From: Gammaproteobacteria bacterium
GTDB taxonomy: Bacteria > Pseudomonadota > Gammaproteobacteria > SZUA-152
Assembly (NCBI GenBank): GCA_015487095.1
Contig: WFQM01000021.1
Span: forward strand, 1 to 41,088
DNA length: 41,088 bases
Reading direction: 5' to 3'
Part shown: piece by piece, positions 1 to 41,088 of the stretch
Layout of the letters: the number at the start of each line of letters is the position of its first letter
How positions within the stretch are numbered: position 1 is the stretch's first letter
Made by a program: the position numbers and the translations under genes
The notes under the pieces: generated by a model
Seen by the model: the letters and a program-made list of their open reading frames with translations, nothing else
The model's database searches: none
Told to the model about the DNA's origin: nothing

Positions 1-179
1 AATCCTCGAAGTTTTATGAAGAAAACCGAAAAAAAGCGGTTTTTGCAGGTTTTTAGTGGAAGGTTTGCTTTATTATAGCTTTCTTCGCGCCAAGAATGGA
101 GTGGTTTTTTATATTAAATCATGAGGTTAGATGGTTTTCGGGCGGGCACTATATAAGTTATTTAACTTCCATTCCTAAG
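1..179. other. intergenic region downstream of trkH
   Basis: No gene is visible. A small hairpin (arms AAAACCG at 22-28 and CGGTTTT at 37-43) with short flanking T runs could be a weak terminator, but it lies about 140 bases beyond the trkH stop. Bases 150-178 match one end of the foldback element at 30373-30554 and are listed separately. Confidence 0.5.
150..178 (-). repeat. solo end of the foldback repeat family
   Basis: This stretch, directly behind the trkH stop codon, matches the right end of the foldback element at 30526-30554. Both read TATATAAGTTATT, then a 3-4 base variable stretch, then TTCCATTCC and T(T)AA. In both places the motif lies a few bases downstream of the stop codon of a leftward gene (trkH here, anmK there) and in the same orientation. 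The rest of the element is not recognisable here, so this is either a decayed copy or an independent terminal motif. Confidence 0.55.
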
Positions 180-1631
180 TTATTTACGCCAGAAAGCCGG
201 TGTCAACAACACCAGTAAAGTGAAGATTTCCAAGCGCCCCAACAACATGGCAAAACACAAAATCCATTTTGCGGTGGAATTGATATCACCATAATGCGCA
301 CCGACGTCACCCAGGCCAGGACCAAGATTGTTCATGGAGGCCGCTACAGCGGAAAAGGCGGTGATCTGATCCAGCCCGGTCATCATGATCAATAACATCA
401 TTACCGCGAATGATGCGATATATAGCGCAAAAAACCCCCACACCGCATTAATGACCCGCTCGGATAATGGCTTGTTACCAATTTTAACGGGAATCTGCGC
501 ATTAGGATGAATCAGCCGAAAGATTTCTCGCAACCCCTGCTTAACCAGCAACAAAAACCGGACCACTTTGAGTCCGCCGCCTGTGGAGCCCGCACAACCA
601 CCGATAAAGCTGGTAAACAATAATAATACCGGCAAAAACCCCGGCCAGTTGTAATAATCTGTCGTGGTAAATCCACTGGTTGTACCAATGGATACCGCCT
701 GAAAAATGCCATGATGAAGCGCATTGCCAACGGTATCAAAAGTCTTTGTCTGGTAGAGATAAACAGTAGTAATAACAGCGCTGACCGATAATACGAAAAA
801 ATAGGTGCGCACTTCCGGGTCATACAAATAAGGCTTCAAACTCATTCCGCGCCAGGCCAAAAAGTGTAACGCGAAATTGATACCCGCAAGCAGCATGAAT
901 ACTACGGCCACCATTTCGATAAGCATGCTGTCAAAGTAACCGATGCTGGCATCATGTGTGGAAAAACCGCCAATGGCGATAGTGGAAAAACTGTGTGCAA
1001 TGGCATCAAAACCACTCATGCCCGCTAGCCAATAGGCCAGGGCACAGCTGACTGTTAACCCCAAGTAGATGTACCACAACGCCTTAGCTGTTTCCGTGAT
1101 ACGCGGCGTGAGCTTGCTGTCTTTCATCGGCCCTGGTGTTTCAGCGCGATACAGCTGCATGCCACCGATGCCCAGCATGGGCAAAATGGCAACGGCCAGC
1201 ACGATAATGCCCATACCGCCCATCCATTGCAGTTGCTGCCGGTAAAACAGAATGGCATGTGGCAAATCATCAATACCCGTAAGTACGGTTGCACCAGTGG
1301 TGGTCAGCGCTGAAATGGATTCAAATACGGCATCCGTCAATGACATGTGGGGGGTTTCCGCTAACAGGAACGGTAACGAACCTGACAGGCCTAACACCAG
1401 CCAGAACACAGCGACAATAATAAATCCACCGCGTAAACGTACTTCCATTTTTACCTTGCGCACCGGAAACCATGTCACTAGCCCCATGGTCAGCGTCGCA
1501 ATAAATGCGCCAAGAAAAGGATAAACTGCACCATCGCCGTACCACAAGCCCACTGCGGCGGGAGGCAGTGTGGTGAAACTGAATACCATCAATAACAGTC
1601 CGACGATGCGTTGAATAACAGCGCGTTGCAT
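180..1631 (-). CDS. trkH: Trk system potassium uptake protein TrkH
   Basis: Membrane subunit of the Trk/Ktr-type K+ transporter, which carries K+ across the inner membrane with TrkA as its cytoplasmic gating subunit. The 483-residue product is rich in hydrophobic segments and shows the repeated pore-loop pattern of the family, such as TTTGAT near residue 110, IAIGGFST, GTTSGFTT and the Gly-rich GGCAGSTGGGLK. The start is placed at an ATG giving MQRAVIQRIVG, which yields the same length as E. coli TrkH. A GTG 48 bases upstream would add an unusual hydrophobic leader. The gene follows trkA by 117 bases in a leftward run with ntrX and ntrY, so K+ uptake is probably transcribed with that regulatory pair. 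The family assignment is secure; the exact start is less so. Confidence 0.95.
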   Translation of the reverse strand: MQRAVIQRIVGLLLMVFSFTTLPPAAVGLWYGDGAVYPFLGAFIATLTMGLVTWFPVRKVKMEVRLRGGFIIVAVFWLVLGLSGSLPFLLAETPHMSLTDAVFESISALTTTGATVLTGIDDLPHAILFYRQQLQWMGGMGIIVLAVAILPMLGIGGMQLYRAETPGPMKDSKLTPRITETAKALWYIYLGLTVSCALAYWLAGMSGFDAIAHSFSTIAIGGFSTHDASIGYFDSMLIEMVAVVFMLLAGINFALHFLAWRGMSLKPYLYDPEVRTYFFVLSVSAVITTVYLYQTKTFDTVGNALHHGIFQAVSIGTTSGFTTTDYYNWPGFLPVLLLFTSFIGGCAGSTGGGLKVVRFLLLVKQGLREIFRLIHPNAQIPVKIGNKPLSERVINAVWGFFALYIASFAVMMLLIMMTGLDQITAFSAVAASMNNLGPGLGDVGAHYGDINSTAKWILCFAMLLGRLEIFTLLVLLTPAFWRK

Positions 1632-1748
1632 TGGAATTACAAGGAAAAGAGAAAAGAGGGAAAGAAGCCGAAAATACACAGGCCATCAGACTGAAACAAG
1701 GTCATTTTTTCCTTTCCCTTTTTATCTTTATTATTCTTTTCTCTGCTT

Positions 1749-3122
1749 TCACAGAAAAGTGACGCCAACCTGAAACAAGCGCTCTACATCCGGAATACGT
1801 TCTTTGTCTACGACAAATAAAATGACATGGTCATCCGCTTCGATCACGGTATCGTGGTGGGCAATGATAACTTTGTCATCCCGCACAATAGCACCGATAT
1901 TTGTACCCACGGGCAACTTGATGTCTTCAATGGCACGTCCAACGACTTTGGATGATTTTTCATCGCCATGTGCCACAGCCTCAATGGCTTCCGCGGCACC
2001 CCGACGCAGGGAATGCACGGCGGTGACGTCACCACGGCGCACATGGGTTAACAAGCTGCCAATAGTGGCCTGTTGCGGTGAGATGGCGATATCAATAATA
2101 CCGCTTTGCACCAGATCAACATAAGCGGCGCGATTTATCAGCGCCATGACTTTTTGTGCACCGAGACGTTTGGCCAGCATCGCGGAAAGAATGTTGGCTT
2201 CATCATCATTGGTGACTGCACAAAACACGTCGGTGTGCTCGATATTTTCATCCATCAACAATTCTTCATCGGCAGCGTCACCATGTAGCACGATGGTTTT
2301 TTCCAGGTCGATAGAAATACGCTTCGAGCGTTCAGCATTATGGTCGATCAGTTTGACCTGATATTTATATTCCAGTGCCTTGGCGAGGCGTGTACCGATA
2401 TTGCCGCCACCCGCAAGTATGACTCGTTTGACCGGGCGATCCAGGCGTCGTAATTCTTTCATTACCACACGAATATGGCGTCTTGCCGCGATGAAAAAGA
2501 CCTCGTCATCTGCTTCAATGACAGTGTCACCGTCGGGGGCAATGGCGTGACCGCGACGATAAATGGCGGCCACCCGTGTTTCTATGCCTGGCATATGTTC
2601 ACGCAGGGTTTTTAAGGCCTGACCCACCAGTGGGCCGCCATAATAAGCGCGCACGGCCACCAGTTGCACCTTGCCCCCGGCAAAGTCCAGCACCTGCAAG
2701 GCTCCCGGGTGTTCAATCAGTCGTTGCACATAGTCAGTGACCAGTTGCTCAGGGCTGATGAGCACGTCCACCGGTAGCGCTTCCTGTGTGAATAATTGAG
2801 GGTGGGATAAATAACCGACACTGCGTACCCGGGCAATTTTAGTGGGTGTGTGAAACAGGGTGTAGGCCACCTGACAAGCGACCATGTTGATTTCATCGCT
2901 ATTGGTCACAGCCAAAATCATGTCTGCATCTTCAGCACCGGCGCGTGCCAGTACTTCAGGATGAGCGGCTTCTCCCACCACGGTGCCGATATCCAACCGG
3001 TCGCGCAGGGTTTCAAGTTTGGTTTCGTCGATATCCACCACGGTGATGTCACTTGCCTCGGTGGCCAGCACTTCTGCCACCGAGGTGCCTACCTGACCCG
3101 CACCCAATATAATTATTTTCAT
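1749..3122 (-). CDS. trkA: Trk system potassium transporter, NAD-binding subunit TrkA
   Basis: Cytoplasmic regulatory subunit of the Trk K+ transporter. The 457 residues contain two tandem RCK units. Each begins with a Rossmann nucleotide-binding motif (ILGAGQVG near residue 5 and ILAGGGNIG near residue 235) and ends with a TrkA-C domain. Length matches the usual 458. The ATG follows a CAGGG ribosome site and lies 15 bases after ntrX, which implies a shared transcript. In the wider gammaproteobacteria trkA commonly follows rsmB; here a DUF4390 gene and ntrYX are interposed, as in several deep-branching members of the class. Confidence 0.97.
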
Positions 3123-3137
3123 AAATCCCTGACTTAT

Positions 3138-4496
3138 TTAGCGGCCCGCTCGTCGCGTATCAATTCCCAGAGTACGCAGTTTGCGGTAAAGGTTTGTCCG
3201 TTCCATGCCCACCAGCCTGGCCACTTTGCCCACGCTGCCACCCGCCTGTTGTAAATGATATTCAAGATAGGCCTTTTCAAATTGCTCACGCGCCTGACGT
3301 AAAGGCAAATCAAAATTTGCCGGGTCCATGTTCCCAAATGATACTGCACCAGCACCCAGTGCTGCCTCCACTTCATCCAGTCCAATATCGGTTTCCAGTC
3401 CTAGCACCAGTAAACGCCGTACTAAACCTTCCAGCTCGCGGATATTGCCCGGCCATTCATAGTGACGCAAGCGATTTTGTGCCGCCACCGTAAAATTACG
3501 ATAAGGCAAGGCTTCTTTATCTACTAATAGATTAACGTAATAAACCAGCAGCTCGGTGACATCTTCCACATGCTCTCGCAGGGCTGGCACATGCACCGGT
3601 ACAACATTAAGTAGATGATACAAATCTTCACGAAAACGGCCAGCGCGAATTTCCTGTTCCAGGTCATAGTGGGTGGCGGTGATAATACGCACATCCAGAA
3701 TCAATGATTGGCTGCCGTTCATGCGCACCCATTTGCCCGTGCTCAAAACAGCAAACAGGCTATCCTGCATATCAGCATCCAGCTCGGCGACATCGTCGAG
3801 AAACAGCGTGCCACCTTGTGCCTGTTCGAGAAAACCGGGCTGAATATCTGCGCCCTCTTCTTTACCGAACAACAATACATCACCTTGGCCATCATGAAAT
3901 TGCCGGGTATGCACACCAATAAACGGGCCATGCTGTCGCGCAGAGCGCGCATGAATATATTCGGCGCTGAATGTTTTCCCGCTGCCTGGCTCACCATAAA
4001 ACAACACGGTTCCCGAATTATGCGCCAGTTTTTCCAGTTGTTCGCGCAACAATTGAATTTGCACCGTCTTACCTACTGGCGGCACGGGTTGTAACGGCAC
4101 TCGTTGCAGATTATTCGGCGTATTTTGTTTTGCCTCCATCAGGGTATGTTCAACAGTGTGCAACAATTTGGCTAACGACAGAGGTTTTTCAATAAAATCT
4201 TTCGCACCCAGACGAGTCGCTTCTACTGCTGTTTCCACATTGCCATGGCCGGACATCATAATTACTGGTGCAGTCATGGTCAGATCACTGGAAAACTCTT
4301 TTAACAGGGTAATGCCGTCAATGTCAGGCATCCAGATATCCAGCAAAATCATATCGGGGGTTTTCTGACGCACCAAATGCCGTGCCGCCTCACCATTTTC
4401 TGCAATGGCCACTGCATAGCCTTCATCTTCCAGAATATCTTTTACCAGTGTGCAGATATCCGGTTCATCATCCACCACTAAAATATAAGGTTTCAT
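3138..4496 (-). CDS. ntrX: NtrX-type response regulator without GAFTGA loop
   Basis: Response regulator of 452 residues: receiver (1-120, phosphoacceptor D53 in LLDIWMPDID), AAA+ ATPase (140-370, Walker A GEPGSGKT at 168-175, Walker B LFLDDV at 231-236), and a Fis-type helix-turn-helix at about 410-450. The segment where sigma-54 activators carry GAFTGA instead reads LLFGKEEGADIQPGFLEQ (residues 208-225). This protein therefore should not remodel sigma-54 holoenzyme in the usual way. Loss of GAFTGA is known for NtrX proteins. It pairs with the histidine kinase immediately upstream (30-base gap) and precedes trkA by 15 bases. The partner is clear; the target genes cannot be read from sequence. 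Alternative name: NtrC-family regulator. Confidence 0.88.
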   Translation of the reverse strand: MKPYILVVDDEPDICTLVKDILEDEGYAVAIAENGEAARHLVRQKTPDMILLDIWMPDIDGITLLKEFSSDLTMTAPVIMMSGHGNVETAVEATRLGAKDFIEKPLSLAKLLHTVEHTLMEAKQNTPNNLQRVPLQPVPPVGKTVQIQLLREQLEKLAHNSGTVLFYGEPGSGKTFSAEYIHARSARQHGPFIGVHTRQFHDGQGDVLLFGKEEGADIQPGFLEQAQGGTLFLDDVAELDADMQDSLFAVLSTGKWVRMNGSQSLILDVRIITATHYDLEQEIRAGRFREDLYHLLNVVPVHVPALREHVEDVTELLVYYVNLLVDKEALPYRNFTVAAQNRLRHYEWPGNIRELEGLVRRLLVLGLETDIGLDEVEAALGAGAVSFGNMDPANFDLPLRQAREQFEKAYLEYHLQQAGGSVGKVARLVGMERTNLYRKLRTLGIDTRRAGR

Positions 4497-4526
4497 TATT
4501 TTGCTTTGTCTTTATGCAAGAGTTTG

Positions 4527-6752
4527 TTATCTGCTATTTTGCGCCTGTCGCGTTTCTGCAACGGGCGTTATATCGTTTTTTAAGGCTGGCAAACGTATCA
4601 CAATTCGTGCGCCACCTTTTGTTCGGTTTTCTGCGTACAGAATACCGTTATGTTCTTCGACAATACGCTTAACCACGGCCAATCCCAAACCGCTGCCTTT
4701 TGGTTTATTGGTGACATAGGGTTCAAACAGGTTTTCCAGCATATCAGGAGGAATGCCTGGGCCATTGTCTTCAATTTTGATCTCCACAACGTGTTCCGAG
4801 GCATGTTCCATTTCCTGCAAATGAATGTCTATTCTACCCTGCGGTGTATCAGACAGCGACTCGATGGCATTACGAATCAGATTGTGCAGCAATTGCCGAA
4901 TACGACCGACATCAGCCTCCACCATCGGTGTTGATTCTTTGCCATGCACGAATAACTTGATTTTCTGCTTTTCCCCCGCATACAAATCCAGCACTTCACC
5001 AATCAGGACTTCCAGCACCAACGGCGACGGCTGTAGTTTTGGTGCGCGTGCATATTCAGAAAAGGCCTCCACCATGTCTTTCATTGATTGCACTTGCTGC
5101 ACAATGGTGTGTGTGGAGCGATCCAGCACTTCGGCATCTTCCGGTGCCATTTTGCCAAGATATTTATGTCGTAAACGTTCTGCGGAAAGTTGAATAGGCG
5201 TTAACGGGTTTTTGATTTCGTGTGCCAGGCGTCGCGCCACTTCACCCCAGGCAGCATCACGCTGTGCCTGAATCATCGCCGTCACATCATCGAACACTAC
5301 GACAAATCCTGATGTCATGCCTTTTACACCGGGCAGTCTTGCGCCCTGACACATCAAGGTTTTGTGTCGTCCGAAACCGGTTAATGCAATTTCTTCACGC
5401 CAGTCATCGGCATCATCGTCAATGTATTTTGCGATGGCGGTAATAAATGTTTTCAGCTCCGGTGCATCATGTTCAATTTGCGCCAGACTTTTACCCATGG
5501 CGGCATCCATATCCTGCTCCAGAATGTGGTTGGCCGCAGCGTTGACCGCGCGCATACGTTGATTTTTATCCAGTGTGATAACCCCGGATGAAAGCCGACC
5601 CAGCACAGCACGTAAATAGTTTTGCTCACGCTCGGCCCGATGCTGACTTTTTTGCGCATCCCGTTGTGCCTCGGAGACCTTGTTGGTCATATCCATAAAA
5701 GATTGCACCAATGCCCCCAGTTCATCTGTGCGTGTAACCGGTAGTTTTTTCTGATAATTACCTGATGCTACGGCGCGTGTACCAATGGCCAGAATGCGTA
5801 TCGGCGCAACCAGTCGCTGGGCAAAAAAGAAAGCTGCCCATACGGCTGACAGTAGGGTTACCAACAGCACCAGCGACAACGTAAAACTAAAACTTTGTTT
5901 CAGCGGGTCACGCAAATACACCAGTTCTTTGTATTGAGTAATGGCCGACTGCACACCATCTGCCAGCACACTGACTCGCGCATCTATCGGGTACAACATA
6001 AACAATACACGCGGATCAACAGCAACACTCGACGCATCTATTTGCACTGCGGCGCGAATATGCAAACCCATGTTGTCCATGGGAGCCAGCCCCACGTAAT
6101 CATGTTTGTCGCGCACCTGCGACAAAATCGAACCGCCGGGTTTTTGCGGGATAATGGTCATGGTGTCAGCGCTTGAGGAGGCAATGACCCGCCCGCTTTG
6201 AAATAGCAGAGTAAGTTCGCTGGCACCACTTTCGTCGCGCAATTCATTCAGTCTGAACATAACGATTGCGTTCGGTGTTTCCCTTAGTTCAGCAGCAATG
6301 GCCCGTGTCTGCTTGAGCCGGTCACGCATACGCATATCCAGCGATGAGCGACTCAGTTCCAGTGAGTCTTCCATGGCGCGCTCTACGCGCACATCAAACC
6401 AGCTGTCGATGCCTTTTTGCAAAAAGCCTAACGAAAAATAGAAAACAATGGAGACGGGCACCAATGCCATAACCACAAATATCATCACCAGCCTGACAGT
6501 CAGTCGCGAACCCGTAGCGGCCCGACGATACTGGCGCACCAGACGTACCACATCGATACCGATCAAACCCACCAGTACGATCAGCCCCAATACGTTGACC
6601 ACCACCAGCATCACATGCATGCGCCCGAACTGACCGGAGTTTTCTGTTGCCGCGCTCAACAACCATAATGAGCCGAGCATAAAAATAGCCATGATGATGA
6701 CCGGTACCACGCTGGTGGACATGCGCCGCAGCCATACCAGTAATTTACCCAT
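4527..6752 (-). CDS. ntrY: NtrY-type membrane sensor histidine kinase
   Basis: Inner-membrane sensor kinase, partner of the adjacent NtrX-type regulator. The 741 residues contain three N-terminal membrane spans (about 15-35, 47-69, 85-108) and an extracytoplasmic region of about 170 residues. A fourth span near 290-310 is followed by HAMP, a PAS domain, HisKA with the H-box LAHEIKNPLTP (His511), and HATPase_c with N-box (NLIRNAIES), DNGPGIP and GSGLGLAV. This is the NtrY layout. An ATG at 6752 is preferred over an in-frame TTG at 6773, because the ATG gives MGKLLVWLRRM directly before the first span. The signal sensed is unknown. Confidence 0.9.
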   Translation of the reverse strand: MGKLLVWLRRMSTSVVPVIIMAIFMLGSLWLLSAATENSGQFGRMHVMLVVVNVLGLIVLVGLIGIDVVRLVRQYRRAATGSRLTVRLVMIFVVMALVPVSIVFYFSLGFLQKGIDSWFDVRVERAMEDSLELSRSSLDMRMRDRLKQTRAIAAELRETPNAIVMFRLNELRDESGASELTLLFQSGRVIASSSADTMTIIPQKPGGSILSQVRDKHDYVGLAPMDNMGLHIRAAVQIDASSVAVDPRVLFMLYPIDARVSVLADGVQSAITQYKELVYLRDPLKQSFSFTLSLVLLVTLLSAVWAAFFFAQRLVAPIRILAIGTRAVASGNYQKKLPVTRTDELGALVQSFMDMTNKVSEAQRDAQKSQHRAEREQNYLRAVLGRLSSGVITLDKNQRMRAVNAAANHILEQDMDAAMGKSLAQIEHDAPELKTFITAIAKYIDDDADDWREEIALTGFGRHKTLMCQGARLPGVKGMTSGFVVVFDDVTAMIQAQRDAAWGEVARRLAHEIKNPLTPIQLSAERLRHKYLGKMAPEDAEVLDRSTHTIVQQVQSMKDMVEAFSEYARAPKLQPSPLVLEVLIGEVLDLYAGEKQKIKLFVHGKESTPMVEADVGRIRQLLHNLIRNAIESLSDTPQGRIDIHLQEMEHASEHVVEIKIEDNGPGIPPDMLENLFEPYVTNKPKGSGLGLAVVKRIVEEHNGILYAENRTKGGARIVIRLPALKNDITPVAETRQAQNSR

Positions 6753-6782
6753 CACAGTTGGCCTGCTGTGCAAAGCGGCTAA

Positions 6783-7367
6783 TCACAAATCCCATGAGTA
6801 CCACCCACTGTTCAGCCACCACTCACTGGAAATATAGGCTTTAAGCTGCATGGGTACAGGCAAACTGCCCAAGTCCAGGCGGGAACGGGCGCGCACCTTG
6901 TAATGTTCTTTTGGTTGCAACAAATGGGCATCCAGAATAGGTAACTGTTCAATTTTACCCAAGGCATCCAGAGTCGCATCTAACGTGGAATAGACAAATT
7001 GAGAGCCACTGTTGATGTTGCGCAATAAATATTGGTCAGCCAACGTGTGGTATTGAATTTCGTAACGTTGCTCCAGGCTGGCCAGCACGCTGTCCCACAG
7101 ATAACGACTGGGCGTATAAACCTCGATATCCAGAATGATGGTGAGCGTAACGCCATTATCCAGCGCCGTCAGTGCCTGCGGTGTGAGCTTTAACTCCAGG
7201 TTTGCATCCAGGCGATAAATATCACCGACTAATTCTGTTTTTGCATCATGCACGGTAAACAACGGAGTGGCTGCGGTCGCTTCCAGCGTGAGGCCACTGA
7301 AAACCAGCAATGCGGCCATTAAGCCGCAGCACCTGTTTTTGGTATTTATGCTGTTTTTTCCAAACAT
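6783..7367 (-). CDS. DUF4390 family exported protein
   Basis: Small protein of unknown function, 194 residues. An N-terminal hydrophobic segment (GLMAALLVFSGLTLEATA) looks like a signal peptide, so the product is probably periplasmic. The remainder is a beta-rich domain including a repeated-type segment TLTIILDIEVYTPSRYLWD and the C-terminal EWWLNSGWY, as in DUF4390 proteins. The family characteristically lies between rsmB and ntrY, exactly as here. The ATG at 7367 overlaps the end of rsmB by 22 bases, which points to translational coupling. A longer frame reaching 7439 lies entirely within rsmB and lacks a signal peptide at its start. Function is not known. Confidence 0.85.
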   Translation of the reverse strand: MFGKNSINTKNRCCGLMAALLVFSGLTLEATAATPLFTVHDAKTELVGDIYRLDANLELKLTPQALTALDNGVTLTIILDIEVYTPSRYLWDSVLASLEQRYEIQYHTLADQYLLRNINSGSQFVYSTLDATLDALGKIEQLPILDAHLLQPKEHYKVRARSRLDLGSLPVPMQLKAYISSEWWLNSGWYSWDL

Positions 7368-8650
7368 GCGTAATAAAACCCGTCCATACTGTTGTTTCCC
7401 GTCAGCACTTGTTGTCCCACCATGGCGGGCATCCCCCATGGTACGTTTATTGTTTTGAGCTGCACATCCGACTGCCTGTTCACAAACGCCGTTATTTGTC
7501 CGGCGTTTTCTTCAGGCAGTACCGAACACGTTGCGTATACCAGCATACCGCCAGGCTTGAGCAAGGGCCAGATGGCATCCAGTATTTGTGCCTGCAATGT
7601 CACCAGCTTTTTGATATCAGATGCACGGCGTAATAATTTGATATCGGGATGGCGACGGATCACTCCGGTGGCCGAGCAGGGTGCATCCAACAGAATACGG
7701 TCAAACAACTGACCATCCCACCATTCTTTTGGCGTACAGGCATCACCCACAATGCACCGGGCGGTTTTACCCAAGCGTTGCAGATTCTCCTCCACTCGTT
7801 GCAGGCGAGTGACGTCCACATCCACCGCTGTCATTTCCACCTCGGCCAGCTCCAGCATGTGCGCGGTTTTGCCGCCAGGTGCTGCGCACACATCAAGCAC
7901 ACGCTGCCCTGATTTCAGCGCCATCAAACCCGCTGCTTGTTGTGCGGCTTCGTCCTGCACCGATAGCCAGCCCTCGGCAAAACCCGGCAATACTGTCACA
8001 TCCTGCGGGTGTTCGAGTCGAATGGCGCTTGCGGTGAATTCACTGCAACTGGCCGCAATGTCATTTTTTTTCAATCGCTGCAAGTAATCATCTGCGCTGA
8101 TTTTTGCCGTGTTGATGCGCAGACACATGGGGGGGCGCTGATTATTGGCCGTCAGTATCGTCTGCCAATCTGTGGGCCAAGCCTCGCGTAGCGTGTTGAT
8201 CAACCATTGCGGGTGTGACCAGAGCCCTTCCTCCGAGGCATCGGCCTGCGCCAATAATTTTTCCTGCTGGCGCTGAAAATTACGTAACACACCATTCACC
8301 ATGCCCCGTGCCCAGATTTTTTTAAAAGTCACCGTAGCGGCTACCGTTTCTGACACAGCGGCATGATCCGGCACCCGCATGTGTATTAACTGATACAGAC
8401 CCAGTAACAACAGCGCTTGCACGTCTGTATCTTTTTCTTTCAGCGGTTTTTTTAACAGGTTGGCGACCATGAGTGACAGACGATGATATTCGCGCAGCAC
8501 GCCGTAACACATCTCCTGAATCAGCGCGCGATCATCGCTTAGTGTAGGTGGGATATTTTCCATGGCGCGGGATAGGGAGCGTCCATCGCGGATGACCTGA
8601 CTGAGAATACGTGCAGCCGTGGCTCGTGGGTTTTGTTTTGGTGGAGACAT
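7346..8650 (-). CDS. rsmB: 16S rRNA (cytosine(967)-C(5))-methyltransferase RsmB
   Basis: Methylates C967 of 16S rRNA using S-adenosylmethionine. The 434-residue protein has an N-terminal NusB-like RNA-binding domain (about 1-140) and a C-terminal Rossmann methyltransferase domain. The SAM motif DVCAAPGGKT lies near 253-262, and both family cysteines are present: C325 in DAPCSATG and C375 in YATCSVLPEEN, the latter being the usual nucleophile. Length is close to the 429 of E. coli. An ATG at 8650 is preferred over a TTG one codon upstream. It lies downstream of fmt, separated by an inserted palindromic repeat (8656-8765). Confidence 0.96.
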   Translation of the reverse strand: MSPPKQNPRATAARILSQVIRDGRSLSRAMENIPPTLSDDRALIQEMCYGVLREYHRLSLMVANLLKKPLKEKDTDVQALLLLGLYQLIHMRVPDHAAVSETVAATVTFKKIWARGMVNGVLRNFQRQQEKLLAQADASEEGLWSHPQWLINTLREAWPTDWQTILTANNQRPPMCLRINTAKISADDYLQRLKKNDIAASCSEFTASAIRLEHPQDVTVLPGFAEGWLSVQDEAAQQAAGLMALKSGQRVLDVCAAPGGKTAHMLELAEVEMTAVDVDVTRLQRVEENLQRLGKTARCIVGDACTPKEWWDGQLFDRILLDAPCSATGVIRRHPDIKLLRRASDIKKLVTLQAQILDAIWPLLKPGGMLVYATCSVLPEENAGQITAFVNRQSDVQLKTINVPWGMPAMVGQQVLTGNNSMDGFYYACLEKTA

Positions 8651-8655
8651 CAATC

Positions 8656-8765
8656 AGAGTCCGCGTGGGCAAAAAAACGTGCCCACCCTACGCCTGTGAC
8701 CCAGGAACCTGTTTGTAAACAGAGGTCGTAGGGTGGGCACGTTTTTTGTGCCCACGCGGATTCTG
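8656..8765. repeat. long inverted repeat element between fmt and rsmB
   Basis: Two arms, 8660-8692 and 8727-8760, are reverse complements with only one inserted base over 34 positions. Each arm is itself palindromic (GTGGGCACG, T run, GTGCCCAC), so the element can form one long hairpin or two short ones. The 34-base loop holds another small inverted repeat (CTGTTT/AAACAG). The sequence resembles a short GTGGGCAC...GTGCCCAC interspersed repeat that recurs in many gammaproteobacteria. It fills nearly the whole fmt-rsmB gap and would be transcribed with the operon, where it could affect RNA stability or attenuate rsmB and downstream expression. Confidence 0.85.
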
Positions 8766-8773
8766 GCAATGCA

Positions 8774-9712
8774 CTATCCAAGCTGAACACCCAGCAAACG
8801 ATGGGCATTAAGAAATTGTTCGGCATTCAGTGCCTTGCCGCCGGGTAACTGCAACTGATGAATGCGCAACACACCGTCGCCAGTGGCGACATCGATACCC
8901 TCACGGGATTCGGTCAGCACGGTGCCCGGTGTTGCATCACTGCTCCCATCCATGGCCTCAGCCGACCAGATGCGCAGATTTTTATCATCAACACGAGTGA
9001 AGGCCACAGGCCAGGGATTAAAAGCACGTACAGTACGTGACAACACCTGCGCCGATTGCGCCCAGTCAATTTCCGCCTCCGCTTTTTGCAGCTTCTCGGC
9101 ATAGTTGGCATCAGCATTGTTTTGTTTTTCCGGCACTGCGCTACCATCAGCCAGCAATTTCAGGGTATCGCAGAGAGCCGTCGCTCCCAAAACAGCTAGC
9201 TTGTCGTGTAGGCTTTCGGCCGTGTCGGTGTTTTCAATGGGGCACATGACCTTGTGCAGCATGTCACCGGTATCCAGGCCTACGTCCATTTGCATAATGG
9301 TAACGCCGGTTTGCTCGTCTCCCGCTAGAATTGCCCGCTGAATGGGCGCAGCACCACGCCAGCGTGGCAGTAACGAAGCATGTACATTGATACAACCCAG
9401 GCGTGGCGCAACCAACACCGGCTCGGGCAGGATCAGGCCATAGGCCACCACCACCAACACATCAGCCTGCCAGTCCGCCAGTATTTGCTGGGCCTGTTCG
9501 TCACGCAGACTCACCGGCTGTAGTACGGGCAGATCATGCGCCTGTGCCAACGCTTTTACCGGACTGGCAGTGAGTTTGCGGCCACGACCGGCCGGGCGAT
9601 CCGGTTGGGTGTATACCGCCAGCACGTCATGTTCGGCATTCAACAACGCCTGCAAACTGCTGGCCGCGAACGCCGGGGTGCCGGCAAAAATAATTTTCAA
9701 GCCTTCGGCCAC
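8774..9712 (-). CDS. fmt: methionyl-tRNA formyltransferase
   Basis: Formylates initiator Met-tRNA with 10-formyltetrahydrofolate. The 312 residues show the formyltransferase fold with catalytic N109, H111 and D147 in the motifs [13 protein letters not shown] and DVGLDTGDM, followed by the C-terminal OB-fold domain that binds tRNA. Length matches E. coli (315). The start is a GTG at 9712 with AGAAGGA seven bases upstream. It lies 37 bases downstream of def, the standard def-fmt pair, whose products add and later remove the N-terminal formyl group. Confidence 0.97.
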
Positions 9713-9749
9713 AGTGTTTCCTTCTGGGGTTTGTCTGGAAATTACGTCA

Positions 9750-10253
9750 TCACATCGTGTGCTGGCGCATTTTTTCCATCTTTTTGCGAATACGGTTGCG
9801 TTTCATTTCCGACAGATAATCCACAAACAGCTTGCCATCGAGGTGATCTATTTCATGCTGAACACACACCGCCAGCAGGTCATCTACCGTCGATTCCTGT
9901 ATATTTCCGTCACGATCCAGATAGCGCACAGTGATTTCTTTTGCCCGGGAGACAGGCTCATAAATACCCGGCACAGACAAACAGCCCTCGTCCATTTTTT
10001 CATCACCGCTGCGCTTAACGATTTCCGGATTGATGAAACATTCCGGCTGACTTTTGTCTTCCGAAATATCGATAACGATCACCCGCTTCAGTACGTTTAC
10101 CTGCACTGCCGCCAGGCCAATGCCCGGCGCACTGTACATGGTCTCGAACATGTCATCCACCAATGTGCGGATGCTGTCATCCACTGACACCACCGGTGCG
10201 GCTTTTTGACGTAATTTAGGATCAGGAAACTGTAAAATAGTGAGTATGGACAT
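9750..10253 (-). CDS. def: peptide deformylase
   Basis: Metal-dependent enzyme that removes the formyl group from nascent proteins. The 167 residues carry all three family motifs: GIGLAAVQV (residues 44-52), EGCLSVPG with metal ligand C91, and QHEIDHLDG with H133, catalytic E134 and H137. The start [15 protein letters not shown] is typical of bacterial type I deformylases; the longer upstream frame is ignored. First gene of the leftward operon; an exact TATAAT on the minus strand lies about 55 bases upstream of the start. Confidence 0.97.
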
Positions 10254-10308
10254 GTGAACTCGGTCAAATTCGGGGTAACAGGCAAAAGATATGATAATTG
10301 CTGCCGAC

Positions 10309-10314
10309 ATTATA
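10309..10314 (-). promoter_or_regulatory. candidate -10 box for the def operon
   Basis: The minus strand reads TATAAT here, 55 bases before the def ATG. No good -35 box lies 16-18 bases further upstream. An imperfect inverted repeat (10317-10329 with 10344-10356, built on ATGAAG/CTTCAT) occupies that area and could bind an activator. Position and perfect hexamer are the only support. Confidence 0.4.
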
Positions 10315-10542
10315 CCCAAAGCAATGAAGCTTTAGGTCTGAATCTTCATCACTTTGCACACATATTCAGCAAAGACTTGTGACATCAATAAATGGCACTG
10401 CTCAAAAACGCGCAAAAATGATACATTCAAATCAGGTTTAGCATTTGCGCTTATCCTGTTAATTTTAAAATGCTTCGCTGGAGTCTGGAATATGATTCGT
10501 CTAAACTCGGGCAAACTGATAAACAGAGGGATCATCGTGTTG

Positions 10543-11622
10543 ATGAAAGTATTATCTGTTAAAAAAAATCCGGCCTTTAAAAAATTTTTGAGCCTGATCA
10601 TTCTTGGTCTGGCCATCACTGGCAGCGTAGCGCTGGCGGATACCATCAAACTCAAAGCTGACCACCCGGATAAATATACGGTGGTAAAGGGTGATACCCT
10701 CTGGGATATCTCCGCGCATTTTTTGCAAAGCCCATGGAAATGGCCCGAAGTATGGAGCTATAACCCGCAAATCGAAAACCCTCACCTTATTTATCCCGGT
10801 GATGTGGTGTATCTCGAATATGATGCTCAGGGACGACCGATTTTGCGCGTCAGTCGTGGTCAGGCGACCGTAAAAATGTCGCCACAGGTACACGCCACTC
10901 GTGTTGATACCCCCATTGCCAGCATTCCACTCAACGCCATTGAACAGTTTTTGGGTGAGCCTCGTGTACTCAGCCAACGTGAAATCGACAATGCCGGTTA
11001 TGTGCTTTCTGGCAAAGATGCACGTTTGATGTCCGGTTCCGGCGACCGTATTTATGCCCGAGGCCTGATCCCCGGCGAAGATCCCAACTCCACTTATGCC
11101 GTATTGCGCATTGGTAAACCCTATCGTAACCCCGGAGCCAAACCCGGGGACATCCTTGGCTACGAAGCCCTGCATGTCGCCGATGCTCAAGTGGAAGATT
11201 TTGGTGATCCCTCCACCCTGCGCGTCAAAGACTCCACCCGCGAAACCCTGGTGGGAGATCGTCTGATTCCAAAAAAGGCCTCGGGACTTGATCAGGCGTT
11301 TATTCCCAAGCCACCCGAAATCCCGGTGGAAGGTCAAATTATTGCCGTCATTGATGGCGTCTCCCGCGTTGGCCAATTTCAGACTGTAGTGCTTAACCAG
11401 GGCGAACAGGACGGTCTGGAAACCGGCCATGTACTGGCAGTATTCCGAGCAGGCAAAGTCGTGCGTGATTACAATGCCAAAAAACGCGGCGAAAAAGTCA
11501 CTTTGCCGGATCAGCGCGCCGGTATCGTACTGGTGTATCGCACTTTTGACCGCGTCAGCTATGCGCTGGTCATGGAAGCCGAACGTGATATGGCCGTGTA
11601 TGATTATGTACGGAATCCATAA
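10543..11622 (+). CDS. exported LysM domain protein
   Basis: Predicted secreted peptidoglycan-binding protein of 359 residues. A signal peptide (about 1-32, ending SVALA) is followed by one LysM domain (44-93: YTVVKGDTLWDIS to YPGDVVYLEY). The C-terminal region of about 250 residues is not recognised. This family regularly sits directly before dprA and divergent from def in gammaproteobacteria. Start choice is open: AGAGGG at 10525-10530 lies only 6 bases before an in-frame GTG (10537) but 12 before the ATG (10543). Both leave the signal peptide intact. Its exact role in wall biology is unknown. Confidence 0.88.
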   Translation: MKVLSVKKNPAFKKFLSLIILGLAITGSVALADTIKLKADHPDKYTVVKGDTLWDISAHFLQSPWKWPEVWSYNPQIENPHLIYPGDVVYLEYDAQGRPILRVSRGQATVKMSPQVHATRVDTPIASIPLNAIEQFLGEPRVLSQREIDNAGYVLSGKDARLMSGSGDRIYARGLIPGEDPNSTYAVLRIGKPYRNPGAKPGDILGYEALHVADAQVEDFGDPSTLRVKDSTRETLVGDRLIPKKASGLDQAFIPKPPEIPVEGQIIAVIDGVSRVGQFQTVVLNQGEQDGLETGHVLAVFRAGKVVRDYNAKKRGEKVTLPDQRAGIVLVYRTFDRVSYALVMEAERDMAVYDYVRNP

Positions 11623-11672
11623 CACTTTTCAAAACTAAAACCTCAGCACCCGGCCCATGGAGGGGCTCCGCT

Positions 11673-12857
11673 TTGGACATATTCCGCCATTCTTCGCGGT
11701 CCCTTGGTGCTACACCACCTCCGGTGTCGCACACAATTGCCGAGCCTGCACCAGTACCTGATATCGACACCCTGCGTCACTGGCTTGCCCTGCTGCATGC
11801 TCCGGGAGTGGGCGCGATTCGTTTTTTGCGTATCCTCGAACATGAGCCTGACCTGCCCCGGTTTTTTGCAAATCGTGGAGCCTCCAGTAATGAGTTAAGC
11901 CTCCCGCCCAAACTACGCCGCTATCTGGCAAAGCCCAATTGGCAAGCCGTGGATGCTGCGCTGGCCTGGGCCGAAGATAGGCACTGCTACATCATTGGCC
12001 TGCTTGACCCCCGCTATCCTGCATTACTGAAAGAAATTCCTGATCCACCCCCCATTCTGTTTATACGCGGTGATATCGACCTGCTCAGCCAGCCTCAGTT
12101 GGCTATGGTGGGCAGCCGCAATCCCAGCGCCAGCGGCTCCCAGCTCGCTCATGATTTTGCAAGCTCACTGAGCCGCTGCGGCCTGACAATTACCAGTGGC
12201 CTGGCTCTGGGGATTGATGCTGCAAGCCATCAAGGCGCGCTGAATGCCGGCGGCAAAACCATTGCCGTGGCTGGCACCGGACTGGATCGCATTTATCCGG
12301 CCCGTCACCGGGAACTGGGGCATCACATTGCTGAACAAGGAGCGTTGGTCAGCGAATTTCCACCTGGCACGCCCCCCATCGCCAGTAATTTTCCACGCCG
12401 TAACCGCATTATCAGTGGACTCAGTCTGGGCACGCTGGTGATCGAAGCTGCACTCAAAAGTGGTTCACTGATTACTGCGCGGCTCGCCGCTGAACAGGGG
12501 CGTGAGGTATTTGCCATTCCCGGCTCTATTCACAACCCGTTGGCCAGGGGCTGTCATATGCTCATCCAGCAAGGAGCCAAACTCACCATGGAAATCAGTG
12601 ACATCCTCGAAGAACTTGCACCATTGGTCACCTTTGTTGCTGAACATGAGAACACACCCACAAACGCCACACCGGTCAGTGAGCCTGTATTTTCTGACCA
12701 TCCGTTTCTTGAAAAAATGGGATTCGAACCCATATCCATTGATGCACTGGTAGAACGCAGCGGATTGACGGCAGAGGCCGTTTCCTCCATGCTGTTGACA
12801 CTGGAAATACAGGGAATTGTGGCCTCAACTGGCGGCTTGTATAGCCGGATAAATTGA
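11673..12857 (+). CDS. dprA: DNA-processing protein DprA (Smf)
   Basis: Binds incoming single-stranded DNA during natural transformation and loads RecA. The 394 residues contain an N-terminal SAM/helix-hairpin region (about 30-100) and a Rossmann-like DprA core with MVGSRNPSASG, TSGLALGIDAASHQGAL, AVAGTGLDRIYP and EFPPGTPP. A C-terminal winged helix occupies about 325-394. The start is a TTG at 11673, supported by GGAGGGG eight to nine bases upstream and by the lack of an in-frame ATG near the N terminus. The adjacent LysM gene and smg complete the conserved LysM-dprA-smg order. Confidence 0.95.
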   Translation: MDIFRHSSRSLGATPPPVSHTIAEPAPVPDIDTLRHWLALLHAPGVGAIRFLRILEHEPDLPRFFANRGASSNELSLPPKLRRYLAKPNWQAVDAALAWAEDRHCYIIGLLDPRYPALLKEIPDPPPILFIRGDIDLLSQPQLAMVGSRNPSASGSQLAHDFASSLSRCGLTITSGLALGIDAASHQGALNAGGKTIAVAGTGLDRIYPARHRELGHHIAEQGALVSEFPPGTPPIASNFPRRNRIISGLSLGTLVIEAALKSGSLITARLAAEQGREVFAIPGSIHNPLARGCHMLIQQGAKLTMEISDILEELAPLVTFVAEHENTPTNATPVSEPVFSDHPFLEKMGFEPISIDALVERSGLTAEAVSSMLLTLEIQGIVASTGGLYSRIN

Positions 12858-12940
12858 GTGGGATTTTCAGCTCAGATAGTTGTCACAATCACTAACAACA
12901 GCTAATTTTCATCGCGAAAATACGATATAAGTAGGTACCC

Positions 12941-13420
12941 ATGAAAGAAGACGCACTCGACGTACTTATGTATCTCTTCGAGAATTATATGGACGACGAT
13001 ATTGCCATGGAGGCGGATCCCGAAATTCTCAAAACCCAGCTCCGCGAAGCAGGCTTTCTCAACGCAGAAATCAACAAAGCCTTCACTTGGCTGGAAGATT
13101 TATCTGTGCTGCAAGAGGGCGCTGACACACATGCCTCATACGGGGGACGTTCCATTCGTGTTTTCAGTCCAACGGAAGAAAAAAAGCTGGATGTCGAATG
13201 TCGAGGTTTTTTGATCTTTCTGGAACAAATGGGAGTGCTTACCGATGCCAGCCGCGAACTGGTCATCAATCGCATCATGGCACTGGAATCACTGGAGATT
13301 GACCTGGATCAAGTCAAATGGGTAGTGCTAATGGTGTTATTCAATCAGCCAGGATTGGAAGAAGCCTTTACCTGGATGGAAAACATGGTAATGGAAGAGT
13401 TTCAGCAGCCGCTGCATTAA
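12941..13420 (+). CDS. smg: Smg family protein (DUF494)
   Basis: A 159-residue acidic, mostly helical protein matching the Smg/DUF494 family in length and in the N-terminal sequence (MKEDALDVLMYLFENYMDD). It follows dprA by 83 bases, its usual neighbour. Its molecular function is not established; smg is generally found between dprA and topA, but topA does not follow here, so the conserved block ends at this gene. Confidence 0.93.
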   Translation: MKEDALDVLMYLFENYMDDDIAMEADPEILKTQLREAGFLNAEINKAFTWLEDLSVLQEGADTHASYGGRSIRVFSPTEEKKLDVECRGFLIFLEQMGVLTDASRELVINRIMALESLEIDLDQVKWVVLMVLFNQPGLEEAFTWMENMVMEEFQQPLH

Positions 13421-13673
13421 GCCATAGGCGGCCAATATAGACATCACTTTGCTTAAAAGCGAAAGGCAAAAAGAGTTCGGGTTGCATTTTTAATAATATA
13501 ACTTTGATGAATATAGTTGTCCTTTGGGGTTATTTTAATCTCTTGCAGCTTGGCGCTTGTGATGTTTGCCTGCCATCGGCTAGCTTCTTTTTTAGATAGC
13601 GCCTTTCATCCTCTGAAGTTGGGTCGTCTTAACGACAACAGCGGATTAGCGCTGTTCGAGTACGTAACGCCAA

Positions 13674-14552
13674 TTAATAAAATTTGTTTTCCCCTTTAGG
13701 TCTTGTCTTAAATCGTTTATACGCCCATTGATACTGGGCTGGGCATTGCAGCACGCATTGCTCAATAGCCTGATTAAGGTGGGTTGCTTTTTGCACGTCA
13801 TCACCCTCTATCAATGGAGCACCTGTTTTTTGAATATGCAAATGATAACCCCGACCTTTCGGTAAACGCTCTGCATAAATCATAAATACCATTGCCCCAG
13901 TTTTTGCAGCAAGGCGGGAGATCAAGGTCATCGTATTGGCTTGTATACCAAAAAATGGGGCAAATACACCGGAGGTTTGATCCGGTTCCTGGTCAGGTAG
14001 AATAGCAACCAGTTCTCCACGTCCCAAGGCCTTGTAAAGAGTCCGCACGCCACCCGCGTCGGTGCGCGCCAGAGTAGCGCCCGCCCGTTCGCGGGCATTA
14101 CGCATCAGACTGTCCAGTTCCTGAATTCGGGGGGGGCGATACAGGGTGGTCATGGGTCCGCAGCGCGAACAGTAAAGCCCGGCCACTTCCCATGCTCCCA
14201 AATGCGGCGCTGCCAGAATCATGCCCTTGCCACTCGCCATGGCTTCTTTCAGCAATGATGCGCCACTGACTTCCTGTATTTTGGCCAGAATATCTTCCGC
14301 TGGCCACAACCACAGCCCTCCGGTTTCCAGTGCTGCCTTGGTCGTTTCCTGCAAGCTTTCACGCACCAGCTGGCTGCGTTGCTGTGGTGTCCATTCGGGA
14401 AAACAGCGGTCAATATTGCAGCGGGCGACATGTCGCATCTGGTTGTTAAAATGATTCAACAAGCTTCCCAGTCCAGCGCCCAAGGCATGGCTTGCAGGCA
14501 AAGGCAGCAGGGACGTAAGCCGCAATAGCAATTTAATGACAATAATGCGCAT
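13674..14552 (-). CDS. LpxL/HtrB-type lipid A acyltransferase family protein
   Basis: Member of the lysophospholipid acyltransferase family that includes the late acyltransferases of lipid A. The 292 residues start with a hydrophobic anchor (VIKLLLRLTSLLPL) and carry the catalytic H-x4-E motif HLGAWE (H117, E122). They also have the downstream segments TLYRPPR and ILPDQEP typical of LpxL/LpxM proteins. Probably an inner-membrane enzyme acting on lipid A precursor from acyl-ACP. The ATG lies 2 bases after the ttcA stop, so the two are co-transcribed and probably coupled. Which acyl position or chain it uses cannot be told from sequence. Confidence 0.88.
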   Translation of the reverse strand: MRIIVIKLLLRLTSLLPLPASHALGAGLGSLLNHFNNQMRHVARCNIDRCFPEWTPQQRSQLVRESLQETTKAALETGGLWLWPAEDILAKIQEVSGASLLKEAMASGKGMILAAPHLGAWEVAGLYCSRCGPMTTLYRPPRIQELDSLMRNARERAGATLARTDAGGVRTLYKALGRGELVAILPDQEPDQTSGVFAPFFGIQANTMTLISRLAAKTGAMVFMIYAERLPKGRGYHLHIQKTGAPLIEGDDVQKATHLNQAIEQCVLQCPAQYQWAYKRFKTRPKGENKFY

Positions 14553-14554
14553 TG

Positions 14555-15370
14555 TCACACACCGGTTTCCAATGAGGTGGCCGGGGTTTTGTTCAGCGCG
14601 TCTGACCAAGCATCAGCGACATTGTCCTCGTCTCGTGAATAAAACCGGGAGTCCATTAGCGGCTTGAGCGTGCTCAATAAACTTTTGAATAACAGTTTGT
14701 TATTTTGCTCTTCGGTGGCCAACAACGTTTTCATGTGCTGGCGTTGTGTGGGCATCTGAAAACAAGCGGGACAACTATCGGGAATCACTGGCAACCCGGC
14801 AGCTTCGGCAAAAGCGGCGGTCTGCTGTTCTCGCGCATACACCAGCGGACGGATAACCCGTACATCACCCGCATCATTTTGGTAGCATGCCTTCATGGTG
14901 CGCAGTTGTCCTCCATGAAAAGCCGATAGCAAAAAGCTTTCCGCGAGATCATCCAGATGCTGCCCCAGTGCCAATACGTTGTAACCTTCATCGCGCAAAA
15001 TGCGATACATAATGCCGCGTTTAATACGTGAGCAAAACGCACAATAAGAGGGTTTACCCATGTGTTTTTTGGCCTGTTCCATAATAGGTTGGGCTTCAAA
15101 AAAATACGGAATACCCAGCCCGGCCAGATAAGGCTTGAGACGAGCAGGCTCAAAGCCCTCCACCATAGGGTCCACTGTCAACGCACCCACCTCGAAATGC
15201 ACAGGGGCACACCGCTGAAAATGCAACAATAAATGCAGCAACGAAAGTGAATCTTTACCTCCGGAGAGACCGACCAGAATACGGTCACCTTCGCGGATCA
15301 TTTTATGATCACTGATCGCTCGTCCCACTGGATGCAACAGGGACTTAGGAAGGGAAAATACTTTTTTCAT
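14555..15370 (-). CDS. ttcA: TtcA-like tRNA 2-thiocytidine biosynthesis protein
   Basis: ATP- and Fe-S-dependent enzyme expected to thiolate C32 of tRNA. The 271 residues contain the PP-loop SGGKDS (36-41), the paired cysteines C110 and C113 (CAFC) and a further cysteine pair, C200 and C203 (CPAC), toward the C terminus. It is shorter than E. coli TtcA (311), lacking most of the C-terminal tail. The second CxxC resembles TtuA-type relatives, so substrate identity (TtcA versus a related thiolase) is slightly uncertain. It is the first gene of a two-gene leftward unit with the acyltransferase. Confidence 0.85.
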   Translation of the reverse strand: MKKVFSLPKSLLHPVGRAISDHKMIREGDRILVGLSGGKDSLSLLHLLLHFQRCAPVHFEVGALTVDPMVEGFEPARLKPYLAGLGIPYFFEAQPIMEQAKKHMGKPSYCAFCSRIKRGIMYRILRDEGYNVLALGQHLDDLAESFLLSAFHGGQLRTMKACYQNDAGDVRVIRPLVYAREQQTAAFAEAAGLPVIPDSCPACFQMPTQRQHMKTLLATEEQNNKLLFKSLLSTLKPLMDSRFYSRDEDNVADAWSDALNKTPATSLETGV

Positions 15371-15552
15371 GGGTGCGTAGTGTACCTTGCCAGTTGTAAA
15401 TTCAGGGAATTACTGATCTGAGTCTGGGTAAAAAATTTGGGGCTTGTCCCGTTTACACTAAAAGTCCGTCGCACATTACATGATTTTATTTTGTATATAT
15501 AATGAAGCGCGCGGGGATACTCCTGTCACGTATAATAAAGGGCAGCGCACTA

Positions 15553-15816
15553 ATGGAAATGTTTTACATCCTGAACCACTGGCACTGGTGGGCGCTGGGT
15601 GCGTTATTCGTGCTTGGTGAACTTATAACCCCTTGTGTTTATTTTGTCGCCATCGGCATTGCCGCTGTGCTGGTTGGTCTGGCAACCCGGTTCATGCCCG
15701 AAATGGCAGGTGTGTGGCAACTGGGCTTGTTTATCGGCCTGACCCTGATCAATACAGGCATTGCACGCAGTATTCGCAATAAACGGAGTGGCAACACCCC
15801 CCGACAAAAAGCCTGA
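15553..15816 (+). CDS. short NfeD/YbbK-like membrane protein
   Basis: Small inner-membrane protein of 87 residues with two to three hydrophobic segments. The pattern WHWWALGALFVLGELITP resembles the membrane part of NfeD/YbbK proteins, which usually carry a C-terminal OB-fold of about 60 residues; that domain is absent. The chain ends in a basic tail (IRNKRSGNTPRQKA), so it may be a stand-alone membrane variant rather than a truncation. An upstream in-frame ATG (15502) would add a basic leader and is less likely. A rhodanese gene follows after 45 bases. Confidence 0.6.
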   Translation: MEMFYILNHWHWWALGALFVLGELITPCVYFVAIGIAAVLVGLATRFMPEMAGVWQLGLFIGLTLINTGIARSIRNKRSGNTPRQKA

Positions 15817-15861
15817 TAATGCACCTCTGGCAACGTAAACCTACTGACAAAGGATGGCTCC

Positions 15862-16290
15862 ATGAGTACCAATAAGCAGGTTAAAAGTATCAGCCCCATC
15901 GAAGCGCAAAAGCTGCTGGAAGAGAACCCCAGTGCAGTATTGATCGATGTGCGCTCCGCCATGGAATTTTTGTTTGTGGGGCATCCCAAAGGTGCCGTAC
16001 ATGTGGCATGGATCGATGAACCGGACTGGAAGGTGGACTCTGCTTTTTCTTCCCATGTGCGCCAGGTGATGCTCGGCGGACTCAATTGTGACGATGACGG
16101 CTGTACGCCTGTGGTGCTGATTTGCCGTAGTGGCAAGCGCTCTCACGAAGCGGGGGAGACCTTGCTCAAAGAAGGCTTCAATGATGTCTACAACGTGTTA
16201 GAAGGATTTGAGGGTGAGCTGGATGACGACCACCACCGTTCCACCCTGGGTGGCTGGCGTTTCCATAACCTGCCCTGGGAACAATGCTGA
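15862..16290 (+). CDS. rhodanese-like domain protein
   Basis: Single-domain rhodanese of 142 residues, probably a cytoplasmic sulfurtransferase. It shows VLIDVRSAMEF near residues 26-36 and the active-site loop CRSGKRS with C88 as the persulfide-forming cysteine. The start ATG has AAAGGA a few bases upstream. It sits between the NfeD-like gene and metH. The sulfur acceptor is unknown; the nearby ttcA on the other strand is a possible consumer, but this is inference only. Confidence 0.9.
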   Translation: MSTNKQVKSISPIEAQKLLEENPSAVLIDVRSAMEFLFVGHPKGAVHVAWIDEPDWKVDSAFSSHVRQVMLGGLNCDDDGCTPVVLICRSGKRSHEAGETLLKEGFNDVYNVLEGFEGELDDDHHRSTLGGWRFHNLPWEQC

Positions 16291-16368
16291 ATCCCGAGAG
16301 CTATAACTGAGCACCCGGCACTTCATGCTAGAATATCTGGCCATTTTCTCCCGTATACCGGTATCCCC

Positions 16369-19300
16369 ATGACTGAATTCGAAAAACGCCTCAAAAGCCA
16401 AATCCTCATTCTGGACGGTGCCATGGGCACTATGATCCAGCAACACAGTCTGGACGAGGCCGGTTATCGTGGCGAACGTTTTGCCGACTGGCACAGCGAT
16501 CTGAAAGGCAACAACGACCTGCTGTCGTTAACCCAGCCACAGATCATCCGCGACATTCACGAGCAATATCTGGACGCTGGTGCCGACATTGTAGAAACCA
16601 ACACTTTCAGCGCCAACGCCGTGTCCATGACCAATTACCATATGCAGGACATGGTCTACGAACTGAACCTGAAGTCCGCCGGACTGGCTCGCGCCGCCTG
16701 TGATTCACGCACAACCGCCGACAAGCCCCGCTTCGTGGCCGGGGTGCTCGGCCCTACTGACCGCACTGCCACTCTGTCGCCGGATGTCAATCGCCCCGGT
16801 TTTCGCAACATCGATTTCGACACGTTATGTGAAACCTATCTGGAGGCCACCAAAGGTCTGGTGGACGGTGGCTCCGATATCATCCTGGTGGAAACCATCT
16901 TCGATACACTCAATGCCAAAGCCGCGTTGTATGCCATTGAAGATTATTTTGAAACCAGTGGTAAACGTCTGCCGGTGATGATTTCCGGCACCATTACCGA
17001 TGCCTCCGGACGTACCTTGTCCGGGCAAACTGCCGAGGCTTTCTGGAACTCAATGCGTCATATCGAACCCATTAGCTTTGGATTCAACTGTGCATTGGGT
17101 GCAGCGGAGTTGCGTCAGTACGTGGAAGAAATTGCAGGCATTGCCAACTGTCACATCAACAGTCACCCCAACGCCGGTCTGCCCAACGAGTTCGGTGAGT
17201 ACGATGAAACGCCGGAAGAAATGGCAGCAGAAATCGAAGAATGGGCAAAAAGCGGTTTTGTGAATATTATCGGTGGTTGCTGTGGCACCACCCCACCTCA
17301 CATCAGGGCTATCGCTGATGCCGTAGAAAAACACGCGCCGCGTGTGGTGCCTGAAGACGACCACACCTGCCGTCTGGCGGGACTGGAGCCACTCAACATC
17401 ACTGCCGAATCGTTATTTGTTAACGTCGGTGAGCGCACCAATGTCACCGGCTCCGCCAAATTCAAACGGCTGATTCTCGAAGAGCAATTTGATGAAGCGC
17501 TGAGCGTGGCCCGCGAGCAAGTGGAAAACGGCGCACAAGTCATCGATATCAACATGGATGAGGCCATGCTTGATGGCGTCGCTGCCATGCGTGACTTCCT
17601 TAACCTCATCGCCTCGGAACCGGACATTTCCCGGGTACCGGTGATGATCGATTCATCCAAATGGGAAATTATCGAGGCCGGTCTCAAATGTAATCAGGGT
17701 AAAGGCATCGTCAACTCCATCTCGCTGAAAGAAGGCGAAGAGGCGTTTATCAAACACGCCAAAAAAGTTCGTCAATACGGCGCAGCAATGATCGTGATGG
17801 CCTTCGATGAAGACGGGCAGGCTGATACTGAAGCACGCAAAATTGAAATTTGCACACGCTCGTATAAAATTCTGACTGAAGTTGTTGGCTTCCCACCGGA
17901 AGACATCATCTTCGACCCCAATATTTTTGCCGTCGCCACCGGCATTGAAGAACACAACAACTATGGCGTGGATTTCATAGAAGCCACGCGCAAAATCACC
18001 GAGACCCTGCCCTGGGCCAAGGTGTCCGGCGGCGTATCCAACGTCTCGTTCTCTTTTCGTGGCAACAACCCGGTACGCGAGGCAATCCATTCGGTATTTC
18101 TGTATCACGCCATCAAGGCAGGCATGGACATGGGGATCGTCAACGCTGGCCAGCTTGCCGTATACGATGACCTGCCCGCCGAATTGAAAGAGCGCGTGGA
18201 AGATGTGGTGCTTAACCGTCGTGACGATGCCACCGACCGTCTGTTGGAAATTGCCGATCAATATCGTGGCGACGGCACCACCGCGAAAAAAGAAAATCTC
18301 GAATGGCGCGAGCTGCCGGTTGCCAAACGCATCGAACATGCGTTAGTGAAAGGCATTGACACCTATGCCGTGGAAGATGCCGAAGAGGCACGGTTGAGTT
18401 TTGATCGCCCCATCCATGTTATCGAAGGCCCGCTGATGGACGGCATGAACGTGGTGGGTGACCTGTTCGGTGAAGGCAAAATGTTTTTGCCGCAGGTCGT
18501 AAAAAGTGCGCGTGTCATGAAAAAAGCCGTGGCCCACCTTATTCCCTTTATCGAGGCCGAGAAAGAAGAAGGCCAAAAAGCCGCAGCCAAAGTACTGATG
18601 GCCACCGTCAAGGGTGACGTGCATGACATCGGCAAAAACATCGTCGGCGTGGTTTTGCAATGCAACAATATTGAAGTTATCGATATCGGCGTGATGGTGC
18701 CCGCACAAAAAATTCTCGACGCCGCGAAAGAACACAAAGTGGATATCATCGGTCTTTCCGGTTTGATTACACCGTCGTTAGAAGAAATGGCACACATTTC
18801 CAGCGAAATGCAACGCCTGGGCATGGACATCCCGTTAATGGTGGGCGGTGCCACAACATCCCGCGCGCACACGGCGGTAAAAATTGAGCCTAACTATAAA
18901 AATGGCCCCAGCGTATGGGTGAAAGATGCCTCGCGCGCCGTGGGGGTAGTGCAAAACCTGATTTCCCCGGAGTTGAAAAAAGACTTTGTTGCCAAACTGC
19001 AAGCCGATTACGTGCAAGTCCGCGAGAATCACGCCAACCGCCAGCGTGCCATCAAATGGCTGACCCTGGAACAGGCACGCGCCAACAAGGCTCAAATTGA
19101 CTGGGCCGATTACACACCACCCACTCCCAGAAAAACAGGCGTACAGGTATTTGATGATTTCCCGTTGGAAGAACTGCGTGACTACATCGACTGGACACCC
19201 TTTTTCCATTCCTGGGAATTAAAAGGCAGCTACCCGAAAATTTTTGACGATGCACAAAAAGGTGAAGAGGCCCGCAAACTGTTTGCAGATGCAGAAAGCA

Positions 19301-20037
19301 TGCTGGATAAAATCATCAGCGAAAAATGGCTGCAAGCAAAAGCTGTGGTGGGTATTTTCCCCGCTAACAGCGTGGGTGACGACATTGAAATCTACACCGA
19401 CGAATCACGCAGCGAGATCCTGACCGTCTTTTATAATCTGCGCCAGCAGCAACAAAAAGCCGACGGCAAACCCAATCGCTGCCTCAGTGACTTTGTCGCC
19501 CCCAAAGACAGCGGCAAAATCGATTATCTCGGAGGCTTCGCCGTGACTACCGGCATCGGTATCGACGAACATATCGCCGAATTTGAAAAAAATCACGATG
19601 ACTACCATGCCATTATGATCAAGGCACTGGCCGACCGCCTTGCCGAAGCCTTTGCTGAACGTATGCACGAAAAAGTACGCCAGGAAATCTGGGCTTACAA
19701 CACCGAGCAGCTCAGCAAGGAGCAGCTCATTAAAGAACACTATAAAGGCATACGCCCTGCCGCCGGTTATCCCACCTCCCCGGACCACACCGAAAAAGAC
19801 AGCTTGTGGGCACTGCTCGACGCGCAGGAAAATACCGGTATCTGGCTCACCGAAGCCAAAGCCATGGTGCCCACTGCGGCAGTCAGTGGCCTGTATTTTG
19901 CGCACCCGGAATCCTGTTACTTTGCCGTGGGTAAAATCAACCAGGATCAGGTAGCCGACTACGCCAAACGCAAGAAAATGAATTTGCAGGATGCGGAATA
20001 CTGGCTGGCACCCAACCTGGGTTACAACAAAACCTGA
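16369..20037 (+). CDS. metH: cobalamin-dependent methionine synthase
   Basis: Transfers a methyl group from methyltetrahydrofolate via methylcobalamin to homocysteine. All four modules are present in 1222 residues (E. coli has 1227). The homocysteine domain has zinc ligands C241, C304 and C305 (GGCCGTT). The pterin domain begins near [11 protein letters not shown]. The cobalamin domain has D750-x-H752-x-x-G (DVHDIG), whose histidine is the lower cobalt ligand. The C-terminal SAM-binding reactivation domain contains RPAAGYP. No cobalamin riboswitch fits in the 78-base gap to the rhodanese gene, so regulation is probably by protein. A complete, ordinary MetH. Confidence 0.98.
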
Positions 20038-20120
20038 TTATCTCATTTGCATCCTTGGACAAGCGCCCCAATACAGCGGGAAGTTATGTTGTCGTGGTAT
20101 TGGTAAGGGCGCGTGTTATA

Positions 20121-20196
20121 AACACAGAGATCGCAGAGGGCACAAAGTGTTTAGTGTTTTTCTCTGTGCCCTCTGCGTCTCTGCGACCTCTGTGTT
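20121..20196. repeat. imperfect inverted repeat downstream of metH
   Basis: The left arm (from 20121: AACACAGAGATCGCAGAG, then GGCACA) and right arm (20161-20196) are reverse complements, except that the right arm has an extra 8-base unit. The right arm is built of tandem CTCTG(C/T)G units. This type of CACAGAG-rich palindrome is an interspersed repeat rather than a gene. It lies 84 bases after the metH stop, at the edge of the accessory segment. Confidence 0.65.
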
Positions 20197-20367
20197 AAAT
20201 ACTCGGTGATTTTTAAAATAGCGTGTTTTTAGTGCTTAATTCACATTTTTTCAGGCAGGTGCTCACAACGCTGCAATCCTCTGGGATTAATCTCAGAGCT
20301 TCCTTGGGAGCTGAATAAAACTATCGAAAATTTGAATGCACTTTCCAGGCAGGGTCAGTGCTTTTCA

Positions 20368-20395
20368 TTGACTTTGCTCAACAAGCAGATAATAT
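20368..20395 (+). promoter_or_regulatory. candidate hipBA promoter
   Basis: TTGACT (20368-20373) followed after 16 bases by TAATAT (20390-20395), or after 14 by GATAAT. The -10 hexamer overlaps operator O1 (20394-20413), so repressor bound there would block RNA polymerase, as expected for autoregulation of a toxin-antitoxin operon. Confidence 0.5.
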
Positions 20396-20413
20396 GATCC
20401 ATATATAAATCTT
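20394..20413 (+). promoter_or_regulatory. hipBA operator O1 (degenerate copy)
   Basis: ATGATCCATATATAAATCTT matches operator O2 at 16 of 20 positions. It starts exactly 31 bases before O2, about three helical turns, so two repressor dimers would sit on the same face of the DNA. Confidence 0.6.
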
Positions 20414-20424
20414 ATACGTGCAAT

Positions 20425-20444
20425 ATGATCTATATGTAGATCAT
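20425..20444 (+). promoter_or_regulatory. hipBA operator O2 (palindrome)
   Basis: Perfect inverted repeat ATGATCTA-TATG-TAGATCAT ending 17 bases before the hipB start codon. Size, symmetry and position fit an operator for the HipB-like repressor encoded next. Confidence 0.7.
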
Positions 20445-20461
20445 GTTGCTAAGAGTCCAGC

Positions 20462-20797
20462 ATGGCAAAATCAATCACCCGAACCTATTCGCGCTACACT
20501 CGTGAAGCGACAAAGCTCATCGGGCAGATGATCAGGCTTGGCCGAATTGAGCGCAAACTCACTGCTCAAGATCTGGCGGACCGAGCTGGAATTTCGCGTG
20601 GTATGCTCCAGCGCATTGAAAAAGGCGATCTCAAATGCGAGATCGGCGTTGTTTTTGAACTGGCCGCTCTGGTGGGTGTAAAGCTCTTTGATGCTGACAC
20701 ATCCTTGTTGGCCGGGCATATCAGTCGAACAGAGGATAAGCTCGCACTACTCCCGAAACAGGTGCGCAAACCAAAAGCGGTCGATGATGCATTCTAA
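20462..20797 (+). CDS. hipB: HipB-like XRE-family antitoxin/repressor
   Basis: A 111-residue helix-turn-helix protein. The HTH_3 domain spans about 18-78, with LTAQDLADRAGISRGMLQRIEKG as turn and recognition helix. A charged C-terminal tail (RKPKAVDDAF) could contact the toxin. It overlaps hipA by 14 bases, which couples translation, and it is preceded by two palindromic operators. By analogy with HipB it should neutralise HipA and repress the operon. Identification rests on the domain plus the adjacent hipA; the HTH alone would not be specific. Confidence 0.88.
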   Translation: MAKSITRTYSRYTREATKLIGQMIRLGRIERKLTAQDLADRAGISRGMLQRIEKGDLKCEIGVVFELAALVGVKLFDADTSLLAGHISRTEDKLALLPKQVRKPKAVDDAF

Positions 20798-22091
20798 CCC
20801 TTCATATACCCAGGCCTTTGTCTGGATATGGCTGCCAGACAAAACTGAACCCGTTGTTGCAGGCAAGTTGAGCCTCGATGGCCAAAACCTGCTCTTTAAC
20901 TACGGCAAGAGCTATCTGGACCGGGATAATGCGATAGCAATTTACGATGTGGAATTGCCGCTCAAATCCGGCATTCAGTCTCTATCGGCTGGCTTAAACA
21001 TGCCGAATTGTATCCGCGATGCCGCGCCCGATGCCTGGGGTCGCCGGGTGCTGATTAACCATCTTTTGGGGTTAAAGGCTGCTGATGCGAATAACATTGC
21101 CCAACTGGATGAGCTGACTTACCTTCTGGAGTTCGGCTCTGACCGGGTTGGGGCGCTGGATTTTCAGCATTCAGCTACCGAGTACATACCGCGCTCGCCA
21201 GTGAATGCCCCGCTGGAAGAATTGCTGGCTGCCGCTGCTCTCGTTGAAAAAGGCATTCCACTGAGCCCCGAACTCGATCAGGCGCTACACCATGGCAGCT
21301 CTATCGGTGGAGCGCGCCCCAAAGCGTTGACCAGGGATGGTGACAAGAAATATATTGCCAAGTTTTCCTCTAGCACAGACTTATATAGCGTGGTGAAAGC
21401 CGAGTTTATCGCCATGCGGCTAGCCGCACTGGCCGGGTTGGATGTTGCACCGGTTGCGATGACGCAAGCCGCCAACAAAGATGTATTGCTGATCAAGCGT
21501 TTTGATCGTATTCATGTGACGAAAGGATGGCAGCGCAAAGCTATGGTTTCTGGCCTGACTTTGTTGAACCTGGATGAGGTGATGGCACGCTATGCCAGTT
21601 ACGAGGATTTAGCCGAAATTATTCGCCACCGTTTCAGGAATGCTTCCGCGACATTAAAGGAGCTGTTTTCCCGTCTGGTATTTAATATTTTGTGCGGGAA
21701 TACAGACGATCACGCCCGTAATCATGCTGCTTTTTGGGATGGAGAAATGCTCTCCCTCACACCAGCCTATGATATTTGCCCGCAAGGGCGTATGGGCAAT
21801 GAGGCCACGCAAGCAATGCTGATTTCAGGTGATAACCGGATGAGTCAGCTTACCGTTTGCCTGGATGCGGCAGCACATTTTCTACTCTCTCGTGAAAAAG
21901 CTCGCAAAATTATCGAGCATCAAATTGAGATCATAGAAACAAACTGGATGCTTGTGTGCGATGAAGCAAATCTAAGCAAAACGGATCGCGTCCTGTTCTG
22001 GAAGCGGCAATTTCTCAACCCATTTGCGCTGCAAGGGTTTGCTGAGCCTGAAAACAATCACGGCCCCAGAGACGTTACCCAGGATAGATGA
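20784..22091 (+). CDS. hipA: HipA-type serine/threonine kinase toxin
   Basis: Toxin of a type II toxin-antitoxin pair; relatives phosphorylate aminoacyl-tRNA synthetases or other targets to halt growth. The 435 residues (E. coli HipA 440) contain an N-terminal Couple_hipA domain and the Gly-rich loop GSSIGGARPKAL (171-182), whose serines correspond to the autophosphorylated loop. IAKF (K193) follows, then VKAEFIAMRLA, LLIKRFDR, the catalytic NTDDHARN (D309) and metal-binding LTPAYD (D330). All kinase residues look intact, so it should be active. The start is one of two consecutive ATGs (20784 or 20787) inside the end of hipB. The target is unknown. Confidence 0.92.
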   Translation: MMHSNPSYTQAFVWIWLPDKTEPVVAGKLSLDGQNLLFNYGKSYLDRDNAIAIYDVELPLKSGIQSLSAGLNMPNCIRDAAPDAWGRRVLINHLLGLKAADANNIAQLDELTYLLEFGSDRVGALDFQHSATEYIPRSPVNAPLEELLAAAALVEKGIPLSPELDQALHHGSSIGGARPKALTRDGDKKYIAKFSSSTDLYSVVKAEFIAMRLAALAGLDVAPVAMTQAANKDVLLIKRFDRIHVTKGWQRKAMVSGLTLLNLDEVMARYASYEDLAEIIRHRFRNASATLKELFSRLVFNILCGNTDDHARNHAAFWDGEMLSLTPAYDICPQGRMGNEATQAMLISGDNRMSQLTVCLDAAAHFLLSREKARKIIEHQIEIIETNWMLVCDEANLSKTDRVLFWKRQFLNPFALQGFAEPENNHGPRDVTQDR

Positions 22092-22188
22092 AGGAATTTG
22101 AATGATAAAATTAAATAGCGACTGCGAGTAAGTTAGCGCCAAACACGCGACAAAATGACTCATAAATTCAAACAAAAGGGAGAACGTA

Positions 22189-22382
22189 ATGAGAAAATTT
22201 ACCGCCACATTGCATTTTTGTTTTTCATCCTGTTTTTTACGGTTGCCAGTGCTGAAGTCGATATAGAGTTTCAGAATGGTTTTCTTTACACCCTTTTTGC
22301 TTTTGCAACAGATTTTCCAAAACCAGTAACAAGATGTCGCCACAATGGTGTTTTACGACAGATGGTGCAAGAATCAGCTTAA
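22189..22382 (+). pseudogene. possible frameshifted small secreted protein
   Basis: An ATG at 22189 has a good ribosome site (AAGGGAG, 6 bases upstream), but its frame stops after 25 codons. One base off, the frame reads a typical signal peptide (KIYRHIAFLFFILFFTVASA) and continues to 22382. One extra A in the AAAA run at 22194-22197 would join the start to this frame, giving about 64 residues. It could be a frameshift mutation, a sequencing error or coincidence. The part after the signal peptide is not recognised. Confidence 0.35.
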
Positions 22383-22407
22383 AGCAATATTGCCCGATAA
22401 TTAAAAT

Positions 22408-24855
22408 ATGACAGATATACCAACCATGATCGATAACGAAAAAGAAATCTACCGGGACGTTCTGCCCAAAGGTTTTTCACTTCACTGGTACGAAGTGCAA
22501 TCCGTTCTCGGTCGTGGTGCCTTCGGTGTTACCTATCTTGCCAGGGATAAAAACCTCGATCAGTTTGTTGCTATCAAGGAATATTTTCCCAATGAATTCT
22601 CGACCCGGGAATCAGGTTTTACCGTTCACCCAACCTCCAGTCAAAACAAAGAAATGTACGAATGGGGGCTGAATCGTTTTGTCCGTGAAGCTCGTACACT
22701 GGCTAAGTTTAAACATGGCAATATTGTGCGTGTTCTGAGTGTTTTTGAAAACAACAATACTGCGTATATGATTATGGAATATGAACGGGGAAAAGAACTG
22801 TCCCGATTATTCAAGGAAAAAAAGCATTTTACCGAACAGGAATTACTGGATATTTTCCTGCCAATAATGGAAGGTCTGAAACTGGTTCATGATGCCGGTT
22901 TCATTCATCGTGATATCAAGCCTTCCAATATCTACATTCGTGAAGATGGTTCACCTGTTCTGATTGATTTTGGTTCTGCCCGACAGGTATCCGGTGCGCC
23001 CACGAGGGCTCTCACCAGTCTGGTGACATACGGTTATGCGCCCTTTGAACAGTATAATGAAAGCGAAGAAAAACAAGGGCCGTGGACTGATATCTATGCC
23101 CTTGGTGCCAGCCTGTTTTTTGGTTTGATGCATGAGTTGCCCATTGAGTCGCTGACCCGTGGGTCCAGCATGTTGTCAACGGGTATAGATTCATATAAAC
23201 CGCTGTTTATTACACTGGCAGGGCAATATTCGCCTTCATTTTTGCTCGCTATTGATCATGCTTTGTTGTTTCATGCCAACGAGCGACCACAGGACGTTCT
23301 GGTTTGGGCGGATATGCTCAGTGGTAAAAAGGACGTACCGGCATTGCCAGCATCCATGTCGAAAAAAATGCTATCGGTAGAAAACCCGGATGCCACTGTC
23401 ATTAGAAAACCCAACACTGAATCCTTTACACAGGGAGCAACAAGCAAAGAAAAATCATCTACTGAACCTCAGGGACAGCCTGTTTCCCCGCCGGTTCGAT
23501 GGAAGCCAATACTGCTGATTACGGTTGTTGTTATCGTGGCGGGTGCGATCATGTTGATGCAGGGACAGGAAAAAACACAGGTGTCTCCACCCGAAAAAAC
23601 TGCAAGTACACCAGCTGATTTATTGTTGGGCCAGGCAATTCAGGCCTATCAGGCCGATAATTACATAGTGCCTGAGGGCAATAATGCCTTACAGTTTTAT
23701 CTCCGGTTGTTGAAACTTGAGCCGACTAACAAACAGGCCAATGAGGGTGTCGCAGAAATTGTCAGGCGTTATGACGACAGCATTCGTAATGATCTTGTCG
23801 AGAAAAATTTTGACAAGGCCGGAAAAAATCTTCAGCGGTTGCTTGCGGTAATGCCCGATTCAGAAAAATGGAAAGAACTCCAGGCTGAACTGGAAGAAGT
23901 ACAATACAACCATTCTAAACAGCGTCAACTTCTGGCTCAGGCCGATGAATACCTAAAGAAAAATAATCTGTTGTCACCTATTGGGAACAATGCATTATCT
24001 ACCTTGCGCAAGATGCTTGAATTTGATCCGGACAACAAGGAGGCGCGACAGCGTATTGAAACAATAGCTTCTCACTATATCAATCAGGCAGAAAAAGAGA
24101 TTGCGACAGGCAAGTTCACCGCAGCACACAAAAGTATTCGTAATATTAAACTTGTCGATGCATCTCCTTCGGAAGTTGTACGGATGAACAGCATGCTTGT
24201 GAATGCAAAAAAAGAAAAACAACAACAAGAACTGGATCGTCTTCTTTTTCAGGCCAGGAAGGCTCTGGATGCAAACAAACTGCTGTCTCCATCAAAAAAG
24301 AATGCGCTCTATTTTTATCGGCAAGCCTTGAAGCAGAGTCCGCAGAATACAAGGGCAAAACGCGGCATGGAAATAGTCAAAAATAAACTTGAAGCAGCGC
24401 TGGATGATTATCTGAAAAAGAAGAATTTCTCGAAAGCGGAGTCACTTGTCAATACCATTGAAAAGTCCTTGTCAGGGTCAATATTCTCCAGAAATATGCG
24501 TACCAAATGGGATAAAAATAAATTATCATTAAAATCTGATGTGCAGATTATCGAAGAAGTGATTGGTAATTTTAAGCAGGCGCTTGAATCACAAGATCAA
24601 AGTGCGCTGGAAAAAATGAGTGAGCTTCAACCAAGCCGTAAAAGTTTCATTAATCAGTTGATCGGGAATTATCAATCATTCAAGGTAAAAATTTCAAATG
24701 TCAGAATCATTGGCAAGAAAAAAACAGGTCAAGCGGAGATTGAAATTATTCAGTTGATCAATCTTCAGGGATTGTCTGTTCAGCCCGGGGCATGGAGCCA
24801 GTTTGGCGTTGATATTAAAAAGAACAAAACGGGACAATGGAAAATATATTGGTAG
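22408..24855 (+). CDS. membrane Ser/Thr protein kinase with repeat ectodomain
   Basis: An 815-residue PknB-like kinase. The cytoplasmic catalytic domain (about 27-305) has the G-loop GRGAFG (35-40), K57, HRDIKPSN (167-174), DFG (187-189) and the bacterial GYAPFEQY motif. A low-complexity linker leads to one membrane span (about 367-385). The outer part has three repeats of about 95-100 residues starting near 405, 507 and 611. Each carries a shared core (P-x-GNNAL or SKKNAL, followed by a helical LKLEP-N-like TPR segment). The last 120 residues may form an NTF2-like domain. Orientation is kinase inside, repeats in the periplasm. No phosphatase is nearby, and substrates are unknown. No clear ribosome site precedes the ATG. 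Confidence 0.88.
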   Translation: MTDIPTMIDNEKEIYRDVLPKGFSLHWYEVQSVLGRGAFGVTYLARDKNLDQFVAIKEYFPNEFSTRESGFTVHPTSSQNKEMYEWGLNRFVREARTLAKFKHGNIVRVLSVFENNNTAYMIMEYERGKELSRLFKEKKHFTEQELLDIFLPIMEGLKLVHDAGFIHRDIKPSNIYIREDGSPVLIDFGSARQVSGAPTRALTSLVTYGYAPFEQYNESEEKQGPWTDIYALGASLFFGLMHELPIESLTRGSSMLSTGIDSYKPLFITLAGQYSPSFLLAIDHALLFHANERPQDVLVWADMLSGKKDVPALPASMSKKMLSVENPDATVIRKPNTESFTQGATSKEKSSTEPQGQPVSPPVRWKPILLITVVVIVAGAIMLMQGQEKTQVSPPEKTASTPADLLLGQAIQAYQADNYIVPEGNNALQFYLRLLKLEPTNKQANEGVAEIVRRYDDSIRNDLVEKNFDKAGKNLQRLLAVMPDSEKWKELQAELEEVQYNHSKQRQLLAQADEYLKKNNLLSPIGNNALSTLRKMLEFDPDNKEARQRIETIASHYINQAEKEIATGKFTAAHKSIRNIKLVDASPSEVVRMNSMLVNAKKEKQQQELDRLLFQARKALDANKLLSPSKKNALYFYRQALKQSPQNTRAKRGMEIVKNKLEAALDDYLKKKNFSKAESLVNTIEKSLSGSIFSRNMRTKWDKNKLSLKSDVQIIEEVIGNFKQALESQDQSALEKMSELQPSRKSFINQLIGNYQSFKVKISNVRIIGKKKTGQAEIEIIQLINLQGLSVQPGAWSQFGVDIKKNKTGQWKIYW

Positions 24856-24917
24856 TAACAGCAAGAACTGTGCATTAAACACCCCTCCCGCCCTGGTCAA
24901 TGCAAAGCGAGTGAATA

Positions 24918-25295
24918 ATGAATATCAGCCATCTTGATCATTGGGTACTCACGGTGGCCGATATCGAAATTACCCTGAATTTCTACCAGCGCGTCCTTGG
25001 CATGGAAAAACAAACCTTCGCCAATAACCGCGTTGCTTTGAAATTTGGTAACCAGAAAATCAACCTCCATCAGGTGGGTAATGAGCTCGAACCCAAGGCC
25101 AATACGTCTTCGCCGGGGTCGGCAGATTTATGTTTTGTTACGCAATCACCACTATCGGATGCGATGCAACATGTGCGAGACTGCGGGATAGAGATTTTGG
25201 AAGGGCCAGTGACTCGTACAGGTGCGATGGGATTGGTGATATCATTTTATTTTCGTGACCCGGATTTGAACCTGATCGAACTGTGTCATTACTAA
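24918..25295 (+). CDS. VOC (glyoxalase/bleomycin resistance) family protein
   Basis: A 125-residue single VOC protein with two beta-alpha-beta-beta-beta units. MNISHLDHWVLTV holds the first candidate metal ligand (H8), and NLIELC near the end holds E121. The middle position that often carries His reads SADLCFV. This pattern resembles GLOD5-like proteins. The substrate cannot be inferred. It sits 62 bases after the kinase gene and 24 before the sensor kinase, possibly in one transcript. Confidence 0.85.
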   Translation: MNISHLDHWVLTVADIEITLNFYQRVLGMEKQTFANNRVALKFGNQKINLHQVGNELEPKANTSSPGSADLCFVTQSPLSDAMQHVRDCGIEILEGPVTRTGAMGLVISFYFRDPDLNLIELCHY

Positions 25296-25319
25296 TATGT
25301 TGGGAGGGTGAGGCAGGCT

Positions 25320-28300
25320 GTGAAATGGAATTTGTTTTTTCGGGTTTGTGTTTTGTTATTGGGAGGCCTGGGCTGCTACGGCGTTGCAACGGCGCAGAAT
25401 GTTTCAGCCTCATTGGTTCGGGCGGGTATTGATAAAGAGCTGGTTATTGCCTATCGATTGGATAGTGCGCCCATCCAGTTTAAAAATGCGAGTGGTGAGC
25501 CGGACGGCATACTTATCGATGTCTGGCGGTTGTGGGCCAGGAAATCGGGTATTCCGATTCGCTTTGTGGGAGCCTATAGCGAGGAAACCCAGGCGATGGT
25601 AAATGAGGGTGCGGCCGATATTATTGCCGGGCTTTTCCCCAATCAGCGACGTGCTGAGTTTCTGGATTTTTCCAAACCCATTCTAAGCAGTCCTTATCAT
25701 CTGTATTTCAATGTGCAGGTTGATGATTTGTTGAGTATTGGTGACTTGCCGCGTTTTCGCGTTGGTGTTACGCAGGGCAGTTTTCATGCGGACTATTTGC
25801 GCGAGCATTTCCCCGGCGTTGAACGGGTGCTTTTTAAAGGTTACCGCAACTTATTCAAGGCTGCAGAACGCGGTGACATTTCTGTTTTTGTGACTCAGCC
25901 TCTTTATCTGTCGCACTATCTGACGGATGAAGGTATGCCCAATCGTTATCGCTATCTTGAGCCACCACTTTATACCCGTGCCTATCAGGCGGGAGTGATG
26001 ACAGGGCGCACTGAATTGCTGGAAACGGTTGATTATTACATGAGCCAAATTACTGCTGATGAACGGCGTGCGATTACCAGTAAATGGTTGGGACTGGGCT
26101 GGGCAGATGGCGGGGCATCCACTTTGCAGTTATCCGCAAGCGAAAAGCAGTGGCTGGCAGATCATCCGGTTATACGCCTGGGGGTAGACCCTTCCTGGCC
26201 ACCTTTTGAGTTTATCGATGAGCAGGGACGTTACCGTGGCATTGGTGCTGATGTTGTCACGCTGTTAAATGGTTTGCTGGATACGTCCATGTCGCCTGTT
26301 TCCGGGCTGAGTTGGCAGGAGGTAATGGATAAAGCCCGCAAACGTGAAATTGATGTTTTACCTGCGGCTGCGATGACCGAAGAGCGCCAGGAATTCCTTG
26401 ATTTTACTGAGCCTTATTTTGTTTATCCGTATGTAATTTTTGTCCGTGAGGATACCCATCTTGTTACCAGTCTTGCTGATTTGCAGGGTAAGCAGGTGGC
26501 AGTGGAACAGTCTTACGCAACGGAGGATTTATTGCGGCGTAAACATCCGGGGCTTGCGTTGCGTACTTATGCCAATACCACAGAAGCGCTGTATGCCCTG
26601 AGTCGCGGGGAGGTGAGTGCTTATGTGGGCAATCTGAGTGCGACCGCCTGGGTGATGGACAAACTGGGTATGACCGGCATCAAAGTTGCTGCGCCAACCC
26701 CCTATAGTTTTGAGCAAAGCATTGCGGTGCGCAATGACTGGCCGCAACTGGTGACGATACTCAATAAGGCTATTGCGCAGATTACGCCGCAGCAGCGACA
26801 GGAAATCAAGAATCGCTGGTTTGCGGTACGTTTTGAATATACTCAGGCTGTAGACTCCCGGACGTTGTGGCGGGCGGTGTTGATTACTATCATCCTTGCT
26901 TTGCCGATCCTGGGGATTATTCTCTGGTGGAATCGGCGGCTACAGCGTGAGATCAGGCACCGCCATGAAATAGAAGTCGCTTTGCGTAATAGTGATGAAC
27001 GTTATGAGCAGGCAATTGCTGCGGTGCAGGAAAGCGTCTGGGAATGGAATGTGGAAACAGGTGTGCGTTATTTCAGCCCGCGTTTATTTTATGACCTGGG
27101 TTATGAAGATGAAGAAATACCCGGCACGGATCAGGCATGGATTGAAATGATTCACCCTGAGGACCGTGAAGAGCGTGAGCATGCTCTACTTGACTATGAA
27201 GCTGATCCTCAGCGCTGGGAGTTAGCTTTGATACTGGATTACCGGGTACGCCGTCGGGATGGCGAGTATGCAATCATTCGTACCGAGGGGCGTGTGGTCA
27301 GCCGGGATGCCTCGGGAAAAGCGCTTCGACGAGTAGGCACCCTACGTGATATCACCGTACTGAAGGCGGCAGAAAAGCAGTTACGGGAAAGTGAAGCGCA
27401 GCTAAAAACAATCCTGAACACCATTCCTTTAACTGTTGTGGTGGCATCGCTGGAAGGTGTGATTTTGATGGCTAATCCATACGCGGAGCGTGAAATTGAA
27501 AGCAAGTCCCGTTCCATGGTGGGACGTAACATGGCAGAGTTTTATGCGAATTCAGCAGACCGTGATGTGGTAATGAAAGAATTGTCAGAATACGGTCAGG
27601 TACGTGACAAAATGCTCACTTTCAGGACGGACTCTGGCCGAATCGTAGAGGGCTTATTGTCCGCTATACTGATAAAAATGGGCAAGCAAACGGTATCTTT
27701 GGGTATTCTGGTGAATCTTACCGAGCGTCTGCAAATGGAGCGGGCGCTGGCCACTGCGCGTGATCAGGCTGAGCTTGCTAATCGAGCCAAGTCAGAATTC
27801 CTTGCCAACATGAGTCATGAGTTACGCACACCACTGAATGCCATTATCGGTTTCACCGGCATTATCAAAGATGGCATCGTGGGAACTGTCAACGAAGAAC
27901 AGGCCAAACAACTGGGTATGGTGTATCGTTCTGCCCAACATCTGTTGGAACTTATTAATGATATTCTTGACCTTTCCAAAGTGGAAGCCGGCAGGGTGGA
28001 AGTTTCAGCAGAGTTTTTCCTGCTTGCACCGTTACTGGAAGAACTTCAGGCTCTGATGCAGCCACTGGCAGATGCGAAAGGACTGGTATTGCAACAGGAA
28101 AGTACCGGTCTGGACAGCTTGATGACGGATCGCGGCAAGTTACGACAGGTGCTGGTTAATCTGCTGGGTAATGCCGTCAAATTTACTGAAACCGGTTCGG
28201 TTACTTTGTCTTGCCAACGAGTGGGCACCGATATTGTGTTTGAGGTTACAGACACCGGTGTGGGCATTGCCAGTGCTGATCAACAACGGGTTTTTAATAC

Positions 28301-28481
28301 CTTTGAGCAGGCAGACACAGGTGCCGGGCGAGAATACGAAGGTACCGGCCTGGGATTGGCCATCAGCAAACGTTTTATCGAAATGCTGGGCGGGGAAATT
28401 GGTGTGGCGCGTAGTGTGCCCGGTGAAGGTAGCACTTTTTATATCCGCTTACCCGGTAATGGAGACAGCACTCAGTCGTAG
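25320..28481 (+). CDS. sensor histidine kinase with two periplasmic solute-binding domains
   Basis: A 1053-residue sensor. It has a signal/anchor segment, two tandem SBP_bac_3-type solute-binding domains (about 38-260 and 280-505) in the periplasm, and a membrane span near 517-537. Two PAS regions follow (about 560-685, PAC included, and 692-805), then HisKA with the H-box MSHELRTPLNA (H833) and HATPase_c (NLLGNAVKFT, TDTGVGI, GTGLGLAIS). No receiver domain is fused. Start: GTG at 25320, with GAGG six bases upstream; an earlier in-frame GTG (25308) sits on top of its own ribosome site. The two-domain Venus-flytrap architecture is that of BvgS/EvgS-like sensors. The ligand is unknown; the downstream receiver genes are likely partners. 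Confidence 0.9.
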   Translation: MKWNLFFRVCVLLLGGLGCYGVATAQNVSASLVRAGIDKELVIAYRLDSAPIQFKNASGEPDGILIDVWRLWARKSGIPIRFVGAYSEETQAMVNEGAADIIAGLFPNQRRAEFLDFSKPILSSPYHLYFNVQVDDLLSIGDLPRFRVGVTQGSFHADYLREHFPGVERVLFKGYRNLFKAAERGDISVFVTQPLYLSHYLTDEGMPNRYRYLEPPLYTRAYQAGVMTGRTELLETVDYYMSQITADERRAITSKWLGLGWADGGASTLQLSASEKQWLADHPVIRLGVDPSWPPFEFIDEQGRYRGIGADVVTLLNGLLDTSMSPVSGLSWQEVMDKARKREIDVLPAAAMTEERQEFLDFTEPYFVYPYVIFVREDTHLVTSLADLQGKQVAVEQSYATEDLLRRKHPGLALRTYANTTEALYALSRGEVSAYVGNLSATAWVMDKLGMTGIKVAAPTPYSFEQSIAVRNDWPQLVTILNKAIAQITPQQRQEIKNRWFAVRFEYTQAVDSRTLWRAVLITIILALPILGIILWWNRRLQREIRHRHEIEVALRNSDERYEQAIAAVQESVWEWNVETGVRYFSPRLFYDLGYEDEEIPGTDQAWIEMIHPEDREEREHALLDYEADPQRWELALILDYRVRRRDGEYAIIRTEGRVVSRDASGKALRRVGTLRDITVLKAAEKQLRESEAQLKTILNTIPLTVVVASLEGVILMANPYAEREIESKSRSMVGRNMAEFYANSADRDVVMKELSEYGQVRDKMLTFRTDSGRIVEGLLSAILIKMGKQTVSLGILVNLTERLQMERALATARDQAELANRAKSEFLANMSHELRTPLNAIIGFTGIIKDGIVGTVNEEQAKQLGMVYRSAQHLLELINDILDLSKVEAGRVEVSAEFFLLAPLLEELQALMQPLADAKGLVLQQESTGLDSLMTDRGKLRQVLVNLLGNAVKFTETGSVTLSCQRVGTDIVFEVTDTGVGIASADQQRVFNTFEQADTGAGREYEGTGLGLAISKRFIEMLGGEIGVARSVPGEGSTFYIRLPGNGDSTQS

Positions 28482-28554
28482 ATTTATTCCTCATGTTGTA
28501 TTTTTCACTCGCTATTACTGATGACGATACAGGGATACCACTTTGCACACAGCA

Positions 28555-28573
28555 ATAACGTTTTCAACGTTAT
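28555..28573. promoter_or_regulatory. palindrome between sensor kinase and CheY-like gene
   Basis: Perfect inverted repeat ATAACGTT-TTC-AACGTTAT in the 158-base gap. No T run follows, so it is more likely an operator or a small mRNA hairpin than a terminator. Confidence 0.4.
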
Positions 28574-28639
28574 GGATTTTGTGGTGCAGGCAACTTATAT
28601 TTGCAACAGAAATGAGTACGCAAAAAACAGGGAGTATTT

Positions 28640-29017
28640 ATGCGCATGCCATTGATTCTTGTCGCTGACGATAATGCCCATAATCTTTATCTGGCGCGTT
28701 TTTTGTTGGAGAAAAAAGGTTATCAGGTCTGTGAAGCACATAACGGCGATGAAGCTGTCGCAGTATGTCGGGCTGAGACTCCCTCCCTGGTTCTGATGGA
28801 TATTCAAATGCCGGGCATGGATGGCCTGGAAGCCACGCAGCGCATTAAAAGCAGCACCTCTATTTCACCCCCTATCGTGGCGCTCACTGCGCGCGCCATG
28901 AGTGGTGATCGTGAGGCTATTCTGGCTGCTGGCTGTGATGGTTATATCGAAAAACCCATCGATCCTGACAATTTTGTTACCAGGGTTGAAGATTATTTGC
29001 CGGAGCCATTGGTATGA
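28640..29017 (+). CDS. single-domain response regulator (CheY-like)
   Basis: A 125-residue stand-alone receiver. The acidic pair DD (10-11), phosphoacceptor D54 (LMDIQMPGMDG), conserved Thr in ALTARAM and Lys in EKPID are all present. GGGAG six bases before the ATG is a good ribosome site. The stop overlaps the next gene's start by four bases (ATGA), so the two are translationally coupled. With no output domain it probably shuttles phosphate between the upstream sensor and another phosphotransfer partner. Confidence 0.93.
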   Translation: MRMPLILVADDNAHNLYLARFLLEKKGYQVCEAHNGDEAVAVCRAETPSLVLMDIQMPGMDGLEATQRIKSSTSISPPIVALTARAMSGDREAILAAGCDGYIEKPIDPDNFVTRVEDYLPEPLV

Positions 29018-30258
29018 ATGTATTAATCGTGGATGACAAACCAGAGAATTTATACTTGTTGCGTACCTTGCTGAGCGCCAAGGGCTATGCGGTGACTGAA
29101 GCGATGAATGGCGAACAGGCTCTGGTGAGTGCCCGTCAGACGCTACCGGACCTGATTGTTTCCGATATCCTTATGCCAGTGATGGATGGCTTCGCCCTGT
29201 GCCGGGCCTGGAAAGCGGACGAACAACTCAAGTTGATTCCCTTTATTTTTTATACCGCCACCTATACCGAAGCCAAAGACAAAGAATTTGCCCTTAATCT
29301 GGGAGCAGATTTGTTTCTTGTCAAACCACAGGAAATTCATGTTTTTCTGCACGAAATTGAAAAAGTATTGGCTATTGAAGGTACGCAGAACCGCTCAAAA
29401 GTGCGGCCTGTTGAAGTGAAAGAGGTGGACTTTTATCGTCAATACAATGTTCGCCTGGTGCGCAAACTGGAAGACAAAGTAGAGGAAATCGCGCAAAAAA
29501 ACCGGGCTCTGGCTGCCAAAGAACTGGCCTTGTACGAAGCCAATGCCCGACTGGAAAAGCGTGTCGCACAAAGAACCCAGGAACTGGAGGCCGTTAACAA
29601 AGAAATGGAAGCCTTCAATTATTCTGTTTCTCATGATCTGCGGGCACCTTTGCGGAGAATAGATGGTTTTAGTCAAGCCTTGCATGAGGAATATGCAGTT
29701 CAATTGGGAGAGCAAGGTCAGGATTACCTGCAACGTATTTGCAGAGCGGTTGGCCATATGGGTGAGTTGATTGATGGCATGCTGGAATTATCCCGCTTGA
29801 ATCACAGCGAGTTGGTGCGGGAAAGTGTCAACCTCAGCGCTTTGGCGGAGGTCGAAATAACCCGGCTACGGGAAGCAGAGCCTGACCGGAAAGTTGAGGT
29901 GTATATCCGGCCGGATATCGTAGTGGAAGGTGACCGCCGCTTGCTGGGGATTGTCTTTAACAACCTGTTAAGTAATGCGTGGAAATTCACCGTCAAAACA
30001 ACACAGGCCTATATCGAATTTGGTGTGACCGAGCGAGAGAGCGAAGCCGCTTATTTTATCACTGACAACGGTGCTGGTTTTGATATGCAGCATGCTGAAA
30101 AACTGTTTGGGGCTTTTCAGCGCCTGCATGCTACCGAGGAGTTTCCGGGAATCGGCATCGGACTGGCCTCTGTTGCACGCAGCATCCATCGTCACGGTGG
30201 ACGGGTTTGGGCCGAAGGTGAAATTGATAAAGGCGCAACGTTTTATTTCGTTCTTTGA
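29014..30258 (+). CDS. receiver-histidine kinase hybrid
   Basis: A 414-residue cytoplasmic protein with reversed hybrid order. An N-terminal receiver (1-120, phosphoacceptor D51 in SDILMPVMDG) is followed by a long coiled-coil linker (about 135-200), then HisKA with the H-box SVSHDLRAPLRRIDGFS (H207) and HATPase_c (NNLLSNAWKF, DNGAGFD, GIGIGLASV). The H-box form is typical of bacteriophytochrome-type kinases. It has no membrane span or sensor domain, so its kinase activity is probably set by phosphorylation of its own receiver. Together with the two preceding genes it makes a plausible multistep relay. Confidence 0.9.
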   Translation: MNVLIVDDKPENLYLLRTLLSAKGYAVTEAMNGEQALVSARQTLPDLIVSDILMPVMDGFALCRAWKADEQLKLIPFIFYTATYTEAKDKEFALNLGADLFLVKPQEIHVFLHEIEKVLAIEGTQNRSKVRPVEVKEVDFYRQYNVRLVRKLEDKVEEIAQKNRALAAKELALYEANARLEKRVAQRTQELEAVNKEMEAFNYSVSHDLRAPLRRIDGFSQALHEEYAVQLGEQGQDYLQRICRAVGHMGELIDGMLELSRLNHSELVRESVNLSALAEVEITRLREAEPDRKVEVYIRPDIVVEGDRRLLGIVFNNLLSNAWKFTVKTTQAYIEFGVTERESEAAYFITDNGAGFDMQHAEKLFGAFQRLHATEEFPGIGIGLASVARSIHRHGGRVWAEGEIDKGATFYFVL

Positions 30259-30566
30259 GTCAGGATCCGAGAGTAGAAAAGTTGAGCAGTATCAGCACCT
30301 CCCGCTAAAGCCCCCCATCTTTGAGGTTTTCTCTCTTTTTATCAGGTTCAAGCTTACCGGGGTTATCTACACTTAGGAATGGAACACAATAACTCATACA
30401 ATTGGCACCTCTGCTTCAGCCCGTCTTCGCCCGTTCTTCAATCACAAAAGTTCGGAATAGAACGACTATTCCTGCACTTTTGTTCAATCAGAACGAACGA
30501 ATACGAACTAAATCAGAGCGCCACTTATATAAGTTATTGTGTTCCATTCCTTAATTGTTTTGGGAC
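30259..30566. other. intergenic region with foldback element
   Basis: No gene. Most of these 308 bases are the foldback repeat listed separately. The 114 bases before it contain only a weak stem (ACCTC/GAGGT) followed by a pyrimidine run with several Ts, a possible terminator for the relay operon. Confidence 0.5.
30373..30554. repeat. 182-bp full-length foldback (MITE-like) element
   Basis: The whole segment is one imperfect palindrome centred near 30463. Terminal repeats of about 22 bases (TTAGGAATGGAACACAATAA and its complement at 30532-30554) differ by a single inserted base. The inner arms continue to pair at roughly three quarters of positions, ending in the hairpin GGAATAG-AACGA-CTATTCC. 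No coding frame is present. It lies 12 bases downstream of anmK. A one-ended relative lies behind trkH (150-178). Its structure fits a non-autonomous transposable element or a structured RNA repeat; no obvious target-site duplication was identified. Confidence 0.85.
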
Positions 30567-31682
30567 TCACCCCGGATAAATCCCGCCCAATACCACAGGG
30601 CGGCGTGCTCCTGTCACTCCGGGCAGGTTTCCCGGACGATAAGCCAATGTTTCCCGTGCCAGCCAGGCAAAGGCTACGGCTTCCATCCATTCTGAGGGCA
30701 GGCCGTAATCATCACTGGTTTTTACGGTTGTTGATGCCAGTTTTTTCACGATACGTTGGATTAAATCGGTATTACGTACACCCCCGCCACAGACTACGAG
30801 TTCTATATCTTCTGTGGCATATTTTTTGATGGCATCGGCAATGCTGGTGGCGGTGAGTTCGCTCAATGTGGCTTGTATATTCATGGGGGTGAGGGTGTGT
30901 TTATGTTTGTCGAGATATTGCTGTAACCAGGCCAGATTAAAATATTCGCGCCCGGTAGATTTGGGTAGGGGTAACTGGAAAAAGTTGTCTTTTAACAGTG
31001 TATCGAGCAAGTGTAAATCTACAGTGCCGGAAGCGGCCCATTGACCATCGTGGTCAAAAGGTTGCTGTTGCTGCTGTTGAATCCAGCTGTCCAGCAATAT
31101 GTTGCCAGGGCCGGTATCGAAGCCGGAGACGGGTGTTTTTGTGTCCGTTGGCAGCAGGGTTACATTGGCCATGCCGCCGATGTTGAGGATTACCCGGGCC
31201 TGTGTGTCAGTGCTGAAAAACGCGGCATGAAAGGCAGGTACCAGTGGCGCACCTTGCCCACCAACGGCCATGTCGCGTCGGCGGAAATCGGCTACTGTGG
31301 TGATGCCGGTTAGTTCGGCGATAGTGTTGGGGTCACCGATTTGCAGGGTGAATCGTTTTTCTTTTTCCTGTCCGGGGCGATGACGAATGGTTTGTCCGTG
31401 GCTGCCAATGGCGTGAATTTGTGTGGCGTCGATGCCTGCGTCGGTTAATAGTTGTTTGACGGCTGTGGCGAAGGTATTGCCCAGCACAATATCCAGTTGT
31501 CCCATGCGGTCGATTTCATTGTCGCCGGGTGTACACAGGATTAGAATATCATCACGTAACGATTTGCTTATAGGGTAATTGATGGCGTGGTGTAAAACAG
31601 GTCGTTCATTGGGAAAGCTGACCAGCGCTGCATCAATGGCATCGAGGCTGGTGCCGGACATGAGGCCGATGTAATAATTCAT
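30567..31682 (-). CDS. anmK: anhydro-N-acetylmuramic acid kinase
   Basis: Phosphorylates and opens 1,6-anhydro-MurNAc released during peptidoglycan turnover, feeding it back to MurNAc-6-phosphate. The 371 residues (E. coli 369) start with the signature GLMSGTSLDAIDAAL and contain GSHGQTIRHRPG, FDTGPGN and the C-terminal CGGGVRN nucleotide-binding motif. The gene follows the M23 endopeptidase by 18 bases, so both wall-metabolism genes are probably one unit. Complete and typical. Confidence 0.97.
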   Translation of the reverse strand: MNYYIGLMSGTSLDAIDAALVSFPNERPVLHHAINYPISKSLRDDILILCTPGDNEIDRMGQLDIVLGNTFATAVKQLLTDAGIDATQIHAIGSHGQTIRHRPGQEKEKRFTLQIGDPNTIAELTGITTVADFRRRDMAVGGQGAPLVPAFHAAFFSTDTQARVILNIGGMANVTLLPTDTKTPVSGFDTGPGNILLDSWIQQQQQQPFDHDGQWAASGTVDLHLLDTLLKDNFFQLPLPKSTGREYFNLAWLQQYLDKHKHTLTPMNIQATLSELTATSIADAIKKYATEDIELVVCGGGVRNTDLIQRIVKKLASTTVKTSDDYGLPSEWMEAVAFAWLARETLAYRPGNLPGVTGARRPVVLGGIYPG

Positions 31683-31700
31683 AGGCTTTGGTAGGGGTGG

Positions 31701-33242
31701 CTACTCTTGTCCTTGTGGTTTGTTTTTGTCGTTCAGTGCGACGGTGGTGCTTTGTAGTACGTCAAGTTGTGCGATCAGGCTGCGGGATTTTTCGAGGAAG
31801 TCCGCTTTGTATTTTTTCTTGATGGGCGCAGCATCCGGCAGTTTAACGGTCAGTGGGTTGCGATGTACGCCGTTAACACGGAATTCATAATGTAAATGTG
31901 GCCCGGTGGATCGACCGGTAGTGCCTACATAGCCGATGGTTTGTCCCTGTCGTACACGTTTGCCTCGGCGCATGCCGGGTTTGATACGTGACATGTGTGC
32001 ATACAGTGTGCTGTATTTGCCGCCGTGTTGAATGATCACTGTTTTGCCGTAACCACCTTTGCTTCCAACGTGAATCAGTTTTCCATCACCGGCGGCTTTG
32101 ATGGGGGTGCCGCGAGGTGCTGCGTAATCAACACCGTGATGGTTCTTTTGCCTTTTCAGTGTGGGGTGGTAACGCTTGCCGAAGCGGGAGCTGATACGGG
32201 TGAAGTCTACCGGGGTGCGGATAAACGCCTTGCGCATGCTGCGACCGTCAGGTGAGTAATAATCGGATTGGCCACTGGCATCGGTATAACGCAGGGCGCG
32301 ATAGTTTTTGCCGCGGTTCACAAATTCGGCGGCGAGAATATTGCCGTCACGTTTTTTCTGTCCGTCGAGAAAAAGCTCTTCATACACCAGGGTGAAGTGG
32401 TCACCGCCACGAATGTCTAATACAAAATCGATATCCCAACCGAAGATGCCCGCCAGCTCCATAATCAGGTTGTCCGACAGGCCTGCGGCCTGACCGGCGA
32501 GAAACAGAGAAGAGTCAATTACTCCGGTGGTATTGGTGACGCGGGCTTCCATTTGTCGGGTGTCGGTTGTTACTGAAAAATTGCCGTCGGCATCACGGTT
32601 TACTTTCAGTGTGGTGAGGTCATCTATTTTATAGACCAGTTGTTGCAGCTTGCCGTTGTCGATACCGAATTCAAATTGTTGTCCGGGCATCAGCCGTTTG
32701 AGTGCGGCGGTGGATTTGTCGCTGCGCATAACCTGGTCCAGTTCCTGTGGGCTTAATCCTTGTTGGGAAAAAATCAGTGCCAGATTGTCACCGCTTTTGA
32801 CGGTGGCTGTTTTCCTGGCGATGTCTGGCTGGGTGGATGCCGTAGGGAGGGGGGCTGTTTCTGCTGCTGCTTTTCCATCGGGAATGGGTAGCGGCAGGGT
32901 AATGCGCGTTTGTGCAGAAGCCGTTGCCGGTAGTGTTGCTTTTTCTTCCTCAAGTTCAAGCGGCGTGCGGGCATTGGCTTGTGTTTCTCTGGTGCTGTCG
33001 GCCATCAACACAAAAATACTGATAATTATAGTTAGGCTTGTGCCCAGTCCTATCCAGTGTGCTTTGCGGTTAATCAGGCTGTTGCCAGGATTTTGTCTGG
33101 GCACGGAGTTGCCGGGTTGGTCATCGACGGGTTTGTAGTCCCGTTGCATGCTGGAATGGTGGTGGGTAGTTTTACGCATAAGTCCAGGTATTAAACTGAT
33201 GGTTGTAGGTGTTTGCCTGAGCTGCTCATATGTCGGCAGCAT
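31701..33242 (-). CDS. M23 family murein endopeptidase (MepM-like)
   Basis: Membrane-anchored zinc endopeptidase that cuts peptide cross-links of peptidoglycan. The 513 residues have a cytoplasmic tail, one membrane span (about 62-81), a LysM/OapA-like region (145-190, TVKSGDNLALIFSQQGLS), a middle domain, and the LytM/M23 domain (350-465). Zinc ligands and catalytic residues are intact: H368-x3-D372, H416 (YAHMS) and the HLH pair H449/H451 (GPHLHYEF). In this class the gene normally precedes anmK as here. An ATG at 33242 is used; an ATG at 33179 would shorten only the cytoplasmic tail. Confidence 0.92.
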   Translation of the reverse strand: MLPTYEQLRQTPTTISLIPGLMRKTTHHHSSMQRDYKPVDDQPGNSVPRQNPGNSLINRKAHWIGLGTSLTIIISIFVLMADSTRETQANARTPLELEEEKATLPATASAQTRITLPLPIPDGKAAAETAPLPTASTQPDIARKTATVKSGDNLALIFSQQGLSPQELDQVMRSDKSTAALKRLMPGQQFEFGIDNGKLQQLVYKIDDLTTLKVNRDADGNFSVTTDTRQMEARVTNTTGVIDSSLFLAGQAAGLSDNLIMELAGIFGWDIDFVLDIRGGDHFTLVYEELFLDGQKKRDGNILAAEFVNRGKNYRALRYTDASGQSDYYSPDGRSMRKAFIRTPVDFTRISSRFGKRYHPTLKRQKNHHGVDYAAPRGTPIKAAGDGKLIHVGSKGGYGKTVIIQHGGKYSTLYAHMSRIKPGMRRGKRVRQGQTIGYVGTTGRSTGPHLHYEFRVNGVHRNPLTVKLPDAAPIKKKYKADFLEKSRSLIAQLDVLQSTTVALNDKNKPQGQE

Positions 33243-33625
33243 AAATGTTTGTCTGCCCCCTTATATATCGGCAGACAGTGGCAGTCAATGAAGTAAAAAG
33301 GGTGAGATTTTCGGTACTTAGCCTGTGAAGCGCATGTTTTTTATATTTTTACTGCAAAAATGGCTAGAAAATAAGCTGGTTTTGGCTCTGTTAGTCACTT
33401 CATTCAACTTTTTTACTGTGTTTCCTGTTGTTATATCGCCAGTTATTTTGTCGGGATTGTAACTGTATCTTGTGAACTAAAAGAAACTGGGAGTTTATCT
33501 TTGACTCGGATACTATATGCGTGTCCCTCAATGGGAGGCGGTACAAAGCAGTGGCACGATGCCTCTCCGTGAGTGGCAAACAAAATAAAAATGGGACTCA
33601 CGATTAGAAACATAAGGAACGTATT
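33243..33625. other. intergenic region upstream of the subtilase gene
   Basis: No gene in these 383 bases. The left 250 are AT-rich and must contain the promoters of the divergent M23 and subtilase genes, but I see no hexamers I would commit to. The last 110 bases hold several stem-loops listed separately. Confidence 0.5.
33523..33602 (+). promoter_or_regulatory. structured 5' leader of the subtilase gene
   Basis: Stems in order: TCCC/GGGA (33524-33536), GAGGC/GCCTC (33535-33565), an alternative GGCA-CGA-TGCC nested within it (33552-33562), and CGTGAGT/ACTCACG (33568-33602). The last ends 11 bases before the AAGGAAC ribosome site. Overlapping, mutually exclusive pairings are typical of regulatory leaders, but no known riboswitch class is matched. 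Confidence 0.45.
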
Positions 33626-35758
33626 ATGAAAAATAAACTATTGCGCATGGCCTTGCTGCTTGCCGGGCTTTTACTTGCGACACCTGTGCTGGCGGTGGTG
33701 GGTCAGACTTCGGTGCCGCCAGAAGGTGCCTACGATGGTGTGCTGGTAAAATTTAAAGCGGGCGTGAGCCAGACGCGTATGAACCGTGTTTTCAGAAGGG
33801 CGGGCAGTCAACAGCATCGGGCCTTTCGCAGTCGTCTGGTGCGAGGGTTGACTCGTGCAAGAATTGGTCGCGGCAATTCTCTGTCTGCAACATTACGCAG
33901 TTTGCGCAACAATCGTGATGTGGAATTTGCCGAACCAAATTACATACTTCACGCTTACGCGATACCTAATGACCCCCGTTTCGATTCATTGTGGGGTATG
34001 CACAATACGGGTCAGACCGGTGGTGTGGCAGATGCCGATATCGATGCACCGGAAGCCTGGGACTTGCAGACGGGCGGTGATGTGATTATCGCCGTGGTAG
34101 ATACGGGGGTGGATTACAACCACAGCGATCTATCCGGTAACATCTGGAATAACGGCGCAGAGATTCCCAATAACGGCCGTGACGATGATGGTAACGGTTT
34201 TGTGGATGATGTACGTGGTTGGGATTTTGCCAACAACGATAATAATCCCATGGATGACAATGATCACGGGACTCATTTGTCCGGCATCATTGCTGCCAAC
34301 GGTAACAATGGCTCCGGCGTGGTGGGGGTTAACTGGTCGGCGCGTATCATGCCGTTGAAATTCATGGACAGAACCGGGGCGGGCACTTCTGCCGACGCTA
34401 TTGCTGCCATCGATTACGCTGTGGCCAACGGTGCCCGGGTGATTAATGCCAGCTGGGGTGGCGGCCCTTTCAGCTCGGCCATGTTCAACGCGATCAGCGC
34501 TGCCAATGACGCTGGTGTGTTGTTTGTTGCTGCGTCAGGTAATGAGAGCAATAACAATGATCGCAATCCTAATTATCCGGCCGATTATGATTTACCGAAT
34601 GTGATTTCCGTAGCAGCGACCGATGATGCCGACACCCTGGCCGGTTTTTCCAATTTTGGAGCCAATAGTGTGGATCTGGGCGCACCGGGTGTGAGTATCC
34701 TGAGCACCGTGCGTAATAATGGCTATGCCAGCTTCAATGGCACCTCCATGGCTGCGCCGTATGTGGCCGGTGTTGCCGCATTAGTGGTAGCCGAGAATCC
34801 GAACATCAGTATTTCCGCGTTACGCGCGGCCTTGCTGGATAACACCGATTCGGTGACTGACCTGGCGGGACGTACTGCTACTGGTGGTCGATTAAATGCT
34901 TTTAAAGCACTGGGTGGTGGTACTACCCCTCCACCTCCTCCACCGACACCAGTGGTGACTGTCACCCCAGGCGACACCAACGTTATTGTGGGTGACAGCG
35001 TGCAGTTCAGCGCCAATGGTGGCAGCGCACCCTATGTTTGGTCGGTGGCGGATACCAATATCGGTAGTATCAGTGCTAATGGTAATTTCACGGGGCTTGC
35101 TATAGGCGTTACTCGTGTGAATGCCACTGATGCCAATGGTGTGCGAAGTGGTGATGCCACCGTCAGTGTGAGTGAGACTGCCGTTATTCGTATTTCACCC
35201 AACACAGTGAGCCTGCGTGTGGGCGAGAGCGTGACCCTTTCAGCCAGCGGTGGCAATGCTCCTTACAGCTGGGTTAGCAACAGTCCGGGTGTGGTGACCA
35301 TTGACGCCAGCAGTGGTGTGCTTACCGCTCAAAATACCGGGGCCACGACTGTTACAGTGACGGACAATAGTGGTAATACTGCAAATTCCGGTGCGATTAC
35401 TGTCGCTGCGGCACCGCCTCCTGTTGCTGTGTCAGTATCACCCAACAGTGGCAGTGTTGCCGTCGGAGCCACTCTGCAATTCAGTGCCAACGGCGGGAGT
35501 GCTCCGTATAGCTGGAGTGTGAGTAATGACTCCGTTGCCCGTATCGATAGTAATGGTGTGTTAACGGGACGTGCTGCAGGCAGCGTAACGGTAACGGCAC
35601 GCGATGCCAATGGTGCTATTGGTAACAGCGGCAACATCACCATCACTGCCGCCAACAACGGCGGTGGAGGTCGTGGAGGTCATGGAAGAGGCGGTCGTGG
35701 AGGCCGTGGTGGCATGGGCGGCGGCATGATGGGGGGTGGCAGGATGGGAGGCAGATAA
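33626..35758 (+). CDS. secreted subtilase with Ig-like domains and Arg/Gly-rich tail
   Basis: S8 serine protease, 710 residues. A signal peptide (1-23, ending PVLA) is followed by an I9-like propeptide (about 36-112). The peptidase domain (about 120-428) has catalytic D159 (VVDTG), H214 (DHGTH), oxyanion N306 (ASGN) and S374 (NGTSMAAP), plus a calcium-type loop (RDDDGNGFVDD, 185-195). A Pro-rich linker leads to three bacterial Ig-like (Big-2 type) repeats of about 80 residues (442-517, 518-595, 598-676). The last 33 residues are Gly/Arg/Met with RGG units and no hydrophobic anchor. Catalytic residues are intact, so an active extracellular protease is expected. It has its own terminator. Confidence 0.93.
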   Translation: MKNKLLRMALLLAGLLLATPVLAVVGQTSVPPEGAYDGVLVKFKAGVSQTRMNRVFRRAGSQQHRAFRSRLVRGLTRARIGRGNSLSATLRSLRNNRDVEFAEPNYILHAYAIPNDPRFDSLWGMHNTGQTGGVADADIDAPEAWDLQTGGDVIIAVVDTGVDYNHSDLSGNIWNNGAEIPNNGRDDDGNGFVDDVRGWDFANNDNNPMDDNDHGTHLSGIIAANGNNGSGVVGVNWSARIMPLKFMDRTGAGTSADAIAAIDYAVANGARVINASWGGGPFSSAMFNAISAANDAGVLFVAASGNESNNNDRNPNYPADYDLPNVISVAATDDADTLAGFSNFGANSVDLGAPGVSILSTVRNNGYASFNGTSMAAPYVAGVAALVVAENPNISISALRAALLDNTDSVTDLAGRTATGGRLNAFKALGGGTTPPPPPPTPVVTVTPGDTNVIVGDSVQFSANGGSAPYVWSVADTNIGSISANGNFTGLAIGVTRVNATDANGVRSGDATVSVSETAVIRISPNTVSLRVGESVTLSASGGNAPYSWVSNSPGVVTIDASSGVLTAQNTGATTVTVTDNSGNTANSGAITVAAAPPPVAVSVSPNSGSVAVGATLQFSANGGSAPYSWSVSNDSVARIDSNGVLTGRAAGSVTVTARDANGAIGNSGNITITAANNGGGGRGGHGRGGRGGRGGMGGGMMGGGRMGGR

Positions 35759-35781
35759 GCCATTGTGATTTTTTGATGGGT

Positions 35782-35808
35782 AAAGGGGGCTCATTGAGCC
35801 CCCTTTTT
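35782..35808 (+). terminator. rho-independent terminator after the subtilase gene
   Basis: Perfect 11-base stem (AAAGGGGGCTC / GAGCCCCCTTT) with a 3-base ATT loop, ending in TTTTT, 24 bases after the stop codon. Confidence 0.93.
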
Positions 35809-36016
35809 GTTGTGTTTATTTTTTAACCTGACGACCGAGCCTAGGGATTCACCTTTTGGAAGGTAGATGCCGAAATGGGTTAGGCAGAGGCTATTGACTA
35901 AAATCGAATTCATCCTTTACGGGCAGTTTTGTGCAGTACTTTTATCCAGGTCTGAAGTTATGTACATAGTACTTTCCCGTGGTAAGAAGGGCGTACAGCA
36001 TACTGACCGAAAAAAG

Positions 36017-37012
36017 CTACCTGCCTTGAAACGATGTATAAGTTGAATAAATATTAGTTAAATAGTAATACCATCCAAGCTCTGCCGTTTTTGCACTGTT
36101 GATAGTTTCATATAAGGCTTCACCGACCAGTTCGTGTACCCGGGTTGTTGGGTGGATTTCGTCAAAGAAAACAAACTCATCAAAATTTGAACCGGAATTA
36201 CAGTCTGGGTGAAAAGTGGAGTCGGCAGAATTAAAGCAGGCATCAGTAGTATTGCTGAAACCATAACTATCAGCGTCTTCGACCAATTCGTTAAAAAAAT
36301 TGAACAGATCAAATCGGGTGATTTTGGCACGGCTTGTATATTTAAGGTATCGGGTCATTTTATACAGCTCATCTTGATACAATTTGCTGAGTGTAGTGGA
36401 GCGTTCGATGAGTCCAGGGTTATCTGTTGCAGTGGCAATTCGTCGGGTTTCAGGCATCAGGCCGATATTGGGTGAGCTGACCAGAAGAAACGAGCGAGCA
36501 CCAGCCCGGGACAGGGTTTGAATAGCCTTTCGCACTTTGGTAGCGGCAGCTTTGACCTTTGAGCGGGCAAGAATTGAAATTGTTTCACTACGGGCATCAC
36601 GAATATCATTGCCGCCAACGAAAATCACATACAGCGCATCCGCAGGTGCAATAATGTGGTTGGCCTGGAAGCTGACAATTTGGATATCAAGGTCCATAGG
36701 TTCCATGCCGGCGGCATTAGCACCTGCTACCGCATAATTACTGCCCTCGGCTGGCCCAATCAGGTGCAATGATGCCGATACCGTGTGTCCGAGTCGAGCG
36801 GCGAGTGTTTCTACGGCTACCGACCCATTGCTGATACGGTTCATGTAATAGGGCGACGGCAAGTCACCCGTTAGCGAGGCAAGATTGCCAGTATCAGACA
36901 GGCTGTCGCCAAACACGAATACCTGGCTGAATGAGACGTCTGCTGCTTGTGCCCAGCTTGATGATATGAGTAATAACAGCAAAATAAATTTAGACAGGCG
37001 AAATTTGAACAT
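36017..37012 (-). CDS. secreted SGNH/GDSL hydrolase
   Basis: Predicted exported esterase/lipase of 331 residues. A signal peptide (1-23, SSSWAQA) is followed by all four SGNH blocks: S37 in FGDSLSDTGN, G97 in NYAVAGA, N135 in VGGNDIRD, and D284/H287 in FDEIHPT. No autotransporter or anchor follows, so it is probably periplasmic or released. The substrate is unknown. The closest architecture is the GDSL group often found with PEP-CTERM proteins; this copy lacks that tag. The start region is duplicated: ribosome site plus ATG occur twice, 23 bases apart. Confidence 0.92.
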   Translation of the reverse strand: MFKFRLSKFILLLLLISSSWAQAADVSFSQVFVFGDSLSDTGNLASLTGDLPSPYYMNRISNGSVAVETLAARLGHTVSASLHLIGPAEGSNYAVAGANAAGMEPMDLDIQIVSFQANHIIAPADALYVIFVGGNDIRDARSETISILARSKVKAAATKVRKAIQTLSRAGARSFLLVSSPNIGLMPETRRIATATDNPGLIERSTTLSKLYQDELYKMTRYLKYTSRAKITRFDLFNFFNELVEDADSYGFSNTTDACFNSADSTFHPDCNSGSNFDEFVFFDEIHPTTRVHELVGEALYETINSAKTAELGWYYYLTNIYSTYTSFQGR

Positions 37013-37050
37013 TTGTGGTTCTCTCCTTTGAACATTTGTTGGTTCCTTCC
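37004..37050 (-). repeat. tandem duplication over the GDSL gene start
   Basis: TTTGAACATTTGT occurs at 37004-37016 and again at 37027-37039, each followed by GGTT and a pyrimidine stretch. On the coding strand this duplicates a purine-rich ribosome site and an ATGTTCAAA start. The upstream copy (ATG at 37035) is out of frame with the gene. Confidence 0.75.
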
Positions 37051-37136
37051 TTTTTAGGTGAGCCCGGAACCTGCAAGGCTTTTGGTAACATAAAACAATT
37101 GAATCCTATTGTCTCCGGATTTCCTTAGTGCATGCG

Positions 37137-37172
37137 CAGCTTTATTTTTTTAGTTAGCAGAAAATAAAGCTG
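37137..37172. repeat. perfect 12-bp stem-loop
   Basis: CAGCTTTATTTT (37137-37148) pairs with AAAATAAAGCTG (37161-37172) across a 12-base loop, in the gap between the PEP-CTERM gene and the GDSL gene. Neither strand has a clear T run after the stem. Confidence 0.75.
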
Positions 37173-37191
37173 AAAAATTCCTATAGTAATA

Positions 37192-37245
37192 AGGGTTGTC
37201 AAGGAGGGGGGTAGGCGTTTATGCCGAATATTCCTTGACAACCCT
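37192..37245. repeat. perfect 14-bp stem-loop with nested hairpin
   Basis: AGGGTTGTCAAGGA (37192-37205) pairs with TCCTTGACAACCCT (37232-37245). The 26-base loop contains a small GGC/GCC hairpin and a run of seven G. It begins 66 bases after the PEP-CTERM stop. It could be a terminator without T tract, an mRNA stabiliser, or a repeat element. Confidence 0.75.
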
Positions 37246-37310
37246 GTCAGGCAGAAGCTGAGAAGCCCAGAGCATGTTTATGTTAAACGCCCTGAGATGG
37301 TCTACAGATA

Positions 37311-37937
37311 TTAGCCGGAAGTCAACTTAATGTTACACCCATTCCGTCGGCGAAGGCCAAAAAGTGCTAATAATCCAACCCCTACCAGAAATAGGGTTTC
37401 TGGTTCAGGGATTGAGGTGGTAACGACATTGATTAATCCGGGGTTAGTACTTGTGGCTAATATCCCCCCATTCTCATCGCCCAAAAACCCACCACCAGAG
37501 ATATTCCCAGTCAGATTCAATACTGATTGCCCAACACTTAAGGCATCAAAAACCAAAGTTGCCAAAATAATGTTAGTGGTGCCAGTTTGCAGCGATGTTA
37601 AACTGGAAAGGAGAGATGACTCTGCCAGGTTTGAAGTTCCCAGGCCATTATTTGTGTTTTCACTTTGAAGCGATAATGAACCACCACCTAACGCATTGCC
37701 AAAAGAAACACTGGCAAGTGATAGAATGCTGTTATCCCAACTGACATCAAAATCAAATGCACCGATATATTCGTTTTGTAAGTTGCTTGCCACAATATTA
37801 ACGGAAGCTTGGCCGGACAACAAAATGGTTTGTGTATTTGGCGAAAAGCTCAAAATCACTGTTGCAAATACTGACTGACTTGTTATAAGCAACAAAGGTA
37901 AAATCATGCCACGTAGAATTAATTTTTTAAGCATCAT
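37311..37937 (-). CDS. PEP-CTERM protein with cohesin-like domain
   Basis: Exported protein of 208 residues. A signal peptide (about 1-25, SQSVFA) is followed by a cohesin-type beta domain (about 26-150). Its N-terminal pattern ILSFSPNTQTILLSGQASVNI and GAFDFDVSWDNSILSLASVSFG is characteristic of cohesin folds. The C-terminal sorting signal is PEP at 177-179, then a hydrophobic span, then RRR. Exosortase should recognise and cleave this tag; no exosortase gene is in the window. Ten residues follow RRR, slightly more than usual. The start is ATG 37937 with AGGAG five bases upstream. The next upstream gene ends in dockerin-like loops. Confidence 0.88.
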   Translation of the reverse strand: MMLKKLILRGMILPLLLITSQSVFATVILSFSPNTQTILLSGQASVNIVASNLQNEYIGAFDFDVSWDNSILSLASVSFGNALGGGSLSLQSENTNNGLGTSNLAESSLLSSLTSLQTGTTNIILATLVFDALSVGQSVLNLTGNISGGGFLGDENGGILATSTNPGLINVVTTSIPEPETLFLVGVGLLALFGLRRRNGCNIKLTSG

Positions 37938-37985
37938 GTGAACTCCTGTTTTTTTCATTAGGTTGCATCAGTTTTTTTTGTGAGT

Positions 37986-38029
37986 TGGCCTCAGCTTTAA
38001 TATCAAAAAAATTATCAAAACAGAGGCCA
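37986..38029. promoter_or_regulatory. inverted repeat upstream of the PEP-CTERM gene
   Basis: TGGCCTC (37986-37992) and GAGGCCA (38023-38029) are perfect complements separated by 30 A/T-rich bases, in the 119-base gap between the dockerin-like gene and the PEP-CTERM gene. It might be an operator pair or a hairpin in a shared transcript. Confidence 0.35.
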
Positions 38030-38056
38030 TTTCCTTACACACTGTTTGTTGTTCTT

Positions 38057-39490
38057 TTAAAGATCCTGGCAATTGTTTAAATCACACTGAAGCGCACATT
38101 GACGTGCATCCAGGACAGTAATGACATTGTCTTTATCCACGTCACGCGGGTCGCTTGAATCTGTTGCCGGTGTATTTCTGGCGGCAAAAATGAGCGAAAT
38201 GTCGTTTGTGTCAATATTATTGTCACCGTCAACATCACATTTCTGTATGGCCAAAACCTGTAGTGTTACCGGACATTGCACAAACCCGCCACTTGAACTG
38301 GTGGCGCTAAAACTCACCAGAACATTGCCGACCTGAGTTGCATCAGGTGTCCAGTTGAATGTGCTCGATACGGGGTTTCCTGTAATGGGCAAAACAGGTG
38401 CCATGGATGCGCCTGATGGTAATCCTGCGCTGTTTAGAGTTACCGTATCACTGGCATCCGGGTCTGACGCAACAATGCCAAATGTTAACGTATTACCCAG
38501 GGTAACAGTCTGAGTTGTATTGCAAATTGGCGGTGAACTTACAGGGGGTTGTATGACAGGTGGTGTAGGATCCACTGTGGTTAATTGTATGAAAAAATCC
38601 AGGGGCACCTTTGTGGTGCCGTCTTCTATCATTACCTGGGTAGAATACAGTGTGTTTCGTCCACGAGTCGCCAGGGTTGCACCCGCAGTGTCCCATGTAT
38701 AAATACCTGTTAACGGATCGATACTTGCGGGGTTGGGTGCATTGCTTCCTGGACTGCCGGGTTGCCTGAAACCTCCTGCCTCTGCTGATGTGGATAAACG
38801 AAATGATATTGTATCGTCATCAACGTCGGTTGCCGGGATTACAAAGCTGCATATGGCATTTATCGGGCACAAAACGACAGGGTCTTGTACGCTCGATGGG
38901 GAATTATTTCCCGCACTTAAATCAATTATCGTTTCCGTCCGATAGTTTCCATTGGAATTATTGATATGTTCGTTAGGGTTCGCGACCCGGGAAATTCTAC
39001 AACAGCTGCGTAAATATGCAGTAAATGATCCTGCGCTGTTATAGGTGTGGTTTAATATTGTATCAATTGGATCTCCTGAATTAGCTATAGGTAAGCTGGT
39101 GGGGTCCACTGCAACACCTGATAACCAGTTGTTTACCGGGTCAATAGATGTTACCAAATATAATAACGAACCAAACGGTGAGCTGACTCTGGAGCCATCA
39201 CCCCAGTTGAATCGAGAACGACCTATACGTTCAAAAATAACATCACCGACACCGGCGACACCGGCCGGGCCGGTGCATGCGGTTCTTGTCATGGAAACCA
39301 AATTTACACATTGGGAGTTATAGCCGTTTCCACGCCACGCATTCAGTAATCTTACATTTACAGAGTTTGTGGTTGTGCCAGCTGTCCATGCTATGTGTCC
39401 ATAGCGAAAGTGAGTTGCTTGTGCTGTTGCTGCGGCTAAAAAAATAATCAGAAATATTGACGACCATAGTATTGGATTTTTTTTACACAT
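38057..39490 (-). CDS. secreted protein with C-terminal dockerin-type calcium loops
   Basis: A 477-residue exported protein of unknown function. The signal peptide (1-25, AAATAQA) is followed by an unrecognised Cys-containing N-terminal domain (about 26-200, beginning THFRYGHIAWT). Cadherin/Ig-like regions (about 205-410) include VDDDTISFRLS and DPDASDTVTL, typical of putative Ig domains. The C-terminal 60 residues hold two EF-hand-like loops, DVDGDNNIDTND and DVDKDNVITVLD, with Asp at positions 1, 3, 5 and 12, flanked by cysteines, as in dockerin type I repeats. The start is ATG 39490 with AAGGAGGG 10 bases upstream. It has no PEP-CTERM tag; binding to the neighbouring cohesin-like protein is a hypothesis. 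Confidence 0.85.
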   Translation of the reverse strand: MCKKNPILWSSIFLIIFLAAATAQATHFRYGHIAWTAGTTTNSVNVRLLNAWRGNGYNSQCVNLVSMTRTACTGPAGVAGVGDVIFERIGRSRFNWGDGSRVSSPFGSLLYLVTSIDPVNNWLSGVAVDPTSLPIANSGDPIDTILNHTYNSAGSFTAYLRSCCRISRVANPNEHINNSNGNYRTETIIDLSAGNNSPSSVQDPVVLCPINAICSFVIPATDVDDDTISFRLSTSAEAGGFRQPGSPGSNAPNPASIDPLTGIYTWDTAGATLATRGRNTLYSTQVMIEDGTTKVPLDFFIQLTTVDPTPPVIQPPVSSPPICNTTQTVTLGNTLTFGIVASDPDASDTVTLNSAGLPSGASMAPVLPITGNPVSSTFNWTPDATQVGNVLVSFSATSSSGGFVQCPVTLQVLAIQKCDVDGDNNIDTNDISLIFAARNTPATDSSDPRDVDKDNVITVLDARQCALQCDLNNCQDL

Positions 39491-39652
39491 TTTCTTCGGA
39501 CCCTCCTTAAGAACTGCTTTTAACGTGTTTGCAGAAATTCCGGGCGTGCTTACAACAGCTCCAAGCATGCTTGCAGAAGTTCTAATTCAGTGAAGTCTTA
39601 AAGAAACGATCGAAAGGCGATCAGACATAAGATCCGCGATCAGCGGGTTCCA

Positions 39653-39668
39653 TCCAACTTTTATGCCA
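39653..39668 (-). promoter_or_regulatory. possible sigma-54-type promoter of the dockerin-like gene
   Basis: The minus strand reads TGGCATAAAAGTTGGA, which keeps TGGCA at -24 and TTG at -12 but has GG instead of GC. It lies 163 bases before the ATG. PEP-CTERM-linked genes are sigma-54 dependent in some bacteria, which is why it is recorded; the match is imperfect. Confidence 0.25.
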
Positions 39669-39822
39669 ATATATTTTACAGGTATTGTAAGTTGTTAATA
39701 TTTAGTGGAATTATTTTATTTATTATTATTTGTTTATGCTTGTTTTTTAAGCATGAGCTACATGGTGTAAAAAATATCGACAATAGTAAGATGGGATAAA
39801 AAAACAAAAACACTGCGGTTAG

Positions 39823-40008
39823 TTTAGAAACGGTAACAGGGAATTTCAAGTTCCTTCCATCCCCTGTCTGGTCAACGAGTATTTCAACAGAGGCGATAAC
39901 TATCCTGACACAGGGGGTTACCGAAGTGGTTTAATTGAACAGAACACTGATTTTCTCAAAAAGGAAATTGTCGCCACTTTGAAATCGATAGCAGTTAGAA
40001 ATTATTGA
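39823..40008 (+). pseudogene. possible C-terminal gene remnant
   Basis: A 61-codon open frame after a TAG contains no ATG or upstream start, but reads as balanced protein-like sequence (for example NEYFNRGDNYPDTGGYRSG and DFLKKEIVATLKSI) up to a TGA. I do not recognise the family. Frames of this length also arise by chance, so the call is weak. Confidence 0.2.
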
Positions 40009-40149
40009 ACGGAGTGGAAAAGGGTGGGGTTATTCAGGCCTGTGGTCTTCGCTTTTCAGGCTGTCGCAAAAAACACTATACTTCCCTTCGCCTGGCGCTC
40101 CGTCGTCGAGCCAAAGGCTTCTGCTCAAACCCGTTTTGGTTCCCCGGAC

Positions 40150-40173
40150 AAAAAAATACCCCGACAAGCGGGG
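40150..40173 (-). terminator. terminator of tRNA-Ser
   Basis: On the minus strand a 5-base GC stem (CCCCG/CGGGG, loop CTTGT) is followed by TATTTTTTT. It begins 16 bases after the tRNA 3' end. Confidence 0.85.
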
Positions 40174-40188
40174 CATTGATTTTATGTA

Positions 40189-40278
40189 TGGCGGAGAGGG
40201 AGGGATTCGAACCCTCGATACGCGTTAACGTATACACGCTTTCCAGGCGTGCTCCTTCAGCCACTCGGACACCTCTCC
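40189..40278 (-). tRNA. tRNA-Ser (anticodon GGA)
   Basis: Ninety bases including an encoded CCA. The acceptor stem is GGAGAGG/CCTCTCC with discriminator G. The anticodon stem CACGC/GCGTG encloses the loop CTGGAAA (anticodon GGA, reading UCC and UCU). The long variable arm is typical of class II tRNA-Ser, and the T arm carries GGTTCGAATCC. A terminator follows. Confidence 0.97.
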
Positions 40279-40651
40279 AGAATTGTTTCTCCAGCCTTTC
40301 GACCCGAAAAACAGCGCGCAAGGGTAAACCAGAACGACGGTGGGCGCAATGTGGGTGGGTGATTTTTGTGCAGATTTTTGATGATAAGTCAGGGTAATTT
40401 CAGGAGAAATTTTTCAGGGTGGTTCTCAAGGCGGGCGGGCTGCTGCCGATAGGTTTAGGAACCTGTCAGGCTTGGGATGAATCTACAGCAAAAAACCATT
40501 TGGGCTTATTTTTTCGATCATTTTCGTTAAATATGTGCAATGTTCGCCTCAAATGATCAAAAAAATGGGCTCAAAATAGCTTTCTCTCGCTACGATTCCC
40601 CAAGTCCGACTGACTCCTAACGTTCAATGCATGGACTGAAGATATCTCGTT
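40279..40651. other. intergenic region tRNA-Ser to motA
   Basis: No gene. An imperfect inverted repeat (about 40509-40524 with 40550-40566, built on TTGATCATTT) lies mid-way. A GCCGATAG at 40445-40452 resembles a flagellar -10 box but has no matching -35. A better-placed candidate promoter is listed at 40572-40598. Confidence 0.45.
40572..40598 (+). promoter_or_regulatory. possible sigma-28 promoter of motA
   Basis: CAAAATAG, 11 bases, then TACGATTC. This keeps the AAA and CGAT cores of TAAAGTTT-N11-GCCGATAA at the right spacing, 54 bases upstream of motA. Half of the positions mismatch. Confidence 0.25.
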
Positions 40652-41088
40652 ATGAAATTTATTATTGGAGTGGTGCTGGTTATTGCTTGTGTGGCGGGAG
40701 GGTTTGTTCTCTCGCATGGCAATTTAATGGCGTTGTGGCAGCCGTTTGAGGTGCTGATTATCTGTGGCGCGGCTTTTGGGGCGTTTGTCATTGCCAATCC
40801 GGGCACGGTGATCAAGGGTGCATTGGGCTCCATCGGCCAATTACTGAAAGGCTCCAAGCATAACAAAAAAAGCTACATGGAGTTGCTGGCGCTGATGTAT
40901 GACCTGTTTACCAAGGCGCGTAAAGAGGGGTTGATGGCGCTGGAGGCCGATATTGATGAGCCCGAGAACAGCCCGATTTTCCAGAAATATCCACAGATCT
41001 TAAAAAATCACCATGCCCTGGATTTTATTGCTGATTATCTGCGCCTGATGGTGGGCGGCAATATGAATCCTTTTGAAATTGAAAATCT
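40652..41088 (+). CDS. motA: flagellar motor stator protein MotA (partial, 3' end outside window)
   Basis: The first 145 codons of the stator subunit that forms the ion channel with MotB. Two N-terminal membrane spans (about 1-20 and 32-50, FEVLIICGAAFGAFVIANP) are followed by the cytoplasmic loop. The torque-generating residues R90 and E98 fall at the same numbers as in E. coli MotA, and LDFIADYLRLMVGGNMNPFEIE matches the family closely. The frame runs off the window edge, so it is incomplete here by position, not by mutation. motB is expected next. A weak ribosome site (GAAG) lies upstream. Confidence 0.94.
   Translation, partial: MKFIIGVVLVIACVAGGFVLSHGNLMALWQPFEVLIICGAAFGAFVIANPGTVIKGALGSIGQLLKGSKHNKKSYMELLALMYDLFTKARKEGLMALEADIDEPENSPIFQKYPQILKNHHALDFIADYLRLMVGGNMNPFEIEN

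Follow-up and report, generated by a model that had tools for sequence, protein, structure and literature searches.

Two adjacent genes on the minus strand of a gammaproteobacterial contig (WFQM01000021.1; the whole stretch of 41,088 nucleotides analysed is hereafter called the window) are likely to encode an exosortase-anchored, portable cohesin–dockerin docking system, in which binding, calcium dependence, exosortase processing and surface location are inferred. One gene specifies a cohesin with a PEP-CTERM tail, referred to below as the anchor, and the other a secreted protein bearing a dockerin-like module, referred to as the cargo. What cohesins and dockerins do outside cellulosomes has been stated to be unknown (PMC5244752), a question on which the present pair bears: it is compact and recurrent, its anchor is defined, its cargo is interchangeable, and a swap of its partner has occurred in nature. 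The exosortase system would gain a possible job, namely the presentation of non-covalently docked cargo, and the pairs reported here are new candidates for the engineering of Gram-negative surfaces.

The two neighbouring ORFs are separated by 119 bp, the cargo gene lying upstream and the anchor gene downstream (Table 1). Good ribosome-binding sites are found at both starts: AGGAG at 37943-37947 for the anchor gene, and AAGGAGG at 39502-39508, 12 bp before the ATG at 39490, for the cargo gene. The longest ORF of the latter would begin at 39568; the start was taken at 39490, and orthologues of the protein within the genus are 80-89% identical. A family search of the window's genome recovered the cohesin domain once and the dockerin domain once. 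The RNA stem-loop between the two genes has z-scores of -2.75 to -4.72 in five genomes and a consensus stem in six genomes of the genus, with slight covariation, and no run of T follows it. Stem-loops set the ratio of components in the cip-cel cellulosome operon (PMC4423207, PMC10311766), and by analogy the one observed here could conceivably fix the ratio of cargo to anchor. After the cohesin gene comes a GDSL lipase/acylhydrolase gene with a signal peptide (36017-37012, minus strand), an arrangement also seen in genome G003. The convergent gene at 33626-35758 (plus strand) encodes a subtilase with three Big_2 Ig repeats and a Gly-rich tail, and stays beside the cohesin/dockerin pair across the genus.

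Table 1. Features of the anchor and cargo genes, with positions in the window.
Feature	Position	Strand	Basis
Anchor gene, cohesin-PEP-CTERM protein, 208 aa	37311..37937	-	ORF, Pfam, ribosome-binding site
Predicted Sec signal peptide of anchor	37863..37937	-	read from sequence
Cohesin domain	37416..37865	-	Pfam PF00963, AF2 model, PDB structural matches
PEP-CTERM exosortase sorting tail (PEP, hydrophobic helix, RRR)	37344..37415	-	PF07589
Intergenic RNA stem-loop between cargo and anchor genes	37986..38029	-	conserved in genus
Cargo gene, secreted dockerin-bearing protein, 477 aa	38057..39490	-	ORF, ribosome-binding site, orthologues
Predicted Sec signal peptide of cargo, MCKKNPILWSSIFLIIFLAAATAQA	39416..39490	-	basic start, hydrophobic core, A-x-A end
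Two Ig/cadherin-like domains of cargo	38252..38911	-	AF2 model, structural matches
Four-cysteine dockerin-like module, two Ca-loop/helix repeats, CDVDGDNNID..DARQCALQCDLNNC	38069..38239	-	conserved family, model, Pfam

The tagged domain of the anchor is predicted by modelling to adopt the cohesin fold, a β-sandwich of the jelly-roll type. The protein scores above the curated cut-offs for both Pfam Cohesin (PF00963; 28.8 bits, cut-off 24.1) and PEP-CTERM (PF07589; 30.2 bits, cut-off 20.7), and 29 of the 50 members of the cohesin family match PF00963 at E<=0.01. The AlphaFold2 model of the domain (50 sequences) has a pLDDT of 89.2, and its best PDB match in Foldseek is a C. acetobutylicum cohesin (E 4.8e-10). 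With a second structural aligner, the 50 best PDB entries were all cohesins (Z 11-17), the best being 6kgc_A (Z 17.2 over 140 residues, rmsd 2.2); PDB cohesins were also found by sequence with the family profile (best E 5.9e-6). Asp39 of the C. thermocellum cohesin contacts the Ser/Thr motif of the dockerin (PMC5772552). The strand bearing this residue aligns, by motif and by profile, with the strand motif [AS]-[FY]-D-x-[DN]-V of the present family, and the counterpart of Asp39, D62, is kept in 47 of the 50 cohesins.

The tail of the anchor combines the PEP motif with a hydrophobic helix and a basic C-terminal end. A simple P-helix-R/K rule is passed by 46 of the 50 cohesins, the four misses bearing VPEP/TPEP-type tails. 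No NCBIfam PEP-CTERM family covers the cohesin part of the protein; floc_PepA, EDSAP-1 and THxN were considered and rejected, as they match only the tail or fall far below cut-off. The genome of the window encodes the exosortase EpsH (G000 contig 44, E 2.5e-74), and an exosortase was detected in 10 of the 13 family genomes carrying the pair. The same search gave no match in the other three (G002, G018 and G021). The completeness of G002 is 99% and that of the other two 86-91%, and incompleteness is a poor explanation for the missing exosortase in G002.

The Ca-loop pattern occurs twice in the C terminus of the cargo, within a module of 58 aa whose consensus (CDVDxDGDIDxxDIxLIxAARxxxAxxPxDPRDADGDGxITxxDxRxCxxxCTxxxC) includes four conserved cysteines. 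The module is modelled at pLDDT 87-97, with one helix per repeat (residues 429-437 and 460-467; AF2). D8, D10, D12, D16 and D19 of the first loop and D39 and D50 of the second (A6 numbering) are invariant or nearly so, while D41 and D43 of the second loop alternate with N. Against Pfam Dockerin_1 (PF00404, cut-off 22.9) the cargo of the window scores only 11.1 bits as a whole and 16.7 bits as an isolated module; 64 of the 81 members of the module family match Dockerin_1 at E<=0.1 (best 5.2e-8), with EF-hand scores similar to the dockerin scores. A PDB sequence search with the module returned nothing other than calmodulin-like EF-hand noise. The preceding Ig/cadherin-like domains (residues 195-414, pLDDT mostly 70-93 in the AF2 model) match domains of cadherin and of the adhesin SraP, with Z up to 11.2, and give weak Pfam matches to Big_9/He_PIG. 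The first ~190 residues were modelled poorly; SIBA-E_N and LGFP, considered for this region, matched below cut-off and were rejected. In the Pfam scan the cargo showed no carbohydrate-active domain and, apart from the Sec signal, no visible outer-membrane export system of its own.

The first-pass annotation, made without database searches, had described a 208-residue protein combining a cohesin-type domain with an exosortase tag and, upstream on the same strand, a secreted protein with two dockerin-type calcium loops at its C terminus, neither of them looking cellulosomal. The first claim is upheld by Pfam, AF2 and the PDB matches, which also support a cohesin fold over the other folds that would have refuted the annotation. 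The second holds with the qualification that Dockerin_1 is matched at E<=0.1 by most members of the module family, the window's own module scoring below the cut-off. The third agrees with one cohesin, one dockerin and a cargo lacking carbohydrate-active domains.

The pairing of cohesin and dockerin genes is not a chance association. When each protein was searched separately in 57 related genomes, the two repeatedly adjoined, within the genus as well as elsewhere in the family, and the adjacency persists where the rest of the dockerin protein is unrelated. When only the dockerin module was used as the query against public genomes, 78 loci were recovered, spanning Gammaproteobacteria, Betaproteobacteria, Nitrospirota, Geobacteraceae, Acidobacteria and other lineages, with Roseateles, Paraglaciecola, Alteromonas and Hahella among the culturable carriers. 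A cohesin profile built without the PEP-CTERM tail was applied to all ORFs of these loci and identified 50 cohesins (weakest E 1.7e-10, next match E 1.4), 49 of which lie less than 200 bp from a dockerin gene on the same strand. An iterated profile including the tail inflated the count of pairs to 64/82, and the stricter 50 were used instead. The linkage is reciprocal: among 369 gammaproteobacterial genomes the dockerin module was found in 11 and the cohesin in 19 (E<=1e-5), and each of the 11 genomes with the module proved to be one of those 19, the two genes being adjacent. Of the other cohesin-bearing genomes, several carry beside the cohesin gene a dockerin belonging to a different class (Pfam scores as high as 39 bits); G148, a strong cohesin match, has no adjacent dockerin gene. 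A second set of 398 genomes contained 14 dockerin loci: a cohesin-like gene adjoins the dockerin gene at 11 of them, a replacement partner (see below) at one, and neither at two. Counts from these two sets are uncorrected for relatedness. Dockerin and cohesin distances are correlated (Mantel r 0.55), but shared species ancestry was not removed, and this provides minor support only.

Two reservations of the first-pass annotation bear on this result. It would have been refuted had the two genes rarely been neighbours in related genomes, and it survived this check, the genes being adjacent across many of them. It had also cautioned that dockerin-like tails are common in proteins without a cohesin partner; some dockerins are indeed without an adjacent partner (with a cohesin elsewhere in 7 of the 14 genomes concerned), yet nearly every cohesin of the 78 loci adjoins a dockerin gene. 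Its view of a system in one gammaproteobacterium was, conversely, too narrow, as the system occurs in several phyla, with cargo that is exchanged and at least one further kind of partner protein.

Other arrangements were observed in the course of these searches. Six loci (L172, L173, L182, L184, L185 and L186) have dockerins of other classes beside cohesin proteins with PEP/VPLPA-type tails, several of these dockerin proteins containing thrombospondin type 3 repeats and a GPSGL ending. Because such other classes adjoin tailed cohesins, exosortase-anchored cohesins may serve many dockerin families, although this is merely possible at present. At L175 (G263:C1:1486809-1496992) dockerin genes lie on either side of one cohesin gene, the module being C-terminal in one of the two dockerin proteins and N-terminal in the other. 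A genome of the same genus as the window (G009; contigs 5, 7, 16 and 23) encodes four dockerin proteins against two cohesins, counts from which one anchor might serve several cargos. A short contig from a gammaproteobacterial bin with 7% contamination (L183; G098:C18) contains several cohesin- and dockerin-like ORFs; it looks foreign and could be archaeal.

The cargo part of the dockerin protein is exchanged while its module is retained. The 49 cargo sequences fall into 15 clusters without detectable mutual similarity, and include IgGFc-binding-like proteins, M4 and S8 proteases, PKD/REJ and ASH/MopE repeats, and propeller-like proteins. The location of the module follows the order of the genes: it is C-terminal in all 30 pairs in which the dockerin gene comes first, and N-terminal, shortly after the protein begins, in 17 of the 20 in which the cohesin gene comes first. 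In 47 of the 50 pairs, therefore, the module occupies whichever terminus of the cargo lies towards the cohesin gene (Fisher p 1.2e-10). Because of this nearly constant placement, the cohesin gene and the dockerin module behave as if they were one mobile piece of DNA, a portable cassette in which the cargo part is replaced.

In 15 of the 78 loci, and in genome G716, the neighbour of the dockerin gene belongs to a different PEP-CTERM family without detectable similarity to cohesins (L079, L091, L093-L095, L101, L103, L109-L111, L113, L114, L117, L126 and L132; also L221:3896-4675). Its pattern is ...GDKLFDxW...ALNDGGxDPGPGL...WVTKNILVWA...QRFSQ-VPEP, no Pfam or NCBIfam family covers its body, and its carriers include Burkholderiales, Rhodocyclaceae, Accumulibacter and Hahella. 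A clear cohesin anywhere in the genome (E<1e-14) was found in only 1 of these 15 genomes, versus 7 of the 14 with an unpartnered dockerin. The dockerins differ with the neighbour: residue 52 is R in 51/51 cohesin-paired modules and K in 15/15 with the replacement partner, residue 56 is mostly L and never P with cohesins and P in 15/15 with the replacement, and with the latter residue 24 becomes S, residue 25 R or K and residue 48 P. Divergence between the partner classes averages 0.60 at loop-helix positions 10, 11, 17, 18 and 22 of each repeat and 0.18 elsewhere (MW p 6.6e-5). We take these to be the classical positions at which dockerins contact cohesins, an assignment partly supported by PMC5772552 and PMC5429695.

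Cargo families overlap between the two dockerin classes (up to 76% identity), and all 13 comparable modules resemble modules that share their partner but not their cargo (mean 65%) more closely than those that share their cargo but not their partner (mean 50%). The module therefore tracks the partner and not the cargo. The switched dockerins constitute a single clade, and the residue changes are accordingly counted as one event that spread over at least three cargo families, not as many independent ones. An hhalign comparison gave no support for the replacement partner being a hidden cohesin (probability 0.2), but the profile is shallow and divergence beyond detection remains conceivable. A bolder reading is that dockerins have a second, non-cohesin receptor, to which the contact positions have been switched; we consider it tentative and would rather lean against it. 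Before this family, to our knowledge, no dockerin receptor other than a cohesin was known, and a second receptor, if real, would amount to an experiment of nature in which the receptor of a protein docking system was exchanged.

The mechanism that we propose is as follows. The cohesin protein would be exported by Sec and retained in the membrane through the PEP-CTERM tail, and processing by the exosortase would tie it to the cell envelope or to its exopolysaccharide. The four-cysteine dockerin of the secreted neighbour, with its two Ca-loops, would then plug into the dockerin-binding face of the cohesin, so that the docked cargo would remain on the surface of the cell and not diffuse away; the cohesin gene and dockerin module would stay together as the cargo part changes. 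The first-pass annotation had likewise suggested that the tagged protein holds the dockerin protein at the surface, an idea which is now supported and still an inference. That the contact positions of the dockerin change together with its partner is strong but indirect evidence for an interface, with neither binding data nor a model of the complex; physical binding, its dependence on calcium, processing of the anchor and location on the outer face are inferred only. Several observations weigh against docking. Gene neighbours can share regulation or export without physical contact. The residue switch counts only once, and common descent contributes to the Mantel correlation. No exosortase was detected in three of the 13 family genomes with the pair, not every dockerin gene adjoins that of a partner, and how the cargo would cross the outer membrane has no explanation so far.

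The main rival to this explanation is co-export, whereby the cohesin-PEP-CTERM protein would serve as a carrier: having bound the dockerin protein in the periplasm, it would convey it by the exosortase/exopolysaccharide export route, and the complex would end up in the matrix and not on the cell. This is a real possibility: the cargo has a Sec signal alone and no visible system for crossing the outer membrane, the genes of anchor and cargo are adjacent, and PEP-CTERM proteins have been linked to exopolysaccharide systems (PMC1569441). On the other hand, processing of PEP-CTERM tails is believed to take place at the membrane, and the current data do not separate a carrier from a tether. It could alternatively be argued that the module works by itself as a Ca-binding domain, conferring stability or forming a stalk in the manner of the TSP3 type, that the cohesin binds some other target, and that the two are neighbours through an exosortase regulon. 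The subthreshold Pfam score of the window's module, the similar EF-hand scores and the abundance of Ca-loop modules without cohesins are compatible with this view, which we nevertheless regard as unlikely in light of the adjacency of 49 of the 50 cohesins despite changing cargo, the tracking of the partner type by the module and the presence of a cohesin in 11/11 dockerin genomes of the 369-genome set.

Still less probable is that the module merely needs a neighbour with a PEP-CTERM tail, the cohesin fold being incidental. The loci with the replacement family (15 and G716) speak for it, but the contact positions switch completely with the family of the neighbour, as expected for direct recognition of two receptors. 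Finally, a small non-cellulolytic complex of the cellulosome kind, with several enzymes on one scaffold, is suggested by the fact that cohesins and dockerins are parts of cellulosomes; it is made very improbable by the window's genome, in which one single-cohesin protein and one dockerin protein were found, and by cargo devoid of carbohydrate-active domains.

Returning to the docking system as the preferred interpretation, its nearest structural relatives are the type I cohesin–dockerin pairs of clostridial cellulosomes (PDB 1OHZ, 6KGC), which share the cohesin fold (Z 16-17), the Asp conserved in the contact strand, the two repeats of Ca-loop and helix, and the places at which residues depend on the partner. 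The clostridial cohesins, however, are arrayed in multi-cohesin scaffoldins of Gram-positive bacteria, whereas the pair described here consists of a single, exosortase-tagged cohesin of a Gram-negative and of a dockerin family with four conserved cysteines, located at either the N or the C terminus of cargo that is not cellulolytic. Adjacent non-cellulosomal cohesin and dockerin genes of adhesin-like character, with a proposed role in adhesion, have been described in ANME archaea and syntrophic sulfate reducers (PMC10553843, PMC5244752). These resemble the present pair in being adjacent and non-cellulosomal, but for the sulfate-reducer pairs no link to PEP-CTERM or exosortase has been reported, and neither term occurs in PMC10553843. 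The non-cellulosomal cohesin of Archaeoglobus fulgidus (PDB 2XDH) shares the fold of the window's protein (Z 15.5) and, unlike it, is archaeal; it is not known to carry an exosortase tail, nor is the dockerin of that organism known to have the four-cysteine pattern. With PEP-CTERM/exosortase surface proteins (PF07589, TIGR02595) the anchor shares a tail scoring above curated cut-offs and an exosortase encoded in the genome. In the open-access literature searched, no paper pairs PEP-CTERM with a cohesin, an earlier mention in Peer et al. 2009 (PMC3035643) not being excluded, and a 2024 survey of cellulosome-displaying bacteria mentions neither proteobacteria nor exosortase. By fold and module the pair is of the cohesin–dockerin kind, and by organisation it is not a cellulosome; the inferred docking of secreted proteins on Gram-negative cells through exosortase-anchored cohesins would represent a widespread and apparently undescribed variant.
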